Below, piece by piece: positions 1 to 64,000 of a DNA stretch of 64,000 bases. Position 1 is the first letter of the stretch. Every line of letters begins with the position of its first letter. Under the pieces are notes generated by a model. It saw only the letters and a list, made by a program, of their open reading frames with translations. It did no database searches and was not told the origin of the DNA. The translations under genes were made by a program, and so were the position numbers. The DNA is taken from the NCBI RefSeq assembly GCF_002209355.2, contig NZ_CP106855.1, positions 372,001 to 436,000 on the forward strand, read 5' to 3'. Source of the stretch: Bdellovibrio sp. SKB1291214. GTDB lineage: Bacteria; Bdellovibrionota; Bdellovibrionia; Bdellovibrionales; Bdellovibrionaceae.

Positions 1-402
1 TGTTGATTTAGATAATACCGGATCAATTAAGATCATTTTACCATCAAAATTCAAAAGGACTGTCGAATGCCCAAACCACGCAACCTTCATCTCTGGGCTG
101 GGTTTAACAAACTCCACAAAATCAGGCTTTGTTTCGGGCAGTTTCTTTTTGGGAGTTCTCTCCTCGCCATTTCCGAAAATAAATTCTTTAAAAGTCGCAA
201 AATTCATGGAACGCTCACGCATTTCCTTTAGAATATCAGGCCGACGGTTTACAAATGTTTCTGCTTTTGCATCGAAGTGTGCCGACGTCTTAAAAGACTC
301 GTTATTTTCCTTTGAGGGCAAGGTTCCAAATGACGAACATCCCGAAATCATAAATACTCCCATTCCCACTAAACCAACTACCATTAAAACCAGTTTAAGC
401 AT
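1..402 (-). CDS. MBL-fold metal-dependent hydrolase, lipoprotein (partial, 3' end outside window)
   Basis: The 134 visible residues begin with a lipoprotein signal that has the lipobox ISGC (Cys about residue 22), so the protein is probably anchored on the outer side of the inner or outer membrane. Residues about 108-130 read WFGHSTVLLNFDGKMILIDP, the start of a metallo-beta-lactamase fold of the NAPE-PLD/UlaG-like type. The HxHxDH metal site would lie beyond the window edge. It is transcribed divergently from the TetR gene at 519, with about 115 bases between them, so that regulator may control it. The substrate cannot be told. Confidence 0.75.
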   Translation of the reverse strand, partial: MLKLVLMVVGLVGMGVFMISGCSSFGTLPSKENNESFKTSAHFDAKAETFVNRRPDILKEMRERSMNFATFKEFIFGNGEERTPKKKLPETKPDFVEFVKPSPEMKVAWFGHSTVLLNFDGKMILIDPVLSKST

Positions 403-518
403 GGTGATAACTCCCATAGTCCCTATTATATGCACTTTTTGAGTTTTGTCTGGAAAAAATTGAAAAGAAACCGACCAGATGGTATGTTTAGAACAGAAAC
501 GTATTAATTAAGGATTTT

Positions 519-1085
519 ATGAAGTCTGCTTACCAACGTAAAAAACAACCCGCATTGGTCAAAGAAGAAATTCTAAAAGCCACCCTGGCTCTGGCTCAAA
601 AAAAGGGCCTTGCCGCGATCACTGTTCAGGCTGTCGCGAAACTTGCGGGCATCACGAAAGGTGGACTGCTGCACCATTACCCTTCAAAGCAGGCCTTAAT
701 AAAAGGCGTGTTTGACACGCTGATGACGGAAATGGACCAGGAGATTGACGCCCTTATTGAAAAAGACCCATCTCCTTTTGGACGCTTTACAAGAGCCTAT
801 GTAGAACTGTGCTTTGATGAAGAATGCTTGGAAGAGACATCAGCTTGGCCAGCCCTTTGTGTGTCTATTTTGGTGGAACCACGGCTTAAGAAAATGTGGC
901 GCAGCTGGATGGAAAAACGTTTAAAGCAGCACAAATCAACGGATTCAGCACTTGAACTGGAAATTGTGCGAAGGGCCGCCGACGGCGTTTGGTTTAATCA
1001 CATCAGCGACACCCCGTCGACAAAACAATACAACAAGAAGCTCAAAACAGCTTTGTTACGCAAGACTTATAAACCAGGGGCATAA
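519..1085 (+). CDS. TetR/AcrR family transcriptional regulator
   Basis: This 188-residue protein has the typical TetR layout. The N-terminal helix-turn-helix lies at residues about 34-57, where AVAKLAGITKGGLLHHYPSK is the recognition-helix signature. A helical ligand-binding and dimerisation domain follows. The ligand is unknown. It stands head-to-head with the MBL-fold lipoprotein gene ending at 402, an arrangement in which TetR proteins often repress both themselves and the neighbour. I see no clear palindromic operator in the 403-518 gap. The family assignment is firm and the target is inferred only from position. Confidence 0.88.
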   Translation: MKSAYQRKKQPALVKEEILKATLALAQKKGLAAITVQAVAKLAGITKGGLLHHYPSKQALIKGVFDTLMTEMDQEIDALIEKDPSPFGRFTRAYVELCFDEECLEETSAWPALCVSILVEPRLKKMWRSWMEKRLKQHKSTDSALELEIVRRAADGVWFNHISDTPSTKQYNKKLKTALLRKTYKPGA

Positions 1086-1089
1086 ACCA

Positions 1090-1587
1090 TCATTTCGTCC
1101 CCTCCCAAGCCGAGACATGTTTGATATCTTTCATGATCACGGTTGCCGCGCGGCCGAACTGACGACATGCTGCTGAGGAATCCACAATACGATACGTGAT
1201 TTTAAGATTCCAGATGTCTTGGCGCTCCCAGTACACGCGGTCATATTTACAGATTGTTCCATTCAAATAAACTGACGCGTTTTCCGCAAACTCCAGACCT
1301 TTGGAATTGGTCGTGAATAGGCGACAAGATTTGAGCTCGCACAACTTCGTATGATCTTTATCAGTATAAAAAACCTTTGGTTCGATCTCATCAGAAACAA
1401 CGCTGGTGACTTGATCCAATTGGAAGGAGCCAGCGGCGATAGCCTTACAATCATTTTGGTTCAACACCAACACGTGGTATTTGCCTGCAGCGGGTTTGAA
1501 CGTAGAGTATGCTCCGGTAAATCCGACACATGCCTGAGATATACCTGCAACTAATGTCAAAAATACGACCACCAAAATCTTTTTCAT
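1090..1587 (-). CDS. secreted hypothetical protein, paralogue of 1663-2121
   Basis: The 165-residue product starts with a clear signal peptide (MKKILVVVFLTLVAGISQA, cleavage before Cys) and has a good ribosome site (AGAGGG) before ATG. The mature part is Cys-rich. It shares spaced residues with the protein encoded at 1663-2121: an N-terminal C-x2-(F/L)TG-(A/V) motif, a DC-x-x-I pair, an LC-x4-C pair in the middle and a late W/Y-C stretch. I infer that the two are distant paralogues. No known family was recognised. It is probably periplasmic or exported. Confidence 0.7.
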   Translation of the reverse strand: MKKILVVVFLTLVAGISQACVGFTGAYSTFKPAAGKYHVLVLNQNDCKAIAAGSFQLDQVTSVVSDEIEPKVFYTDKDHTKLCELKSCRLFTTNSKGLEFAENASVYLNGTICKYDRVYWERQDIWNLKITYRIVDSSAACRQFGRAATVIMKDIKHVSAWEGTK

Positions 1588-1662
1588 TCAGCCCTCTTAC
1601 TTGTGATCTTTAGTGTAGCCACGGTGTTTTACCTGTGTCAGGCTTAAACAAAGGATTATCTG

Positions 1663-2121
1663 ATGCGAACAATCATTTTCTTCGTCATTTTATTATTTAT
1701 CACCACAACGACTCACGCAGAAACTTGTGCGCGGCTAACTGGTGTATTTCAAATGGCTGAAGGAGCTGTAGTAAAGTTTGAAAGTGATGGTTGCGACAGA
1801 CTGATTCGTTGGTCTGGCTACACCAGCAAAAAGGGTGAAATAGTCATTTCACCAGAAAAAATGGTGTACCACTTAGATGGGACACCATTATGCACGGGCC
1901 GGCGCTGCCAAAGTGCTGTCATTTATGACGGTGGTATCTTATTCAGTTTAAACTATGAGGGTTATGTAAAAACTCCGGATCACGGTCTTTGTATTCACCG
2001 CGAGTATAAAATCTCAATCACTAACAACAACAGTCTGCAAACTCATTACGAGGTTCATGATTGTGATGATGGGTTTAGCGGAAAAGTGTTAAAAGTATTC
2101 CCTCGCCTTCCCGATCTATAA
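1663..2121 (+). CDS. secreted hypothetical protein, paralogue of 1090-1587
   Basis: The 152-residue product carries a signal peptide (MRTIIFFVILLFITTTTHA) and a ribosome site AAGGAT eight bases before ATG. The mature protein begins ETCARLTGVF and keeps about eight cysteines, consistent with disulfides in the periplasm. Its cysteine pattern resembles that of the protein encoded divergently at 1090-1587. The gene ends at a strong bidirectional terminator at 2126-2155. Its function is unknown. Confidence 0.7.
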   Translation: MRTIIFFVILLFITTTTHAETCARLTGVFQMAEGAVVKFESDGCDRLIRWSGYTSKKGEIVISPEKMVYHLDGTPLCTGRRCQSAVIYDGGILFSLNYEGYVKTPDHGLCIHREYKISITNNNSLQTHYEVHDCDDGFSGKVLKVFPRLPDL

Positions 2122-2125
2122 AATT

Positions 2126-2155
2126 AAAAAGCCAGGTGCACCGCCCTGGCTTTTT
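2126..2155. terminator. bidirectional intrinsic terminator
   Basis: An inverted repeat AAAAAGCCAGG / CCTGGCTTTTT encloses a short loop, with A-run and T-run flanks, so it can act on both strands. It sits between the convergent genes ending at 2121 (+) and 2168 (-). Confidence 0.85.
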
Positions 2156-2167
2156 AACCGCTTCTTT

Positions 2168-2557
2168 CTAATGAGTCGAAAAACCCAAAGTGTGATCGGA
2201 ACGGACCTCGATGCGAAGAACTTCAGCGCCCGCCTGAACTTCGGCTGCAATTTTAGACAACTGATGTTCGCAGCTTTCCATACTATCTACGGGGCCACTT
2301 AATTGTTGTGCTAAAATGTTACCGCGTAAGAAAACCATCAAAGAAATTCTTCCAATTCCTTTATGGCATTTTATATTCAGACTTTGCTGAGGAGCGGTGC
2401 CTAGGGTTAAGAATCTGCCTCCGCTGATTCTTGAGGACTCCTTCAACTCAGCTTTACCTGGGCTTACTGGGACTTCAATAACTCCGTCCAACTGCGCCTG
2501 AGCCATCCCAGAATATGCCAACACTGCGACCACCAAAAACTGACCAATCAATTTCAT
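2168..2557 (-). CDS. small secreted hypothetical protein
   Basis: The reading frame stays open upstream to 2827. The start is placed at 2557 because there a CTGGAG ribosome site precedes MKLIGQFLVVAVLAYSGMAQA, a normal signal peptide. The longer form would overlap the next gene. The mature protein has about 108 residues and two cysteines (IKCHKG and ESCEHQ). No family was recognised. It follows the small secreted gene at 2781-3074 on the same strand after a 223-base gap. Confidence 0.65.
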   Translation of the reverse strand: MKLIGQFLVVAVLAYSGMAQAQLDGVIEVPVSPGKAELKESSRISGGRFLTLGTAPQQSLNIKCHKGIGRISLMVFLRGNILAQQLSGPVDSMESCEHQLSKIAAEVQAGAEVLRIEVRSDHTLGFSTH

Positions 2558-2780
2558 TTTATACTCCAGATTATTTTGTTCGCGGAAAGAAATTGCACGG
2601 GGCGGGCCAGGTGAGCTCAAATTAAAGCACGGATGGATGACAGGAGTTTCGGTTAGAAACGCAAAAAGGCTTTCCTCGTCAAGTGCATGAACACCGGAAT
2701 AAAAATGCTTTAACGAATGTGAACGAAGATAAGGTATCAAAATTCCCCAACGCTCGGGGAATTTTGGACTTAGAATGGGA

Positions 2781-3074
2781 CTAGAAACTGTCTTGAGGGC
2801 AGCGAGCGCGGCGCAGTTCACTTTCAACTTGTTCAGGGGTCCCAGTTAGTTTGTGGAGCTTATCTGACACCACTTTTCCGCAGGAATTATAAACCACACG
2901 GTTCACAACATAGGTGATATTTCCACTCGAGCTTTCTGTCGTCACCATTCCCGAACACGCGACCTTATGGCGAAAACCGCAGAACTTCGCCTCCGCCAAT
3001 GAAGCCACGAGCAAGGTCGTCGCGATAATCGTAAAAGACGCAAAATGATGTGAAATCCGAGCTGTTTTATTCAT
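2781..3074 (-). CDS. small secreted hypothetical protein
   Basis: A 97-residue protein with a long N-terminal signal sequence that ends in LAEA before KFCGFRHK. I chose ATG 3074 because AAGGATTTTGCT gives a proper ribosome site, while the ATG at 3101 has none. The mature part is about 68 residues with four cysteines and a basic, charged C-terminus. It is probably periplasmic. No known domain was recognised. It lies between the small secreted gene at 2168 and msrA on the same strand. Confidence 0.6.
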   Translation of the reverse strand: MNKTARISHHFASFTIIATTLLVASLAEAKFCGFRHKVACSGMVTTESSSGNITYVVNRVVYNSCGKVVSDKLHKLTGTPEQVESELRRARCPQDSF

Positions 3075-3178
3075 AGCAAAATCCTTTTCAAGAAGGATCA
3101 AAGCAATTCATATGCCGAGATTTGGAAACACAACTTGCACCGGGCAAAGCGTTATCCGTTCACTATGGCCCCGTGACT

Positions 3179-3730
3179 TTAGAATTCAACCTTGCGCACA
3201 AAATGACAGGTGTATCCGCTTGGATTTTTCTGCAAGTAATCTTGATGCTCGGCTTCAGCTTTCCAAAAGTCTCCTGCTTTACTCACAACAGTCGTCACAG
3301 GCTTACCCCAAGCTTTAGATTTGTTAACCCGGTTGATTACTTTGTAAGCAGTTTCTTTTTGTTGTTCGGAGGTATAAAAAATTTCACTGCGGTATTGAGT
3401 ACCGATGTCATTGCCCTGGCGATTCAAAGTGGTGGGGTCATGGATTTTGAAAAAGAACAGCAGAAGATTTTCATAACTTAGCTTTTTCGGATCGAATTCA
3501 ACCTTGACTGTTTCAGCGTGATTCGACGTTCCTGTTTTTACAATTCCATAAGTCGCGTTCGGGATTTTTCCTCCCATATAGCCAACTTCCGTAGAGGTAA
3601 CACCCGGTTCCTTACGAAGTAATTCCTCCATGCCCCAAAAACACCCGCCAGCTAGATAGGCTGTTTCTGCATGGGAAGCGAATCCTACGAATAAGGTCCA
3701 GATAAAGATCGCAAGTTTTATTGTTTTCAT
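3179..3730 (-). CDS. msrA: peptide methionine sulfoxide reductase MsrA, exported
   Basis: MsrA reduces methionine-S-sulfoxide in proteins. The active-site motif GGCFWG is present with catalytic Cys at residue about 30. The family blocks [35 protein letters not shown] and the C-terminal [11 protein letters not shown] follow. Unlike most cytoplasmic MsrA proteins it starts with a signal peptide ([21 protein letters not shown]), so it should repair proteins in the periplasm or beyond. The resolving cysteine may be the one in GYTCHF near the end. No MsrB is visible next to it. Confidence 0.93.
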
Positions 3731-3837
3731 GCCTCTATATTATCAGAATTCAACAGGACTGTGAACGAGGTTTCAAAAATACTCTGGGTATCACGGACGA
3801 GTTCTGTGTAAACTGGCATGGTGTGCATGGAGGCCTC

Positions 3838-4410
3838 ATGAAGTTTTCTACGACCCAGTGGATCGTTTTTCTTGCCGGTGTAATCGGTGTTAACTCTGCT
3901 AACGCTGCATCCTTTACCCTCACCAAAGGTAGTGGTTATAAAGTCGAGCCCCTTTATGGTATCGAAACCGTGTACCGTGATTACCCAACTCCACATATGC
4001 AAACACGATCGATGTATGGACTTCGAATGAGTCTGGGCGTTGATCTTTTATCTCTGGAAGCCGAGTATACAAAAGCCTCTGATACTGAGGACTACTCCAC
4101 CGCTCCCGAAAAAGTGAAAACTGATGACGAACGCTTAAAGCTGGGTTTGAGTTCCACTTACAGAGTCGACTTTTTCCACATGACGGGTCGTGCAGGCGCT
4201 CAAGCAACAAAATCCGTTCGCGAAACAACTTCAGGCGGAATTGTTACTAAAGATGAACGTCCTATTCAATATAATCCCTATGCCGGTGCTTCTATCGGTG
4301 TGAACTTTGGCCCGGCTTCGATTAACTTAAGCTCGACTGTTGTGTTTAGAGATAATGATTGGGAAAAAAGTGATTTTCAAAACACCATCTCCGCAGGAAT
4401 TGGATTCTAA
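3838..4410 (+). CDS. outer-membrane beta-barrel-like protein
   Basis: The frame is open from 3721, but the start is placed at 3838, where GGAGG precedes MKFSTTQWIVFLAG and a signal peptide ending SANA. The 190-residue product has alternating hydrophobic and polar strands such as MTGRAGAQATKS and ASIGVNFGPASINLSSTVVF. It ends in an aromatic residue (TISAGIGF), typical of a barrel recognised by the BAM machinery. The size suggests an eight-strand barrel. No ligand can be named. A strong terminator follows directly. Confidence 0.72.
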   Translation: MKFSTTQWIVFLAGVIGVNSANAASFTLTKGSGYKVEPLYGIETVYRDYPTPHMQTRSMYGLRMSLGVDLLSLEAEYTKASDTEDYSTAPEKVKTDDERLKLGLSSTYRVDFFHMTGRAGAQATKSVRETTSGGIVTKDERPIQYNPYAGASIGVNFGPASINLSSTVVFRDNDWEKSDFQNTISAGIGF

Positions 4411-4444
4411 AAAAAAGCCAGTGTCATCCACTGGCTTTTTTTTT
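4411..4444. terminator. bidirectional intrinsic terminator
   Basis: The stem GCCAGTG / CACTGGC with a TCATC loop is flanked by A6 and T9 runs. It separates the convergent genes ending at 4410 and 4448. Confidence 0.88.
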
Positions 4445-4447
4445 GTC

Positions 4448-5773
4448 TTATTTAGTCGCCATAAATTTCAAGAAATTGCTATGGTCTGACAGGATCGTCA
4501 GATATTTCAACATGATTTCCTGAGGATAATTAGCTGGATCGTTGTACTTAGTTTGAAACTCAACAATCAATTGATACGTTTGTTCATTGTTCAGCGATTT
4601 AACTTCCTTTAACAAAGACTGTTCTGCCACGGAATAAGCATTTACGCTCATTTCTTGGTAAGTCCCTTTTAAGAAGCTGTCCGCTTTGCTAGAAGCAAAC
4701 AATTTATAGTATTTGTACCCTTCAGTGTCAGCCTGACGGAAGTTCAAGTTTTTAGAAGCAATTTCTTTTCTGTAGTGAGAAGGAATTAGTTTTCCAATTT
4801 GACCAATCATCACTTCATAAACTTTACGCGCACGACTGTCAGGTTTGTTCGCGTCTTGTCTTTTTTGGAAGTCCAAAGCGATTTTAATCAATGAATCACT
4901 TGTCACCACTCGGCATGTTTGATCACCTTGCAACGAAGCCAAGAACACTTCGAAAGTTTCAGTCGCCAAAGCTTTATAGCCCTGATCAGCGGCGCTGTCT
5001 GGACGACTTGCATTGTGGCGCTCTGTAAAGAAGTTCAGAAGCGTCAACGTATATTCTGTCGAAGCAACTGACGTTTTTTCCGACTTAATAGAGGCGATAA
5101 ATTCATTTACAAATTTCGTGAATTCTTTGCTGGCGTATTTTTCCTGCCACGAACCAACGGCACTTGCTTCAGCACGTCCCGCCCAAAGTTGGATGATATC
5201 CAATTTTTCTTTTAAGATGGCGTCGTATTTTCTGCTGCAAGAGTTTGAGTTGTCGTCCCCGTTATTACCGTTATTACCATTATTCCCGCCATTTCCGCCG
5301 CCATTACGCAGCGCTAACTTCGGCGCTTCAACTTTTGAAATGGCATTAATATCCAAAGAAGCATTTCCACCCATTGCTTCCGCTTGGATCTCAATTCCTA
5401 AAATAGATAAATTTGAGCTTGCATTATCGGCTAACAATTCTTTGTCTGAGTCTGCCAACACGACGTTATTAAAGGCCTTCAGCGCAATTCGCTCGTTTTT
5501 CTCATTCACAAGTTGAATGCTAATGACTTTAACCTTGCCTGACTTCACCTTTGCCTTGATAGCAGAAAGTGGAATAGGTTTCGCTAAATCCAAACGATAA
5601 AGGTCTCCGCCACCTTTACGAGTGATATCGCTAATACGGGCGCTGCCCTCGTACTGTGATTGAGCCGCCCACGTGCGCAGCTCGTCTGCACCTGTTGAGC
5701 CTGCGTGCACAAGCGCTGGCGCCTGTAGCACTAAGATGGATGCTATGATTCGTTTTGTCCAAAGAAGTTCCAT
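4448..5773 (-). CDS. exported two-part protein with Gly/Asn-rich linker
   Basis: The 441-residue product has a signal peptide (ending LVHA). Residues about 30-160 form a beta-rich N-terminal domain with hydrophobic/charged alternation (for example VKVISIQLVNEKNERIALKAF). A Gly/Asn-rich linker made of GGNGG and NNG repeats follows at about residue 170. The rest is a long, mostly helical, Lys-rich C-terminal part. The linker DNA consists of short near-repeats and may vary in length. A beta-sandwich module is likely for the N-terminus. I cannot name a function. Confidence 0.68.
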   Translation of the reverse strand: MELLWTKRIIASILVLQAPALVHAGSTGADELRTWAAQSQYEGSARISDITRKGGGDLYRLDLAKPIPLSAIKAKVKSGKVKVISIQLVNEKNERIALKAFNNVVLADSDKELLADNASSNLSILGIEIQAEAMGGNASLDINAISKVEAPKLALRNGGGNGGNNGNNGNNGDDNSNSCSRKYDAILKEKLDIIQLWAGRAEASAVGSWQEKYASKEFTKFVNEFIASIKSEKTSVASTEYTLTLLNFFTERHNASRPDSAADQGYKALATETFEVFLASLQGDQTCRVVTSDSLIKIALDFQKRQDANKPDSRARKVYEVMIGQIGKLIPSHYRKEIASKNLNFRQADTEGYKYYKLFASSKADSFLKGTYQEMSVNAYSVAEQSLLKEVKSLNNEQTYQLIVEFQTKYNDPANYPQEIMLKYLTILSDHSNFLKFMATK

Positions 5774-5962
5774 GTTGATTCCTTTCAGTGTTTGAAAATC
5801 AATGTTCTCCGGTTCTCTCGACTTTTGTCTTGAGCAGTGATTTCAATCTTTAAAACGAAAAATCTCGAACAAAGAATGCTTCTGTTGCTTAAAATCAGAC
5901 ACACCCCATGCATTATGTCAGAGGTTTGTTTTATCACACTAAACAGCGTATGATTTTCGCAT

Positions 5963-7159
5963 ATGAATCAAAAACATCTGTTCTATTTGTCCGCGATATT
6001 TTTGCTACTTTCTAGATGCTGGATCATTACATGGCCAGTGTATTTGTCTGATGTCGGTCTTTACTATGATCTGGCCATGAATGCCCAGTGGAAAGGACTT
6101 AGAATTTATCAAGACTTCCCATTTGCCTATCCTTGGCTTACTTGGCTTTTAGTAAAGTGGCCAGCCGTCATAGGACCGCGATTAGAGATGGAAGGATTCA
6201 GGTTCTTCTTGCAACTGTTCTGCGCCGTTCTTGAGTTCGCTACGATAGGTGTTTTGTTAAGGCATTTATTCAAGTCGGGTTTTTCATTCGGAAAACTGGC
6301 TTGTTTTCTGACCTCCTATACGGTCCTTACGACATGCATGGGTGATTTGATTTATGATCGCGTCGACTTCTTTATGACGGCAGCGGTGATTTTCATCTTC
6401 ATTTATTGGAATGAACGGAATCTGATCCCTTGGACCGCGGCAATTTTTGCAGGATTCTCTATCAAAATGCTACCTCTAGGGTTCTGGGCCTTTAAAATCA
6501 ATGATCATAAATCCTCGAAGCGCAAACTCGTACTATTTGCACTTATCCCTGTTTTTTCGATTTTTTCTTTGTTCGCCATAAATCAAATGATTTATCCGGG
6601 TATGATTGAAGCTTTGTCAGCTCATGCAAAACGCGGAATTCAAATTGAATCTTTATGGGCGACACCATTTCTGCTTTCTAATTTCTTGGGCTGGATGTCA
6701 GTTAAAATTGAGACACTTTACGGAGCACAGGAGATCGCACCTACCGTCATTCCAGTTTGGCTACTCACCGTCTCGAAATATTTTGGATTCGCCGTTGCGG
6801 GATTCATTTGGTTAAAACACTTTGTTTCCAATCGCCAAGAGCGTGATATTTATTCCAAGAATCTACTTTTTTTAATCGTTATCCTGGTTTTCTTATGCTT
6901 TCAACGTGTTCTCTCCACACAATTCCTACTTTGGATTGCCCCATTTCTTGCTATTTACCTCGCTGAAAGATGGTCAACACGCATTGCGATACTATCGGCC
7001 GCCATATATGGACTAACATATATATGCTTCGCGCAAGGTTATTTTAAGATTGTTGCCTATGATCCAACTTACACTTCTTTGTTGGCATTAAGAAACATAC
7101 TCCTATTGGTATTGTTCATCTTGATGGCCAAAGAGTATTTCCGAAAAATCAAATCCTAA
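5963..7159 (+). CDS. polytopic membrane protein, probable GT-C (GT87/DUF2029-like) glycosyltransferase
   Basis: The 398-residue protein has about ten hydrophobic segments. The first periplasmic loop contains DVGLYYDLA followed by GLRIYQDFPFAYPW, the acidic-plus-aromatic arrangement of polyprenyl-phosphate-sugar-dependent GT-C enzymes of the GT87 type. Such enzymes add mannose or related sugars to lipid-linked acceptors at the outer face of the inner membrane. No glycan-synthesis neighbours are present, so the acceptor is unknown. No strong ribosome site precedes the start. Confidence 0.68.
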   Translation: MNQKHLFYLSAIFLLLSRCWIITWPVYLSDVGLYYDLAMNAQWKGLRIYQDFPFAYPWLTWLLVKWPAVIGPRLEMEGFRFFLQLFCAVLEFATIGVLLRHLFKSGFSFGKLACFLTSYTVLTTCMGDLIYDRVDFFMTAAVIFIFIYWNERNLIPWTAAIFAGFSIKMLPLGFWAFKINDHKSSKRKLVLFALIPVFSIFSLFAINQMIYPGMIEALSAHAKRGIQIESLWATPFLLSNFLGWMSVKIETLYGAQEIAPTVIPVWLLTVSKYFGFAVAGFIWLKHFVSNRQERDIYSKNLLFLIVILVFLCFQRVLSTQFLLWIAPFLAIYLAERWSTRIAILSAAIYGLTYICFAQGYFKIVAYDPTYTSLLALRNILLLVLFILMAKEYFRKIKS

Positions 7160-7195
7160 AAAAAAGACCCGCCGGATGGGAGATTCCGGCGGGTC
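7158..7195 (-). terminator. intrinsic terminator (minus strand)
   Basis: The perfect 10-bp stem GACCCGCCGG / CCGGCGGGTC is followed on the minus strand by a run of eight T. It serves the lipoprotein gene at 7223-7906. On the plus strand the T-run is missing, so it is a poorer stop for the gene ending at 7159. Confidence 0.82.
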
Positions 7196-7222
7196 GCTTG
7201 AACGTTTCCTTAGCTTTGGGGA

Positions 7223-7906
7223 CTATTTTTTAGAAACTGTACAAGTGCTTACGAACGATTCAGTTGTATTCTTAACTCCATTTGAATTTTCCGTGTATGG
7301 AGTTTTAAGAATCGAAGAAATAGTCTTGATACCATTTTCTTCTTTTTCAGAGATCTCAATGTCACGGTAAGGCATCTCAACACCGTCTACTAATTTATAA
7401 ACAATTTTCTTAATGCCATCCGTTGTTCGTGTGACCTCCTCATAGGAATTTTCAGCATGCTGGGGTTCCCCCCCGGAAGTTGTACTCACTTTTAATGAGC
7501 CTACCTCCTTAACATCGCCATTTTCCAAGATTGTAGAGGTCTTGTTATTTTCAGACTCGAACTGACTTTCGCTTGAAGAACTCAATTCGTACTGACCATC
7601 CTTGTTTTGAACGTAAACTTTGAATGTTTTCGTTCCTTTTTCAGAGATCTTATCAATCTCGCCATCTTTTGATGAAGAACGATTTGAATCAATCAAAGTC
7701 TCGTACTTCATTTTTACTTCTTTCGCCTTCTTATCAGAAGACAACATTGAGACCACCTCAACGTTTTCACAGTGTACCGCTTCTTCGGAAGCAGAAAGGA
7801 CTTGCACCTCTGCTGCACTGTTATTGTCCGATTTATTGCTAGAGTCGCAAGCTGCAAGACCGAAAGAGATTGCTGCGATCACTGACAAAGACATTACTGA
7901 TTTCAT
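7223..7906 (-). CDS. hypothetical lipoprotein
   Basis: The start is placed at 7906 (GGTGG before ATG), giving MKSVMSLSVIAAISFGLAAC with lipobox LAAC and Cys at about residue 20. The position after the cysteine is Asp, which in enterobacteria marks inner-membrane retention. Whether this holds here is not known. The mature protein is rich in Ser, Glu and Lys and looks beta-rich and solvent-exposed, with repeated stretches such as ENNKTSTILENGDVKEVG. No family was recognised. The frame is open upstream to 8014, but without a ribosome site. Confidence 0.7.
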   Translation of the reverse strand: MKSVMSLSVIAAISFGLAACDSSNKSDNNSAAEVQVLSASEEAVHCENVEVVSMLSSDKKAKEVKMKYETLIDSNRSSSKDGEIDKISEKGTKTFKVYVQNKDGQYELSSSSESQFESENNKTSTILENGDVKEVGSLKVSTTSGGEPQHAENSYEEVTRTTDGIKKIVYKLVDGVEMPYRDIEISEKEENGIKTISSILKTPYTENSNGVKNTTESFVSTCTVSKK

Positions 7907-8255
7907 AACTGCCACCTTTCTAAAATGAATTTGGCTGGACGACTTATACCAGTGCTTTTTTTTTGCGTCGGATATTTTCTGCCACTTTAAATTTATTTTT
8001 AAAACGCTCCCCAAATTGTCATTTCGCGCGCGAACTCATCGTAGTTTTGATTTCAAACAACATTTAGAAAATTCCACAAAGTCAGGGACAATTGACGCTC
8101 CCGAATTCCATGGAATCACAACAGGAATTCAACGGACTCCCGTCATGAATTCTTGAATTGCTGGAGTCGTTCGCTGTTCTTCAACAACAAATTAATCATC
8201 AAATCATGGCAAATGAAATTTTGTTTCAAGATTGGTGGAGCGTTAATATAGGTAA
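7907..8255. other. intergenic region without a recognisable gene
   Basis: These 349 bases separate the divergent genes 7223-7906 and 8256-8993. The stretch is AT-rich, with several GAATTC words around 8100-8155. It should hold the promoters of both flanking genes. I could not assign a convincing -35/-10 pair, a hairpin with T-run or a coding frame. Confidence 0.5.
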
Positions 8256-8993
8256 ATGCCGTGGTTACTCGCCGTCTCTCTATATATTATGGTCTTTCCC
8301 GCTTTCGCCAAGATCACTATTCTTGGCGTCGACAACCCACCTTTATTATTTAAAAGCGCCGAGGGGGTCGAAGGCCTCTCTGGAAAATTCGGTGAGATGG
8401 TCGCGACCGCCATAAAAAAAGCGCATAAGGAAAATGACTTTGAAGTTGTCTGGATTCCTCAGAAACGGGCCCTGGCTGAATTAGACAGAAACAATTCAGG
8501 TATATTTATGCCCTTCACTCGCACTCCTGATCGGGAAAACAAATATCACTGGTTATTGCACCTTGGGGATTATGACAGCAACATCTATTCCATAGACCCA
8601 AAAATAAAAATTGGCTCTCTTCAAGATCTTAAAAAATTCAAGATCGGGGTGCTTGCAGGCAGCATTCGAGAACGAGAGTTGCGCAAAATCTTAGATGGCG
8701 ACGTGCACATTGAAGCAATGACAGAAGATCGTATGAATTACCGTATGCTTAAAAATGGAAGAATCGACCTATGGATAGCTCAGCAAGCAGTGGTTGAAGA
8801 CGCTCAAAAACGCGATGATTCCACCACGGGCACAAAAACGACTCTCTATAAAGTAAAGAAAATGATGACCTACAGCTTTTGGCTCGCAGGAAATTTAGCG
8901 CTCCCAGAAAGAGATTTAAAAAACCTCAGACTCATATTTGGCACTCCGACCAAATTCCATCAGACGAGCTCACAGATTTTATCTACTAAATAG
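8256..8993 (+). CDS. solitary periplasmic solute-binding-like protein (SBP_bac_3 type)
   Basis: The 245-residue protein has a short signal peptide (MPWLLAVSLYIMVFPAFA) and the fold signature of family-3 extracellular binding proteins: FEVVWIPQKRALAELDRNN, then FKIGVLAGSIRERELRK, then NGRIDLWIAQQ. No permease or ATPase gene is near, so it may act as a scavenging or sensing protein, or be a degenerate amino-acid-binding protein. The same compact type recurs in this window at 34065, 41466, 49510 and 50245. Its last 15 bases overlap the end of the convergent DoxX remnant. Confidence 0.75.
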   Translation: MPWLLAVSLYIMVFPAFAKITILGVDNPPLLFKSAEGVEGLSGKFGEMVATAIKKAHKENDFEVVWIPQKRALAELDRNNSGIFMPFTRTPDRENKYHWLLHLGDYDSNIYSIDPKIKIGSLQDLKKFKIGVLAGSIRERELRKILDGDVHIEAMTEDRMNYRMLKNGRIDLWIAQQAVVEDAQKRDDSTTGTKTTLYKVKKMMTYSFWLAGNLALPERDLKNLRLIFGTPTKFHQTSSQILSTK

Positions 8994-9185
8994 GTTTGCC
9001 TTAAACACTGGCAAAACCATACAGATGACGCAAACGATTTCAAACACGGCAAGGCCCAACCACAGTTCGTGGGGAATCACTTTCAATGATCCCAAATCCA
9101 CGTCGGGTGTCATGAACTTCCATGCAGCGCCATTCAAAGTATGAAATGCCAACAATCCTTGTAAGATCCATAAAAGAATATTCAA
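8979..9185 (-). pseudogene. truncated DoxX-like membrane protein
   Basis: The 68 residues (MNILLWILQGLLAFHTLNGA, then KVIPHELWLGLAVFEIVCVICMVLP) match the first two membrane segments of small DoxX-like proteins. Those normally have four segments and about 115-130 residues. Here the frame ends shortly after the second segment (VFKANLFSR). The sequence beyond belongs to the convergent binding-protein gene. I read this as a gene that lost its 3' half. A short functional two-segment variant cannot be excluded, since a GAGG ribosome site and signal-like start remain. Confidence 0.55.
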
Positions 9186-9425
9186 GATGAACCTCCTCTA
9201 GCAGAATTGTAGGAGAACTATTTAGTAAGGTATGCTTTTTTATTCAAAGTGCTTTTGTCCTGAAATACCGCTGATTTTCTTTTAAGAAGCCGTGTTTTGT
9301 CGCCACTCCATAAGCTTTACAGCAAGCCCCGGCTCCATCAGCTTTTGCTCCACAATCAGCACATCATCAAATAGGTTGGCTGCGACCTGGATACTTCAAA
9401 GGCAAGAATTGAAGGAGTGCTTTAA

Positions 9426-10274
9426 ATGATAACTATCAGAAATAAATTAGCGACAACAATTTTGCTGACGGTGTACTTCTCATTTTCTCCGAACAGCTTT
9501 GCCGTTGTGGAGGGCGTGATCGGCAATGTTCCTTTGCAAAAAAATCTAAACGTTGCGTCCCAGCTCCCGACAACGAATGCTCCTGAAATCATCATCTCGC
9601 GCAAACAATTCGTTATCTCTTATAATAAAGTCAATCGTGCGCCGAACTGGGCCTCGTGGGAACTTGATCCCTCTAAGATGGGTAATGCAGATCGGACCAA
9701 CGGATTTTCCCAAGATGCAGAACTTGAAGAATATTTGGAAAAACAAGGGGGCAACTATCATGCGGTCACCTCCACTGAATACCGCGGTACTTGTTTTGAT
9801 CGTGGCCACCAAGTTCCTTCTGCAGACAGAACCGATAGCACCAAAGACAACGAAGCCACCTTTGCGATGAGCAATATGATCCCGCAAACACCCTTTTTAA
9901 ACCGCGTGCTGTGGGAAGACCTTGAACGCTACACCAGAGATCTAGTTACTCTTAAAAAGAAAAAGGCCTACATCATTGCAGGTCCCATCTATGATCAAAA
10001 TTTTGGAGCGATAGGTCCGAACCGAGATATCCCAGTTCCTTCTAAAAATTTTAAGATTATCTTCCTGCTTGAACCCACTCAAACAGCAAAAGATATTAAT
10101 AACGACACTCCAGTTATGGCTGTGATATTTCCAAATACTTTGCCGAATGGAAAGCCTGCCCCTTTAAATGATTCTGCCGAGTGTTCTGATATTTCTTCAT
10201 CAAATGCCGACTGGAATCAGTATCGCTCCACGGTTAAAGAGGTGGAGCGATTGACGGGACTCAATATCATTTAA
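9426..10274 (+). CDS. secreted DNA/RNA non-specific endonuclease (NUC1/NucA family)
   Basis: The 282-residue protein has a signal peptide and the beta-beta-alpha-metal nuclease core. It contains [11 protein letters not shown] at residues about 125-135 (His128 as general base), and [18 protein letters not shown] at about 150-167, where the second Asn holds Mg2+ and the Glu completes the site. Such enzymes cut single- and double-stranded DNA and RNA without sequence preference. Related secreted nucleases in Bdellovibrio degrade prey nucleic acid, which is the likely role here. A GGAG ribosome site precedes ATG. The gene overlaps the chemoreceptor gene tail-to-tail by four bases. Confidence 0.92.
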
Positions 10275-11890
10275 AAGCCAGAGACTTTGCCCACATGGCC
10301 TCTGCCGCCTTCTTCCTCATCTGTTAAAGGTAAAAATTCTGCAGAGCTTTGCGCTTTTGTTTTACTTGGTACCGGGGCAACGCGGTGAATTCTTTTTGCT
10401 GATTCAGAGACCGATATAGCCATCGGAACTGCACGCTCGCCAGAAATCAAGAATGAGAGATCTTCCATCATTCTTTGCATTTGAGTTGCTTGCGCTGAAA
10501 TTTCCTCTGCCGTCGATGCGATCTCTTCAGAAGAGGCTGCGTTTGACTGAGAGCTCGAATCCAACTGATTCATGGCTTTTGAAATCTGCGAGATCCCTGT
10601 GGATTGCTCGCTAGAGCCAGACGAGATTTCCGCAGAAAGATCAGAGACTTTTTTAACAGAGACCACAATATCAGACATGACGGCACCTGATTTATCAGCA
10701 ACCTTCGTTCCACGATCAATCTTGTCCACTGAGTCTTTAATCAAACCCGTAATATCTTTCGCCGCGTCTGCAGATCTCTGAGCCAATGTTCGAACAGCGT
10801 CAGCTACGACCGCAAAACCCTTACCCTGCTCTCCCGCACGAGCGGCCTCGACCGCTGCATTCAATGCCAATAGATTTGTTTGGAAGGCGATATCATCGAT
10901 GACATTAATGATCTCTTCAATCTTTCGGGAAGACTGAGAGATTTCCGACATCGAAGTTACCAAGACATGAATCTCACTTTGACCCCGTTCTGCCGATTCA
11001 CGGGATGCGATTGAAAGTGTAGCCGCTTGTTTGGCGTTATCGGAGTTTAAATTCACCATGGACGTCATTTCCTCAAGACTTGCCACCGTCTCTTCCAAAC
11101 TTGCAGCGGCCTCCGTTGAAGACTGAGACAGAGCTTGGCCCGCAGCTGATAATTGCTCGATGGCTGCTGTTACTTGAGCACCCGCTTCGCTGATTTTGCT
11201 TGAGATATGAGATACCGAGCTTGCCAATCTTTGAGCGATCCACATTAGGACTACCATCAAAAGAATACAAGAACCTGCTCCAACGGTCCCTGTCCAAAAG
11301 CGAGCATCGGCACGTTGTTGTTTTTGTGCGGCGTTATCTTTCTTACCCATTTCCGCATAAAAATCTGTGATTTGATCAAACGACTTACGTGCCACGGCAC
11401 CAATAGTTTGCCACTCTCCGCCGCGCATGTATTTCATAGCACGAGCGTTGCCTTCAGCTGTCTCGGTTTTTAAATCCTTGATGATCTCTTCATTGATCGC
11501 CACATATTTATCGAGTTGCGATTTAAATGGTGCATACAATTCGGACTCCCCGGGCGAAAACGGAGCGGATTCATAGCGTTGCAAAGCGGCCTTGAATTCC
11601 TTTAAGTGACCTTCAAGTCCTTCAATATTCTTATTGCGGAATTCAGTGTCTTTAAGGTCTACACCTAGAACCATCCATATGCGATATCCCATGCTCACAC
11701 GAGCTTCCATCGCCGCACTCAGTGCATCCATATTAGGAATAGTCGTTTCATAAGCAGCATCTAAACGCTTACCAAGACTGTCGCTGATTGAAAATCCAAT
11801 CCAAGTCATGAATCCCACAGCTAACAGAGGCAAAACCGTAGAAAACAGAAGGCGACCACGGATGCCCTTGAACCACATCGATATCTTCAT
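10271..11890 (-). CDS. methyl-accepting chemotaxis protein
   Basis: A 539-residue chemoreceptor. It has an N-terminal membrane segment (about 14-33), a helical periplasmic sensor domain, probably of the four-helix-bundle type, and a second membrane segment near residue 200. The cytoplasmic signalling coiled coil follows, with the invariant hairpin tip [20 protein letters not shown] that binds CheA and CheW. I see no classical HAMP signature and no C-terminal NWETF-like tether for CheR. The start at 11890 is chosen for its TTGGAG ribosome site over the ATG at 11938. No che genes are near. Confidence 0.93.
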
Positions 11891-12127
11891 TAGGAAACTC
11901 CAACTGATTATAAATTGATTTGGTTCCCTATCGTTCATTATTCAACTATTCTTGAGCTAATAATTGGGAAGTCGGAGGTTATTCGATCAGTTGCGAGTAT
12001 CCTCGAATATTGGTGATCTTCTCCTCATGAATATTTAACAGAACCTTTACATCAAAAATATTGTGGTCGGAAACTTAGTTCCCTATACTAAACAATGTTT
12101 ACTGCCAATCGAGGGATAAATTCACCA

Positions 12128-12796
12128 ATGTTTAAGTCAATAATACCTTTCGCGCTCGCAGCGACTCTTTCTTCCTACGCTAATGCCCAACTGATAACAC
12201 CGACAGACGATCCAGTAATCGTCAAAAAATCTCAGTCAGCGATTGAGGAAGATTCCAGCGAGCACAAACGCATGGGCAAAAGCTATGAAGTCTCATTGAC
12301 ACCGGTGGCGATTGGTCCCATTCCTGGATTGAACACAGGTGTCAACATAGCTACCTATTTAACTAGAAACGCAGCCGTCATATTTGGATATTCTCTGCTG
12401 GTAGGAGGTCGCTCCTGCTGGGGCGCTATCAGTTGCTCTGATAAAGGATATGCATTCGAACTTTATTATCGCCAGTTCTTTGGTAATTCCTTTTATGTGG
12501 CTGGGGGACTTGATCAAAGATACGTGTCATCCCACGGCTCCGATGACTTCACCGGAGAGTCTTATAGCTTTGATGGAGAAACAACAGCTGCCAGCGTCGT
12601 CATTGGCAATCAATGGCACTGGCAGAGGTTCGTTTTAGGTTGCGATTGGTTTGGTCTGAGTGTTCCTATCTCTTCACGAGTTAGCAATGTTAAAACCCGT
12701 GGGTCCTATGGATATGACTTTGAAGATGCCAAAAACGCGCTGGTTACTGGGACACGCCCGATGGCCCTTCGTGTTCACGTCGGAATGACCTTTTAA
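12128..12796 (+). CDS. exported outer-membrane barrel-like protein
   Basis: The 222-residue product starts with a signal peptide (MFKSIIPFALAATLSSYANA). The mature part begins with a charged spacer and continues with glycine- and aromatic-rich strands (GLNTGVNIATYLTRNAAVIFGYS, YYRQFFGNSFYVAGGLDQRY). It ends ALRVHVGMTF with terminal Phe, as in outer-membrane barrels. ATG 12128 gives the signal peptide directly; an upstream in-frame ATG at 12095 would add eleven residues. No specific family was recognised. Confidence 0.68.
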   Translation: MFKSIIPFALAATLSSYANAQLITPTDDPVIVKKSQSAIEEDSSEHKRMGKSYEVSLTPVAIGPIPGLNTGVNIATYLTRNAAVIFGYSLLVGGRSCWGAISCSDKGYAFELYYRQFFGNSFYVAGGLDQRYVSSHGSDDFTGESYSFDGETTAASVVIGNQWHWQRFVLGCDWFGLSVPISSRVSNVKTRGSYGYDFEDAKNALVTGTRPMALRVHVGMTF

Positions 12797-12881
12797 CAAG
12801 CACTTTGTAATTCATCAATTTAAGCTCCTCTGACCATTTTTTCATGCAGTTCATTGGTATCTTCTAGCCAGGATTTTTCAG

Positions 12882-13298
12882 ATGACTTCAAATAAGGATA
12901 TAGAAATGCGATTGGAACTTATAATGCTGGCATGGTCGACTGTGTTGGGACTGTTTTACTTAATTGTATCAGCCCAGGCGGCGACCAAAGTGCGTGGAAT
13001 AAAATGGAACTTGAGCGCTCGTGATGAAGGGCCTCAAGAATTAAAAGGCGTTCCAGGAAGATTGCAACGTGCGTTTAAGAATTTTTTAGAAACGTATGCT
13101 TTCTTTGTGGCGGCCACTTTACTGGTTCACATCACGGATCGCTACTCTGTTATCACGGCGATTGGATCAGCTTTGTATTTTTGGGGGCGAGTGGTCTATC
13201 TACCCTTATACGCATTTGGTATTCCGTATGCAAGAACGGCTGTTTGGGGATTATCGACGACGGGAATTGTGCTGATGCTGATTGCCTTAGGACTCTAA
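12882..13298 (+). CDS. MAPEG family membrane protein
   Basis: The 138-residue protein has four hydrophobic segments and the MAPEG family pattern: ELIMLAWSTVLGLFYL, then WNLSARDE, then GRLQRAFKNFLETYAFF, then GRVVYLPLYAFGIPYARTAVW. MAPEG proteins are trimeric inner-membrane proteins related to eicosanoid and glutathione enzymes. Bacterial members of this short type have no assigned substrate. The ATG at 12906 (MRLELIMLAW) also has an AAGGAT ribosome site and fits the family's usual length better, so the first eight residues are uncertain. Confidence 0.88.
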   Translation: MTSNKDIEMRLELIMLAWSTVLGLFYLIVSAQAATKVRGIKWNLSARDEGPQELKGVPGRLQRAFKNFLETYAFFVAATLLVHITDRYSVITAIGSALYFWGRVVYLPLYAFGIPYARTAVWGLSTTGIVLMLIALGL

Positions 13299-13328
13299 AA
13301 AAAAGGGAGCTTGATGCTCCCTTTTTTT
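13297..13328. terminator. bidirectional intrinsic terminator
   Basis: The stem GGGAGC / GCTCCC with loop TTGAT is flanked by A8 and T7. It lies between the convergent genes ending at 13298 and 13333. Confidence 0.85.
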
Positions 13329-13332
13329 GTGA

Positions 13333-14118
13333 TTACTTATCTTGTTTCGAACTTAGTTTATTCAACTCATCATATCCCGGCATTGTCGACAAATCCGGTA
13401 CAACCACAATCGCGATACGGCGATTCGCAGCTTTACCTTCGGCTGTGTCATTACCTTGCACGGGATGAGTATCACCAAAGCTTGCCGCACTTACGCGAAC
13501 TGCTGGCATACCGCTATCGATCATCGCACGTGTTACATTCAATGCACGCGCCGAAGCCAATTCCCAATTAGATGGGAAAGCTGCCGTTGCAATTGGCAAA
13601 TTATCAGTATGACCTTCAACTTGGTACGTTTTTCCCGGGATAGCTGTTAACTGTGTCGTCACCTCTTTAATTGCTTCAAGACCTGCCGCAGATAATTTAG
13701 CAGAACCAGAATTGAACAATACGTCAGAACCCAAACTTACAACCATTTTACCGTCGATGATCTTAACTGAAAGTGCTCCCGCATCTGTCAATTTTTTGAA
13801 ACGAGCTGTCAGGTCTTCAAACTCTTTCAAGCGTTTTCTTTCTTCTGCTTGGCGTGCGCGCATTTCTGCCATTGCTTGCTTCATTTCCTCTAAGGACGTT
13901 TTCAACTGACCACGATCTTTAGTAACCACGATCAATTTCTGCTCCAACTCTTGGTTTTGAGTCGCCAATTGTTGTTTCTCGCCCGTCAAAGAAGCTACAG
14001 AGGCTTTCTCTGCTGCCAATGCACCGTCGCGCTCAGTGATGTCTTTATTGTATTTGCCTTTAGTTACACAACCCGTAGCCAAAACTGCTACGGAAAGTCC
14101 TACGATATATCTTTTCAT
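13333..14118 (-). CDS. OmpA-family lipoprotein with coiled coil
   Basis: The start at 14118 has a GAGGAG ribosome site and gives MKRYIVGLSVAVLATGC, a lipoprotein signal with Cys at about residue 17. Residues about 30-120 are a heptad-rich coiled coil full of Glu, Lys and Gln. The C-terminal part is an OmpA/Pal/MotB peptidoglycan-binding domain with the signature YQVEGHTDNLPI and the later GKAANRRIAIVV. It should tether the envelope to the cell wall. The layout matches OmpA-type lipoproteins rather than MotB, because there is no membrane-spanning helix. Confidence 0.88.
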   Translation of the reverse strand: MKRYIVGLSVAVLATGCVTKGKYNKDITERDGALAAEKASVASLTGEKQQLATQNQELEQKLIVVTKDRGQLKTSLEEMKQAMAEMRARQAEERKRLKEFEDLTARFKKLTDAGALSVKIIDGKMVVSLGSDVLFNSGSAKLSAAGLEAIKEVTTQLTAIPGKTYQVEGHTDNLPIATAAFPSNWELASARALNVTRAMIDSGMPAVRVSAASFGDTHPVQGNDTAEGKAANRRIAIVVVPDLSTMPGYDELNKLSSKQDK

Positions 14119-14228
14119 GATGCTTCTCCTCTGTGAGCCGATATTTTCCGAACTCTCGGAGACAGACTCAAGGAAATCGACTGAATTTAAGTACAAAGTC
14201 CTGCTTAAAACGGGTTCGGAAGTGATAT

Positions 14229-14538
14229 TTAATCGAAGTACATACGAACTTCGAGGAACCCCGTCAGGCCATCACGATATTGGAATGTCGTAGGGCTCTC
14301 CTGATAGGTTGCTTCAAACCTGTGCGAAATAGTCAGCGAATAGAAATGAGTAGGTGCCGTTATTTTCGTAGCCATCAGGTTGCGCTACCTCTTCGTAACG
14401 AAACGCCAACACGGGTTTTCTTAAATAGGAAGATGGGATGATTGTGGAAGTTTGCTTATTAGTGGAGTTCGAAGGAGCATTGCCCCAGGCAGAACGAAAA
14501 GAACACACTATCAAGATCGACAGAAATAGTAATTTCAC
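14229..14538 (-). pseudogene. decayed outer-membrane barrel gene (frameshift, internally shortened)
   Basis: From the GTG at 14538 the frame encodes a signal peptide (KLLFLSILIVCSFRSAWG) and a strand KPVLAFRYEEVAQPDG, then stops at 14314. In the neighbouring frame, from about 14385, the sequence goes on with THFYSLTISHRFEATYQ, TTFQYRDGLTGFLEVRMYFD and a stop at 14229. That is a typical C-terminal barrel hairpin. Joining the two needs a one-base shift between about 14350 and 14385. The total of about 100 codons is short for a barrel, so part of the middle may also be gone. The ribosome site is weak. Confidence 0.55.
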
Positions 14539-14590
14539 CTATTCAGTACAACACACATGCCCAACAAAACAAATATATGTTTTCATAAAT

Positions 14591-15115
14591 CTAAATATTG
14601 AACGTCTTAATCTCACCCGAGAACGTTTCTTCAGCGATGGTTAAATCCATCTGACCCTGCTGAACCAAAAGCGCCCAACGATTGTTCTTTTCTGTCGAAT
14701 TACTCACCGCTGTTAAGAAATCTCCATCGAAAGAATAGATCTTAATTTCACTAGCACGGTGAACATCGCCCCCACGGATTTCTGTTAAAAGCACTTCAGG
14801 ATTTTTGTAGGTAAAGACTAGAACTTCTTTCGCTGTCTTTGACGCTTTATGAAGTTTCCGAGAGGACGGGTTGCCAATTTCAATCCAAGTTTCGATTTCA
14901 TTTTGCAGGCCCAACTTACGCAGGGCGGGCGCTTCAGGATCTGCTAATCCACCGGGAGTGAATTCCAGTCGGTCTTGATATGCTAAGCAGTAAGCGAAAA
15001 CACGGCTTAGCATATAAGGATAAGTTTCAGAGGGATGCTGAGCCACCCTGAAATCCAATGACTCGTAAACACCTCGATCAATATCTGACAACTCAATCTG
15101 AAAACGGTAAAGCAT
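14591..15115 (-). CDS. yaeQ: YaeQ family protein
   Basis: The 174-residue protein matches YaeQ from end to end: YRFQIELSDIDRGVYESLDFRVAQHPSET near the N-terminus, LAYQDRLEFTPGGLADPEAPAL, then WIEIGNPSSRKLHKASK. YaeQ has a restriction-endonuclease-like PD-(D/E)XK fold. The E-x-W-I-E-x-G segment corresponds to the core. Its physiological role is not established. It ends up next to the AHSA1-type gene at 15130 on the same strand, with only 14 bases between them, so the two are probably co-transcribed. Confidence 0.9.
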   Translation of the reverse strand: MLYRFQIELSDIDRGVYESLDFRVAQHPSETYPYMLSRVFAYCLAYQDRLEFTPGGLADPEAPALRKLGLQNEIETWIEIGNPSSRKLHKASKTAKEVLVFTYKNPEVLLTEIRGGDVHRASEIKIYSFDGDFLTAVSNSTEKNNRWALLVQQGQMDLTIAEETFSGEIKTFNI

Positions 15116-15129
15116 CAGGCCACTATGCC

Positions 15130-15669
15130 CTAGTGCTTACCTCGTGCCAAGTACTCATCAAGTTTATCAAAGGATTCTGTCCAACCTTGAATACAATCTC
15201 TTTGAAGTTCGTTTGGAATACCCTCTTGAGAAAGTACCAACTGACTTGTCCCCGGATCCAGTCGAAAAAATTCAAAGGTGATATAGCCAACTGTTGGCCA
15301 CTCGCCCGGCATTTTGGCTTCTTGGGCGGTTATGGCACGTCCGTTTTCATCTGCAAATTGGTCTGTCATGACGATTCTTTGTTCGTCCACGATTTCAATA
15401 AACCGACTGACCATGCCGCCACCGCCACGGTCAAAACCACCTCTCATATTGATGAACATCGTCCCACCTTCACGAAAATCAAGATTCACTTGATCGGCAT
15501 AAAGGTCCTTAGGCCACCACCAAGCTTTAATGGCTTCCGAGCTGGTGAAGGCTTCGTAAAGTCGTTCAACCGGAATGTTGAAGCTTCGTTCGATGACAAG
15601 CAATTTTGCAAACTGCGTGGAATCTTTGTGGGCGGAGAAGTGATTGTTTTTGGTTTGAGATGTTTGCAT
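15130..15669 (-). CDS. SRPBCC/AHSA1-type protein
   Basis: The 179-residue protein has the START-like fold of the AHSA1 group: ERSFNIPVERLYEAFTSSEAIKAWWWP at residues about 27-53, the strand block MFINMRGG, RFIEIVDEQRIVMTDQF, and the terminal helix QGWTESFDKLDEYL. Members bind hydrophobic ligands or serve as co-chaperone modules, and bacterial single-domain members are mostly uncharacterised. The first 20 or so residues are a family-atypical polar extension. It lies just upstream of yaeQ on the same strand. Confidence 0.85.
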   Translation of the reverse strand: MQTSQTKNNHFSAHKDSTQFAKLLVIERSFNIPVERLYEAFTSSEAIKAWWWPKDLYADQVNLDFREGGTMFINMRGGFDRGGGGMVSRFIEIVDEQRIVMTDQFADENGRAITAQEAKMPGEWPTVGYITFEFFRLDPGTSQLVLSQEGIPNELQRDCIQGWTESFDKLDEYLARGKH

Positions 15670-15958
15670 AAAACCTCCGATCCATGGTGCATTTGATATA
15701 CTTAAATTATTGCAGCTTTCGAGGTGATTACGATACCCAAGGCAGAGTAATTTGACACTCGACCCTGGTTAATGATCGATAAGCTTATGAAATTAGGTTC
15801 CTGCAAGGACCCAGAACGGTCTTTTCGCGCCCCATAAGCCCTCAAAAAGCCTGGTGCTGGTGACTGCTAAGTAATCAGTTTTAGGTATTTTTTTCGACTC
15901 CTTAGAGCCAGGCAGATTCCCCTTGCGGAAATGGGGTCGTCTTGGCAAATTACCGCCC

Positions 15959-18517
15959 ATGGAAAACCCTCAATTTAAGCGCCCCGAACTACTCCTTCCC
16001 GTTGGTACTAAGGACATGGCCCTAGCAGCCATTCACAATGGTGCTGATGCTATCTTCATGGGGGTTCCAGGCTTTAATGCTCGTGGCAGAAGCCACGATT
16101 TCCAAATCGAAGAAGTCAAAGACATCATTGATACTTGCCACCTTCACGGCGTGAAAGTGAACCTTGCTTTTAATATCCTGATTTTCCAAAACGAACTTCG
16201 CGGAGCCGTTGAAGTCTTGGAAAAAATCCTGCCCCTTAAACCTGACGCATTCATCGTTCAGGATTTAGGCTTGATCCGCTTGATCCGCCAAATGGCACCC
16301 GATCAACGCATCCATGGGTCCACGCAAATGAGTGTGACCAATGCTGAAGCTATTCAGTGGTTGGATGACTTGGGCATTCAACGTTTCGTCTTGGCTCGTG
16401 AAAACTCCCTCAAAGAAATTCACTCAATCAAACAAAACACGACAAAGGAAATCGAAGTCTTCGTTCATGGGGCTTTGTGTGTCAGTTATTCGGGTCAATG
16501 CTTCACGTCTGAAGGCATCGGTGGTCGCTCTGCCAATCGCGGTCAATGTGCACAAAGCTGCCGCTTCACTTACGAGATGCATGTCGACGGTGAAAAGCGC
16601 GATCTGGGTGGCAAATCCTTTCTGGTATCGCCCCAAGATCTTTGCGGCATCAACGAAGTTCCAAGTTTGTTAGAAGCCGGAGTGGATTGTTTTAAAGTCG
16701 AAGGCCGCCTAAAAACTCCGGAGTATGTGGCAACCGCAGCCCGTAGTTTTGATGAGGCCATCACTTCTGCTCAAAAAAACAAGTCTCTTGAGCATCCTAT
16801 TCTTTTGAAAAAACAAATGGCCACAGCTTTCTCTCGTGGTTTTTATAGCGGCTGGTTCCATGGTGTAAATCATCAGGAATTGGTTGAAGGTACGTTCAGT
16901 GCCCACCGTGGGTTTGAATTCGGTAAAGTTGTAAAAGTGAACTCCACATCATTAGAAGTTGAAATCACTGACGATAAAGTTCAGCAGGGCCTTAAAGCTG
17001 ACTTTATCCAACCCGGTGACGGTATTTTGTGGGTTTATAAGGACCGTGCAGGCGAAGACGCTGAAAAAGGTGGTTTCGTATTCGCCGTCAAGTCGCTGTC
17101 TCCTCGTCGCTTTTCACTGGAGTTCTCTCGCGAGATTTCGATGGAAGGTTATTACAATGGCGCGCGTGTATTCTATAACCACGATAAAGATCTTAAAAAA
17201 GACGTCGCACTCAGTGTTGAAGACAAACAACGTAAAAAGCGTTTGCCAGTTCATGTGCGTGCCGAAGCCTCTTTAGGGAAACCACTTAAAGTTCAATATT
17301 CCGACGGCAAATACACAGTTGTGGCCACATCAGAAAATATCTGTGAACCCGCGAAAAACAAGGGCCTCAATTCATTAGATTTGCGCGAAGAGCTTTTCGC
17401 TTTAATGGGAAGCCCCTTCCGTGGTGAAGGTTTCGAATCTGAACTGGATTCCTCGACTCCACTGTTTTTGCCAAATAAACAAGTTAAAGAACTTCGCCAA
17501 AAGCTGGTTAAAGAACTCACTGACCTGCGAATTCAAAATGGTGATGCACCCCATGTAACTCCTCAAGCGCAAGTTATGGAGTGGATCCACAGCAGAAAGG
17601 TAACGGATCGCAAAGCTTCAGGTTTAAAGCTAAACCTGCTGTTGCGTGATAAATTTCAAGCTGACGACGTCGCCGAGGCTATTAAAAATGGCGAGCTACA
17701 GACTGCTGATATCAACCTCGCTATTTTGGATTTTGAATTCGGTTTGGATTTTGCTCCAAGCTTGAATACGTTAAGATCGGCCGGCCTTAAAGTGGGTGTC
17801 GCAACGACTCGAATCTTGAAACCGAACGAGCACCGCAACGTGAAGCATCTGCTTAGCATGAATCCCGACGCCATTCTGGCAAGAAACCTGGGCGCGGTTC
17901 AATATCTTCAAGCCAATAACTACCAAGGCGAGATCCTAGGGGACTTTAGCTTGAACGTTGCCAATCATTTGACAGCTCAGTATTTGCTCGACAAAGGGCT
18001 TTCCAGCGTTTGTTTGGGTTATGACCTTAACAACGTTCAGGTCAGCGAATTGATTCAAGCAGGAGAGGCTAGCCGCTTTGAGGTCACAGCCTACCAGTAC
18101 ATGCCAAGCTTTCACATGGAGCACTGTGTGTTTGCAGCTTTCCTATCTAAAGGCTCAAGTTTTAAAGATTGCGGCAAGCCTTGCGAAAAGCACGATGTTA
18201 AATTGAAAGACCAATTCGGGAATTGGCACCAGATCAAGCCGGACCAAGAATGCCGCAATACCATGTACAACGGGACTTCACAGTCCGCTGCACGATATGT
18301 GAAGGAATGGGAAAGCCATGGGCTCGGGTTCATTCGCTATGAGGCTTTGAAAGAGCGTGGTTCTGAATTGATCACTAAAATCCAAGCTCATGTGGACTTT
18401 ATCAGTGGTAAAAAAGAATTGAATGAATTGATCAAAGACCTAGGGAACGTCGAGAGTTACGGTCTGTCCGAGAGCCATTTTCAGAGAGAAAAAGAATACC
18501 AAAGCAGAAAGAAGTAA
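15959..18517 (+). CDS. U32 family peptidase-like protein with two U32 halves (RlhA-like)
   Basis: The 852-residue protein begins with a U32 domain (ELLLPVGTKDMALAAIHNGADAIFMG). Its signature EVFVHGALCVSYSGQCF and the later CAQSC supply the cysteines that hold an Fe-S cluster in this family. The known bacterial members RlhA and TrhP hydroxylate rRNA or tRNA using prephenate, rather than cut peptides. Residues about 560-790 look like a second, diverged U32-type barrel with its own cysteine set (MEHCVFAAFLSKGSSFKDCGKPCEKH). A chorismate-mutase-like gene follows, a suggestive neighbour given the prephenate requirement. An in-frame TTG at 15923 is a less likely start. Confidence 0.85.
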   Translation: MENPQFKRPELLLPVGTKDMALAAIHNGADAIFMGVPGFNARGRSHDFQIEEVKDIIDTCHLHGVKVNLAFNILIFQNELRGAVEVLEKILPLKPDAFIVQDLGLIRLIRQMAPDQRIHGSTQMSVTNAEAIQWLDDLGIQRFVLARENSLKEIHSIKQNTTKEIEVFVHGALCVSYSGQCFTSEGIGGRSANRGQCAQSCRFTYEMHVDGEKRDLGGKSFLVSPQDLCGINEVPSLLEAGVDCFKVEGRLKTPEYVATAARSFDEAITSAQKNKSLEHPILLKKQMATAFSRGFYSGWFHGVNHQELVEGTFSAHRGFEFGKVVKVNSTSLEVEITDDKVQQGLKADFIQPGDGILWVYKDRAGEDAEKGGFVFAVKSLSPRRFSLEFSREISMEGYYNGARVFYNHDKDLKKDVALSVEDKQRKKRLPVHVRAEASLGKPLKVQYSDGKYTVVATSENICEPAKNKGLNSLDLREELFALMGSPFRGEGFESELDSSTPLFLPNKQVKELRQKLVKELTDLRIQNGDAPHVTPQAQVMEWIHSRKVTDRKASGLKLNLLLRDKFQADDVAEAIKNGELQTADINLAILDFEFGLDFAPSLNTLRSAGLKVGVATTRILKPNEHRNVKHLLSMNPDAILARNLGAVQYLQANNYQGEILGDFSLNVANHLTAQYLLDKGLSSVCLGYDLNNVQVSELIQAGEASRFEVTAYQYMPSFHMEHCVFAAFLSKGSSFKDCGKPCEKHDVKLKDQFGNWHQIKPDQECRNTMYNGTSQSAARYVKEWESHGLGFIRYEALKERGSELITKIQAHVDFISGKKELNELIKDLGNVESYGLSESHFQREKEYQSRKK

Positions 18518-18547
18518 GCTGGAATTGAAATATCATAGGCTTGAAGA

Positions 18548-18566
18548 GCTCCGGCCTTGCCGGAGC
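18548..18566. terminator. terminator-like hairpin
   Basis: The perfect stem GCTCCGGC / GCCGGAGC has a three-base loop and lies between the convergent genes ending at 18517 and 18578. No T-run follows on either strand, so it may be a weak terminator or an RNA 3'-end protector. Confidence 0.5.
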
Positions 18567-18577
18567 AGAATCGGGGC

Positions 18578-18859
18578 TTAAGTGTGTTTTGATTTCAGGT
18601 ATTTTTCGTATTCACGCAAAACAGAGTTCATGATGCCCTTTAAAAGTTCGTCGAACTGCGGGTCCTGACCCTGTTTGCCATCCAGATTCACAAAATCCAC
18701 CATGATCTTGTCTTCACGTTCGGCATTAAAGAATGGTAGATTCTGTTCTTTCTTGATCTTCCAAATTTCCATCGTCAAATCACGACGACGCGTCAGCAGC
18801 TCATGCATTTCTTTATGGACTTGGTCAATTTCTTGGCGAAGACTGTCGATGGTTTTCAA
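18578..18859 (-). CDS. chorismate mutase type II (AroQ-fold) protein
   Basis: This 93-residue all-helical protein matches a stand-alone AroQ domain: LRQEIDQVHKEMHELLTRRRDLTMEIWKIKK at the N-terminus with the expected Arg and Lys positions, then FNAEREDKI. The reaction is chorismate to prephenate, the entry to Phe and Tyr and the source of prephenate for U32-type RNA hydroxylases. It lies between the U32 gene and an rRNA methyltransferase gene. Some family members have lost activity. The core residues visible here look intact. Confidence 0.82.
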   Translation of the reverse strand: MKTIDSLRQEIDQVHKEMHELLTRRRDLTMEIWKIKKEQNLPFFNAEREDKIMVDFVNLDGKQGQDPQFDELLKGIMNSVLREYEKYLKSKHT

Positions 18860-18889
18860 GTTTTACTGCCTTTTTAAAAAAATCTAAAA

Positions 18890-20107
18890 TTAATCCAGAC
18901 GGAACAGAGCAAACTTCAAATAGCGCAGCTCTTCCATCGCCAGAGGGTATGGATGGTCCACCGGCTGACCACCGATATAAACCAACGTTGCCTTTTTACG
19001 AGCGCGAGAGAACGCTTCCTGACAGATATCCATGAAGGCCTTTGAAGAGATATGGCTTGAGCAAGAGCTCGCAGCAAACAAGCCCTCAGGATTTACCAGC
19101 TTAATCGAGTTCGAGAACACCTTGGCATAAGCCGCCGTGGCCTGCTCTACAGACTTTTCATTCGGGGCAAAGCTTGGAGGATCCGTAATTACGATATCGT
19201 ATTTTTTCTTTTCCGCATTCAATTGCTCTAAGTACGCAAAGGCATCTGTGGCAATGTCGTGGTGAACAGTTTCCAGCCCATTAATTTCAAAATTACGGGC
19301 TACAGCTTGGATCGCAACTTTAGCAATGTCCACGCTGGTCACCTCCTTCGCGCCACCCTTCGCAGCGAAAATAGAGAAGCCACCCGTATAACTGAACAAA
19401 TTCAAAACCGTTTTATCCTTGGCAAAGTTTTGGATCATCTTGCGGTTGTCACGTTGATCTAAGAAAAAGCCCGTCTTAGCAGCATCACGGATGTTTGAGG
19501 CGAACAAAACGCCATTTTCCAGGAACTGAACCTCAGGGGCCAAAGTACCCACGATATTCGTGCCCTTTTCATCAGCATCATTACGGCGTTTAAGATACAC
19601 ACACTTGATCTGGGGGAATGCTGCTTGAATTTTTTCAGCGATAACCGGAGCATGCCAGGTTTTTTCCATGACTGCGTGGTCATGCTTGATAACCGCCGTG
19701 TCGTTGTAAATATCCACGATCAAACCTGGAAGGCCATCCCCCTCCCCGTTAATCAAACGGAAAGAATTGGTGACTGAAAGATCAAAGGTTCTGCGAATTT
19801 CCACAGCCTTACGGAACTGACTCTCAAAGTACAACTCCAAGGTACGTTTCATGTTATTACGTCTGAAAATAGGCTCATCAGCCAGGACCAACACACGAAA
19901 ACGCAATTGAGTGTCACCCTGCCAAATACCCAGCGCAAGAGTTTCGCCCTTAAAATTCAAAAGATGAATACCCGATTTGAAGGATTTGCTGTCATCAAAA
20001 CAATTGGCGAAAATCCAGCGATGGCCTTGCTTCAAGTGCTTGGTAACGTCGCGCTTAAGCTCAATAGTTTTTATCTCATCGTGAAATGTGACGGCAGCAT
20101 CGCTCAT
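18890..20107 (-). CDS. class I SAM-dependent rRNA methyltransferase (RlmI/RlmK-like)
   Basis: The 405-residue protein has an N-terminal PUA-like RNA-binding domain (residues about 10-90), a central EEHO-like domain with GEGDGLPGLIVDIYND, and a C-terminal Rossmann methyltransferase. The SAM motif is VLNLFSYTGGFSIFAAKGGA, motif IV is ITDPPSFAPNE, and motif VI is SCSSHIS, whose Cys is the probable nucleophile for cytosine-C5 methylation. Closest in plan to RlmI, which modifies 23S rRNA C1962 in E. coli. The gene starts 30 bases after the chorismate-mutase gene's start side, on the same strand. Confidence 0.9.
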   Translation of the reverse strand: MSDAAVTFHDEIKTIELKRDVTKHLKQGHRWIFANCFDDSKSFKSGIHLLNFKGETLALGIWQGDTQLRFRVLVLADEPIFRRNNMKRTLELYFESQFRKAVEIRRTFDLSVTNSFRLINGEGDGLPGLIVDIYNDTAVIKHDHAVMEKTWHAPVIAEKIQAAFPQIKCVYLKRRNDADEKGTNIVGTLAPEVQFLENGVLFASNIRDAAKTGFFLDQRDNRKMIQNFAKDKTVLNLFSYTGGFSIFAAKGGAKEVTSVDIAKVAIQAVARNFEINGLETVHHDIATDAFAYLEQLNAEKKKYDIVITDPPSFAPNEKSVEQATAAYAKVFSNSIKLVNPEGLFAASSCSSHISSKAFMDICQEAFSRARKKATLVYIGGQPVDHPYPLAMEELRYLKFALFRLD

Positions 20108-20260
20108 TGAAAGGTCTCCAGAGGGTCTCTTTTTAAGCTAATTCTGGACAGCCCACAAGGGGTTATCTAGTGAGGCCAGAGGGGTTGGTAAATTTACAGG
20201 AAGCCTGGCTGGGATGTACAATATTTGACTCACAGATCATTCTCAACGACTCTCTCGACC

Positions 20261-21496
20261 ATGAAATCAGCTCTACTTGATCAAAAATTCTGGCGTCATT
20301 TCGCCAAAAACCATTGGGAGAAAAAGCCTCTCCTTTTACGCAATGTAAAGTCCGATCTGATCGAAATGACTGCCGATGAGATCTTTGATCTGCTAGTTTT
20401 ATACGCTGATCGCTGTCGCCAAATAAATGACCCAACAGGATTTAAGTTTTATACCGATGGCATCAAGGCCCAGGAAGAAGATGTTTTATCAGTTCTTCCA
20501 GAAAAATCAGATAAGTCCCTGGCGGGCTATCACAAGCGTATGAACACCCTTTTCTCCGATTACTGCTTGGTGTGCGATGAGCTTTTGCAAGTAAACCTTA
20601 AAAAACAGCATTTGCTAACAGACTTTACTGATCAGTTGTACCGCCACGTGGGCTTCCCCAATCGTTTCTCCGAGATGGGTCTTTACCTAGGGAACTATAA
20701 AAAAACTCCGTTCGGTGTTCATGTCGATTCTTGTGGTGTTTTCAGCTTCCCAGTGGCTGGCACTAAAAAATTCCGTTTATGGAATGCAGCTTACGGAGAA
20801 AAGCACCCTGAATTGGATCGCACATTTAACTATGAAAAAAATAAAAAACATTCTCAGCTTTTAGAAGTCGGCCCGGGGGACATGACATATTGGCCTTCCT
20901 CGGAATGGCATATTGCTGAATCTGATGGCTCCTTCAGCGCCACTTGGTCGTTAGGTGTTTGGGTGGACCAGCCTCATAAAGATATGGTTTCTGATTCTGT
21001 GAAAGAGCTCCTGGATAAGAAGCTTGGCTCCTCCGGTACTCAAGTGATGACAGCCTTTAAGCGTTTGCATAATAAATCGGGTGAAATCACTGGCCTCCCA
21101 AAATCCTTCAGCAACTCCCTGAAGCTTTTGCAAAATTTAAGTCCGTTGGAACTTCAAGATATCTTATCCAGGAACTGGATGAAGCACATTTCACTTCAAG
21201 GATTTAAAACAATGCCTTATGAGGCCTTAGAGCTCAGTGCAAAATCCTGTCTTCACCTTCGCAATGATAGGTCGCCCATTCTGTGGCAAAAAAGCCTAGT
21301 TACAAGCAATAACTACTACGCAAGCTTTGGCGGCGTCTTGATTGAGAGCTCTAGCACGGGTCTTTTAAATCTTATTAAAGACCTGAATGCCGGTAACTCT
21401 TGCGCCATCCAACCTTACCTTAAGGGTGCGAGTTCTAAAAAAGACCTTCACTCATTACAGACACTGGCTGATGCCGGTGCTTTCAATATTTTATAA
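20261..21496 (+). CDS. JmjC-type cupin oxygenase
   Basis: The 411-residue protein has an N-terminal helical part and a JmjC/Cupin_4-like double-stranded beta helix. The motif FGVHVDSCGVFSFPVAG (His and Asp at about 154 and 156) and YWPSSEWHIAES (His about 217) complete a 2-His-1-carboxylate iron site. KKFRLW provides the usual lysine after the first strand pair. Proteins of this type are 2-oxoglutarate oxygenases that hydroxylate proteins, such as YcfD on ribosomal protein L16. The small gene at 21508 follows after 11 bases and could encode a partner or substrate. A TTG at 20225 would add 12 residues. Confidence 0.82.
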   Translation: MKSALLDQKFWRHFAKNHWEKKPLLLRNVKSDLIEMTADEIFDLLVLYADRCRQINDPTGFKFYTDGIKAQEEDVLSVLPEKSDKSLAGYHKRMNTLFSDYCLVCDELLQVNLKKQHLLTDFTDQLYRHVGFPNRFSEMGLYLGNYKKTPFGVHVDSCGVFSFPVAGTKKFRLWNAAYGEKHPELDRTFNYEKNKKHSQLLEVGPGDMTYWPSSEWHIAESDGSFSATWSLGVWVDQPHKDMVSDSVKELLDKKLGSSGTQVMTAFKRLHNKSGEITGLPKSFSNSLKLLQNLSPLELQDILSRNWMKHISLQGFKTMPYEALELSAKSCLHLRNDRSPILWQKSLVTSNNYYASFGGVLIESSSTGLLNLIKDLNAGNSCAIQPYLKGASSKKDLHSLQTLADAGAFNIL

Positions 21497-21507
21497 AGGA
21501 ACTTACG

Positions 21508-21786
21508 ATGTCCACTGTCAATCCCCTCGTCCATCGCTTGATCGTATTGGTAAAGCAGCACAAAAAACCCTCTAGCGAAAAGAGCACGAACGTTTTAATA
21601 AAGATCATGGAAAAGCAGCTTTTGAATCCTGGTAACCATTCCGCGAAGGAATTTAAACAGGCCCTTCAAGACGCACTTAATAGCAATGTGGTTTTAGCTG
21701 AAGTCGTTCGTCAGCAACATTCGGAAGACGAGTTGCGAGGATGCATGCAGAACTTAATCTCCGCCATCGACAGTGAAGGTCTGTAA
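21508..21786 (+). CDS. small hypothetical protein downstream of the JmjC-type gene
   Basis: A 92-residue, mainly helical and soluble protein (MSTVNPLVHRLIVLVKQHKK ... LISAIDSEGL) with an AAGGAACTTACG ribosome site before ATG. It lies 11 bases after the stop of the JmjC-type oxygenase gene, so the two are almost surely co-transcribed. There is one cysteine and no signal peptide or known domain. A regulatory partner or modified substrate of the oxygenase is possible, but nothing in the sequence proves it. Confidence 0.7.
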   Translation: MSTVNPLVHRLIVLVKQHKKPSSEKSTNVLIKIMEKQLLNPGNHSAKEFKQALQDALNSNVVLAEVVRQQHSEDELRGCMQNLISAIDSEGL

Positions 21787-21978
21787 ATCAACGCCCTAGC
21801 GGATTTGAGGGCCACTCAAATATGTACATTGAGGAGTAATAAACTACCACTTTGGCCAGAATTATTTCCGAAATCATGAAGAACGACGAGATAAAGGACG
21901 AGTAGTTTCCAAATTTGTAAAGTAATTAAAAAAAACGCAACAAAGTTCTCTAAACTGCATACTGACAAGGAGAACTGG

Positions 21979-23727
21979 ATGCTTCGATCTTTCAAGACCA
22001 CTGCAAGTGTGACCCTACTACTCTCGCTCGCTGCCTGCGGAAGCATTCAAACCAAAGAGAACACTACTCCCCGAGAAATTCAAAGCCTTCTAATTCCTTC
22101 ATCGCCCCATGATCCAGCCAATGTTCGAGCGCAAGCGGACTATCAATTTATTGTAGGTGATGTTCTTAGTCGCGAAGGTAAATCTAATAAAGCCATCGAG
22201 CACTTCAAAAAGGTTGCAGCTTTAGACCCCGCTTCGGCAGCTGTTGATCTGCGCCTGTCGAATGAATATCAAAAATTAGGCAAAACAAAAGAAGCCATTC
22301 TAAGTGCCGAAAATGCAGTAGCCAAAGAGTCGAAAAACTTGGAAGCGCATTCGGCTTTGGGCCGTTTATATTCCAAAGATGGTGCCTATGACCAAGCAAT
22401 TGCTCAATACAATGTGATCTTAGGTCTTCAGCCCGATAACAGCGAAGCTCCGATTTACATTGGTTCGTTGTATGCGGCAAAAAGAGATTTCAAAAAGGCT
22501 GAGCAGCAGTTTAATTCTCTTTTAAAAAATCCAAAATTCGCGTCCCCTCACACTGTTTATTATTATCTCGGAGTTATGCGCTTAGATCAGAAAGCCTCTC
22601 AGTATGAAATCGCGGCTGAAAAGGAATTTAAAAAATCCTTGCAGGCCAAGCCCGACTTTGAAGATGCTGCTGTAGCTCTAATGAACCTCTATTCAGAGCA
22701 AAGAAACAGCTCAAAGGCGTTGGCACTGGGCCTTGAATACCAAAAGCACGATGCGTTCAGTGCCAAAATTTCAGATGCCATCGTCCAAATTTATATCGAT
22801 AATGGTGATCTTGAGAAGGCTTACACTCAGCTGGAATTCACGGCGAACAGCTCTGCCCCAACCGTTGAGGGAGAGATAAAGATGTCCTTGATTTTGATCA
22901 AACTTAAAAAATTTGATCAAGCCACCGCTAAATTAAATGACATCCTTGCCAGAGCCCCGACGGCGGATACGGCTCGCTATTACTTAGCTGCGATTCATGA
23001 AGAATCTGGAAATACTGAAAAAGCAATTCAAGCTTATCTACAGATACCGTCGTCGAGTGAGCACTTTACGGAATCAATGGCTCATGCTGCCTATTTGCTT
23101 AAGTCGCAAGGAAAAATCAATAAGGCTTTAGCCATCACTTCAAAGGGCATGAAAGTGAAAGCTGATCCTCAGCTCTTTATCATGCACGCGTCCCTGCTGG
23201 ATTCAAAATCCGACATTGCAGGTGCTGCACGCGTTTTAGAAACGGGATTGACGAAGTATTCACAAAATACAGAATTGCGCTTTCAACACGCAATCATGTT
23301 AGATCGTCTTGGTAAGAAAGACGATATGCTGACACAAATGAGAAAAGTTTTAGAGATCAACCCGGATCATGTTCAAAGTCTTAGCTATCTGGCGTTTTCC
23401 CTAGCAGAGCGCAATCAGCAGCTGCCTGAGGCAGAATCTTTGGCACGCCATGCTTCACAGCTAGCACCCGAAGATGGCTATGTCTTAGATACTTTTGGAT
23501 GGGTGTTGTTTAAACAAAAAAAATATTCCGAATCGATCAAAGTTTTAGAAAAAGCCCACCAGTATCAACCAACGGCTAGCATCATCGCTGAGCATTTAGC
23601 GGATGCATATTCGATGCAATCTCAAACGGAAAAAGCCAAAGACCTTTATAAAAAGGCCGCGGCTCTCACCACGGACGAAACTCAAGCCAGCAAGATTCGT
23701 AGCAAGCTTCAAGGGTTGCGCTCTTAA
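21979..23727 (+). CDS. TPR-repeat lipoprotein
   Basis: The 582-residue protein starts with a lipoprotein signal (LLLSLAAC, Cys about residue 20) after an AAGGAG ribosome site. The rest is a superhelix of about 13-15 tetratricopeptide repeats, for example HFKKVAALDPASAAVDLRLS and AIAQYNVILGLQPDNSEAPI. Lipid-anchored TPR proteins act as periplasmic scaffolds in envelope assembly, secretion or gliding machines. The partner cannot be identified here. A terminator follows at 23731. Confidence 0.85.
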   Translation: MLRSFKTTASVTLLLSLAACGSIQTKENTTPREIQSLLIPSSPHDPANVRAQADYQFIVGDVLSREGKSNKAIEHFKKVAALDPASAAVDLRLSNEYQKLGKTKEAILSAENAVAKESKNLEAHSALGRLYSKDGAYDQAIAQYNVILGLQPDNSEAPIYIGSLYAAKRDFKKAEQQFNSLLKNPKFASPHTVYYYLGVMRLDQKASQYEIAAEKEFKKSLQAKPDFEDAAVALMNLYSEQRNSSKALALGLEYQKHDAFSAKISDAIVQIYIDNGDLEKAYTQLEFTANSSAPTVEGEIKMSLILIKLKKFDQATAKLNDILARAPTADTARYYLAAIHEESGNTEKAIQAYLQIPSSSEHFTESMAHAAYLLKSQGKINKALAITSKGMKVKADPQLFIMHASLLDSKSDIAGAARVLETGLTKYSQNTELRFQHAIMLDRLGKKDDMLTQMRKVLEINPDHVQSLSYLAFSLAERNQQLPEAESLARHASQLAPEDGYVLDTFGWVLFKQKKYSESIKVLEKAHQYQPTASIIAEHLADAYSMQSQTEKAKDLYKKAAALTTDETQASKIRSKLQGLRS

Positions 23728-23730
23728 AAC

Positions 23731-23762
23731 AAAAAACCGAAGACAACGCTTCGGTTTTTTTT
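23731..23762. terminator. bidirectional intrinsic terminator
   Basis: The stem ACCGAAG / CTTCGGT, with A and T runs on either side, lies between the convergent genes ending at 23727 and 23761. Confidence 0.86.
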
Positions 23763-24240
23763 ATTTCTTGGAGGTGGGAATAAATTTGCTCCCACTTTTC
23801 CCGCTGGACTTTGCTTTGCTAGCCTTTTGTTTTTTAGGCCTTAGATCTTCAAAGTCACCTTCGTCGTCGTCAAAATCTGTGTCGTCCTCTAACTCGGCTT
23901 TCGCTTTCATAGCAGGCTTCGCTTTCTTTGGCGGCGCTGAGGCTGCTGGGGCCTTGGTTTCTGGTTTTGCTGTCCTGACGGGACGTTCCTCGCGAGGCTT
24001 TGCTTTTTCAAATGTCTCTATGTCAATCAAGCGAATCAAAGAAACCTTGTTCGCCATAAAAGCTTTAACCCCCTCATCAGAAACACTTTTAATGTGACCG
24101 GTAAAGCCAAAGTGCCCTAAAGCTTTGCCGGTGATGCGAAACTTAGGAGCTTTCTCCGCCTTCAAAAGTTTGTTGATCTCCTGCACGTCAGAGGTTCCAA
24201 GTAATTTCGCAATGGCTTTAACAATATCATTGAGCTTCAT
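23761..24240 (-). CDS. hypothetical protein with Lys/Ala/Pro-rich acidic tail
   Basis: The start is placed at 24240 because AAGGGAAGCTT precedes MKLNDIVKAIAKLLG. Residues 1-75 form a compact domain with two helices and a short beta part (FRITGKALGHFGFTGHIKSV). The remaining 85 residues are low-complexity: Ala/Pro/Lys-rich, then a run of acidic residues (EDDTDFDDDEGDFEDL), then Ser/Lys. That is the look of a nucleic-acid- or protein-binding tail. No family was recognised. It is divergent from pepT, with about 60 bases between. Confidence 0.68.
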   Translation of the reverse strand: MKLNDIVKAIAKLLGTSDVQEINKLLKAEKAPKFRITGKALGHFGFTGHIKSVSDEGVKAFMANKVSLIRLIDIETFEKAKPREERPVRTAKPETKAPAASAPPKKAKPAMKAKAELEDDTDFDDDEGDFEDLRPKKQKASKAKSSGKSGSKFIPTSKK

Positions 24241-24302
24241 AAGCTTCCCTTCGGAAAACCTCAGCTTCAATCATTTTGTCCACTTTTTCAATCGGAGTTC
24301 GC

Positions 24303-25598
24303 ATGGAACACAGAAGTCCAGCCGTGTCACGGGTACCCTCGACAGCTGACCAAAGCTACATTGATTCAATGATGAATCTTGAAAAGCAACTCACTGAACG
24401 TTTCTTTAGGTATTTGGCTGTTAGCTCGCAAAGCGACGACAGCGTGTCGTCCCTACCCAGCACCCCAGGCCAACAAAAAATGGCAGAGATGCTTGCCGAA
24501 GAATTGAAAGCTCTGGGTCTTGAAAACATTCAGATCGACTCCCATGCGACTGTGACCGCGATCAAGCCCGGAACCAAAAAAGGTGGTCCTCGCATCGGTT
24601 TCATCACCCATATAGATACAGTTGATGTTGGCTTAAGCCCACACATCCATCCGCAAATTTTGAAATTCACCGGCGAAGATGTTTGCTTGAATAAAAAAGA
24701 AAACATCTGGCTACGTGTTTCAGAACACCCAGAAATTCTGCCCTATAAAAATCAAGACATTATTTTTAGTGATGGCACAAGTGTTTTGGGAGCGGACAAC
24801 AAAGCCGCTGTGACTGTTGTCATGACACTGCTTGAAAATCTAGGACGCGATCAAGAATATGGCGATATCGCCGTTGCCTTCGTTCCAGACGAAGAAATCG
24901 GACTCTTAGGTGCTAAGGTTTTGGATTTGTCGCGCTTTGATGTGGATTTCGCTTACACAATTGACTGCTGCGAGCTGGGTGAAGTGGTCTATGAAAACTT
25001 TAATGCTGCAACTGCTGAAGTGACTTTAACGGGGGTTACGGCCCACCCAATGTCAGCCAAAGGAGTTCTGGTGAATCCAATTTTAATGTCTCAGGATTTC
25101 ATAGCCGAATTCGACCGCAACGAAACTCCAGAAAATACAGCGGGTCGCGAGGGATATATTTGGTTTAACTGGATGAGCGCAACTCAACAAGAAGCTAAAC
25201 TTTCCGCATCGATTCGGGATTTCGATTTAAATAGATTTGCAGCTCGCAAAAATAAATTTGAAGACGCAGCTAAAATTATCGCAGCCAAGTATCCCACAGC
25301 TCAAGTGCACCTTAAAATCACTGATACCTATAGCAATATCAGCAGCGCCCTTGGCACGGATCGGCGCGCGATCGATTTGATTTTTGCAGGCCTTCAAGAA
25401 ATTGGCGTAGAACCAAAAGTGATTCCTATGCGAGGCGGAACCGATGGGGCCGCACTTTCTGCTAAGGGAATTTTGACGCCAAACTATTTTACGGGCGCTT
25501 TGAATTTTCATTCAAAGTACGAGTTTTTACCGGTGAGCTCGTTCATTAAATCTTACGAACTCACAGAGAAGATTTGCTTACTCGCAGCAAAAAACTAA
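24303..25598 (+). CDS. pepT: peptidase T (tripeptide aminopeptidase)
   Basis: PepT removes the N-terminal residue of tripeptides in the cytoplasm. The M20 zinc-peptidase hallmarks are in order: GFITHIDTVDV (zinc His and catalytic Asp), VLGADNKAAV (bridging Asp), FVPDEEIGLLGA (catalytic Glu-Glu), TIDCCELGEVVYENFNAA, and near the end FTGALNFHSKYEFLP (last zinc His). The start at 24303 has CGGAG six bases upstream. It adds about 25 residues before the usual PepT N-terminus, so a later start at 24369 is possible but lacks a ribosome site. Confidence 0.92.
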   Translation: MEHRSPAVSRVPSTADQSYIDSMMNLEKQLTERFFRYLAVSSQSDDSVSSLPSTPGQQKMAEMLAEELKALGLENIQIDSHATVTAIKPGTKKGGPRIGFITHIDTVDVGLSPHIHPQILKFTGEDVCLNKKENIWLRVSEHPEILPYKNQDIIFSDGTSVLGADNKAAVTVVMTLLENLGRDQEYGDIAVAFVPDEEIGLLGAKVLDLSRFDVDFAYTIDCCELGEVVYENFNAATAEVTLTGVTAHPMSAKGVLVNPILMSQDFIAEFDRNETPENTAGREGYIWFNWMSATQQEAKLSASIRDFDLNRFAARKNKFEDAAKIIAAKYPTAQVHLKITDTYSNISSALGTDRRAIDLIFAGLQEIGVEPKVIPMRGGTDGAALSAKGILTPNYFTGALNFHSKYEFLPVSSFIKSYELTEKICLLAAKN

Positions 25599-25601
25599 GG
25601 A

Positions 25602-27257
25602 TTAGTCGGCCTGTGCGCCGACTTTGATTGGACAATTACTCAGGCATTTAGAACCTGAAGGGTAAGGCATCCCATTTTTAAAGCTCGACATATCAAACAC
25701 CTGCTTTTTAGCGCTTCTGACATTAGCCACAGGTGACTTTGCAGCAGGTTTTGCCGACGCAACATTACGGCTCTTAGGGAGCGCTTTACGAGCGACTCCT
25801 GCCGTTGGTTTTCTGGCATTCGCGGCACTTGGTGTGACTCGGTAGGGGTCCGCCACCGGTGGGCTTGTTTGCTCAAGCAAAGGTGCCAACGACGGCACTT
25901 CGACATGAGTCACTTCGAGAGGTTTTTTGTCAATGGCGTTGATCTTACCCGTAGAAAGGCCGCTCATCAAAACCATCGCAAAGAAAAATGCAAACATCAT
26001 GATATAGCCAAATGGCTGCGATCTTTTCGGCGTCGGTTTTTTAGAAACCTTATTGATATTCTCTGCGGTGATCGTAGCAGATTGAACCTTAGGTTTCTCG
26101 GCATAGGGGTTGTGCAAAACTTTCTCTGGCGGTTGATAAACCGGCTTAGCATCAGAAAGCTTTTCTAAATGAATGACGTTGGTGTGATACGAACCCTCTG
26201 CAATTTTCAGCTCAAATTCATCCATCTCGCCATATTCTGCCGTGGGCGCCGTCGCATCCATGACGTTGACTTGCGTTTTATCGTCTTCCGCAATGGCCAA
26301 ACGAATTTGCTCTAAGTTGGATTTATAGGTCTCAGAGAAAACATCTCTTAAGTAATCGGCCAAGGCCAAAGCTGAAAAATCAGGATGCAAGGAAGAAAGC
26401 ACTGTTCCCAAAAGACGCGCTAACTCATTGGCGTCCCCGGCTCTTTTTTTAGCATCTTGATGGAGCATAATGGGGATAATTCCTAAAAGCTCTTCAGCCC
26501 GCATGCTCATTTTTTCTTTATTCAGTTTCTCGACATCATAGGAAAGGATTGATTGTTTCACTTCCTTGACCGTTGTTCCAGTATAGAAGCGTTCGTTCGC
26601 TAAAAGCTCCCAAAGCACAATCCCCAAAGCGAAAATGTCAGAGGCCCCGTCAACTTCTTGACCGCGAGCTTGCTCGGGACTCATATAGGCAATCTTACCT
26701 TTAATAAGTCCGCCCGTGTTGTCTAGGTCTCTGTCCTTCGGTGCAACAGCGATCCCGAAGTCGATGACTTTCACTTCGCCTTCAAAGGAAATCAAAATAT
26801 TATGAGGGCTGATATCACGATGAATCAGCTTGAGCGGTCGCCCCGTTTGCGGGTCAACCGATTGGTAAGCATACGCGAGGCCCAAAGCGACCTGGTGAAT
26901 AATATAAAGAATGAATGATGAACTAAGCGGTTCATTTTTCTCTCGTTGATAATTCATCAACTCCCGCAATGTCACACCGTTCACGTATTCCATCGCCATA
27001 TAACCGCGATCATTGAATTCACCGAAATCATGGATCTTAACGATGTTTTGATGATTTAAGTTTGCACTCATGCGAATTTCATTAAAGAACATCTCTTTGA
27101 GTTGTTCCGCATTTCCAGACTGCAGAGTCGTCTTAATCGCCACGAGTTTGCTGACGCCAAAGCGGGCTTCGGTTTTGCCCAAGTACACTTCTGCCATACC
27201 GCCTTCAGCGATACGTTTTATAATTTGATAAGGTCCAATTTTCTTTAGCGTGTCCAT
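25602..27257 (-). CDS. membrane-anchored Ser/Thr protein kinase (PknB/HipA-unrelated, Hanks type)
   Basis: The 551-residue protein has a full Hanks-type kinase domain at about 8-290. It shows the glycine-rich loop IAEGGMAEVYLG, VAIK (Lys42), helix-C Glu60, HRDISPHNIL (Asp149), IDFG (Asp166) and YMSPEQARG. A single membrane helix at about 416-435 (FGYIMMFAFFFAMVLMSG) leads to a 115-residue extracytoplasmic tail rich in Pro, Ala, Lys and Ser, ending near a Cys pair (SKCLSNCPIK). There are no PASTA repeats. It is active by sequence and its targets are unknown. It is convergent with pepT, four bases apart. Confidence 0.92.
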   Translation of the reverse strand: MDTLKKIGPYQIIKRIAEGGMAEVYLGKTEARFGVSKLVAIKTTLQSGNAEQLKEMFFNEIRMSANLNHQNIVKIHDFGEFNDRGYMAMEYVNGVTLRELMNYQREKNEPLSSSFILYIIHQVALGLAYAYQSVDPQTGRPLKLIHRDISPHNILISFEGEVKVIDFGIAVAPKDRDLDNTGGLIKGKIAYMSPEQARGQEVDGASDIFALGIVLWELLANERFYTGTTVKEVKQSILSYDVEKLNKEKMSMRAEELLGIIPIMLHQDAKKRAGDANELARLLGTVLSSLHPDFSALALADYLRDVFSETYKSNLEQIRLAIAEDDKTQVNVMDATAPTAEYGEMDEFELKIAEGSYHTNVIHLEKLSDAKPVYQPPEKVLHNPYAEKPKVQSATITAENINKVSKKPTPKRSQPFGYIMMFAFFFAMVLMSGLSTGKINAIDKKPLEVTHVEVPSLAPLLEQTSPPVADPYRVTPSAANARKPTAGVARKALPKSRNVASAKPAAKSPVANVRSAKKQVFDMSSFKNGMPYPSGSKCLSNCPIKVGAQAD

Positions 27258-27636
27258 CTCAGTTTTACTCTTCGGTGTATTTTGACGGACCCATTAAAAG
27301 TATTTTGCTATTAAGTTTTCATTTTCTGTCGAGGGAATAAGCATCCCGAATCAGGGAACACACTTAAGACTGCGGCATTCAAGGCGAAAAATTACTCAAA
27401 GCCGTTTTTTGAAGTAGCGGAAAATTAAAAAACCAAAGAATTCTCGATATTTAAAGCCTCGGTCTTTGCTTAATTATTCGACAAAATTTCGTCATTAACT
27501 GTGACATAAAAAAGCAAATTCATTTGATGCGCCACAAAATTCCACCTTTCGACATCGAGGACCGTGACAGGATAAGCGCTTGGGAAGAGAATCTCTTTGC
27601 TAGTTTTAGTAGATCAACTTTGAAAGGAAACAGCTT
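27258..27636. other. intergenic region between kinase and mdh
   Basis: These 379 bases are AT-rich and hold no coding frame with a ribosome site. They must contain the divergent promoters of the kinase gene and mdh. I could not pick out a reliable -35/-10 pair or riboswitch fold. The segment 27575-27600 (GCGCTTGGGAAGAGAATCTC) shortly before mdh contains a small GAGAATCTC palindrome of unknown meaning. Confidence 0.45.
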
Positions 27637-28644
27637 ATGAAAGCTCCTGTACGTGTTGCAGTGACCGGCGCTGCCGGCCAAATCGGTTATGCACTTCTTT
27701 TCCGCATCGCAAGTGGCGCGATGTTGGGTGCAGACCAGCCAGTTATTCTTCAACTTCTAGAGATCCCAGACGAAAAAGCTCAGAAAGCCCTTAAAGGCGT
27801 GATGATGGAGCTTGATGACTGCGCGTTCCCTCTATTGCACTCTATGATCGCGACGGGTGATCCAGCTGTTGCTTTCAAAGATGCTGACATCGCTCTGCTT
27901 GTGGGTGCACGTCCTCGTGGCCCAGGAATGGAACGTAAAGATCTTCTGACTGCAAACGGCCAAATCTTCACAGTTCAAGGTGAAGCGATTGGTAAATATG
28001 CAAATCCAAATGTAAAAGTTTTGGTTGTTGGTAACCCAGCAAACACGAACGCTTACATCGCCATGAAATCTGCAATGAAACACGGCCGCGTAAAAGCAAA
28101 AAACTTCACAGCTATGCTTCGTTTGGACCACAACCGCACGTTGTCTCAACTTGCTACTAAAACTGGTAAACCTGTTGCTTCTTTCAAAAAAGTGGCAGTT
28201 TGGGGTAACCACAGCCCGACGATGTACCCAGATGTTCGATTCGCGACAGCTGACGGCGCAAAAGTACCTGAGTTGCTAAAACTGGGAACGACTGAAGGCG
28301 ACACTTGGAACAAAGACACTTTCATCCCTACAGTTGGTAAACGTGGCGCTGCGATCATCGAAGCTCGCGGTTTGTCTTCTGCGGCTTCTGCAGCTTCTGC
28401 AGCAGTTGATCACATGCGTGACTGGTGGTTGGGTACGAATGGTGAGTGGGTTACGATGGGTATCCCTTCTGACGGTTCTTATGATATTCCAGAAGGCATC
28501 ATGTACGGTTTCCCTGTGACTTGCAAAAATGGCGAATACGAGATCGTTAAAGGTCTTGAGATCGACGCTTTCTCTCGCGAGAAAATGAATAACACATTGA
28601 AAGAATTGACAGAAGAAAAAGACGCTGTCGCTTCAATGCTATAA
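27637..28644 (+). CDS. mdh: malate dehydrogenase
   Basis: The 335-residue enzyme interconverts malate and oxaloacetate with NAD in the TCA cycle. The N-terminal Rossmann motif is [19 protein letters not shown]. The substrate-binding Arg loop ([15 protein letters not shown]), ANTNAYIAM and the catalytic [11 protein letters not shown] with its histidine are all present. Length and motif style match the type-2, cytosolic-like malate dehydrogenases that many Proteobacteria carry. A GAAAGGAAAC ribosome site precedes ATG and a strong terminator follows. Confidence 0.96.
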
Positions 28645-28667
28645 TTTCAAAAATTCAAATTTTGAAT

Positions 28668-28700
28668 AAAAAAAGGGTCTCGCCAGAGACCCTTTTTTTT
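28668..28700. terminator. bidirectional intrinsic terminator
   Basis: The stem GGGTCT / AGAGACCC with loop CGCC has A7 before and T8 after. It stops mdh and, from the other side, the zinc-finger gene at 28720. Confidence 0.88.
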
Positions 28701-28719
28701 GTTCGAACCATACCGTGTT

Positions 28720-29007
28720 TTAATCGAACAATTCTTCAAAGAAAGATTTCTTTCTTTTATAAGGCTTATGCCCGTACGAGCCGCCGTAAGAAGACTCTGC
28801 ATAAGAGGGCTGAGATTGATAAGCCTGTTGACCCTGCTGCTGGGGAGACGCCTTGAGAGACTCGTCTTCCCTTTGAGAGCGCTCAAGAATTTTATCAAGC
28901 TCTCCCCTGTCTAACCAGATACCGCGGCAATCGGGGCAGTAGTCGATCTCAACACCTTTACGTTCACTCATAACCAGGTCTTTATCTTTGCAATGAGGGC
29001 ATTTCAT
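28720..29007 (-). CDS. small zinc-finger protein, zf-TFIIB type
   Basis: The 95-residue protein opens with MKCPHCKDKDLVMSERKG and DYCPDCRGIWLDRGELDKIL, the CxxC...CxxC zinc ribbon with the GIWLDRGEL block that defines the TFIIB-like zinc-finger family. A Gln/Ser/Tyr/Gly-rich flexible region follows, with a short charged end (KKSFFEELFD). The start at 29007 has AAAGGATG upstream. The function of these small bacterial proteins is not established; they are often found near membrane or stress genes. Confidence 0.85.
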   Translation of the reverse strand: MKCPHCKDKDLVMSERKGVEIDYCPDCRGIWLDRGELDKILERSQREDESLKASPQQQGQQAYQSQPSYAESSYGGSYGHKPYKRKKSFFEELFD

Positions 29008-29111
29008 AATCCACATCCTTTCGCTTGAAAGAACTTTAGCAAGAAACACTTCTTCGCAATAATAGATAATTTTGATTAAGATATTCGCTTTAAACGAATG
29101 GACACTAGATT

Positions 29112-29978
29112 TCAATCTTCAAAGCATCGGATCGCACACTTAGCATCGGGTGTTGGTAAATCCCCCGCATAAGCACAGGTGCAGCTTCTGGTCGTCGAAT
29201 CATAGCTTATGATTGCAGGGGGACGACTGACTTGCAATGTCCCCCCGTTTGTTGACGGAGCTCGCACGATATAATCATCAGAATTGGGCAAATGCCCTTC
29301 CGTTCTGCAGTCCAAAACGTCAGGAGCAGGACGCGGACTGGAGCCACTGGGACATTCGGCATGATACAAGCCTCCCGTATACCATTTCGCCTGAACGGCT
29401 TTGCACTCCTCAAAAATGAAAATCTCGTCCATGCCGTTTGCCTGACGGCAAATCAGATCCAACACATATCGAGGCGTGTATTCTCGCGTCCAGCATTCGA
29501 CAATAACTCCATTTTTTTCTTTAACGACAAGTGGAATGATTTTTTGCCGAGACTGAATGTTCCCTTTTCCTTTATCAAAAGAAAAAACCAGATTGGCGAC
29601 ATTTACGTCCGGAGCGATGGCAGCCACTTTTCTTAACTGCATGCGGGTTAACTTCACTCCCCCTTCAATTTGACCGCTTTTTACCAGCGGCGAAATGACG
29701 GTTCCATCTTTTTGGTGATGATAAAACCCATTAATCAGAGTGCCTTGGGAACCATCCAGCAATTTGATTCCTTTATTCCCTAAGTTCAATGTGCACTCGT
29801 TATTTTTAGCCAAAGTTCGACGAACGACAGATACTGTATCGTCGATATCCAGTGACCTTTTCATTCCATGAAGATAATTGAAAGACTGCGCTGCAAACTG
29901 GCTGAGTATTAAAACAATGACCGAGCTTAGGCCAATCGTAACCAAAATTTGAATCAGTGTAAATCCCCGTCGATTCAT
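29112..29978 (-). CDS. pseudopilin-like protein (third gene of the prepilin operon)
   Basis: The 288-residue protein has a class III prepilin leader: MNRRG, then FTLIQILVTIGLSSVIVLIL, the peptidase site between Gly and Phe. Residue +5 is Gln instead of the usual Glu. The large C-terminal domain is Cys-rich (CTREYTP, DLICRQ, ECKAV, CTCAYAG, CAIRCFED), so it should be disulfide-stabilised outside the cytoplasm. It overlaps the gene before it by ATGA, so translation is coupled. It resembles minor pilins of type IV pili or type II secretion (PilW/GspJ-like in position), but the exact class is not clear. Confidence 0.75.
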   Translation of the reverse strand: MNRRGFTLIQILVTIGLSSVIVLILSQFAAQSFNYLHGMKRSLDIDDTVSVVRRTLAKNNECTLNLGNKGIKLLDGSQGTLINGFYHHQKDGTVISPLVKSGQIEGGVKLTRMQLRKVAAIAPDVNVANLVFSFDKGKGNIQSRQKIIPLVVKEKNGVIVECWTREYTPRYVLDLICRQANGMDEIFIFEECKAVQAKWYTGGLYHAECPSGSSPRPAPDVLDCRTEGHLPNSDDYIVRAPSTNGGTLQVSRPPAIISYDSTTRSCTCAYAGDLPTPDAKCAIRCFED

Positions 29979-30943
29979 CTTGGAACGCACCTTACGTAAG
30001 TTTGCACAGGCGCCGCGCCTTCAAGCACCGAAGCGAGATGCTCAAATTCACAGCTATTGCTGGCAGGATGCGCTTTGGAGGCACTTGCGGGTTGCGGCTG
30101 CGTGACAGTCTTAAATACTCCTCCGTCAGCCATATAGGTTCTAGGAGGTAAAGCGATAGCACCCTGTCGCGAGACCTTGCATAGCTTCATAGAAGGCAAA
30201 TCTGGCCTGCTTTGAAAGCGCGAGGGCACCGCAAGCCTGCGACTAGAACCACAATCAGCTTCATCCAAAGTCAAACCCTTAACCCATTCCACAGATGCTA
30301 TATCTGCGCATGCAGCCGTCCCTGGTGGGGCTGCTGGAATTAAATAGTTGTACATGGGGTTGTAAGACGAAAATCCCCAGCCATTGTGCTGGCAGATTCT
30401 TTGAGGAACGGTGTAAAGCCCGAAAACCGTGGTTGAACAAAAGACGATCCCCGTACTATTAAACCCCACATAAAGGGGAAGAGCGCGAGTGATTTGGCTT
30501 CCCCCCAATGCATCCTGGGCTTTTTCAAATGAAAATACCAACTCCGCATAGGCCGTATTTGCAGAAAGCCTTGTGACTGGAACAAGTCTTATTTCCTTGA
30601 TTCTGACTCCCGAGGGATCAAAAGTTTTTCCGGCCTTTAAAATGTCACTTTGTCTATCATTCACCAAATTATAAAAGGAAATCTGTTTTACTTTTTCCCC
30701 TGCGGGATTATCGGGTTTAAAGCCCACCCGGCCCGCCAAGATAGAAGTGCAATACCTTTCATCAGTACCGAATGCCGCTGTCACGTGTGCCATGGCATTT
30801 TCGATGCTGTTGTTTTGATTCCCCGACTGAACTCCCAAGGCCAAACTTCTCATGTGAGTAATAATACCAAAGATTGATAACGACATAATTCCAAGGCTTA
30901 ACAAAACTGACAGAATAGATACGTTGCCTCTTTCCGACCTCAT
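29975..30943 (-). CDS. pseudopilin-like protein (second gene of the prepilin operon)
   Basis: The 322-residue protein starts MRSERG, then NVSILSVLLSLGIMSLSIFGII, a short basic leader ending in Gly before a hydrophobic helix, as in prepilins, though without the canonical Glu at +5. The exported domain holds about eight cysteines and blocks such as VTRLSANTAYAELVFSFEKAQ, also seen in diverged form in both neighbours (VFSFDKGKGN, LKIDFESSLT). This supports one gene family that arose by duplication. Both its ends overlap neighbours by ATGA. Confidence 0.72.
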   Translation of the reverse strand: MRSERGNVSILSVLLSLGIMSLSIFGIITHMRSLALGVQSGNQNNSIENAMAHVTAAFGTDERYCTSILAGRVGFKPDNPAGEKVKQISFYNLVNDRQSDILKAGKTFDPSGVRIKEIRLVPVTRLSANTAYAELVFSFEKAQDALGGSQITRALPLYVGFNSTGIVFCSTTVFGLYTVPQRICQHNGWGFSSYNPMYNYLIPAAPPGTAACADIASVEWVKGLTLDEADCGSSRRLAVPSRFQSRPDLPSMKLCKVSRQGAIALPPRTYMADGGVFKTVTQPQPASASKAHPASNSCEFEHLASVLEGAAPVQTYVRCVPR

Positions 30944-31665
30944 GGATAGACCGTCCCATCAATGCACATTTTTGATTCCGGATCGAAGAAATAAATCGGC
31001 CCGGAGATCTCTTGACATAAAAAGTCTTCCAGAGTTTTACCGGGATACTTTTCTGGGTATGGCAGTGTTGAGGCAAAACAGTCTGTAAACACTCCACCAC
31101 CGTTCGTTGCAAAGTAAAATGGAATTTCGATCGACCGAGAATTCACTGTCAAAGAGGACTCAAAATCAATTTTCAGATTTACCAAATAAGACTTAGTTCC
31201 CCTGAGCTCGCTTCCTGCGGCAAAAGCCACCGCTGATGAGGAAGGAGTTATCGGAACAAAAGCAATCTTAGAAATTTTTATTCCTCTAGAAGTACTTCCA
31301 GAACCAAAAAGGATTTTCGGGGAAGTATTTGAGGGAGTATAATGAGCATCCACGATTCTAATAGTCCCCTGCTCGGAAGACTGAAGGGCCTCGTTAATTG
31401 TTTTGCCAAAGGCCCCTGTTCTTAAATTCTGGCGACATAGATCATGGTGAGTAAAAAGCATCTCGAGACGAGTTTTAAGTCCCAATGCCGATTGATCATT
31501 CCGGTCTTTACTTGCCAGCTCAGTGCGAGCACTGACTTGCGACAAGACAGTTGTCGCAAGCACAGTGATCGCGACCACGGCAATTGAAATGGCACCCACC
31601 ATAAAGCCACTCTCGTCGCCGACTGAAAATGAAGCCTGCCCCCAACTTTTGATACATTCCCCCAA
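30940..31665 (-). CDS. pseudopilin-like protein (first gene of the prepilin operon)
   Basis: The frame of 241 residues starts with a rare TTG at 31665. GDESG then precedes FMVGAISIAVVAITVLATTVL, a helix in the prepilin position but with an acidic rather than basic leader. An ATG at 31602 would start inside that helix. The exported part has the same strand blocks as the next two proteins (ISKIAFVPITPSSSAVAFAAG) and several cysteines. It begins the three-gene operon and is coupled to the next gene by ATGA. The true start is uncertain. Confidence 0.65.
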   Translation of the reverse strand: MGECIKSWGQASFSVGDESGFMVGAISIAVVAITVLATTVLSQVSARTELASKDRNDQSALGLKTRLEMLFTHHDLCRQNLRTGAFGKTINEALQSSEQGTIRIVDAHYTPSNTSPKILFGSGSTSRGIKISKIAFVPITPSSSAVAFAAGSELRGTKSYLVNLKIDFESSLTVNSRSIEIPFYFATNGGGVFTDCFASTLPYPEKYPGKTLEDFLCQEISGPIYFFDPESKMCIDGTVYP

Positions 31666-31902
31666 GGAATTAAAGTCTTGTTTAGGTTAACAAAAATGTC
31701 GGGACACGAAATAAGAAATAGGAAACGTTTCTTATATTCCACAAGGGAACGCGATTTTTTAATGTTTACGATTTACTATGAAACAACCTGCGAGTTACAA
31801 CGAGACGAAGTTTGATTTTTTTGAAGTCAACAGATGGTAGTGATTGCAAAAGTGAAATTAAAGATGTCTACTTTTTTGTAAACTTAGACGACATTTCGGA
31901 AC

Positions 31903-31933
31903 AAAAAAAAGGCCTCTTAACAGAGGCCTTTCT
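31903..31933 (-). terminator. intrinsic terminator
   Basis: The stem GGCCTC / GAGGCC with a six-base loop is followed on the minus strand by eight T. It stops the gene at 31936-32412. Confidence 0.84.
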
Positions 31934-31935
31934 TA

Positions 31936-32412
31936 TTACTTACAGCTTTCGATTTGTTTTTCTTGAACACGGATTGGACGCTCTTGGCGCCAGTCAGCAG
32001 CTTCGTAAGTGTATTGAAGGTAGCTTGTTGGATATTGTAAAGTGCGAACTTCTGATTTCACACAAGTGGGACGAGTAGAATCTTTGCGGTCATACTTAAC
32101 ACATACCAACTGCTGATAGAACGGAGAAACAGAAACAGTTTGAGCTGGGATGTCTTTAACTGTGCGACCTACGCAAACTTTTTTCGGATAATGAGAGTCT
32201 GAACGATCCCAACGGATAGATTTGCAGAATTCTTGTTTGTGCGCCGGAACGAATACACGAAAAACTTCATTTTTTTCGTCAACGCAAATTTGCTTTGCAG
32301 TCACGAGACCTTTTTCAGGCACGAACGGATTTTCAGAACGATTTTGATATTTTTCACCAGATGCGTTTGCGAACATCGGAAGAGCCAAAGCCAATGCGAT
32401 CAATAGTTTCAT
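31936..32412 (-). CDS. small periplasmic hypothetical protein
   Basis: The frame is open to 32580, but the start is placed at 32412 (AGGGG before ATG), giving MKLLIALALALPMFANA, a signal peptide. The mature 140 residues contain paired blocks: AKQICVDEKNEVFRVFVPAHKQEFCKS and QQLVCVKYDRKDSTRPTCVKS with similar spacing of cysteines, perhaps an internal repeat of two to three strands. Six cysteines suggest disulfides. No known family. Confidence 0.7.
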   Translation of the reverse strand: MKLLIALALALPMFANASGEKYQNRSENPFVPEKGLVTAKQICVDEKNEVFRVFVPAHKQEFCKSIRWDRSDSHYPKKVCVGRTVKDIPAQTVSVSPFYQQLVCVKYDRKDSTRPTCVKSEVRTLQYPTSYLQYTYEAADWRQERPIRVQEKQIESCK

Positions 32413-32611
32413 AGGAATACCCCTTTTTTTGCTAACGCTTAGTATGAAAGGCAATCGCCGTGCAAGGGGAATTATTTCCTGTTTACTTTGTAATTGATAA
32501 AATCGAAAGGATACACCGTTGGATCGCATATACTCTTTAATAAGATAAAATTCACTCGGGATTTTTTCGCAACCGGGCATGTATTCACCCTGTGTACAGC
32601 ATCACCGAGTT

Positions 32612-33291
32612 CTATCTTTTCACGAAATGCCAAATTTTTATCAAGGGTTTATCTAAATATCGGGCCCACTTCGGATTCTGCTCAGCAAGTTTTCGATCTC
32701 CCAAAACATCTTTACTATGGATCAATTTAAATCCTACGGCAGCGGCCACCCTTTCAATTTCGTTCTGGGTGTGAGCAAAGCTTACGAGGTGAACTTCTTC
32801 ATCTGAATTTTGCGGTTTAAAATGAGCTCCCACCCCCGATAAAGTTCGTTCTGGATGGATTTCTGATAAGTACAAATCTCCACCTGTTTTCAAACAGGTG
32901 ATTGCCTGTCTGAAAAAGTCCTCTAAATTTTGGATGTGCTCTAAGACCAAGCTTTCCACAACAACGTCAAAATCATGAGCAAGTCCTTTTTGAGCGGCAA
33001 AGTCCCCTTCGACAAAAGTCACTTTTGAGGAAGAAATTTTTCCCCGCGCGATAGCAAGCATTCCTGGGGACATATCGATGGCGACAACAGTGTTTCCAGC
33101 CTCGATCCACTTTTTGGTGTGCCGACCCGTTCCGCACCCAATTTCCAGAACTTTGACGCCAGAATGATGACGCCAATAATTTGGAAAGTTCATTTCATCA
33201 ATAGCCACCGTTGGATTAGGTAACTATCATACGTCACCGACCAGATGTCGTAGCCCTCTTGAATTTTATGTTTTTTTTGATTTTCAGACAT
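32612..33291 (-). pseudogene. class I SAM-dependent methyltransferase with a one-base frameshift
   Basis: A strong AAAGGAG ribosome site and ATG at 33291 open a frame MSENQKKHKIQEGYDIWSVTYDSY that ends soon after. The following frame, open from 33208, gives PTVAIDEMNFPNYW, then VLEIGCGTGRHTKKW (SAM motif I), VVAIDMSPGML and the rest of a normal small methyltransferase. Adding one C on the minus strand near 33218 (TACC to TACCC) would restore YPNPTVAIDE without a break. So a one-base deletion has split the gene, or the assembly lost a base there. The substrate is unknown. Confidence 0.8.
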
Positions 33292-33516
33292 AGATACTCC
33301 TTTAAAAAGGTCTGCCTGACCCATTAGGAGCATAAATTTGGAGAGTTTAAAATAAAACCGCAGCGCCACTGCATCTATAATCTATCAAATAACATCACCG
33401 GTTTCAACCCCGTTCTAGAACAAAACCATCCATGATTTAAAAGCACTCAATCAATGACTTTTAGCTTTTGACTGCCTGATAGAAGTCATGAAAAATCCTT
33501 TTCAGAGGATTCAATT

Positions 33517-34041
33517 ATGGACGCCCATTATGGCAAAGTGATGCAAGCACGAGATCAAATTAAAGATACAGGCAGCAAATTGTACTTTGCCTATTCGGGG
33601 GTTTTGGATCGTGAAGCTTTCGAAATTTGGGCCGAAGAACACAGCTACCAATTCTTCACATTGCCTGAAGGTCAGGTCGCCGAAGCCAAAGGGGTGGATC
33701 TTATTTTCGACTTTCCATCACGCTGGTGGGGAGGACGTGTTGCAGGTCTCACCATGAAAGACGACTCTTCCGTTTTCGGAAGACTTTTTGAAATCCCTGC
33801 GAAAGAGTGGCCGATCATTCAACATAAGGAAGGCGTCGTAACCGGAATGTCTGTAGAAACTACTCTACGTGTCTTGGTCAATGGGCAAGAATTCGAAGCA
33901 ACAGCCTTTGTAACATCACCGAACCGCCGTAGCCTTGACGGTCCTATTAGCGAACGATATCTCGAAGCCCTCATTCGAGGCGCGCGAGCATCGGGACTGC
34001 CTGCGGAATATATCGCTTCCCTACCTGCGAAAGCACGGTAA
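33517..34041 (+). CDS. gamma-glutamylcyclotransferase-like protein
   Basis: The 174-residue protein fits the GGCT/AIG2-like fold: LYFAYSGVLDREAF at residues 22-35 stands for the YxSNL-type substrate loop (here SG in place of the usual GS). FPSRWWGGRVAGL and VFGRLFEIPAKEWPIIQHKEG follow with the conserved Glu of the active site, then SERYLEALIRGARASGLP at the C-terminus. Related enzymes release 5-oxoproline from gamma-glutamyl peptides. The altered loop leaves the activity open. A GAGGATTC ribosome site precedes ATG. Confidence 0.75.
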   Translation: MDAHYGKVMQARDQIKDTGSKLYFAYSGVLDREAFEIWAEEHSYQFFTLPEGQVAEAKGVDLIFDFPSRWWGGRVAGLTMKDDSSVFGRLFEIPAKEWPIIQHKEGVVTGMSVETTLRVLVNGQEFEATAFVTSPNRRSLDGPISERYLEALIRGARASGLPAEYIASLPAKAR

Positions 34042-34064
34042 CAGCCAGGTAGCCCCTATTACTT

Positions 34065-34847
34065 TTACTCAGGATTAATGAGGGTGCTGCCATATTTCTT
34101 GAACAGATGCTCAAGCTTCCCTGAAGACTTGAGCTTTAGGATAGCACTGTCCAGATCTTTTTTAGTGACTCGACCCAAGCGACTTATTGAGCAGATGATC
34201 GGATAGTCTTTAAGAAAAATAGACTGGCGATTTTTAGTAATATCCGGGTTTTTCAATCGAAAATAATCAAGAAATATCTGATCTGTGACCACATATTGAA
34301 TTCGTCCGTGAAGAAGTTTTTTAAGATTTGCTTCTTCGCTGACATTGTCCTCGCGATTTATTTTTCCAGAGGAAAAATAAGGATCCAGCGCAGGATAGAC
34401 ATAGAGAAGCATAGTGCCCAGAGTTTTTCCTTTAAGGCCCGCGACCGTCTCCGGCATTGGGGACGGTCCAATGATTATCTCTCGTTTGATAAAAAGTGTT
34501 TTTGAAAAATCCATTTTATCCTGACTCGTGTCCCACAACGGGGACGTGTAGCACAGGATGTCCATTTGACCTTTAAGCAAGTATCCAAGCAGACGATAAC
34601 GAGTGACCACGCTGAACTGAGCTTTGCGCCCCATGGCTTCAGCAAGGGCGTTGGTATAGTCGACAATAAGGCCTTCTTTTTTATCACCGTCTTCGATCAA
34701 CAAAGGCGGAGCCAATCCCGCAGGAATGGAGGCGCGAATAATCATTTTATCATCAGCCCGCCCCCATAGGCCGAGCGTTATTATGAAAAAGAAAACGAGA
34801 AGCGACTGCACCCGCTTTTTTTGCCGACGATCCGAAATATATTCCAT
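34065..34847 (-). CDS. solitary periplasmic solute-binding-like protein (SBP_bac_3 type)
   Basis: The 260-residue protein has an N-terminal membrane/signal segment (VQSLLVFFFIITLGLWGRA). A family-3 binding-protein fold follows: GLIVDYTNALAEAMGRKAQF, YLLKGQMDILCY, VAGLKGKTLGTMLLYVYP, YVVTDQIFLDYFR. No transporter genes flank it, as with the other four proteins of this kind in the window. The ligand is unknown. The first 25 bases overlap the upstream part of the plus-strand region that leads to the gene at 35040. Confidence 0.78.
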   Translation of the reverse strand: MEYISDRRQKKRVQSLLVFFFIITLGLWGRADDKMIIRASIPAGLAPPLLIEDGDKKEGLIVDYTNALAEAMGRKAQFSVVTRYRLLGYLLKGQMDILCYTSPLWDTSQDKMDFSKTLFIKREIIIGPSPMPETVAGLKGKTLGTMLLYVYPALDPYFSSGKINREDNVSEEANLKKLLHGRIQYVVTDQIFLDYFRLKNPDITKNRQSIFLKDYPIICSISRLGRVTKKDLDSAILKLKSSGKLEHLFKKYGSTLINPE

Positions 34848-34970
34848 ATAGAAGATAGTTTTGCCGAGTTAGCCTTCGGTTGCAAGGGGGCTATAGACGA
34901 CAAGTTCAGACCTCAATTATCTGTTAGAATCCAAAAATGCACCGTGGTGCCACATTGTCGTCGGGTCCCA

Positions 34971-34986
34971 TGGCACGACCGCTGCA
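34971..34986 (+). promoter_or_regulatory. predicted sigma-54 (RpoN) promoter
   Basis: The sequence TGGCACGACCGCTGCA fits the -24/-12 consensus TGGCACR-N4-TTGCW with one mismatch and has the exact GG-N10-GC spacing. It lies 53 bases before the start codon of the small secreted protein at 35040. An NtrC-type activator gene is close by at 36907. Confidence 0.68.
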
Positions 34987-35039
34987 ATACCCCTTATTGT
35001 CATCTATTTGGTGGCAATTTTAAACCACGGGGGAAAACG

Positions 35040-35375
35040 ATGAAAAGAATTTTGATCGCACTGGTATCTGTTATGGCATTTGCACAAATTGCTCAGGCAC
35101 AGACTGAATACTATACTGAAGACTACCGACCTGCAGGAATGGATCGTCGCGGTTGTGACGATCAAATCGATGAGCCGCAAGTAGAGTACATGGACTGTGA
35201 TTCAGAGGACAACAAATACAACGAGTGCTGGGTTAATGGCCGTGGAGTAAGATCCGTCAGATTGTACCGTAAAAACTCGCGCTCTGAATGTGTTGCCAAC
35301 AAAAGCTTTGGATTTAAAGGAAGTGTGATTTGGGTAGATAAAGGTTGCAGAGCCACTTTTGAAATCAAACGATAA
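35040..35375 (+). CDS. small secreted Cys-rich protein
   Basis: The frame is open from 34821, but ATG 35040 gives MKRILIALVSVMAFAQIAQA, a clear signal peptide, and lies just after a predicted sigma-54 promoter. The mature 91 residues are acidic at the N-terminus and then basic. They contain five cysteines in a pattern like a small disulfide fold (DRRGCDDQ, YMDCDSED, NECWVNG, ECVANK, KGCRATFEIK). No known family. A GGGGG stretch before ATG may serve as ribosome site. Confidence 0.72.
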   Translation: MKRILIALVSVMAFAQIAQAQTEYYTEDYRPAGMDRRGCDDQIDEPQVEYMDCDSEDNKYNECWVNGRGVRSVRLYRKNSRSECVANKSFGFKGSVIWVDKGCRATFEIKR

Positions 35376-35397
35376 AAATTTGATACTTTCGTAAATG

Positions 35398-35428
35398 AGG
35401 CAGGATTATTTCCTGCCTTTATTTTTTT
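35398..35428 (+). terminator. intrinsic terminator
   Basis: The stem AGGCAGGA / TCCTGCCT with a five-base loop is followed by TTATTTTTTT. It stops the small secreted gene ending at 35375. Confidence 0.82.
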
Positions 35429-35453
35429 GTTATTTCAGTTCATTTTTCAGGCA

Positions 35454-35481
35454 TAAAAAAACCGAAGACTCAGCTTCGGTT
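35454..35481 (-). terminator. intrinsic terminator of tRNA-Asp
   Basis: The stem ACCGAAG / CTTCGGT is followed on the minus strand by a run of seven T, 27 bases after the 3' end of the tRNA gene. Confidence 0.8.
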
Positions 35482-35507
35482 ATTTGGGCCATGTTTTCAG
35501 AGAAAAA

Positions 35508-35584
35508 TGGCGGGGTGGACGGGACTCGAACCCGCGGCCTTCCGCGTGACAGGCGGACGTTATAACCAACTTAACTACCACCCC
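35508..35584 (-). tRNA. tRNA-Asp (GUC)
   Basis: The minus strand folds into a full cloverleaf of 77 nt. The acceptor stem is GGGGTGG / CCACCCC, the discriminator is G, and the CCA end is encoded. The anticodon loop CTGTCAC gives anticodon GTC, which reads Asp codons. The T-loop is GTTCGAGTC. No other tRNA or rRNA gene is adjacent. Confidence 0.97.
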
Positions 35585-35823
35585 AGTGGTGTTTTGGAAG
35601 ACTTGTTATAGCCAGTGTGGTTCGTCAGATCAACATTAATTTTAAAAATTTTAATGATTCTTCACGAAGTGTTCATAACTAATGCGGCGTAGACAATTTT
35701 CTTTGACGTCTTTGCTGGTTTTTTACGCAAACCTAGGAAATCTCGGGCTTTTTCTGCTTAAGCACAGCTAGATTTTTCGATTTTCCCATCCCGTGAGACG
35801 CCTGAGACTGGCATAATGGAATC

Positions 35824-36225
35824 ATGATTACACAAACGACCTCTCGCATTGGCAAGTTATTGATTATCGACGACGAAGAAGATCTTCGCGAAGTGCTGAC
35901 CGCAATCCTTGAAGACTCGGCTCAGCAGATCGATACGGCAGCGAATGGACTTGAGGGCATCGAAAAACTCAAATCAGGTCAATACGACGCTGTTCTCTCT
36001 GACGAAAAGATGCCCCGAAAGAGTGGTTTGGAAGTCCTTAAATGGATGCGTGAAAATGGCATCAACACTCCGTTCATCATGCACACCGGATATGGTCAAA
36101 AAGACATCATGCAAGAAGCTCAAAAACTTGGAGTCTTTGCTTTGATCGACAAACCGTGGGACGAGAAAAAGCTGATCAAAACGGTCGAAACAGCTTTGCA
36201 AACAGGGACAGCTACGCCAAAATAG
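35824..36225 (+). CDS. single-domain response regulator (CheY-like receiver)
   Basis: The 133-residue protein is one receiver domain with no output domain. It has the acidic pair in LLIIDDEEDLRE, the phospho-acceptor Asp at about 60 (AVLSDEKMPRKSG), the Thr switch in MHTGYG and the Lys in IDKPW. It could pass phosphate in a relay or bind a partner directly. The nearest partners by position are the Hpt protein at 39849 and the NtrC-type regulator at 36907. No kinase is adjacent. The gene for oligoribonuclease follows after 23 bases. Confidence 0.9.
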   Translation: MITQTTSRIGKLLIIDDEEDLREVLTAILEDSAQQIDTAANGLEGIEKLKSGQYDAVLSDEKMPRKSGLEVLKWMRENGINTPFIMHTGYGQKDIMQEAQKLGVFALIDKPWDEKKLIKTVETALQTGTATPK

Positions 36226-36248
36226 AGTCTCTTACGACAGGATGACTC

Positions 36249-36776
36249 ATGGATAAAATATTTTGGCTTGATATGGAGATGACCGGTCTTGATGTGGAAA
36301 AAGAACGCATCATCGAAGTCGCAGCGATCGTCACGGATCTTAACTTTAAAGAGCTGGATGTTTTTGAAACTGTCGTACGCCAGCCGCAAAAATATCTAGA
36401 TAGCATGGACGCCTGGAATACCGAACATCATAAAAAATCAGGGCTGACCGCGAAAGTTCCAAATGGCATGCCTGAAGATCAAGCTGAAGCTAAATTGGTT
36501 GATTTAGTCAAAAAGCACTGGCCAGACCCGAAAGACCGCCCCGTTATGGGTGGGAATTCGATCATGCAAGATCGCTTGTTCATTAATAAGTACATGCCTG
36601 ATCTTGCCAGCAGACTTCACTATCGCCAAGTCGACGTGTCGTCTTGGAAAGTGATCATCAATAACAAGTTTAAATACGTTTATCAAAAAACGAACAGCCA
36701 CCGAGCTTTGGATGATATCCGCGAAAGCATCCAAGAACTTCGCCACTATTGCGATAATTTGAATTTCAAAAAATAG
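36249..36776 (+). CDS. orn: oligoribonuclease
   Basis: The 175-residue 3'-to-5' exoribonuclease degrades 2-5-nt RNAs, including pGpG from cyclic-di-GMP turnover. The DEDDh residues are visible: WLDMEMTGL (Asp and Glu of Exo I), MGGNSIMQDRLFI (Exo II Asp) and NSHRALDDIRES (His and Asp of Exo III). Family length is matched. An ACAGGATG ribosome site precedes ATG. It is probably co-transcribed with the receiver gene upstream, and it ends before a terminator at 36874. Confidence 0.96.
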   Translation: MDKIFWLDMEMTGLDVEKERIIEVAAIVTDLNFKELDVFETVVRQPQKYLDSMDAWNTEHHKKSGLTAKVPNGMPEDQAEAKLVDLVKKHWPDPKDRPVMGGNSIMQDRLFINKYMPDLASRLHYRQVDVSSWKVIINNKFKYVYQKTNSHRALDDIRESIQELRHYCDNLNFKK

Positions 36777-36873
36777 GGATCATCGCGGCTAGGCATTCAC
36801 CATTTTTATCTTGGTAAATGGCTGACCGGCCTCCCCTGGCTTTGCACACAAGTTTCAGAAGCAAATGGTAAAT

Positions 36874-36902
36874 AAAAAGGCCGGGTCTCCCCGGCCTTTT
36901 TA
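36874..36902. terminator. bidirectional intrinsic terminator
   Basis: The stem AAAAAGGCCGGG / CCCGGCCTTTTT with a four-base loop has T-runs in both directions. It lies between the convergent genes orn and the NtrC-type regulator. Confidence 0.87.
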
Positions 36903-36906
36903 TTAT

Positions 36907-38316
36907 CTAGTGAGCGAGTTCCGCGCCAACATCATCCTGCAGCTTGCGGTACAGGGTTTTGCGATCGATGCCGAGGGTTTTGGCTGTCAGATCTTTGACT
37001 CTGTCGCATTTTTCGTAAACGAATTGAATGTACTTCTTTTCAAGTTCCATCAACGGAGCTACTTGATCGCCGTAACGGAAAACGAAAGCGTTTTTGCGAT
37101 CCTCAGATTCCATGTCATTAGCAATGGGAGCTTCTTCAAATAACAGGAACGCCGATACATCGATTTCCGGTCCTGAACTTAAAACGACAGCACGCTCGAC
37201 CGCGTTTTCAAGCTCTCGAACATTGCCGCGCCAGTTTTGAGTCAATAGGAACTCTTTGGCGGATTTTTTGAAGCCGGTGATCTCAGTCCCGTTTAGTTCC
37301 GTGAATTTCTTTAAGAAGAATTCAGCTAAAGGCAAAATGTCTTCGCGACGTTCGCGCAGTGGCGGGATCGTGATTGGGATAACATTGAGACGGAAAAACA
37401 AGTCCTCGCGGAAACGCTTGGCCTGAACTTCAGCGCGCAAATCTTTATGAGTTGCCGTTACCACACGCACATCAATGGATCGTGATTGGTTTTCACCAAC
37501 GCGTTTGATTTCTTTTTCTTGAAGCACACGTAAAAGTTTCGCTTGAAGTGATAGGTTTAAATCACCGATTTCATCCAGGAACAATGTTCCGCCGTCAGCC
37601 TCTTCGAACAAACCGATTTTTTTATCATGGGCACCTGTAAAGGAGCCTTTGGCGTGACCGAATAATTCCGATTCAAGCAGATTTTCTGGAATCGCCGAGC
37701 AGTTGATCGCCACGAAAGGCTTATCGGCACGTGGACTCCAATTATGGATTGCACGGGCGAAAACTTCTTTTCCTGTCCCCGATTCCCCAGTGATGGAAAC
37801 CGTTGCCGAACTTTTTGCTACGCGTTTTGCAAGTTCAATGATTTTGCGAATCCCTTCACTTTTCCCGATGATACCACTAGGGCTTAAACCTTTGGATTGA
37901 TCAATTGCTTCACGCAGATTTTTATTTTCGCGATTCAAATAATTAAATTTGAAAGCGCGTTGCGCTGAAATCAACAGTTGTGGAAAGTGAATAGGCTTAA
38001 CCACGAAGTCATAAGCGCCGGCTTCAATCGCAGATACCGCTGTATCAACATCATTAGAAACCGTCACCAAGATGATTGGAACCATCAGGCCTTCGTTTCG
38101 CATTTGACGAATGAAATCGACACCTGACATCTGTGGCAAATTCAAATCCGTGATGATTGCATCAGGAGCTACTTTACCAGATTTAATCTTATTAAGTGCT
38201 TCAAGTGGCTCTGTGCAATGATGCACCTGAATATCTTTTTGTCTGAAATATGCGACCGCTAACTCTGCAAGATCTAAGTCGTCTTCAATTAATAAAATGT
38301 GTTTTGGAGAATTCAT
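36907..38316 (-). CDS. NtrC-family sigma-54-dependent response regulator
   Basis: The 469-residue activator has three domains. Residues about 1-120 form a receiver (LLIEDDLDLAEL; phospho-Asp in AIITDLNLPQMSG). An AAA+ ATPase follows with Walker A GESGTGKE, the sigma-54 contact loop GSFTGA, Walker B LFLDEIGDL and the Arg finger region. The end is a Fis-type helix-turn-helix (RVKDLTAKTLGIDRKTLYRKL). No histidine kinase adjoins it. It faces the gene cluster starting at 38530, which has a matching sigma-54 promoter. The start at 38316 gives MNSPKHILLIEDD; a longer form from 38364 is less likely. Confidence 0.94.
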   Translation of the reverse strand: MNSPKHILLIEDDLDLAELAVAYFRQKDIQVHHCTEPLEALNKIKSGKVAPDAIITDLNLPQMSGVDFIRQMRNEGLMVPIILVTVSNDVDTAVSAIEAGAYDFVVKPIHFPQLLISAQRAFKFNYLNRENKNLREAIDQSKGLSPSGIIGKSEGIRKIIELAKRVAKSSATVSITGESGTGKEVFARAIHNWSPRADKPFVAINCSAIPENLLESELFGHAKGSFTGAHDKKIGLFEEADGGTLFLDEIGDLNLSLQAKLLRVLQEKEIKRVGENQSRSIDVRVVTATHKDLRAEVQAKRFREDLFFRLNVIPITIPPLRERREDILPLAEFFLKKFTELNGTEITGFKKSAKEFLLTQNWRGNVRELENAVERAVVLSSGPEIDVSAFLLFEEAPIANDMESEDRKNAFVFRYGDQVAPLMELEKKYIQFVYEKCDRVKDLTAKTLGIDRKTLYRKLQDDVGAELAH

Positions 38317-38455
38317 AATTTTCGTACCCCCAGTTGATGCCCCTATTAAAAGCAAACGAGGCATTTAGGTACAACCCAAAAGTCCGTTTATGCCCCAATC
38401 GTAATTTTTGTAAGATTCTTTCACGGTTTATTTCGATCTGAGCACAAAAGTCGAG

Positions 38456-38471
38456 TGGCACTCGAAATGCA
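38456..38471 (+). promoter_or_regulatory. predicted sigma-54 (RpoN) promoter
   Basis: TGGCACTCGAAATGCA matches the -24/-12 elements (TGGCAC ... TGCA) with the exact GG-N10-GC spacing and two mismatches to the full consensus. It lies 58 bases before the start of the lipoprotein gene at 38530 and 140 bases from the divergent NtrC-type activator gene. Confidence 0.72.
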
Positions 38472-38529
38472 AAATGGATTTGTGTCCGGGGCGATAGGCC
38501 CTAGTAAATGACAGAAGGAGACAACAGTT

Positions 38530-39099
38530 ATGTTGCAGAAAAGACTTTTTGGAACAGCACTAGCAGCAACGGCGGCACTTGCGGTTGGTTGTGCATCCAC
38601 AGAACCTAAAGTAGCTAAGGAAGAAACTCCATCTAAAGTATCCCAAGCGGTAGCTGAAGTTGGTGGCACATATTATACAGTGATTGATTTCCCTCAAGGA
38701 AAAAACGCGATCACTGATATTGAAAAACAAAAACTACGTCAACTTGCAGGCGCAGCGAACGCACGTGGCGACGTGAAAGAAATCCAAGTTTTGGCGTGGG
38801 CAGACCGTGAATACCCTGCCGAAGGCCAAAAAGTTGGTAAGAATGACAAAAAATTGGCCGACGATCGCTTGGCTGCTGTGAAAGATTTCTTCAAAAAAGA
38901 TCTTCAATCTAAAGCAGACGTTGATACTCACAATATGGCACAACGCCCAGGCTTCTTTGCTGAAACATTCAACTCGCAAGACAACAAAACCAAAACATCT
39001 TTTGAAAACATTGGTGCAGCACCAAACGATATTGGTTCTCGCCAAGCATTAGTAGGAAACAAAGCTTCTAAAGCTGTGATCCTAGTAAAATACGAATAA
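38530..39099 (+). CDS. OmpA-like stress lipoprotein
   Basis: The 189-residue protein starts with a lipoprotein signal (LAVGC, Cys about residue 21) after a GAAGGAG ribosome site. The mature part has blocks that recall an OmpA-like periplasmic domain: IEKQKLRQLAGAANARGDVKEIQVLAWADREYP, then KLADDRLAAVKDFFKKDL and the late VILVKYE. The key DxR peptidoglycan motif is not convincing. It is the first gene of a cluster with csbD and a DUF883 gene behind a predicted sigma-54 promoter, so an envelope-stress role is likely. Confidence 0.75.
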   Translation: MLQKRLFGTALAATAALAVGCASTEPKVAKEETPSKVSQAVAEVGGTYYTVIDFPQGKNAITDIEKQKLRQLAGAANARGDVKEIQVLAWADREYPAEGQKVGKNDKKLADDRLAAVKDFFKKDLQSKADVDTHNMAQRPGFFAETFNSQDNKTKTSFENIGAAPNDIGSRQALVGNKASKAVILVKYE

Positions 39100-39116
39100 T
39101 ACCGAAGGAGGTAGTT

Positions 39117-39377
39117 ATGAATAAAGATACAATCCAAGGAAAATGGAACGAGATCAAAGGTGAGCTTCGTAAAACATGGGGCAATATCACTGACGACGAA
39201 TTCGAAAAAACTAAAGGCGATGCTCAAGCTATCGCAGGGATCGTTCAACAACGCTACGGATTGGCGAAGGAAGACGCATCTGAAAAAGTATCTACTTTGA
39301 TGAGCAGATACGCAGAAGCGACTAAAGAAACTCTTCGTCAAGGACGCGACGAAGCTGAACGTAAAAGAAATCACTAA
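39117..39377 (+). CDS. CsbD family stress-response protein
   Basis: The 86-residue protein matches CsbD/UPF0337: IQGKWNEIKGELRKTWGNITDDEFEKTKGD at the N-terminus, followed by an amphipathic helical half with QRYGLAKEDASEKV. CsbD proteins are induced by general stress in many bacteria, and their molecular role is unknown. It starts 17 bases after the lipoprotein gene, with a strong GAAGGAGG ribosome site, so the two are co-transcribed. Confidence 0.9.
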   Translation: MNKDTIQGKWNEIKGELRKTWGNITDDEFEKTKGDAQAIAGIVQQRYGLAKEDASEKVSTLMSRYAEATKETLRQGRDEAERKRNH

Positions 39378-39512
39378 TTAGATTATGTTCGCTCCGTGAC
39401 TGGATCCTTCAGCGGTCACGGGTTCTCCGCCGCCCCTTTGCTTTTCTCCGCCGAGAATGCAGGGGGGCGGTCTCTTTCTCAACAACGTAAACTCAACAAC
39501 GAGGAGGCTGAA

Positions 39513-39779
39513 ATGGCATCAACTACAAATCAAATGGTAAATTCAGGAAAAAACTCATTGGATAAAGCCAAAGATATGATTAATGATAGCGGCTTTAATG
39601 ACGCTGAACAAATGATCGAAAAAGTGAGAGCAGGTTTTGAAACAGCTCAAGATTCAGCGAAGGAATACGCTGATAAAGCTGTAAAACTTGCTAAGAAAAA
39701 TCCATGGTATGTTGCCGCTGGCGCAGCAGGCTTGGGTCTTTTGGTGGGCAGCCTTTTGGCTCGCAGACGCAAACACTAA
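39513..39779 (+). CDS. DUF883/YqjD-like membrane-anchored stress protein
   Basis: The start is placed at 39513 after a GAGGAGG ribosome site. The 88 residues form a charged amphipathic helix (FNDAEQMIEKVRAGFETAQDSAKEYADKAV) followed by NPWYVAAGAAGLGLLVGSLLARRR, the C-terminal membrane anchor that defines this family. E. coli members (YqjD, ElaB) tie ribosomes to the inner membrane in stationary phase. It is the third gene of the sigma-54-headed cluster, which ends in the hairpin at 39801. Confidence 0.9.
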   Translation: MASTTNQMVNSGKNSLDKAKDMINDSGFNDAEQMIEKVRAGFETAQDSAKEYADKAVKLAKKNPWYVAAGAAGLGLLVGSLLARRRKH

Positions 39780-39800
39780 TTAGAAATTTTAAATTTCATT

Positions 39801-39850
39801 AAAAAGCCACATGTCACGGAAGACTCGACATTGTGGCTTTTTTCTTTTTT
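39801..39850. terminator. intrinsic terminator
   Basis: The arms AAAAGCCACA and TGTGGCTTTT enclose an 18-base loop that can pair further (TGTC / GACA). A T-run follows on the plus strand and A5 on the other side. It ends the csbD cluster and may also serve the convergent Hpt gene. Confidence 0.75.
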
Positions 39851-40169
39851 AAGGTGCGAGTTTTTTTAAATGCTCGCGCATCGAATTCAAAAGCGCACGA
39901 GTCACAGTTTTCACACCATCCCCGTCTTGAGATACGGCTTTGTTTTCCAATTCTTTGGCAGTGGCAGTTAGATTTGGAAATTCGAAAGTATCGGCATTAC
40001 CTTTAATCTGATGTCCTAGTTTTTTTGCTAACTCAAAATCGACAACGCCCGAATTTTCAATGCCGGACAATTCACCAATACGGCGAAGTAAGTAGCGAAC
40101 TTGGTCATCGACAGATACTTTGAAATCATCATCACTCACGACGAAACTCTCCCATGCTGATGAGCACAT
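39849..40169 (-). CDS. Hpt (histidine phosphotransfer) domain protein
   Basis: The 106-residue helical protein has the Hpt motif KKLGHQIKGNADTFEFPNL with phospho-His at about 53, then KELENKA. It takes phosphate from one receiver and hands it to another. It stands alone without a kinase or receiver domain. The single-domain receiver at 35824 and the NtrC-type regulator at 36907 lie within 5 kb. The ribosome site before ATG is weak; an in-frame GTG a few codons later is an alternative start. Confidence 0.85.
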   Translation of the reverse strand: MCSSAWESFVVSDDDFKVSVDDQVRYLLRRIGELSGIENSGVVDFELAKKLGHQIKGNADTFEFPNLTATAKELENKAVSQDGDGVKTVTRALLNSMREHLKKLAP

Positions 40170-40294
40170 TCTAAATTAAAGTCCCAGAAATCATCAAGTG
40201 TCTAGTTTCCGCGGCAATATTTCCCCGCATCGTGGAATATTGCCCCATGTTTTAAAGGAATTTACCTATAAATAAATATAAACGCTTTTGGGCT

Positions 40295-40310
40295 CGGCAC
40301 TGCAGTTGCA
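40295..40310 (+). promoter_or_regulatory. predicted sigma-54 (RpoN) promoter
   Basis: CGGCACTGCAGTTGCA fits the -24/-12 pattern with perfect -12 element (TTGCA), a near-perfect -24 element and the exact GG-N10-GC spacing. It lies 67 bases before the start codon at 40378. Confidence 0.72.
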
Positions 40311-40377
40311 ATCACCGGTATATACGAAACATGACTGGGAGAAACGCATCAGTCAGACAGAATTAAAGGAGAACGAT

Positions 40378-40623
40378 ATGAAAATTTTTACTTCACTTGT
40401 ACTGGCGGGTTTGTTGTTTGGCACATCTTATAGCGTTGCGAACGACGTCAAAGAATCAGTCAAAGAGACAGCACAGGATGCTAAGAAAACTGTAAAAAAA
40501 GGCACTCACCGCGTTCAGGAAGAAGGCTGTGAGATGGTGAATGGAAAAATGGAATGCGCAGGTAAAAAAATTAAAAACCGCGCAACTGAAGTTAAAGACG
40601 AAGTTAAGGACATGGCGAACTAA
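40378..40623 (+). CDS. small exported amphipathic protein, entericidin/YqjD-like character
   Basis: The 81-residue product has a signal peptide (MKIFTSLVLAGLLFGTSYSVA) after an AAAGGAG ribosome site. The mature part is mostly a Lys/Glu amphipathic helix with repeats of the type VKESVKETAQDAKKTVKKGTH and KNRATEVKDEVKDMAN, plus a central pair of cysteines (GCEMVNGKMECAG). Such helices resemble stress or desiccation-type proteins. It follows a predicted sigma-54 promoter, and the barrel gene at 40673 comes 49 bases later. Confidence 0.75.
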   Translation: MKIFTSLVLAGLLFGTSYSVANDVKESVKETAQDAKKTVKKGTHRVQEEGCEMVNGKMECAGKKIKNRATEVKDEVKDMAN

Positions 40624-40672
40624 TTCGTCTCTCTCAATCATCCATTAAGAACTTTTTAGACAGGAGCAAAAA

Positions 40673-41332
40673 ATGAATTTCAAAAAAGCTTTTTCAATCG
40701 CAGCAATCGCAATCTTGGCAACCCCTTCCGTATACGCTCAAGATAAAACAACAACTGAAACAACTACTGAATCATCATCTTCTAGCGACATCAAGCCAGG
40801 TGGCGTGTTCATCGAGCCGATGCTGACTTACCAAACTGGTAACGTAAACATCAACTGGCCAGCTCCCCTTAAAGACTCTGACGAAAGCCTGAAAGGCTTC
40901 GGTTTAGGCGTACGCTTGGGTGGCCACATCTATGAATCTGTATTCTTGGGTGTTGATGGTCGCTACTCGAAACCAACTTATGACTCTTCAGCATTGGGTG
41001 CAGATGGATCTGCTGATGCTTACGATGCTGGTGTGACGTTGGGTGTACAAACACCGCTTTACGGTATCCGCGTTTGGGGGACATACATCCTTACAGGTGC
41101 GTTGAATCCTGAAGAAATTAACAACGTTGACGCCAAGTTTTCTGATCTTAAAGGTTACCGTGTAGGCGCTGGTATCTATGTGAAAAGCGTCTCCATCAAC
41201 CTTGAGTATCAGGACGCTAAATACGATACGACAACAATTGAAAAAGCCGGTCCCCTTTCTGGGAACCTAGATGGCATCGATGGACATAACAAGAGCTACA
41301 TCTTGAGCTTGTCTTTCCCTGTCACTCTCTAA
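40673..41332 (+). CDS. outer-membrane beta-barrel-like protein
   Basis: The 219-residue product has a signal peptide (ending VYAQ), a Thr/Ser-rich spacer and then typical barrel strands: GGVFIEPMLTYQTGNVNI, GFGLGVRLGGHIYESVFLGVDGRYS, YRVGAGIYVKSVSINLEYQDAKYD, and the end YILSLSFPVTL. The size suggests eight strands, as in OmpW- or OmpX-like proteins. An ACAGGAGC ribosome site precedes ATG. It may belong to the transcript from the sigma-54 promoter at 40295 and ends before a GC-rich hairpin at 41348. Confidence 0.78.
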   Translation: MNFKKAFSIAAIAILATPSVYAQDKTTTETTTESSSSSDIKPGGVFIEPMLTYQTGNVNINWPAPLKDSDESLKGFGLGVRLGGHIYESVFLGVDGRYSKPTYDSSALGADGSADAYDAGVTLGVQTPLYGIRVWGTYILTGALNPEEINNVDAKFSDLKGYRVGAGIYVKSVSINLEYQDAKYDTTTIEKAGPLSGNLDGIDGHNKSYILSLSFPVTL

Positions 41333-41347
41333 TATCCCATCCCATTG

Positions 41348-41374
41348 CGGGCAGCTTGTGAGCCGAGCTGCCCG
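41348..41374 (+). terminator. intrinsic terminator-like hairpin
   Basis: The perfect 9-bp stem CGGGCAGCT / AGCTGCCCG has a nine-base loop. Only a mixed pyrimidine tail (TTCCTCTTTCTCC) follows. It stands 15 bases after the barrel gene. Confidence 0.7.
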
Positions 41375-41465
41375 TTCCTCTTTCTCCAGCTTACGATTCT
41401 GTTATGAAACAGATATTCCTTTGTAAACCTCCTTCTATCTAGTAATTTGAAGAACTCGCAACATC

Positions 41466-42212
41466 TTGCAACACCTTGCAATAGAGGCTTCCATTATTAC
41501 TTGGATTATTTCTGTATTTCTGACGACTGCAACTGCAAGCGCGGCAGAGCCGCTCAAAGAAGTTTCCATGGGAATTCCCTACAAGTTCACTCGCAACCAA
41601 GCCTTGGTTGAGTACCATAACTTACTGACGCACGCGTTTTCCGACATTGGTTACAAAGTCGTCCTTACCCGCGTCGCAATTCAAAGCTCCCATGAAATGC
41701 TTGTTTCTGGGACGGTAGACATGGTCCCCTATGATGATTTGGCCGATGCCAAAGGACGCGATCAAATAGTTACGACATCGTTCCCCGTGGTGCTAACGGT
41801 GGGCACCGTCTTTCATTCTAAGATCCGTCCCATTAAGGAAATTGACCTGGCGAAGTATCGAGGTGCCATTTCCAAAAACAATACCGCTATCATCCGAGAT
41901 GCAGAAAAAAGAAAACTTAAGTTTATTCAAACCGCCAACCCTTTTCACTGCATTCAGACGGTCGTCGAAAAGAAAACCGATTACTGCATAACTATCCATG
42001 AAGTTGGGAAATCAACAGTAAGTTCAAGTCCGGAAGCCAGGGGCCTGATCGTGCCAGTCGAAAAACCCTTTGTGCAAATTCCCGTTCATGTCTCAATGAA
42101 TAAAAAATACGCGGCGGATCTGCCTAAGCTTGAAGCTGCACTTAAAGAACGTCTGCGGGGCGATCTTAGCAAATATCCCACTCTGCGGGGCGCCCTTAAC
42201 ACCAATCCATAA
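41466..42212 (+). CDS. solitary periplasmic solute-binding-like protein (SBP_bac_3 type)
   Basis: The 248-residue frame has a hydrophobic signal (ITWIISVFLTTATASA), then EVSMGIPYKFTRNQALVEYH, HEMLVSGTVDMVPYDD and PIKEIDLAKYRGAISKNNTA, the layout of small family-3 binding proteins. No ATG exists near the signal peptide: the only usual codon is TTG at 41466, without a ribosome site. AGAGG stands before an ATT at about 41493, so the real start may be non-canonical. No permease is adjacent. A terminator follows. Confidence 0.7.
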   Translation: MQHLAIEASIITWIISVFLTTATASAAEPLKEVSMGIPYKFTRNQALVEYHNLLTHAFSDIGYKVVLTRVAIQSSHEMLVSGTVDMVPYDDLADAKGRDQIVTTSFPVVLTVGTVFHSKIRPIKEIDLAKYRGAISKNNTAIIRDAEKRKLKFIQTANPFHCIQTVVEKKTDYCITIHEVGKSTVSSSPEARGLIVPVEKPFVQIPVHVSMNKKYAADLPKLEAALKERLRGDLSKYPTLRGALNTNP

Positions 42213-42244
42213 AAAAAGCCCCACTCACCGAGCGGGGCTTTTTT
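42211..42244. terminator. bidirectional intrinsic terminator
   Basis: The stem AAGCCCC / GGGGCTT, extended by CTC / GAG inside, has T-runs on both strands. It separates the convergent genes ending at 42212 and 42265. Confidence 0.86.
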
Positions 42245-42264
42245 AATCTAAAATAACTTAGATC

Positions 42265-43683
42265 TTAGTAACGGTAGTGATCTGGTTTGAATGGACCAGA
42301 TGGGTTCATGTGCAAGTACTTCGCTTGTTTTTGAGAAAGCTTAGTCAATTTCACACCCAATTTACCCAAGTGAAGCGCCGCCACTTTCTCATCCAAGTGC
42401 TTCGGCAAACGGTAAACAGCGATCTCTTGGTACTTGTCGCGGTTGTTGTAAAGTTCCATTTGAGCCAACACTTGATTTGTGAACGAGTTTGACATGACGA
42501 AGCTTGGGTGGCCAGTAGCACAACCCAAGTTCACCAAACGACCTTTTGCAAGGATGATGATTTGGTTGCCATTTTTCAAAGTGTGGATGTCCACTTGAGG
42601 TTTAACTTCGCGGATTTTTGAATTTTTGTTCATCCAAGCCATATCGATTTCGATGTCGAAGTGACCAATGTTACAAACGATCGCGTTGTTTTTCATTTTA
42701 GTGAAGTGTTTTTCAGTGATGATATCGCAGCAGCCAGTTGCTGTTACAAAGATATCGCCGATCGGAGCTGCCTCTTCCATAGTCACAACTTCGAAACCTT
42801 CCATCGCTGCTTGCAATGCACAGATAGGATCGATTTCAGTCACTAGAACGCGAGCACCCAAACCACGCATTGAGTGCGCAGAACCTTTACCTACGTCACC
42901 GTAACCAGCCACAACACACACTTTACCAGCGATCATCACGTCTGTCGCACGTTTGATACCATCAGCAAGCGACTCACGGCAGCCGTACAAGTTGTCGAAT
43001 TTGGATTTAGTTACAGAGTCGTTGATGTTGATTGCTGGAACTTTCAATTTTCCTGCTTTCAACATGACTTCCAGATTGTGGACACCCGTTGTTGTCTCTT
43101 CAGAGATACCGATGATTTTCTTCATCTCTTTAGCGAAACGTGGCTCGTGCATCATGTTTGTCAGATCACCACCATCATCCAAGATCATGTTGTAGCCGTC
43201 TTTGCCCCAACCAGTGATAGTTTGTTCGATACACCAGTTAAACTCAGTCTCAGTCAAACCTTTCCACGCAAATACCGGAATACCCGCGGCAGCGATAGCT
43301 ACAGCAGCGTGATCTTGAGTTGAGAAGATGTTGCAAGAAGACCAACGGATTTCAGCACCAAGCTCTACAAGTGTTTCGATCAACACTGCAGTTTGGATTG
43401 TCATGTGAAGGCAACCAGCGATTTTTGCACCTTTAAGAGGTTTTTGTTTGCCGAACTCTTTACGAAGAGCCATCAAACCTGGCATTTCAGTTTCAGCAAT
43501 AGAGATCTCTTCACGACCCCATTTAGCAAGCTTCGCGAAAACCTCTGGGTTTTCCATAGCCTCTTTGCAAACCATGAAGTCACGGTTGTTTTTAGAAGTC
43601 GTTGCCGCTTTAGTATTCGCTGCTATTGCAGCTTTCGCGTTGTTTTTTTTCATCGCTTTTCCATTCGTAGTTGTAGTCGCCAT
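42265..43683 (-). CDS. ahcY: adenosylhomocysteinase
   Basis: The 472-residue enzyme splits S-adenosylhomocysteine into homocysteine and adenosine, closing the methyl cycle. The family blocks are complete: [33 protein letters not shown], the NAD-binding motif [32 protein letters not shown] and the C-terminal KPDHYRY. The N-terminus is extended by about 30 Lys/Ala/Asn-rich residues that most homologues lack. It lies downstream of map on the same strand, with a terminator-like hairpin between them. Confidence 0.97.
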
Positions 43684-43713
43684 TTTTGAAAACGTCCTTT
43701 GTTAATCTTAAAA

Positions 43714-43747
43714 ACTAAAAAATAAATCTCACTCGGCAAGCCGAGAT
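43714..43747 (-). terminator. terminator or attenuator between map and ahcY
   Basis: On the minus strand the stem CTCGG / CCGAG with loop CTTG is followed by TGAGATTTATTTTTT. It lies eight bases after the map stop and 30 bases before the ahcY start, so it may separate the two transcripts or reduce read-through into ahcY. Confidence 0.65.
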
Positions 43748-43754
43748 ATATAAA

Positions 43755-44519
43755 CTAAGGTAAAGTTAAAATCTCGTAGCCCGTATCAGTAACCAGCACC
43801 GTGTGCTCGTACTGCGCAGACAGTTTTCCATCGGCCGTGTTGTAGTACTTGATGGAAGAGTTCGGAATCGCAAACTCAACCACATCCTCAACACCCTGAT
43901 TCACCATCGGCTCCACCGTGATACAGTGGAAAGGTACCAGGCGCTCGCCCTTACCTTTCTTACCAAACGCCGGCACAAAAGGTTCATCGTGGAACGTACG
44001 TCCCACACCATGACCACCGATTTCTTTAACAACCGTGTAGCCCTTGCGAGTCACATACTTATAAGTTTCAAAACCAATGTCACCTGTGTACCCACGAGGA
44101 GTAATAGCCTCAATCCCCTTGTCACGAGCCAACTGCGCCGTTTCCACCAGATCGCGTGCCTCGTCAGAAACATCACCAATCATGTACATGCGCGAAGTAT
44201 CCCCAAAGAATCCATCAATCCAAGCAGTAACATCGACATTGATGATGTCACCATCTTTAAGAATCACTGATGAATCAGGAACACCATGACAAACGACTTC
44301 ATTCACAGAAGTACAAGTGTACTTAGGATACCCGTGATAACCCAGACAAGCCGACTTAGCCCCACGAGTTTTCATAAAATCATTAGCAAGCTCATCAATT
44401 TCTTGAGTAGAGATTCCAATTTTAACGTATTTTTCAAGATAAGTAAGAGTGTCAGCCGCAATCCTGCAGGCCACAGTCATTTTTTTGATCTCTTCAAGAG
44501 ACAGAGGCTTAATTCCCAT
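43755..44519 (-). CDS. map: methionine aminopeptidase type I
   Basis: The 254-residue cytoplasmic enzyme removes the initiator methionine. The pita-bread metal ligands are in place: SVNEVVCHGVPD with His, INVDVTAWIDGFFGDTSRM (two Asp), GHGVGRTFHDEPFVP (His), ITVEPMV (Glu) and QYEHTVLVT (Glu). The start at 44519 (MGIKPLSLEEIKKM) fits the family; the frame upstream to 44561 lies in low-complexity sequence. No N-terminal zinc-finger extension is present. Confidence 0.96.
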   Translation of the reverse strand: MGIKPLSLEEIKKMTVACRIAADTLTYLEKYVKIGISTQEIDELANDFMKTRGAKSACLGYHGYPKYTCTSVNEVVCHGVPDSSVILKDGDIINVDVTAWIDGFFGDTSRMYMIGDVSDEARDLVETAQLARDKGIEAITPRGYTGDIGFETYKYVTRKGYTVVKEIGGHGVGRTFHDEPFVPAFGKKGKGERLVPFHCITVEPMVNQGVEDVVEFAIPNSSIKYYNTADGKLSAQYEHTVLVTDTGYEILTLP

Positions 44520-44672
44520 AGGCAAAAGGTATAACACACCCCCACCCCTACGCCAAGACAAGGATTACCCACAATTCATAAGCTCAACCCAATTGCCCCC
44601 ACCCCAAAAAATCCGAACAAACCCACAAAACCGCCCCCAAACAAGACACCACTCCCTTTCTCCCAACACCGA

Positions 44673-44718
44673 GTCGCAAAGCGACCAGAAAAAGCGGCGC
44701 CAAGTCGCCAAAGGCGAC
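44673..44718. repeat. two consecutive GTCGC-type hairpins
   Basis: GTCGC-AAA-GCGAC is followed 18 bases later by GTCGCC-AAA-GGCGAC. The same arm and the same AAA loop occur twice, so this is a tandem pair of near-identical hairpins. Confidence 0.7.
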
Positions 44719-44808
44719 GGCCAGCCAAAAAAAACAGCGGCGCCCGCAGGGCCAGCCCCAAAACTAACGGAGGCCCCGAACGCGGGGAACGCGAACAGGA
44801 AGAACCAA

Positions 44809-44933
44809 GGGATGGTTCAAAAGCGGTCATATGCAAGGCGGAGGGAGCGAACCGCAGCGCAGGCGTGCCCCAGGCACGTCGGAGCGAGGACCGCACCCGA
44901 CAACGCAGCAGATGGCCGCTTTTCAACCATCCC
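44809..44933. repeat. 125-base imperfect palindrome
   Basis: The 22-base arms at 44809-44830 and 44912-44933 begin GGGATGGTT and end AACCATCCC. They pair with one mismatch and one G-T wobble. The 81-base interior carries its own hairpin GCGTGCC-CCA-GGCACGT at 44864-44880 and the pair GCGG / CCGC. The element looks like an RNA-level structure or a mobile palindromic repeat. I see no second copy in this window. Confidence 0.75.
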
Positions 44934-44944
44934 GCCCCGAAGGC

Positions 44945-44974
44945 AAAAAAAAAGCCACCCTAAGGTGGCTTTTT
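44945..44974. terminator. bidirectional intrinsic terminator
   Basis: The stem AAAGCCACC / GGTGGCTTT with loop CTAA has A8 and T5 flanks. It stops the SWIB gene on the minus strand and could end a plus-strand transcript of the hairpin block. Confidence 0.84.
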
Positions 44975-44995
44975 CCAACTTAATGTAGCAAGAAA

Positions 44996-45415
44996 CTACT
45001 TAAGGTGTTTAGAAACAAGTTTAGTCATGTCGAACATGCTAACTTGAGTTTTGCCGCCGAAAACTTCTTTAAGTTTTGCGTCTGCATTGATGTTACGTTT
45101 GTTTTTAGAATCTTGAAGATTGTTCTTCTTGATGTAAGCCCAAAGTTTTTTAACAACTTCAGTACGTGGAAGTGGTGAAGCACCAACTACTGCTGCTAGA
45201 GCTGCAGATGGAGTCAAAGCTTTCATGAAAGCTGCGTTTGGCTTACGAGCAGTTTTTGGTTTAGCTGCTTTAGGAGCTTTTGCTGCTTTAGCTTTAGGAG
45301 CTGCTTTTTTAGTAGTAGCTTTTGCTTTAGGAGCTGCTTTTTTAGCAGTCGTTTTTTTTGCTGCAGCTTTTTTAGGAGCAGCTTTCTTAGTAGCTTTTTT
45401 AGTAGCTTTTGCCAT
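44996..45415 (-). CDS. SWIB/MDM2-domain protein with histone-H1-like tail
   Basis: The 139-residue protein has two parts. Residues 1-60 are a Lys/Ala/Pro repeat (AKKTTAKKAAPKAKATTKKA) like the tail of histone H1 and of bacterial AlgP/HU-tail proteins; this should bind DNA non-specifically. Residues about 62-139 are a SWIB domain (FMKALTPSAALAAVVG, RTEVVKKLWAYIKKNNLQD, INADAKLKEVFGGK, MFDMTKLVSKHL), a fold shared with eukaryotic chromatin remodellers and chlamydial proteins. It is likely a nucleoid-associated protein. A GGAGGAAT ribosome site precedes ATG. Confidence 0.92.
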   Translation of the reverse strand: MAKATKKATKKAAPKKAAAKKTTAKKAAPKAKATTKKAAPKAKAAKAPKAAKPKTARKPNAAFMKALTPSAALAAVVGASPLPRTEVVKKLWAYIKKNNLQDSKNKRNINADAKLKEVFGGKTQVSMFDMTKLVSKHLK

Positions 45416-45546
45416 TGTTAATTCCTCCGTTAGGATTATTGTCTTGTTTCTCTCGAATGAGATAAGTGTGTATCTAAGTCTAGGGGTTTGTCCAAAAAAA
45501 AATGCAAGCCCCTCATTTTTTTTCGCACCCCCTCTAAAAACGCCAT

Positions 45547-45626
45547 TTTTCCCTCTGAAACTGCTGTTCTCGACCTCTTGAAACCGGTTTTTTCCCTCGA
45601 GAAAGAGGGTTTTCCCGAGGGAAAAA
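45547..45626. repeat. TTTTTCCCTC direct and inverted repeats
   Basis: TTTTTCCCTC occurs at 45546-45555 and 45589-45598, and its inverse at 45616-45626 (CGAGGGAAAAA). The second and third copies make a perfect 11-bp inverted repeat around 45588-45626, inside which another GAGGG / CCC pair can form. The block lies between the SWIB gene and the J-domain gene and may be a binding site for a regulator of either. Confidence 0.55.
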
Positions 45627-45693
45627 GGTCTAATTTTGTTTCATTTCGATCCTCTAGACTCCTTGAAAACAAAGGCATTCCGAAGAGAAAGGC

Positions 45694-46098
45694 ATGAGTT
45701 TTCAGACGAGCTTCAAACAAATTTTGCGCGAAAAAATGGGTGAAACCCCTTTGAACAGCGGAAATTACTCTTCTGTCATGGACTCCGATCCCATTCACAT
45801 GGCTTACCTTCTTGGTCGAGTGAATAAGACAGAGTTGCAAACTCCACGTGGACAATACCCTCGTCCTGCAGTTCGTCCACAACGTAAACCTCATAACTTT
45901 TCCCCCGCACAACGCCAGTCTTTCGAGTTCTTCAAATGCTGGATTCACGGCTTGGCAGAGGGTTTTACTGAGACTGAATTGAGAAAGGCCTTTCGTCAGG
46001 CTGCCTTGATCCTTCACCCCGACCACGGGGGCAATACCCAACAGTTCATGGATCTTAAGGAACATTTCGAAGTGTTAAGAGGCGTTTTCCAGTCTTAA
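45694..46098 (+). CDS. J-domain (DnaJ-like) protein
   Basis: The 134-residue protein has its J-domain at the C-terminus: ELRKAFRQAALILHPDHGGNTQQFMDLKEHFEVL with the HPD motif that stimulates DnaK. The N-terminal 75 residues are a basic, Pro/Arg/Gln-rich region without a known domain. Zinc and substrate-binding domains of DnaJ are absent, so it is a specialised DnaK recruiter. A AGAAAGGC ribosome site precedes ATG. The histidine-kinase gene follows after 35 bases and may be on the same transcript. Confidence 0.88.
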   Translation: MSFQTSFKQILREKMGETPLNSGNYSSVMDSDPIHMAYLLGRVNKTELQTPRGQYPRPAVRPQRKPHNFSPAQRQSFEFFKCWIHGLAEGFTETELRKAFRQAALILHPDHGGNTQQFMDLKEHFEVLRGVFQS

Positions 46099-46133
46099 GA
46101 ATTCCTTACGTAAATCCGAACAACTAAACATAA

Positions 46134-47393
46134 ATGAAATTTATGTCGTTGCCTTTCGAGGATCACCGCAAACGCTTTCTTTACATGAAGATTATGTACT
46201 TCGTGGGCGCCGCTATGTCAGCATTCTATATATATAGATTTGCCGTCACCTTTGCGGCTCCGGCTTACAACGACGTTCTTATTCCCCTTTTTGTCACGAT
46301 CCTAATTGGTCCACCCTTGTTGTGGTATCGCTTTAAGATGTATCGCACAGCTGCGGTCCTGCTGTTACTGTCCTTGATGTTCATGATGATCATGCTGATT
46401 CATCTGACCGGCGGGATGATGGCGCCGGGAATTTTCTGGCTGGCCACGGTTCCCTTGGCGACGGCGATTTTATTTGGAACGCGAGGGGCAATATCAGGCT
46501 ATTTCACCGTCGTTGCGGCTTTCGCGGTGTTTTGGATCAACAATAAAATGCAAACGAGTCCCAACGTGATCCCCTCAGCTGAAGTGTTTCGGGAAGAACT
46601 TATCACGAACTTGATCGTGTTTTTCACTTTCACCAGCATCACCACCCACGTTTATCTGCGAAATGAAGCTGTCTATACTCAGAACCTGCGCGAAAAACAC
46701 AACGATGTGGAAAACCTTCTGCGCGTGCTTTTACACGATATTGCGAACACCCTCTCCTCCATGACTTTGCAGTTGATTCGCGCCAAGGAAGAACAATCCG
46801 TGACCGGTCAGGAGCTTGAAAAGATGGAGCGCGCCGTTCAAGAGATCAATAACCTTTTAAACCAAGTGCGCCATCTGAAGTCAGTGAAAGATGGTAAAGC
46901 CAAACTTCCCCTGCGCCCCATGTCGTTAGCTAAGATTATTAACGATATCTATGAGAATGCAGAATCTATGTCAGCTCCTAAAGGCATCAAGCTTTCGCTC
47001 GAAATGTCTCGGGACAAAATGCTCGTGAACGCAGAAAAAACCATTCTAGGGAATGTTGTTCTATTGAATATCATTAGCAATGCCGTGAAGTTCTCGCACC
47101 CCGGGGGCCGCATTGATATTCGTGCGGTAACTGATGAAAGGCATGTGCTCATCATTGTGCAAGACTATGGCGTTGGCATTCCTCAAGATATTTTGAATAA
47201 TTTGTTCGATGTCGGCAGCCAAACCAGCCGCCCCGGCACACAAGGAGAAAAAGGCACCGGATACGGAATGCCTTTAGTAAAAGAGTACATTCAAATGCTA
47301 GGCGGATCGATTGAAGTCACATCCGCCGAGATGACCACCGAGTCACAGCCGCAAGGAACAAAAGTCACATTGCGACTGCCTCTAGCAGAATAG
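46134..47393 (+). CDS. membrane-bound sensor histidine kinase
   Basis: The 419-residue protein has about six membrane helices in residues 15-175 with short loops and no large periplasmic domain. The H-box is LLRVLLHDIANTLSSM with phospho-His about 201. The ATPase domain shows the N-box (NIISNAVKFSHPGG), G1 (VQDYGVGIP) and G2 (GEKGTGYGMPLVKEY). The sensor seems to sit within the membrane. No response regulator is adjacent, so its partner is open; the orphan NtrC-type regulator at 36907 and the receiver at 35824 are candidates. The ribosome site is weak. Confidence 0.9.
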   Translation: MKFMSLPFEDHRKRFLYMKIMYFVGAAMSAFYIYRFAVTFAAPAYNDVLIPLFVTILIGPPLLWYRFKMYRTAAVLLLLSLMFMMIMLIHLTGGMMAPGIFWLATVPLATAILFGTRGAISGYFTVVAAFAVFWINNKMQTSPNVIPSAEVFREELITNLIVFFTFTSITTHVYLRNEAVYTQNLREKHNDVENLLRVLLHDIANTLSSMTLQLIRAKEEQSVTGQELEKMERAVQEINNLLNQVRHLKSVKDGKAKLPLRPMSLAKIINDIYENAESMSAPKGIKLSLEMSRDKMLVNAEKTILGNVVLLNIISNAVKFSHPGGRIDIRAVTDERHVLIIVQDYGVGIPQDILNNLFDVGSQTSRPGTQGEKGTGYGMPLVKEYIQMLGGSIEVTSAEMTTESQPQGTKVTLRLPLAE

Positions 47394-47407
47394 GCAAAAA
47401 GCGAACT

Positions 47408-49078
47408 TTAGACCATTTTGAAGCGGATACGTTTAGGTCCTGCATTTTCGCCAAGGCGTTTTTTGCGGTCTTCTTCGTATTCCGTGAAATTTCCTGGGAA
47501 GAATTCGATTTTAGAGTCCCCTTCGAACGCCATGATGTGCGTGCAAACGCGATCCAAGAACCAGCGATCATGCGAGATCACCACAGCCGAACCACCGAAC
47601 TCCAAAAGCGCTTCCTCAAGGGCACGCATCGTGTTTACGTCCAAGTCATTCGTAGGTTCATCCAGAAGCAAAAGGTTTCCGCCCTCTTTCAGGATTTTTG
47701 CCATGTTCACGCGGTTGCGCTCCCCACCTGACAATTGACCGACTTTCTTTTGTTGGTCAGAACCCGAAAAGTTGAACCAAGAAACGTACTGACGAGATGG
47801 AATTTCGCGGGTACCCAACTGGATCACGTCGGCGCCACCAGAAAGCTCTTCAAAAATAGTTTTATTCGGGTCCAAGGTCTCACGTGTTTGATCGACGTAA
47901 GAGATTTTAACCGTTTCACCCACTTTGAAAGTACCAGAGTCAGGAGACTCTTTGCCTGTGATCATGCGGAACAAAGTCGATTTACCGACACCGTTCGGTC
48001 CGATAACCCCAACGATAGCACCCTTAGGAATCGAAAAGCTGACGTTATCCAATAGGACTTTGTGATCGTAAGCTTTTGTGATGCCATTCGCCTCAACAAC
48101 GATATCACCCAAACGGGGCCCTGGCGGAATATAGATAGACATCTCTTGGATTTTTTCGGGAGATGCTTCTTTCAATAAGTTTTCATAGTTAGAAATACGG
48201 GCTTTGGATTTCGCCTGACGAGCTTTCGCGCCCTGACGAATCCAATCCAACTCTTTTTCTAAAGTTTTGGCTTTGCGAGCTTGGTCTTTTTGTTCATTCG
48301 CTGTGCGCTTGTCTTTTTGTTCCAACCACGAAGTGTAGTTTCCTTTCCAAGGAATACCTTCACCACGATCAAGCTCCAGGATCCACCCAGCTACATTGTC
48401 TAAGAAATAGCGGTCATGCGTTACGGCAATAACAGTTCCTGGGAACTTCGAAAGATATTGTTCAAGCCATGCGACAGATTCAGCATCCAAGTGATTCGTT
48501 GGCTCATCCAATAGCAAGATGTCTGGCTCAGACATGATCAATCGAGCCAAAGCTACACGGCGTTTTTCACCACCAGAAAGCTTTGTCACACCCATATCGC
48601 CGTCTGGACAGCGTAGAGCATCCATCACGATTTCGATCTTTTGATCGACGTCCCAGGCCCCCAAAGCGTCCAATTTTTCTTGAAGAGCACCTTGTTTGTC
48701 GATGAGTTTATTCATCTCATCGGGATCCAAATCGGGATCTGCGAATTTGTCATTGATCGCGTTGTATTCAGCCATCACCTTAGGAAGTTCGCCCATTCCA
48801 GCAAAGATGTTTTCTTTCACTGTCAGGTTGTCATCCAATTGAGGTTCTTGCTCGAAGTAACCAACTTTCATTGTTTTAGAAGGGAACGCTTCACCGATAA
48901 AATCTTTATCTGTGCCTGCCATGATTCTAAGCAAAGTGGATTTACCAGAGCCGTTCAGACCCAAAACACCAATTTTTGCTCCATAGAAGTAAGAAAGGTA
49001 AATGTCCTTCAAAACGAAACGATTTGGAGGATATACTTTACTTACACCTTTCATTGTGTAGATAATCTCTTGAGACAT
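47408..49078 (-). CDS. ettA: energy-dependent translational throttle protein EttA (ABC-F)
   Basis: The 556-residue soluble ABC-F protein has two ATPase domains: GLNGSGKST, KLSGGEKRRVALARL and ILLLDEPTNHLD in the first; GPNGVGKST, LSGGERNRVNMAKIL and LLLLDEPTNDLD in the second. A Lys/Arg-rich linker joins them. The arm region after the first Walker A and the total length match EttA, which binds the ribosomal E site and gates the first peptide bond according to the ATP level. It has no membrane segments. The product ends in PKRIRFKMV, like other members. Confidence 0.95.
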   Translation of the reverse strand: MSQEIIYTMKGVSKVYPPNRFVLKDIYLSYFYGAKIGVLGLNGSGKSTLLRIMAGTDKDFIGEAFPSKTMKVGYFEQEPQLDDNLTVKENIFAGMGELPKVMAEYNAINDKFADPDLDPDEMNKLIDKQGALQEKLDALGAWDVDQKIEIVMDALRCPDGDMGVTKLSGGEKRRVALARLIMSEPDILLLDEPTNHLDAESVAWLEQYLSKFPGTVIAVTHDRYFLDNVAGWILELDRGEGIPWKGNYTSWLEQKDKRTANEQKDQARKAKTLEKELDWIRQGAKARQAKSKARISNYENLLKEASPEKIQEMSIYIPPGPRLGDIVVEANGITKAYDHKVLLDNVSFSIPKGAIVGVIGPNGVGKSTLFRMITGKESPDSGTFKVGETVKISYVDQTRETLDPNKTIFEELSGGADVIQLGTREIPSRQYVSWFNFSGSDQQKKVGQLSGGERNRVNMAKILKEGGNLLLLDEPTNDLDVNTMRALEEALLEFGGSAVVISHDRWFLDRVCTHIMAFEGDSKIEFFPGNFTEYEEDRKKRLGENAGPKRIRFKMV

Positions 49079-49165
49079 GATGTCGCTCTCCTAGGCAATG
49101 CGCACTTTTAGATTGGAAAACGCCAATTTATTAAGAGTGAAAATGCTTGTCAAATGGAGTTCCTA

Positions 49166-49198
49166 CGATAACACTATCGCCTTCGTGCATGATGCACG
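49166..49198. promoter_or_regulatory. two adjacent palindromes upstream of ettA
   Basis: CGATA-ACAC-TATCG at 49166-49179 is followed by the 15-base palindrome CGTGCATGATGCACG at 49184-49198. They lie between the divergent starts of ettA (49078) and the small gene at 49232. They have no T-run, so an operator or RNA hairpin is more likely than a terminator. Confidence 0.45.
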
Positions 49199-49231
49199 TC
49201 CGATACATTAAAATTTTATGAAACTTGGTTC

Positions 49232-49495
49232 ATGAGTAACGACACCCTTGAAACGGCACGTACGACGCGTGCTAACACAACTGAGAAAGAAGCAACGACT
49301 GCTTCCACTGCTAAAGAGACAGGCAAAAAGGGCCTCTTCAGCAATCTCAATGCAGACCTTAAACAGGCTCTGGATACGTGGGATGTATTGACTGAAACCA
49401 TGACTAACAAAGTTTCGCCAGAACAAGAACAGCTGCAGGAAGTCAAAAAACTTCTGGGCGACCTCAAAGCAAAACTCGCACAATTTGACGAATAA
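49232..49495 (+). CDS. small hypothetical helical protein
   Basis: The 87-residue protein has a Thr/Ala/Lys/Glu-rich flexible N-terminus (about 30 residues) and a helical C-terminal half (LKQALDTWDVLTETMTNKVS, LQEVKKLLGDLKAKLAQ) with heptad spacing. It has no signal peptide, cysteine or known domain. The ribosome site is poor. It is divergent from ettA across a region with two palindromes. Base composition and codon use look like those of its neighbours, so I consider it a real gene. Confidence 0.6.
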   Translation: MSNDTLETARTTRANTTEKEATTASTAKETGKKGLFSNLNADLKQALDTWDVLTETMTNKVSPEQEQLQEVKKLLGDLKAKLAQFDE

Positions 49496-49509
49496 TCAGG
49501 GCAAAGTGG

Positions 49510-50231
49510 CTACTTGACCCTATAGAACTTGCGATTGGCTGCAACCAACCGGTCGATCTCATCGCGAACTTCGCGTTTCACGTTTTTACTATAAGCAATC
49601 CAAACTTTAGACACCGGCACGTCGCGGATTTCCATGCTCTTTAGATTGATGAAGTTATTTTTCTCTACCATGTAGCTGGTGATCGAAGCCAAATGAACGA
49701 ATACACCATCGATGCGACGACTCTCGACTAAATTTGAAAGCCTCTCGCCCAATCTGCACCGGAGAGATAAAATGTGGTCACCCCGTTGGCGGGCATGTAT
49801 TCAGGAATCGAAGATCCAGCCATTTGACCGATGGTTTTGCCTTTGAATTCTTTGATGGAAAGAGAGTGTTTACCTTTGTGGGCATTTTTCGCAACGATAA
49901 TACCCGGGGCCTCCGTCAAGAATGGCTCTGCCGAATAGTATAGAATCTTTTCTCTCTCCGCGGTTTTTACGATAAAGAAAATCATATCCAGCTGATTGTT
50001 CTGAAGTTCGTTCAATTCTCTTTTGAATGGAGAGCTTTTCCATATGACAGCAAGCTGGAATTTCTTTTTTAAAGCTGGGAAAACATATTTTTCGAAAAAC
50101 TCATAGCCAGGGCCGCTGGGAACAGGTCCATCAACCAATATGTGAGGCGGACCATGAACAGCACCCACTCGCAAGGTTTGCGCCTGGCTTACGGTACAAA
50201 CAAGCAAAAGAACTAGGAACACGAGTTTCAT
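49510..50231 (-). pseudogene. solute-binding-like gene with a frameshift (paralogue of 50245-50973)
   Basis: A GGAGGG ribosome site and ATG 50231 start MKLVFLVLLLVCTVSQAQTLRVGAVHGPPH. The frame runs in parallel to the neighbour at 50245 up to YLSGAD, then leaves it and stops at 49728. In another frame from 49752 the homology resumes as GERLSNLVESRRIDGVFVHL, matching GERIPNLIETKRIDGGFVYL of the neighbour, and runs to a stop at 49510. A single missing base at about 49751-49754 explains this. The gene is a recent tandem copy broken late in the frame, unless the base is a sequencing error. Confidence 0.85.
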
Positions 50232-50244
50232 GTATTCCCTCCGG

Positions 50245-50973
50245 CTACTTGTATTTATATTCGTACAGATGCTGACGAAGTTGGGCATCTATTTGAGCAC
50301 GAATCTTTGCGGGAACTTTTTTACTATAAGCAATATAAAGTGAGTAAACGGGAAGATCGACGATCGTGACTGCTTTCAGTCTTTCTCCCTGGCTGGATTT
50401 TGCGACACCATCACCGATTGATTTCAAGTAAACGAAACCTCCGTCAATCCTTTTTGTTTCGATTAAGTTCGGAATCCTTTCACCCGCATCCTCACCGGCA
50501 ATAGAAATACTTTTAATATCGTGAGTTTTTACGAATTCAGGGACCAAAGCTCCGCCCAATAATCCGATTGTTTTCCCCTTAAAGTCCTTAATGGACACGG
50601 AATTTCTATTCTTATAATCATCTTTATTAACGATCATGGCTGCGGGCTCTTGAATGAGTGGTTCAGCTGAATAATTGTAGGCTTTTTCTCGCTCAGGTGT
50701 CTTTAGCACCAGCAATAAAACATCCAAATTATGGACTTCCAAGTCGCGAAATTGCCTTTTTAAAGGGGCACTATGCCACTCGATTCTCAGATGATGCTTT
50801 TCTATGACAGAAGGCAAAATAACTTTTAACAAGAAATCAATGAGCTTGCCTTTAGGAGGTGTTGCTTCGGCATCAGTCACATGGGGTGGAGAGGCGATGG
50901 CTCCCATACGCAAGACTGTCTGCGCGTGACCTGTCGTACACACTAAAAGAATGAATAAGCACAATGTTCTCAT
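50245..50973 (-). CDS. solitary periplasmic solute-binding-like protein (SBP_bac_3 type)
   Basis: The 242-residue protein has a signal peptide (MRTLCLFILLVCTTGHAQ) and the blocks of the compact family-3 type: RMGAIASPPHVTD, WHSAPLKRQFRDLEVHNLD, KTPEREKAYNYSAEPLIQEP, SIKDFKGKTIGLLGGALVPEF and VYSLYIAYSKKVPAKIRAQI. It is intact, unlike its downstream copy at 49510-50231, with which it shares roughly half of its residues by eye. No transporter genes are adjacent. The ligand is unknown. Confidence 0.8.
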   Translation of the reverse strand: MRTLCLFILLVCTTGHAQTVLRMGAIASPPHVTDAEATPPKGKLIDFLLKVILPSVIEKHHLRIEWHSAPLKRQFRDLEVHNLDVLLLVLKTPEREKAYNYSAEPLIQEPAAMIVNKDDYKNRNSVSIKDFKGKTIGLLGGALVPEFVKTHDIKSISIAGEDAGERIPNLIETKRIDGGFVYLKSIGDGVAKSSQGERLKAVTIVDLPVYSLYIAYSKKVPAKIRAQIDAQLRQHLYEYKYK

Positions 50974-51015
50974 GTACGTTCATTAGATCAGGTGGGACTT
51001 GTTAAAACAATTTGA

Positions 51016-51339
51016 TTATTTCGACAGACGTTTAGATCCGCCTCGACATTCAGGCGAAATAAAATTCAATGCATCTTTCTGCGTTTCAAATTCAGAAGGA
51101 GTCAGCGCCCTTTGAGTTAATGCGTGTAAACCTCGGGAAAACTCCTCTTTAAGCACATCGTTCACCATGCGCTGACGATCGATGCGGGACTTCCCCTCAA
51201 ACAAGGGAGATGCGATCAAAACCTTATAGTGAGATTCACTGGCCGGGCCCGAGTGCATATGGCTCTCGTTCTCGATTTCTAAAACCGTGGGAGCAAGAGC
51301 CTTTTGCAGGGATTCAAAGATGCGCGTTTCGCGATTCAC
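51016..51339 (-). CDS. BolA family protein
   Basis: The 107-residue protein has the class II KH-like fold of BolA: LAPTVLEIENESHMHSGPASESHYKVLIASPLFEGKSRIDRQRMVNDVLKEEF in several consecutive blocks, including the HM.H segment with the conserved His used for Fe-S sharing with monothiol glutaredoxins. The C-terminus is extended by about 25 residues. It starts five bases after the gene at 51345 ends on the same strand, so the two form an operon. Confidence 0.9.
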   Translation of the reverse strand: MNRETRIFESLQKALAPTVLEIENESHMHSGPASESHYKVLIASPLFEGKSRIDRQRMVNDVLKEEFSRGLHALTQRALTPSEFETQKDALNFISPECRGGSKRLSK

Positions 51340-51344
51340 AAATA

Positions 51345-51914
51345 CTACTCGTGCTTGCGACGTTTATCGATTTCGTGCTTTACGTAATCAACACCCATTT
51401 TCGCCATTGCGAAAACACCTTTTTCTTCCAATTTCTTTTCGACTTCTTTGGCTTTACGAAGAGCTCGTCCTGCCGCCATAGAGGCCAAGGGATGACCAAC
51501 TTTAATGGACTCAAAGTTTCCGTCTTTCTTCCATTCTTCAACAACTTGATCCGCCACTTCCATCACCTTGGGAGCTTTTTGACGGATGATTTCTGAACCA
51601 TAAAACTCGACATGAGTTTTTTCTTCTGGTTCGGGACTGCCGCCCTCATAAGTCATTTCTTCAGGAGCTAATTCATCATCAGCAGACCCCGCATTGAAAG
51701 TTCCTGCATCATGATCTTTGTTTGCAGGGGATTCAGGATGAGCGATGCCTTCGTTTTGTGCTTCTGTATTGATCTCATCAGACGACGATGCAGAAATGCT
51801 TTCCACATTGTTCAATTCTGCTTTAACAGCTGCATCCATTTCGACTTCATTTTGGTGAGTCGCCGTATGGTTTTTGTGAGAGTGAGAATTGTGTTTATGA
51901 TGCTTTTTGGACAT
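51345..51914 (-). CDS. hypothetical protein with His-rich disordered N-terminus
   Basis: The 189-residue protein begins with KKHHKHNSHSHKNHTATHQN, a His/Lys/Asn-rich stretch that could bind metal. An acidic, Ser/Glu/Pro-rich region of about 85 residues follows. The end, about 75 residues, is helical (VMEVADQVVEEWKKDG, MAAGRALRKAKEVEKKLEEK, VDYVKHEIDKRRKHE). It has no signal peptide. It is co-transcribed with the BolA gene. The His-rich part recalls metal-handling proteins, which fits a BolA neighbour, but this is only a guess. Confidence 0.7.
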   Translation of the reverse strand: MSKKHHKHNSHSHKNHTATHQNEVEMDAAVKAELNNVESISASSSDEINTEAQNEGIAHPESPANKDHDAGTFNAGSADDELAPEEMTYEGGSPEPEEKTHVEFYGSEIIRQKAPKVMEVADQVVEEWKKDGNFESIKVGHPLASMAAGRALRKAKEVEKKLEEKGVFAMAKMGVDYVKHEIDKRRKHE

Positions 51915-51973
51915 AAGTCCTCCTCTGACGTGCCCTTAGCGTAACGCTTTTTTCGCTCAAATGGGAAGCTCGA

Positions 51974-52252
51974 TCACAATTGAAAGGATGCGTCGCCTCT
52001 TTGGTCTCGCTCTGGGTCTAGGCGAGACACCTCGCTCGTTAAAAGAGCTCTCATCTCTTCTATATCGTCGTTATACATCCATAGGAGTTCCTCGCGAACG
52101 CGTGCCAAGCGCAGCTGCTGTTCTCGGCTGAGAGGTCTCATATTCTCGATTAAACGCATTAAATGCAGATCCACTTCTCGTTTGAAGTCACCATAGTCCA
52201 AGTCGTCTTCATTCTTTAAAAAATCCAAAAATTCCTGAATATCTGAATTCAT
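51974..52252 (-). CDS. small acidic helical hypothetical protein
   Basis: The 92-residue protein is almost all helical and acidic: MNSDIQEFLDFLKNEDDLDY, REVDLHLMRLIENMRPLS, REQQLRLARVREELLWMY. It has no cysteine, signal peptide or known domain. A GAGGATTT ribosome site precedes ATG. It stands 60 bases upstream of the His-rich gene on the same strand and may start that operon. Confidence 0.65.
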   Translation of the reverse strand: MNSDIQEFLDFLKNEDDLDYGDFKREVDLHLMRLIENMRPLSREQQLRLARVREELLWMYNDDIEEMRALLTSEVSRLDPERDQRGDASFQL

Positions 52253-52401
52253 TAAATCCTCCTGAGTATTACTTTAAAACTTCAGGGCCCTAGTCTCGAC
52301 AAAGTCCCCCTCACCTTGCCAAGAATCAAGATGCTGCCTATACTTGTTTACACTCCTTCTTTGCTGGAGTAGATACCTATTCTTTTTTACAAAGGAAAAC
52401 T

Positions 52402-52815
52402 ATGGCTCCAGAAATGGCAGCAGGTTACATCTTCGGTATCGTCCCTTCCTTGGCAACTACAGGGGCGCATTACTGGTTTCACAAAAAGAAAACAACCAGT
52501 CTTGCATTCCAACAATTGCAAAAAAACCTGGCGACAGTCCAAAAGTACTGGTGTGAATCCCAAAGTCGCATTCTTCATTTAGAAGAAACATCCGCAGCCA
52601 AGGATCAAGAAGCCTTCAAAACAAGCCTTTACGTCATGGGTTCACTGTTTGCTTTTATGAGTTGGGCTGGATTTATGTTCAACATGATCGTGTTGGCGTC
52701 GACTCGTAAATTGGCGATTTCTCGTTTCGAACAAAAGATTTTTGCTTCGGACCTTTGCAAAAAAAATCTGTCGCGTGCTGAGATCGAAGAGATCTTGAAG
52801 GACTGCGAAGGATGA
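52402..52815 (+). CDS. hypothetical two-segment membrane protein
   Basis: The 137-residue protein has a hydrophobic N-terminus (MAAGYIFGIVPSLATTGAHYWF) and a second membrane helix (SLYVMGSLFAFMSWAGFMFNMIVLAST), with a basic helical section between. The C-terminal part is a charged cytoplasmic helix. A AAAGGAAAACT ribosome site precedes ATG. Its stop codon overlaps the start of the pseudouridine synthase gene by ATGA, so translation is coupled. The function is unknown. Confidence 0.7.
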   Translation: MAPEMAAGYIFGIVPSLATTGAHYWFHKKKTTSLAFQQLQKNLATVQKYWCESQSRILHLEETSAAKDQEAFKTSLYVMGSLFAFMSWAGFMFNMIVLASTRKLAISRFEQKIFASDLCKKNLSRAEIEEILKDCEG

Positions 52816-53456
52816 ATGTCTTAGATATCATCGCTCGCGGAGACGGCTGGGTTGTTATCAACAAGCCACCGGGAGTTTCCGTTCACAACGATCCCCGCGA
52901 CGTCTGCCATCTTTTAGAAAAACAATTAATACCAGGAAGCTTTGAAAGCATTCACCCCGTGCATCGCTTGGATAAAGAGACCAGCGGACTCTTGCTGATC
53001 GCTTTAAACGCCCGCTTGGCAAAACAGTTGGCCGAGCAGTTTCAAGCCCGGACCAGTGAAAAATACTATTATGCTTTATTAAGGGGATCAATGCCTGTAT
53101 CTGAAGAGTGGCAGTCCTGGGATACGCCCATTTCTGACAAAGCGGAGGGCCGCAACAACCCTCAAGGCTTAGCTAAAGACCGTGTGGAATCCAGAACGGA
53201 TTTTAAAGTTATAAAGTCAGATCAATACACCAGTTTGATTGAAGTGCGACTCTTCACGGGCCGCCAACATCAAATTCGCAAACACGCTGCTTTAGCAAAA
53301 CACGCGATCCTAGGCGATACTCGTTACGGAGACCCAAAGTTTAATAAACGCATTGCGGAGATCTATAAAACCGATCGCATGTTTCTGCATGCTGGAAAAT
53401 TAAAAATCTCCATCGACGGTAAGGAACACACTTTCGAAGCCTCGAGAGAGTTCTAA
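52812..53456 (+). CDS. RluA-family pseudouridine synthase
   Basis: The 214-residue enzyme has the catalytic block HPVHRLDKETSGLLLIA, whose Asp attacks the uridine, together with VVINKPPGVSVH before it and the later EVRLFTGRQHQIRKHAALAKHAILGDTRYG. There is no S4 domain, so it is of the short type (RluA/TruC-like) that modifies tRNA or 23S rRNA; the exact target cannot be told. It overlaps the preceding membrane-protein gene by ATGA and ends at a terminator. Confidence 0.92.
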   Translation: MNVLDIIARGDGWVVINKPPGVSVHNDPRDVCHLLEKQLIPGSFESIHPVHRLDKETSGLLLIALNARLAKQLAEQFQARTSEKYYYALLRGSMPVSEEWQSWDTPISDKAEGRNNPQGLAKDRVESRTDFKVIKSDQYTSLIEVRLFTGRQHQIRKHAALAKHAILGDTRYGDPKFNKRIAEIYKTDRMFLHAGKLKISIDGKEHTFEASREF

Positions 53457-53485
53457 AGGTGCTAGGTCCTTAGCACCTTTTATTT
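53455..53485. terminator. bidirectional intrinsic terminator
   Basis: AAAGGTGCTA / TAGCACCTTT encloses a four- to five-base loop, with T-rich flanks. It lies between the convergent pseudouridine synthase and helicase genes and overlaps the end of the latter. Confidence 0.8.
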
Positions 53486-55489
53486 TCCTATTTTGCTATC
53501 AAGCTTAGATAAGAAGCTGGCGACCAGATCGTCGCGGGCCTGCCCCACGACCGGGCGCGCCCCTAATGGGTATTCTTTGTAAAGCTCTGTTGGGATTTCC
53601 AATAAAAATCGCGACGGAACTGACGGACGAACCACGCCGTTTTTCTTGCGTTGCTGACAACGAGACATCACCAGGCGGTTTTTTGCACGGGTCACACCTA
53701 CATAGAATAAACGACGTTCTTCGTCGATGTCAGAGCCCAGGTTTTTATGCGGCAATAAATCTTCCTCGATACCCGCTAAAATAACGACAGGAAATTCCAA
53801 ACCTTTAGATGCATGCAAAGTCATCAGTTGAACTTTGTTTTGATCCTCTTCTTCGTTGTGATCTTCACGAAGCATCATCGAGTCGACAAAGGACTTAATG
53901 TATTCCACTTCGTGAGCACGACGGCCCAAGTAAGCATCTAAGATGCGACCCAAGATTTCAACTACGATCCATTTCTTTTCTGCAGAAGCAGGATCAGCAG
54001 CCGTATTCATGACATACTCTTTATAGCCTAACTGCTCGAAAAGCTCGACGAGCTTAGCCCCTGGTGAAGAGCCGACATTAAAGTCTAAGATATGGGTTGG
54101 GAGATATTCGATAAACCCCAAAAGGTCTTCGATCGCCTCTCCGGTTTTTTCAGGAAGCTCGACATCTCTCCACAACCGGCAGGCATCCAGAAAGCTGACC
54201 CGACGTTTTTGTGAAAACTCCGTCAGCTTTTCAATAGTGGTGTCCCCGATCCCTCGATTTGGGACATTGATAATTCGGCGGAGAGAAACCTCGTTCGGAG
54301 AAAATGATTGCTTCAAGTAGGCCATGATATCTTTGATCTCTTTACGGTCAAAGATCGAAGTCCCGCCAGAAATAGTATAGGCGATATTGGCACGACGTAA
54401 AGAGGCCTCGATCAAACCACCTTGAGTGTTCGAACGGTACAAGACTGCAAAGTCTTTCAGCTTATATCCCTCTTGCAAGAAATGCTGAATTTCTTGAACT
54501 ACAAATTCGCATTCGTCTTCTTCCCGTTCAAGGATAAAGACCTCAGGTAAAACACCTGTGGACTTAGCCGCCTCGGCGCGCAGAACTTTACCGTGACGGT
54601 TTTTGTTTTTAGAGATCGCGGCATTGGCCACCGCTAAAATTTCACCCGACGAACGGTAATTGCGCTCCAGCATGATCACTTCGCATTTTTTATGCTCGTG
54701 AGGGAAATTGAGAATATTTTTGATCTCTGCTCCGCGCCAGCCATAAATTGATTGGTCATCATCACCCACAACAGTGATATTGCTGTGAGGTTTTACGATT
54801 TGCTGAATCAAATCCATTTGCATGCGATTTGTATCTTGGAATTCATCAACCATTACTTGAGAAAATTGGCTTTGAACCTTTTCAAGAATTTCCGGATGTT
54901 CTTTGAACAACTGCAAAGGCTTGATCAACAAACCTTCAAAATCGACGACACCCAAGTGTTCTAAGCGTTTTGCAAATTTCGGAGCCAGGACTTCGACCAT
55001 CTCATGATACTCATCAAAACCTTCGTGGGTGGGAGCAAGTCCCGTACGACGGTCATTGATCATGGATAGAATTTTATCGATGTCGAATTTATCTTTGCCC
55101 GAATTAGAAAGATTTTTTATCAGCTCTTTCAAAACTGCATTGCAGTCCGTTTGATCTACGATCCCAAAATGCGGGGAAAGACCCGCGTGCTTATGGAAAC
55201 GACGAAGAATTTGCAGGCCAAAAGAGTGAAACGTTCCAGCCCACAAGCCATCCCCTGCTCCACCTAGCTTTTGCTTTACGCGATGTTTTAGTTCGCGTGC
55301 CGCCTTATTGGTGAAGGTTAAAACGCAGATCTCCGATGATTGTGCCACACGCTCAGAAATCATTCTGCCCGTACGGGAAACCAATACCGTCGTTTTACCG
55401 GAACCCGCCCCTGCAAGAATCAGCAAGGGACCGAAGTTATGTTTAACAGCTTTTTGCTGCTCGGGGTTCAACCCCTTCAACCAATCCAT
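53480..55489 (-). CDS. UvrD/PcrA/Rep-type SF1A DNA helicase
   Basis: The 669-residue 3'-to-5' helicase has all SF1A motifs in order: LNPEQQKAV (Q motif), LILAGAGSGKTTVL (I), WAGTFHSFGLQIL (Ib region), VDEFQDTN (II), VVGDDDQSIYGWRGAE (III), MLERNYRSS (IV), VQLMTLHASKGLEFPVVILAG (V) and EERRLFYVGVTRAK (VI). It works in nucleotide excision and mismatch repair or fork restart. It lacks the long C-terminal Tudor-like region of PcrA. Interestingly a similar short module may be present in the protein encoded upstream at 55644. Confidence 0.95.
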   Translation of the reverse strand: MDWLKGLNPEQQKAVKHNFGPLLILAGAGSGKTTVLVSRTGRMISERVAQSSEICVLTFTNKAARELKHRVKQKLGGAGDGLWAGTFHSFGLQILRRFHKHAGLSPHFGIVDQTDCNAVLKELIKNLSNSGKDKFDIDKILSMINDRRTGLAPTHEGFDEYHEMVEVLAPKFAKRLEHLGVVDFEGLLIKPLQLFKEHPEILEKVQSQFSQVMVDEFQDTNRMQMDLIQQIVKPHSNITVVGDDDQSIYGWRGAEIKNILNFPHEHKKCEVIMLERNYRSSGEILAVANAAISKNKNRHGKVLRAEAAKSTGVLPEVFILEREEDECEFVVQEIQHFLQEGYKLKDFAVLYRSNTQGGLIEASLRRANIAYTISGGTSIFDRKEIKDIMAYLKQSFSPNEVSLRRIINVPNRGIGDTTIEKLTEFSQKRRVSFLDACRLWRDVELPEKTGEAIEDLLGFIEYLPTHILDFNVGSSPGAKLVELFEQLGYKEYVMNTAADPASAEKKWIVVEILGRILDAYLGRRAHEVEYIKSFVDSMMLREDHNEEEDQNKVQLMTLHASKGLEFPVVILAGIEEDLLPHKNLGSDIDEERRLFYVGVTRAKNRLVMSRCQQRKKNGVVRPSVPSRFLLEIPTELYKEYPLGARPVVGQARDDLVASFLSKLDSKIGK

Positions 55490-55504
55490 GAAATCCAGTC
55501 TATC

Positions 55505-55575
55505 TTAAAAAACAAAAACGTCGTACTTCCGTACGACGCATCAGAAAAATAAAGCGTCGCATTTTCATGCGACGC
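55505..55575 (-). terminator. two tandem intrinsic terminators with GNRA loops
   Basis: On the minus strand GCGTCGCAT-GAAA-ATGCGACGC is followed by TTTATTTTT, and then CGTCGTAC-GGAA-GTACGACG by TTTTTGTTTTTT. Both loops are GNRA tetraloops. They lie between the zinc-ribbon gene (ends 55644) and the helicase start (55489), the second within the helicase leader. Confidence 0.82.
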
Positions 55576-55643
55576 CAATCAATGTTTGCTGTTAAGCGTA
55601 ACTCACGAAATTAGCTCCAGGAGCCTATTTCGTAGGCATTTAA

Positions 55644-56084
55644 CTAAACGCGGTTGTGAATAAGAGTTCTAACTTCGTCTTCAAAAACAACTTCGATTTT
55701 ATCTGAAGCTGCATCTTTGATGAAACCTAAACCGAATTTTGGATGAGAAAGTTTTGTGTTTTTCTCGAACTTGCCCTTCATGTTGTATGTCGCCGTGGAA
55801 GCACCATCGTTAGACATCAACATTTCGTATTCGTTTTTATGAGAAGATTTGCGCGAGTTCATTGTTTGTTCGCGTTTTTTAGCTGCAGCACCTGTCAATG
55901 GCTTACCAGTTTTAGTCTGAGCTTTTGGAAGAGAATAAGTTTTTTGAGAACCACAAATCTCGCATTTGATCTTTGCTGATGTTGCCGAAGTGTGAGCTAA
56001 AACTACATGGTATCTGTCAGCATCACATTTTTTACAGAAAGCAAAAAAAGATTTCGCAACTGGTGGCAGAGTGTTCATCGTCAT
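55644..56084 (-). CDS. zinc-ribbon protein with a Tudor/CarD-like C-terminal module
   Basis: The 146-residue protein has a zinc ribbon near the N-terminus (FCKKCDADRYHVVLAH and IKCEICGSQKTY, CxxC...CxxC). A basic linker rich in Lys, Ser and Ala follows. The C-terminus, KNTKLSHPKFGLGFIKDAASDKIEVVFEDEVRTLIH, is a small beta barrel of the type found at the end of PcrA/UvrD helicases and in CarD-like RNA-polymerase binders. This suggests a nucleic-acid or polymerase partner. It lies directly upstream of the UvrD-like helicase gene, though terminators separate them. Confidence 0.75.
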   Translation of the reverse strand: MTMNTLPPVAKSFFAFCKKCDADRYHVVLAHTSATSAKIKCEICGSQKTYSLPKAQTKTGKPLTGAAAKKREQTMNSRKSSHKNEYEMLMSNDGASTATYNMKGKFEKNTKLSHPKFGLGFIKDAASDKIEVVFEDEVRTLIHNRV

Positions 56085-56097
56085 TTCTTATCCTATC

Positions 56098-57033
56098 CTA
56101 GTATTGTTGTTTCAATTGATAAATCATTAGCTTTTCCTCGAGCTTCTTTTGCGCGATCTCACCCGCACTTAAGAAGAAAGGACCTTCTTCACGCTCGATG
56201 CGCTGTTGGAGTTCCAACATGCTACTTTCATCTTTAGGATCAATAAACGTCCCTGTCGGTCCGTATTGCTCCAAAAACGCCAGATCGATTTCTTTATTAA
56301 AGAATTTCTCCCAGCTATGAGTATTCACCTGCACGCGATAAGTAATAGTTTTAGCATGAGAATGCACTGGAGCGTAAGCCCCAATCACCTCTAAATGTCC
56401 ATAATGCGAATGGAGCTTTAATGCTGGGCTGCCCCATTGAGTCATCCCAGAGCATTGCTCAACATTGGCATACCACAATCCAAAGGCCTTCGAAAGGAAG
56501 CCCAAACCGTAAAACTGCTCTTCCTTCGGTAAAAGCGAATTGACGGAGCAGAGATTGTGCGCAACCCACTCCCCTTTGTGCATTGTGGGAATAATAATAA
56601 ACAATGAAAGCGGGACCCAATCCATCTCATCAAGGGATTCGATCTCCTTCAAAACTTTCGAAGTTTTGATGGGACTTAGTGACGCAGGGTATTTTTTGGG
56701 ATCCAAAACCTCGCGGGCGAGTTTTGACAAAGCCTTCGGGCGGATTGCAAAACCCGCCACAAAACCAGGAATAACGGCGCAGTCGTAAAAAACCCAACGA
56801 GGCATAGCCATGTTGGAGGGACCGAATGCACGCTCCTCGATCGATAAAATTCGATCTGCGAAAGCTATTTCAGTGACATCGAGAGGATCTTTAAAAATTG
56901 GCTTTTGTTGAAACCAATCGAGTTTATGAAAAGAGCCAGGATGAGCAATTTCATTTTCTTCACGTACGAAAACATAAGGACGGATATCCTCATTGTTCAA
57001 CCAAGTGGCTTTTTGCAATAACTCATTTATCAA
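56098..57033 (-). CDS. hypothetical protein (311 residues)
   Basis: The protein is soluble with no signal peptide or clear membrane segment. Conserved-looking blocks include FGPSNMAMPRWVFYDCAVIPGFVAGFAI, WVPLSLFIIIPTMHKGEWVAHNLCSVNS, YGLGFLSKAFGLWYANVEQC and HYGHLEVIGAYAPVHSHAKTITYRV. The pattern GLGFLSKAFGLWY...MTQWGSPALKLHSHYGHLEV has an acyltransferase-like feel, but I do not recognise a family. The gene lies 13 bases before the zinc-ribbon gene on the same strand and is likely co-transcribed with it. Confidence 0.7.
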   Translation of the reverse strand: MINELLQKATWLNNEDIRPYVFVREENEIAHPGSFHKLDWFQQKPIFKDPLDVTEIAFADRILSIEERAFGPSNMAMPRWVFYDCAVIPGFVAGFAIRPKALSKLAREVLDPKKYPASLSPIKTSKVLKEIESLDEMDWVPLSLFIIIPTMHKGEWVAHNLCSVNSLLPKEEQFYGLGFLSKAFGLWYANVEQCSGMTQWGSPALKLHSHYGHLEVIGAYAPVHSHAKTITYRVQVNTHSWEKFFNKEIDLAFLEQYGPTGTFIDPKDESSMLELQQRIEREEGPFFLSAGEIAQKKLEEKLMIYQLKQQY

Positions 57034-57074
57034 CGTTCAACTCCAGCTAAACCAGCGGCCCGTTCCCATGGGGC

Positions 57075-58457
57075 CTATCGGCCCGTCATAGTTTCCGGTC
57101 TGACTAGTTTATCAAATTCCTCGCCGCTGAGGAGTCCAAGATTAATAGATTCTTCGCGCAGCGTAGTGCCATTTTTATGGGCAGTTTTTGCTATTTTTGC
57201 TGCGTTATCATAACCGATTTTTGGGTTAAGTGCAGTTACTAACATTAAAGAATTATCGAGATGCTTTTTGATTTGCTTGTGATTTGCCTCAATTCCCGAG
57301 ACACAATGCTCAACAAACGAGTCACAAGCATCTGAGATCAAACGTATTGAGTTTAATACGTTGAACACGATCACTGGCTTAAACACATTTAATTCAAAGT
57401 GACCTGTTGCACCACCGACAGTCACGGCGACATGATTTCCCATAACCTGAGCACAGACCATAGTCATGGCTTCGCACTGAGTGGGATTTACTTTTCCAGG
57501 CATGATCGAACTGCCCGGTTCGTTTTCAGGCAAATGGAGTTCTCCAATCCCGCATCGGGGGCCAGACCCCAAAAGACGAATATCATTGGCGATCTTCATC
57601 AGGGATACAGCAATCGTATTCAGGGCGCCACTGACTTCAACCAAAGCATCGTGGCTGGCCAGAGCCTCAAATTTATTTTCGGCTGACACAAATGGAATTT
57701 TAGCTTCGCGCGCAATTTCTGCGGCTGCCTCCACTGCAAATTGAGGGTGCGTATTTAATCCCGTACCCACAGCAGTTCCACCCAACGCAAGCTCATGCAA
57801 ATGCGGCAGAGTATTTTTAATCCGCTGAACACCGTGTTTGACCTGTGTTGCATATCCAGAAAATTCCTGACCGAGCGTCAATGGCGTTGCATCCATCAAA
57901 TGCGTGCGACCGATTTTCACGATTTCTGCAAACTCTTTTTGTTTTGCTGCTAAAGCTAGGTACAGCTTTTCCATCATTGGAATCAATCGATGTTGAACTT
58001 GCTCGCCCACGGCGATGTGCATCGCTGTCGGGAAAGTATCATTCGAGGATTGGCCTTTGTTCACGTCATCATTGGGATGGATTTCCTTGCTAGGAAGCTT
58101 AATTCCCATCATATCCATCGCGCGATTCGCGATCACTTCATTCGCATTCATGTTTGTCTGAGTGCCAGACCCTGTTTGCCACACAACCAAGGGGAAGTGA
58201 GCATCGAGTTTTCCAGAGATCACTTCATCAGCGGCCTTCACTATCATCTCGGCTTTTTTGGCATCCAAGATGCCCAGCTTTTGATTCGTCAATGCTGCGC
58301 TTTTCTTAAGGATGCCTAAGGCACGAATCATCTCCCGTGGAAATTTATCGCCACCGATTTTAAAATTTTCAGTCGAACGCTGCGTTTGTGCTCCCCAGAA
58401 TTTATCTGCTGGGACTTGCACTTCACCCATGGTGTCTTTCTCTGTACGGAAACTCAT
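57075..58457 (-). CDS. fumC: class II fumarate hydratase
   Basis: The 460-residue iron-independent enzyme converts fumarate to malate in the TCA cycle. It has the family blocks [80 protein letters not shown] and the signature [16 protein letters not shown]. The proposed acid/base Ser is inside the last. It starts right after the stop codon of the SDR gene (TAA then ATG), so the two share a transcript. Confidence 0.96.
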
Positions 58458-59219
58458 TTACGACCTCCTGTTGACCATTCCAACATGCGCTTGGTCCGTT
58501 GGGTAAATCACAAGTTCTTGTATGTTCACATGTGGCGGACGAGCTACGCACCAAGCAATTGTTTCAGCGACGTCCTTGGGTTCAAGTGGAATCATACCCT
58601 CGTAAACTTTATCTGCCTTCTTTTGATCATCAAATCGTACAAATGAAAACTCAGTGTGAACCATGCCCGGTTCAATATTAGTCACTCGCACCTGCGTCCC
58701 CAATAAGTCCATGCGCAGTCCTTCTGATAGCGCACGAACAGCAAATTTCGTTGCACAATAAACGCCACCGCCGGGATATGTCCAACGACCTGCGACTGAA
58801 CCTAAATTCACAATATGACCGGAGTTCTTTTTAACCATATGTTCAACGACGGCACGTGTGATGAATAGCAACCCTTTGATGTTGGTATCAATCATGGTCT
58901 CCCAATCATCCAAAGAGCCGTCTTGCATTTTGTCGGTGCCTTTTGCCAATCCGGCGTTATTCACCAAGACATCGACGTTTTGCAAATCGTGTTGATGAGC
59001 TTTCATAAATTGGCTGACCTCGAAACGATCCGAGACATCGAAGCTGGCTTTGATGGTTTTAATCTGCGGAAACTTTTTATGAAGAGTGGCTTCTAATTCT
59101 GTCAGTCTGTCGAATCTGCGACCCGTGATAATAAGAGAATAATTCTGAGCGGCCAAAGCCTCTGCCGTCGCCCAACCAATACCTGCGGTTGCCCCCGTAA
59201 TCAGAGCCCATCTTTGCAT
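58458..59219 (-). CDS. short-chain dehydrogenase/reductase (YdfG-like)
   Basis: The 253-residue SDR enzyme has the NAD(P)-binding GATAGIGWATA at the N-terminus, NNAGLAKG, and the catalytic Ser-Tyr-Lys in GSVAGRWTYPGGGVYCATKFAV. The blocks DMSR-type are lacking, but LRMDLLGTQVRVTNIEPGMVHTEFS and the overall plan match YdfG, a reductase of malonic semialdehyde and serine-type 3-hydroxy acids in E. coli. It lies directly before fumC without a gap. Confidence 0.92.
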   Translation of the reverse strand: MQRWALITGATAGIGWATAEALAAQNYSLIITGRRFDRLTELEATLHKKFPQIKTIKASFDVSDRFEVSQFMKAHQHDLQNVDVLVNNAGLAKGTDKMQDGSLDDWETMIDTNIKGLLFITRAVVEHMVKKNSGHIVNLGSVAGRWTYPGGGVYCATKFAVRALSEGLRMDLLGTQVRVTNIEPGMVHTEFSFVRFDDQKKADKVYEGMIPLEPKDVAETIAWCVARPPHVNIQELVIYPTDQAHVGMVNRRS

Positions 59220-59350
59220 ATCTACCTCACAATGAAATTATTGTAGGCCTCCCAGACTCAAATGCCCAGTATTCGTCCTCAACGACATGGCGCTTCCATT
59301 GAAGTCCCAGAAGTACCTTTTGCCATACCGCCATGCTAGGTTGGCCCCCT

Positions 59351-59749
59351 ATGAAATGCCCATGTGGAATCGAAAAAAACTATACGGAATGTTGTGGTGT
59401 TTACCACTCTGGAAAAGAGAAAGCGCCAACGGCCGAAGCCTTGATGCGTTCTCGTTACTCTGCGTTTGCAAAAAATCAAATGCAATACTTGCGTGATACG
59501 ACAGACCCGCAATCTTTGGGCGACATCGATGATGAAGCCAATCAAGAGTGGGCTGAACGCGCAAAGTTTTTGAAACTTGAAATCGTTAAAGCCGAAGAAA
59601 AAGCCAACAAAGGTGTGGTCGAGTTCAAAGCTTTCTATAGTGTGGATGACGAAGATTATGTTCATCATGAAGTGTCTACATTCCGCAAGCAAGCGGGCGA
59701 GTGGTTCTTTAAATCTGGAAAAGTTAAAGAAACGAAAGAGGCTAAATAA
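59351..59749 (+). CDS. YchJ family protein with SEC-C zinc motif
   Basis: The start at 59351 gives MKCPCGIEKNYTECCGVYHSG, the SEC-C-type CxC...CC zinc motif. APTAEALMRSRYSAFAKNQMQYLRDT and a cystatin/NTF2-like alpha-beta domain with EFKAFYSV...HHEVSTFRKQAGEWFF follow. This is the YchJ/UPF0225 family, whose function is not established. An in-frame ATG at 59333 would add six residues. It overlaps the next gene by one base (TAATG). Confidence 0.88.
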   Translation: MKCPCGIEKNYTECCGVYHSGKEKAPTAEALMRSRYSAFAKNQMQYLRDTTDPQSLGDIDDEANQEWAERAKFLKLEIVKAEEKANKGVVEFKAFYSVDDEDYVHHEVSTFRKQAGEWFFKSGKVKETKEAK

Positions 59750-60207
59750 TGAAATACTGGTTGATGAAATCAGAGCCTGACGTTTACTCGATTGATCAAT
59801 TGAAGAAAGATAAAACGACTTGGTGGGAAGGCGTTCGCAACTATCAAGCCCGCAATTTCATGCAAAAAGATATGCAAGTGGGCGACATGGTTTTGTTCTA
59901 TCACTCCAACGCGGAACCACCTGGTGTGGCAGGACTGGCTAAGATTTCTCATTTAGCCGAGCCCGACAAAGCCCAGTTCGATAAAAAGTCGGAATACTTT
60001 GATGCGAAAGCGACGAAAGAAAAACCTATCTGGTATTGCACTCAAGTGGAGTACATTGAGAAGTTTTCCGAAATCGTCAGCCTGCAAGAACTTCGTGATA
60101 ATGCAAAGCTTGCGGATATGTTGGTTCTAGCCAAGGGTTCCCGCCTTTCCGTACAACCCGTTGATAAAAAACACTTCGACATCATTAAAAAGATGGGCGG
60201 CTTGTAG
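59749..60207 (+). CDS. EVE domain protein (Thyn1-like)
   Basis: The 152-residue protein is an EVE domain from end to end: YWLMKSEPDVYSIDQL, WWEGVRNYQARNFMQKDMQVGDMVLFYHSN, PPGVAGLAKI and SRLSVQPVDKKHFDII. EVE domains belong to the PUA-like group and bind modified bases in DNA or RNA. Stand-alone bacterial copies often sit near RNA-modification genes, and here it lies between YchJ and a tRNA-dihydrouridine synthase, with only three bases before the latter. Confidence 0.92.
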   Translation: MKYWLMKSEPDVYSIDQLKKDKTTWWEGVRNYQARNFMQKDMQVGDMVLFYHSNAEPPGVAGLAKISHLAEPDKAQFDKKSEYFDAKATKEKPIWYCTQVEYIEKFSEIVSLQELRDNAKLADMLVLAKGSRLSVQPVDKKHFDIIKKMGGL

Positions 60208-60210
60208 TTT

Positions 60211-61161
60211 ATGAAACTTTTCTTGGCTCCGATGGAAGGTGTTGTTGATTGGGTGATGAGGGATACTCTGACCCAAATCGGTGGCGTTGATCAGTGCGTG
60301 ACAGAATTTCTGCGCGTGACAGATCGCCTGCACCCCGAGAGCGTTTTCTTTAAGAACTGTCCTGAACTTCGCACGGGCTCCCGCACGCGCTGGGGCACAC
60401 CGGTGTTCGTTCAGCTTTTAGGAGGCCAAGCGGAACCCTTAGCATTAAATGCCCAACGCGCAGCTAAAATGGGCGCCTTGGGAGTTGATCTTAATTTTGG
60501 ATGCCCAGCCAAAACAGTGAATCGCCATGATGGTGGAGCTTCACTGTTAAAGTCGTGCGATCGCGTGCACACAATCGTAGATACGGTTCGCAAAGCAGTC
60601 CCCGCCCATGTGCCGGTGACGGCGAAAATTCGTTTAGGTTTCGATGATCCGACAAAATGTATCGACATCGCCCAAGCAGTTGAGGCAGCGAATGCCAACT
60701 GGCTGACGATTCACTGCCGTACGAAAACCGATGGGTATAAGCCCCCTGCATATTGGGAATGGATTCCAAAAATTAAAGAGAAAACGAAAATCAAGATTAT
60801 CGCTAATGGCGAAATCTGGAACGTTCAGGATTTTCAGCGCTGTGTGGAAGTTACTCAATGCGAAGACTATATGATCGGTCGCGGAGTGATGAGCAACCCG
60901 TTCATCTTTAAACAAATCAAACAAAGCCTTCAGCAAGAACCGGTTGAGGAAATGAACTGGGAGCGAGCGAAGCCGTTGTTGCCGCAATTCTTTGCTGCCA
61001 GCACCGAGTACATCAACGACTACTTCGCAGTTTCTCGTACGAAACAGTGGTTAAAGGCCTTGTCCTTAAAAAACGGTGAAGCAAAACAAGTCTTCGATCA
61101 AATCAAAATCCTAAAAAAACCCACCGAGTTCCACTCAGAACTCCTAAAAGCCACCACCTAA
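60211..61161 (+). CDS. tRNA-dihydrouridine synthase (DusC-like)
   Basis: The 316-residue flavoenzyme reduces uridines in tRNA. The Dus signature LGVDLNFGCPAKTVNRHDGGASLL with the catalytic Cys, the FMN block LAPMEGVVDWVMRD, VPVTAKIRLGFDD, LTIHCRTKTDGYKPPAYW and IIANGEIWN are present. The blocks and the C-terminal helical tail fit the DusC subgroup (U16). It is the third gene of the YchJ-EVE-Dus operon. Confidence 0.9.
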   Translation: MKLFLAPMEGVVDWVMRDTLTQIGGVDQCVTEFLRVTDRLHPESVFFKNCPELRTGSRTRWGTPVFVQLLGGQAEPLALNAQRAAKMGALGVDLNFGCPAKTVNRHDGGASLLKSCDRVHTIVDTVRKAVPAHVPVTAKIRLGFDDPTKCIDIAQAVEAANANWLTIHCRTKTDGYKPPAYWEWIPKIKEKTKIKIIANGEIWNVQDFQRCVEVTQCEDYMIGRGVMSNPFIFKQIKQSLQQEPVEEMNWERAKPLLPQFFAASTEYINDYFAVSRTKQWLKALSLKNGEAKQVFDQIKILKKPTEFHSELLKATT

Positions 61162-61312
61162 GGATGCCTGCCAGCTTCCCAAGAGGGCCTGCCGGTTTTT
61201 TGCAGCCGATTGCGTCAAGCAGTGGGGAATAAGCTGTCTTAGAACATCATATCGATCTTTAGTTTTAAAATGGCGAATTTAACATTTAGATTTTGGGACG
61301 AGGTTTTATTCC

Positions 61313-61612
61313 ATGCTCAAACTCTATAATGTTCATTGTGGGTTCTATGATAAGACAGTTACCGGCGGACTTTTCGAAGGCCATACAAATATTCTGGTCG
61401 TCGCCGATAGTTTTGCTGACGCAAAAAATAAAATTAAAGGAAAAAGCGAATTCAAACGCCTTAAAATGCACATCGACGGAATCCAGGAAATTGATACGGT
61501 CGACGGATACGCCATCTCTTTAAAAGAGCAGCCAGCTCTCGCAAACACCACCGTCTTAAAACGTCAAAAATACGGAAGCACCAAAGCAGAAACTTTGACA
61601 TTCAAAGACTAG
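61313..61612 (+). CDS. DUF1543 domain protein
   Basis: The 99-residue protein matches DUF1543: KLYNVHCGFYDKTVTGGLFEGHTNILVVADSFADAKNKIK, then HIDGIQEIDTVDGYAISL. The family is small, cytoplasmic and of unknown function. It is 150 bases downstream of the Dus gene in the same direction. The ribosome site is moderate (GAGG ten bases before ATG). Confidence 0.85.
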   Translation: MLKLYNVHCGFYDKTVTGGLFEGHTNILVVADSFADAKNKIKGKSEFKRLKMHIDGIQEIDTVDGYAISLKEQPALANTTVLKRQKYGSTKAETLTFKD

Positions 61613-61666
61613 AGACGCCTGCCACCCTAACGCTGGGAACTGCAAAAAGTCGCAGGCAACTGTTGG

Positions 61667-63613
61667 TTATTCGTAGCGGAGGGCATCTATCGGATGGAGT
61701 TCGGAGGCTTTTTTGGCTGGGTACAGGCCGAAGACGATTCCGATAAAGGCCGAGAAAAAGAATGAAAGGCCTACGGCTTTGGCGGAGATGGACATTGGCC
61801 ATCCTAGGACGGAGGATAAAGCGATCGTGACTCCCCATGCGAGTCCGATACCTAACAGGCCGCCGATGACGGATACCACGACGGATTCAGCTAGGAATTG
61901 CATCAAGATGTCAATCTTGCGACCTCCGATAGCTTTACGGAGACCTATTTCGCGAGTTCTTTCCGTGACCGATACCAACATGATATTCATGATGCCGATA
62001 CCACCCACCAACAACGAGATTGCAGCAATAGAACTTAAAAGCATCGACATGGTTTTACTGCTACTTTCAATCGCCGCTTGCAGGTCCGCCATATTGAAAA
62101 TTTGGAAAGCATCGTCTTGTTGTGACAAAGGAACGCGGTGACGTTTATTCAAAACTTCCTTCAGTGAATCTTGAGTTTCATCGATCAACTCTTTTTGTCC
62201 CACTTCAACGTCGACGGAATCGACATAAGTTTTACCAAACAGTCGGTACATGGCCGTCTGTACCGGAACGATAATGCGGTCGTCTTGGTCGTTGGGGCCT
62301 TGCGCACCTTTTTCAGGCAGCATTCCGATCACTGTGAAATTGATTTTATTGATCTTAATTGATTCCCCAATGGGAGATTTGTCTCCAAAGAGTTCACGGG
62401 AAACTGTGCGACCTATGACTGCCACAAGAGCGCGTCGCTGATTTTCGTCATCCGAGAAAAAGCGTCCCATCACAGGTTCTGCGTTTCTGACTTCCACAAA
62501 GGCCGTCGACACCCCCGCCACCGAGGTGTTCCAGTTTTTATTTAAGTAAGTCACCTGACCGCGACCACTCACATTGGGAACCACGTTCTTAATTGAGGGA
62601 ATTTGTGCTTTTAAAGCGGCCACGTCATCCGTGGTGATACGAATTCGAACACCTGACTCCTGAGCGACGCCAGAAACACGCACATTCCCCGCGCGCAAAA
62701 TCAAAAGATTCGAACCCATCGATGCTAATTGCTTTTCAATCGATTGTTGAGCACCCGTACCAAGTGCCAACATCGTAACCACCGCGGCAACCCCGATCAA
62801 AATACCCAGCATCGAAAGACCGGAACGAACTTTATTAGCTGCCAAAGTTTTCCAACCTTGATCAAAGTGCTCGATCATTTCACCGAAATGAAATTCGGTA
62901 TGCAGAGATTGATCCGATGTATGGGATGCAACAGTATTCAGTGGTGCTTTGCGCTCGTCACTTTGAACCACCCCGTCACGCATGCGGATCAGGCGATTGG
63001 CTTGCTCCCCGATTTCTTCCTCGTGGGTCACAATCACTACAGTGATGCCCTGGGCATTCAGGGACTTAAGAATATCCATGATTTCTTTTTCGCTGCGTGA
63101 ATCCAAGTTCCCTGTGGGTTCATCGGCAAAAATAATACGAGGATTATTTATCAGGGAGCGTGCAATGGCGACACGTTGCTGTTGACCACCTGACAACTCA
63201 TTCGGTTTATGATCACCACGAGTGCCCAAGCCGACTTTTTCTAAAAGCACCTCGGCTTTGGAAAAATCAAATTTCTTTTCAGAATAGAGCAGCGGCAATG
63301 AGACGTTTTGCCATGCCGGCATTCTTGGTAACAAGTTGAACTGTTGAAAGATAAAGCCAATTTCATCACGACGTAAAATCGCGAGCTCGTCTTCAGATAA
63401 CTTTGAAACTTCGCGACCATGGAGTTTGTACGAACCCGATGTTGGAACATCCAACAAACCCAAAATGTGCATCAACGTAGATTTACCAGAGCCCGAAGGC
63501 CCCATGATTGCCACAAAATCGCCATCCTCAATGGTCAATGTGACATCGCGAAGAGCATCGACGACGTTGTCTCCCATTTTGTATGATTTTTTTATGCCGC
63601 TGATTTCAATCAT
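61667..63613 (-). CDS. macB: MacB-type ABC exporter (ATPase-permease fusion)
   Basis: The 648-residue protein joins an ABC ATPase (Walker A MGPSGSGKST, LSGGQQQRVAIARSL, Walker B IIFADEPTGNLDS) at residues 1-225 with a permease part. That part has one membrane helix at about 270, a large periplasmic MacB domain and three further helices of the FtsX type near the C-terminus (TREIGLRKAIGGRK). Such pumps drive a TolC-type channel to export antibiotics, siderophores or lipoproteins. The adaptor gene lies 49 bases upstream. Confidence 0.93.
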   Translation of the reverse strand: MIEISGIKKSYKMGDNVVDALRDVTLTIEDGDFVAIMGPSGSGKSTLMHILGLLDVPTSGSYKLHGREVSKLSEDELAILRRDEIGFIFQQFNLLPRMPAWQNVSLPLLYSEKKFDFSKAEVLLEKVGLGTRGDHKPNELSGGQQQRVAIARSLINNPRIIFADEPTGNLDSRSEKEIMDILKSLNAQGITVVIVTHEEEIGEQANRLIRMRDGVVQSDERKAPLNTVASHTSDQSLHTEFHFGEMIEHFDQGWKTLAANKVRSGLSMLGILIGVAAVVTMLALGTGAQQSIEKQLASMGSNLLILRAGNVRVSGVAQESGVRIRITTDDVAALKAQIPSIKNVVPNVSGRGQVTYLNKNWNTSVAGVSTAFVEVRNAEPVMGRFFSDDENQRRALVAVIGRTVSRELFGDKSPIGESIKINKINFTVIGMLPEKGAQGPNDQDDRIIVPVQTAMYRLFGKTYVDSVDVEVGQKELIDETQDSLKEVLNKRHRVPLSQQDDAFQIFNMADLQAAIESSSKTMSMLLSSIAAISLLVGGIGIMNIMLVSVTERTREIGLRKAIGGRKIDILMQFLAESVVVSVIGGLLGIGLAWGVTIALSSVLGWPMSISAKAVGLSFFFSAFIGIVFGLYPAKKASELHPIDALRYE

Positions 63614-63662
63614 AAATTGCTCACAATCAAACGATTAAGTACCGGATATCATTCAGTCAAAA

Positions 63663-64000
63663 CTATCTTGGCGGTGGACTACCGGACCCGCCACCCGATT
63701 TTCTGCTGCTGCCAGGTCCTTTACCGAATGGAGAGAATGGATTAGAGCCGCCTGGCTTACCACTGGACAATTTGACTTCGGCGACCATCGCAACTTCGCC
63801 TTCCTCTGCTCCCTCTAGAATCTCGGTGAATTTGCCATCAGAAATACCGATTTTTACTTCACGACTTTGGGGGCGACCGTCGGGCCCCTGCACGAGCAAA
63901 TAAGTTTTACCGTTTTGAACTTTCAAAGCTTCACTGGCGACAACCAAAATATCTTTTTTATCTTGAACAAAGAACGTCACGTTGGCCGTCATACCACTTC
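63663..64000 (-). CDS. macA: MacA-like efflux adaptor (partial, 5' part outside window)
   Basis: Only the last 112 residues are visible. SGMTANVTFFVQDKKDILVVASEALKV and YLLVQGPDGRPQSREVKIGISDGKFTEILEGAEEGEVAM are the beta-barrel and membrane-proximal end of an RND/ABC periplasmic adaptor. A Gly/Ser/Pro-rich tail follows and ends SGSPPPR. Upstream of macB on the same strand, it is the adaptor of the same tripartite pump. Confidence 0.9.
   Translation of the reverse strand, partial: SGMTANVTFFVQDKKDILVVASEALKVQNGKTYLLVQGPDGRPQSREVKIGISDGKFTEILEGAEEGEVAMVAEVKLSSGKPGGSNPFSPFGKGPGSSRKSGGGSGSPPPR

Follow-up and report, generated by a model that had tools for sequence, protein, structure and literature searches.

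An ERIC-like hairpin repeat between map and a SWIB-domain gene of Bdellovibrio, probably a mobile element with a preferred orientation to the replication fork

Introduction

Small palindromic repeats such as ERIC are in wide use in strain typing. ERIC (also IRU or RU-1) is an imperfect palindrome of ~127–130 nt, intergenic and dispersed in the genomes of enterobacteria, with a host range given in one account as Enterobacteriaceae and Vibrionaceae (PMC10969869); another account names the way in which it moves as a question for future work (PMC2229807). REPs are described as being 20–40 bp in length with GTAG or CGTC tags (PMC3733652), and in descriptions of REP/REPIN with RAYT (TnpA-REP) the hairpins show alternative complementary letters in their stems, lie behind genes and sometimes stand beside a Y1 gene (PMC3733652, PMC6006769). 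For Geobacter, several families of multicopy palindromic intergenic repeats are reported (PMC2996986).

The genome of Bdellovibrio sp. SKB1291214, a single contig of 3.68 Mb, harbours between map and a SWIB-domain gene an imperfect palindrome of ~130 nt which, like ERIC, is intergenic and dispersed; like the hairpins of REP/REPIN, its copies show alternative complementary letters in their stems and lie behind genes, some of them beside a Y1 gene. By description it can be likened to the Geobacter repeats of that report. We consider it likely that the block between the two genes contains a single copy of a palindromic mobile element that is non-autonomous and belongs with ERIC, MITEs and REPs in kind, placed between the SWIB terminator and the map promoter. 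The kind is known; its occurrence in this phylum, fork polarity, stop-codon placement and core exchange were not found described in the literature searched (titles and abstracts, with subscription papers outside the scope), nor was any described repeat of this genus.

Results

Layout of the block

The window, the whole stretch of 64,000 nt that was analysed (positions 372,001 to 436,000 of NZ_CP106855.1), contains the block between two open reading frames on the minus strand, whose names come from the original prediction: the methionine aminopeptidase gene map (43755–44519), downstream of the block, and a SWIB-domain gene of 139 aa (44996–45415) that points into the element. A protein search found relatives of map at 16 loci, in records of Bdellovibrio and Bdellovibrionota, and in the fetched relatives the SWIB gene is syntenic with map. 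The strand-skewed segment 44520–44655 is, judging from its position, the 5′ leader and promoter region of map on the minus strand; the C/A-rich lead seen earlier on the plus strand is present and reads as a G/T-rich leader on the map strand. The unusual composition of the block was likewise borne out, with AT skew up to +0.88 and GC skew down to −0.63.

Small GC-rich hairpins with CCAGCCA and A-runs occupy 44660–44800, among them GTCGC-AAA-GCGAC at 44673–44685, GTCGCC-AAA-GGCGAC at 44704–44718 and CCCCG/CGGGG at 44774–44787. On their 3′ side lies the ERIC-like hairpin element (44807–44936, folding strand plus), in which an inverted-repeat search found arms of 26 nt at 44809–44834 and 44908–44933 that are 88% complementary. 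Its inner core (44834–44907, plus strand) carries motifs that are near-invariant in an alignment of 40 copies, namely AAGGCG, GGCGT, ACGTCGGAGCGAG and CAACGCAG. The hairpins and the large palindrome named in the original prediction are thus all present in the sequence.

The block ends with a further hairpin, AAAAAGCCACC-CTAA-GGTGGCTTTTT (44949–44974), which had been taken for a strong terminator usable from the plus strand. The hairpin is there; its use on the plus strand is weak, the T's lying mostly within the stem. On the minus strand it is stronger and nine T's follow just downstream of the SWIB stop codon, so that we assign it to the SWIB gene as its own intrinsic terminator. Element-free relatives (L038–L041) have a terminator-like hairpin in this position downstream of SWIB; a consensus scan listed 44949–44974 in neither direction. 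There is nothing unusual in the remainder of the block, which consists of the SWIB terminator, GC hairpins and the map leader with its strand skew.

The plus strand of 44660–44985 folds with a z of −7.0 against dinucleotide shuffles (0 of 100 shuffles as good), and the minus strand also folds below its shuffles (z −4.2). Since both flanking genes are on the minus strand, RNA transcribed from them would contain the complement of the strand that folds better.

Among 102 distinct copies of the element, 15 have the motif CCAGCCA in the left flank and none has it in the right, and small GC hairpins with CCAGCCA(G)AAAA were seen on the 5′ side of repeat copies, never on the 3′ side. A stretch similar to the 44660–44800 region is found elsewhere in the same genome (2548798–2549078). 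An origin of this 286-nt match in a duplication of SWIB was rejected, as no SWIB relative is present at 2548798.

A dispersed family of copies

A nucleotide search of 39 genomes with the element gave matches in 23, its own genome among them with 14 copies. Model R1 was built from 40 aligned and folded copies (alignment A1, which left out L001–L008 and L053 as duplicates and L030 and L066 for poor alignment). With R1 at E ≤ 0.01, the own genome contains 26 copies, and the copy in the window was matched at 44808–44935 with 142 bits. Within the genus, 21 of 24 genomes have 3–79 copies and G003, G004 and G014 have zero; across the phylum (Bdellovibrionota), matches were found in 51 of 144 genomes. 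Queries with the L106 copy and one pattern found no homologues on plasmids, phages or viral contigs.

Occupied sites, empty sites and exchanged cores

Comparison of orthologous sites shows the element to be both mobile and modular. First, occupied and empty versions of the same site exist: G002:765696 is occupied in G002 and empty in G006 and G023, with flanks that are 95% identical, and G002:634864 is occupied in G002 and empty in G006. The map–SWIB site itself is occupied in the window, in L011 and in L034/L053 (the last two apparently one record) and element-free in L038–L043. Second, at G002:398030 the copy in G006 lacks exactly the stretch between AAGG and CAACG, leaving an arms-only hairpin. 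Lastly, at G002:932947 the same flanks and outer arms enclose a different inner core in G023. By this comparison of genomes, the precise core deletion and the core swap, together with the occupied and empty sites, show mobility and modularity.

In another example, the site G002:768221 has in G006 a copy (L209, near 5109–5271) with an extra small-hairpin module of 64 nt just before ACAACG. The L174 copy (3097–3290) is likewise enlarged near the ACAACG position.

The element has palindromic inverted repeats, a feature of MITEs. No clean target-site duplication was resolved at the compared sites, a TTTA-like repeat being seen at one of them. ERIC has a TA dinucleotide target which it duplicates, whereas no preference for TA was seen here at stop codons: TGA accounts for 8 of 51 stop codons beside copies and 24 of 221 elsewhere (p 0.34), and a TA target at stop codons was therefore rejected.

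RAYT transposases as the possible mover

If the element is mobile and non-autonomous, the best candidate for its mover is an HUH/Y1 nuclease of the RAYT type. Among 24 genomes of the genus, 21 carry genes matching PF01797 (Y1, HUH). At 8 of the 50 RAYT loci examined (of 79 listed), a copy of the element lies just downstream on the same strand, 40–287 nt from the RAYT stop, two of the eight being weak model matches; the same holds for 1 of 6 further loci, and for 4 of 6 members of one RAYT clade. Some of these linked loci look orthologous and so do not count as independent.

This linkage would favour a stricter reading, in which the RAYT (Y1) transposases of the genus act specifically on this element, making it a REP system with unusually long hairpins. 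We regard that reading as rather unlikely. The PF01797 search gave no match in three genomes that bear copies (G013 with 48, G017 with 19 and G008 with 7), and across 24 genomes element number and Y1 gene number are uncorrelated (Spearman 0.31, p 0.14), leaving a dependence of copy number on RAYT unsupported. Several RAYTs have another palindrome, GGGTATCGGTCA, in their flanks, and the possible orthology of some linked loci counts against it as well. The ~130-nt element, whose copy number does not follow RAYT number, differs from REPs in length, and no GTAG or CGTC tag was seen, by eye, as a fixed flank. A mobile hairpin moved in trans is the reading that we prefer.

The GGGTATCGGTCA palindrome and its companion TGACCGATACCC, seen in the RAYT flanks L147, L153, L157, L160 and L166, form a second repeat family of the genus. 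Short tandem repeats (GAGAACC-type, GGAA-type) lie between transposase stop and hairpin in L157 and L166.

A compensated stem with a preferred strand

The original prediction had looked to covariation among homologues, and the 40-copy alignment contains it in quantity: at least one double change occurs in 30 of 41 stem pairs. Double-change cells number 280; none of 500 shuffles reaches this count (75.1 ± 9.2), and sliding one side of the stem out of register leaves 35–59; pairing cells make up 95.8%, compared with 79.3% after shuffling and 32–43% after sliding. Judged from these counts, the hairpin structure is kept while the stem sequence varies. The suggestion of a repetitive RNA-like element, made originally as a second option, thus fits the palindrome well, as a dispersed hairpin repeat rich in compensatory changes. 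Some positions do not vary: the outer stem has an invariant C.C mismatch beside invariant AAAA/TTTT in 40 of 40 copies, and the unpaired motifs CAAGGCGGAGG, GGCGT, GTCGGAGCGAGG and CAACGCAG are nearly fixed across the 40.

On the model strand, G.T pairs outnumber A.C pairs by 122 to 22, and by 39 to 19 once four columns with common T.G are removed, so the evidence for a strand is clear in sum and modest outside those four columns. The consensus folds to −59.4 on the model strand and to −35.6 on the other, and folding as single-stranded DNA was better for the model strand in all three copies tested.

Copies behind stop codons

Of 102 distinct copies, 51 have a stop codon no more than 10 nt from the 3′ foot of the hairpin (model end), and the gene concerned is read into the hairpin. 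Among the 102 placed copies, 76 have a 3′-side gene that points towards the element and 18 one that points away, with 8 left without a call; calls were made with our own codon-score script, with no gene finder. In the window, the SWIB terminator stands between the element and the stop codon of the gene.

Selection for a role as RNA could also account for such strong conservation of structure, and the element might be a structured RNA that the host keeps for regulation (a small RNA or a 3′-UTR element, for example an mRNA stabiliser or degradation signal). The strong covariation with its tolerance of G.U pairs would agree with this, as would the copies directly behind stop codons and the compensatory differences at one orthologous site, G002:398030, where G002 and G023 differ by changes on both sides of the stem. 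ERIC offers a parallel: according to one account, its RNA behind genes changes the decay of mRNA in Yersinia, with an effect that depends on orientation (PMC2229807). However, the gene reads towards the element in 76 of the 94 copies with a 3′-side gene call, so that the mRNA carries the complement, in which G.U pairs become A.C. Moreover, a sigma-70-type promoter scan found no site above chance in the window (2 in the block region against 1.9 expected), and presence of the element varies among close relatives. An RNA function therefore appears improbable to us as the reason for the family, and we return to the mobile hairpin as the better account.

Orientation relative to the replication fork

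In 11 complete chromosomes, with the origin set at dnaA, the folding strand is antiparallel to fork movement in 246 of 264 listed copies, which makes it the leading-strand template. Four genomes were counted in full (150 rows) and seven from the best-scoring rows listed (114 rows); as the genomes are related and the copies not independent, a binomial p overstates the result. The exceptions are 9 copies in G018, 5 of the 6 listed in G007, 2 in G005 and one each in G000 and G016. For G007, with 5 of its 6 listed copies reversed, the origin may lie away from dnaA, or the assembly may differ.

Genes are on the leading strand in 36 of 64 cases in the window and 132 of 192 around copies, a bias far weaker than that of the element. 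Three copies (L168, L173 and L175) break the fork rule yet obey the stop-codon rule, and others obey the fork rule only; with exceptions to each separately, neither rule alone explains the other. The 10 exceptions among 65 in the copy-neighbourhood set are no rate, since exceptions were fetched on purpose, and these copies are also among the 102.

The polarity, together with the weaker bias of genes, might be taken to mean that the block is a selected strand-specific terminator or replication-polarity signal and not a mobile repeat. We hold this to be quite improbable, given a copy number that ranges from 0 to 79 within one genus, sites that differ between close species, and the reversal in G007. 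The single ~400-nt non-coding RNA gene of the original prediction has next to nothing in its favour beyond the low folding energy over 44660–44985 and the terminator-like hairpin at the end of the block, for only the ~130 nt of 44807–44936 are conserved as a unit, the terminator serves the opposite strand, a gene with its own promoter was rejected on the chance-level sigma-70-type promoter scan, a search of Rfam 15 at the gathering threshold matched a tRNA alone in the window (the block giving only weak sub-threshold matches), and orthologous map–SWIB loci without the element, or the block, exist.

Discussion

A possible fork-coupled hairpin element

For the mobile element that we favour, dispersal, a compensated stem, strand asymmetry, placement, fork orientation, empty sites and core exchange are shown by comparison, and they are consistent with the following mechanism. 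Replication would expose single-stranded DNA in which the element folds into a hairpin and moves in that form, and a trans-acting enzyme would do the cutting, a RAYT-type HUH/Y1 nuclease being the most plausible candidate. Copies behind stop codons may survive because they are harmless there, and cores could spread between sites by exchange in shared internal loops. IS608-type elements are described as using single-stranded DNA in a fork-coupled manner, on the lagging-strand template (PMC6006769). In Bdellovibrio, by contrast, it is the leading-strand template that holds the better-folding strand, so that either the enzyme acts on the other strand or the element moves by a different mechanism. 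With many copies, near-perfect polarity, empty sites and core exchange, the family offers a test case for single-strand, fork-coupled movement.

Relationship to ERIC

Most ERIC copies have the same order of parts, from outer stem through AAGGCGG, central hairpin, GAGCGA and CAACGCA to outer stem. The corresponding strand folds better in 8 of 9 copies, and three of 10 fetched loci (L187, L188 and L194) have a gene on the minus strand whose end is at the 3′ foot, both as in Bdellovibrio. These copies were fetched from named records, with primer sequences as the ERIC query.

Over their whole length the sequences are too dissimilar for a model of either family to match the other with confidence. 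On nine ERIC loci, the three best matches of R1 are ERICs on the right strand (E 0.13–0.29), with weak scores of at most 13.0 bits. A model built from ERIC (R2) gave, on 30 element loci, 21 matches at E ≤ 10, of which 10 are at an element and all of these on the folding strand; scores are weak here too, the best at an element being 16.3 bits (E 0.22) and the two top matches overall falling on a different hairpin in L101. As a control, R2 gave one match on 26 Bdellovibrio RAYT loci, besides those on two ERIC loci searched alongside.

The likeness in layout and loop motifs is suggestive of common descent, short of proof, and the hosts differ, enterobacteria and vibrios for ERIC and Bdellovibrionota for the element. 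It is conceivable, if somewhat doubtful, that the two belong to one ancient, phylum-spanning superfamily of ~130-nt single-strand hairpins that settle behind stop codons in step with the fork, their inner core spreading by exchange in two conserved internal loops (AAGGCG and CAACGC). Were this true, the missing mobilisation mechanism of ERIC could be studied in Bdellovibrio.

Variation in the core extends to length. A shorter class of ~106 nt (L179–L185, 43–53 bits) has the same outer layout around a shorter inner core, GCGAGGAGGAAGGCGTAC.
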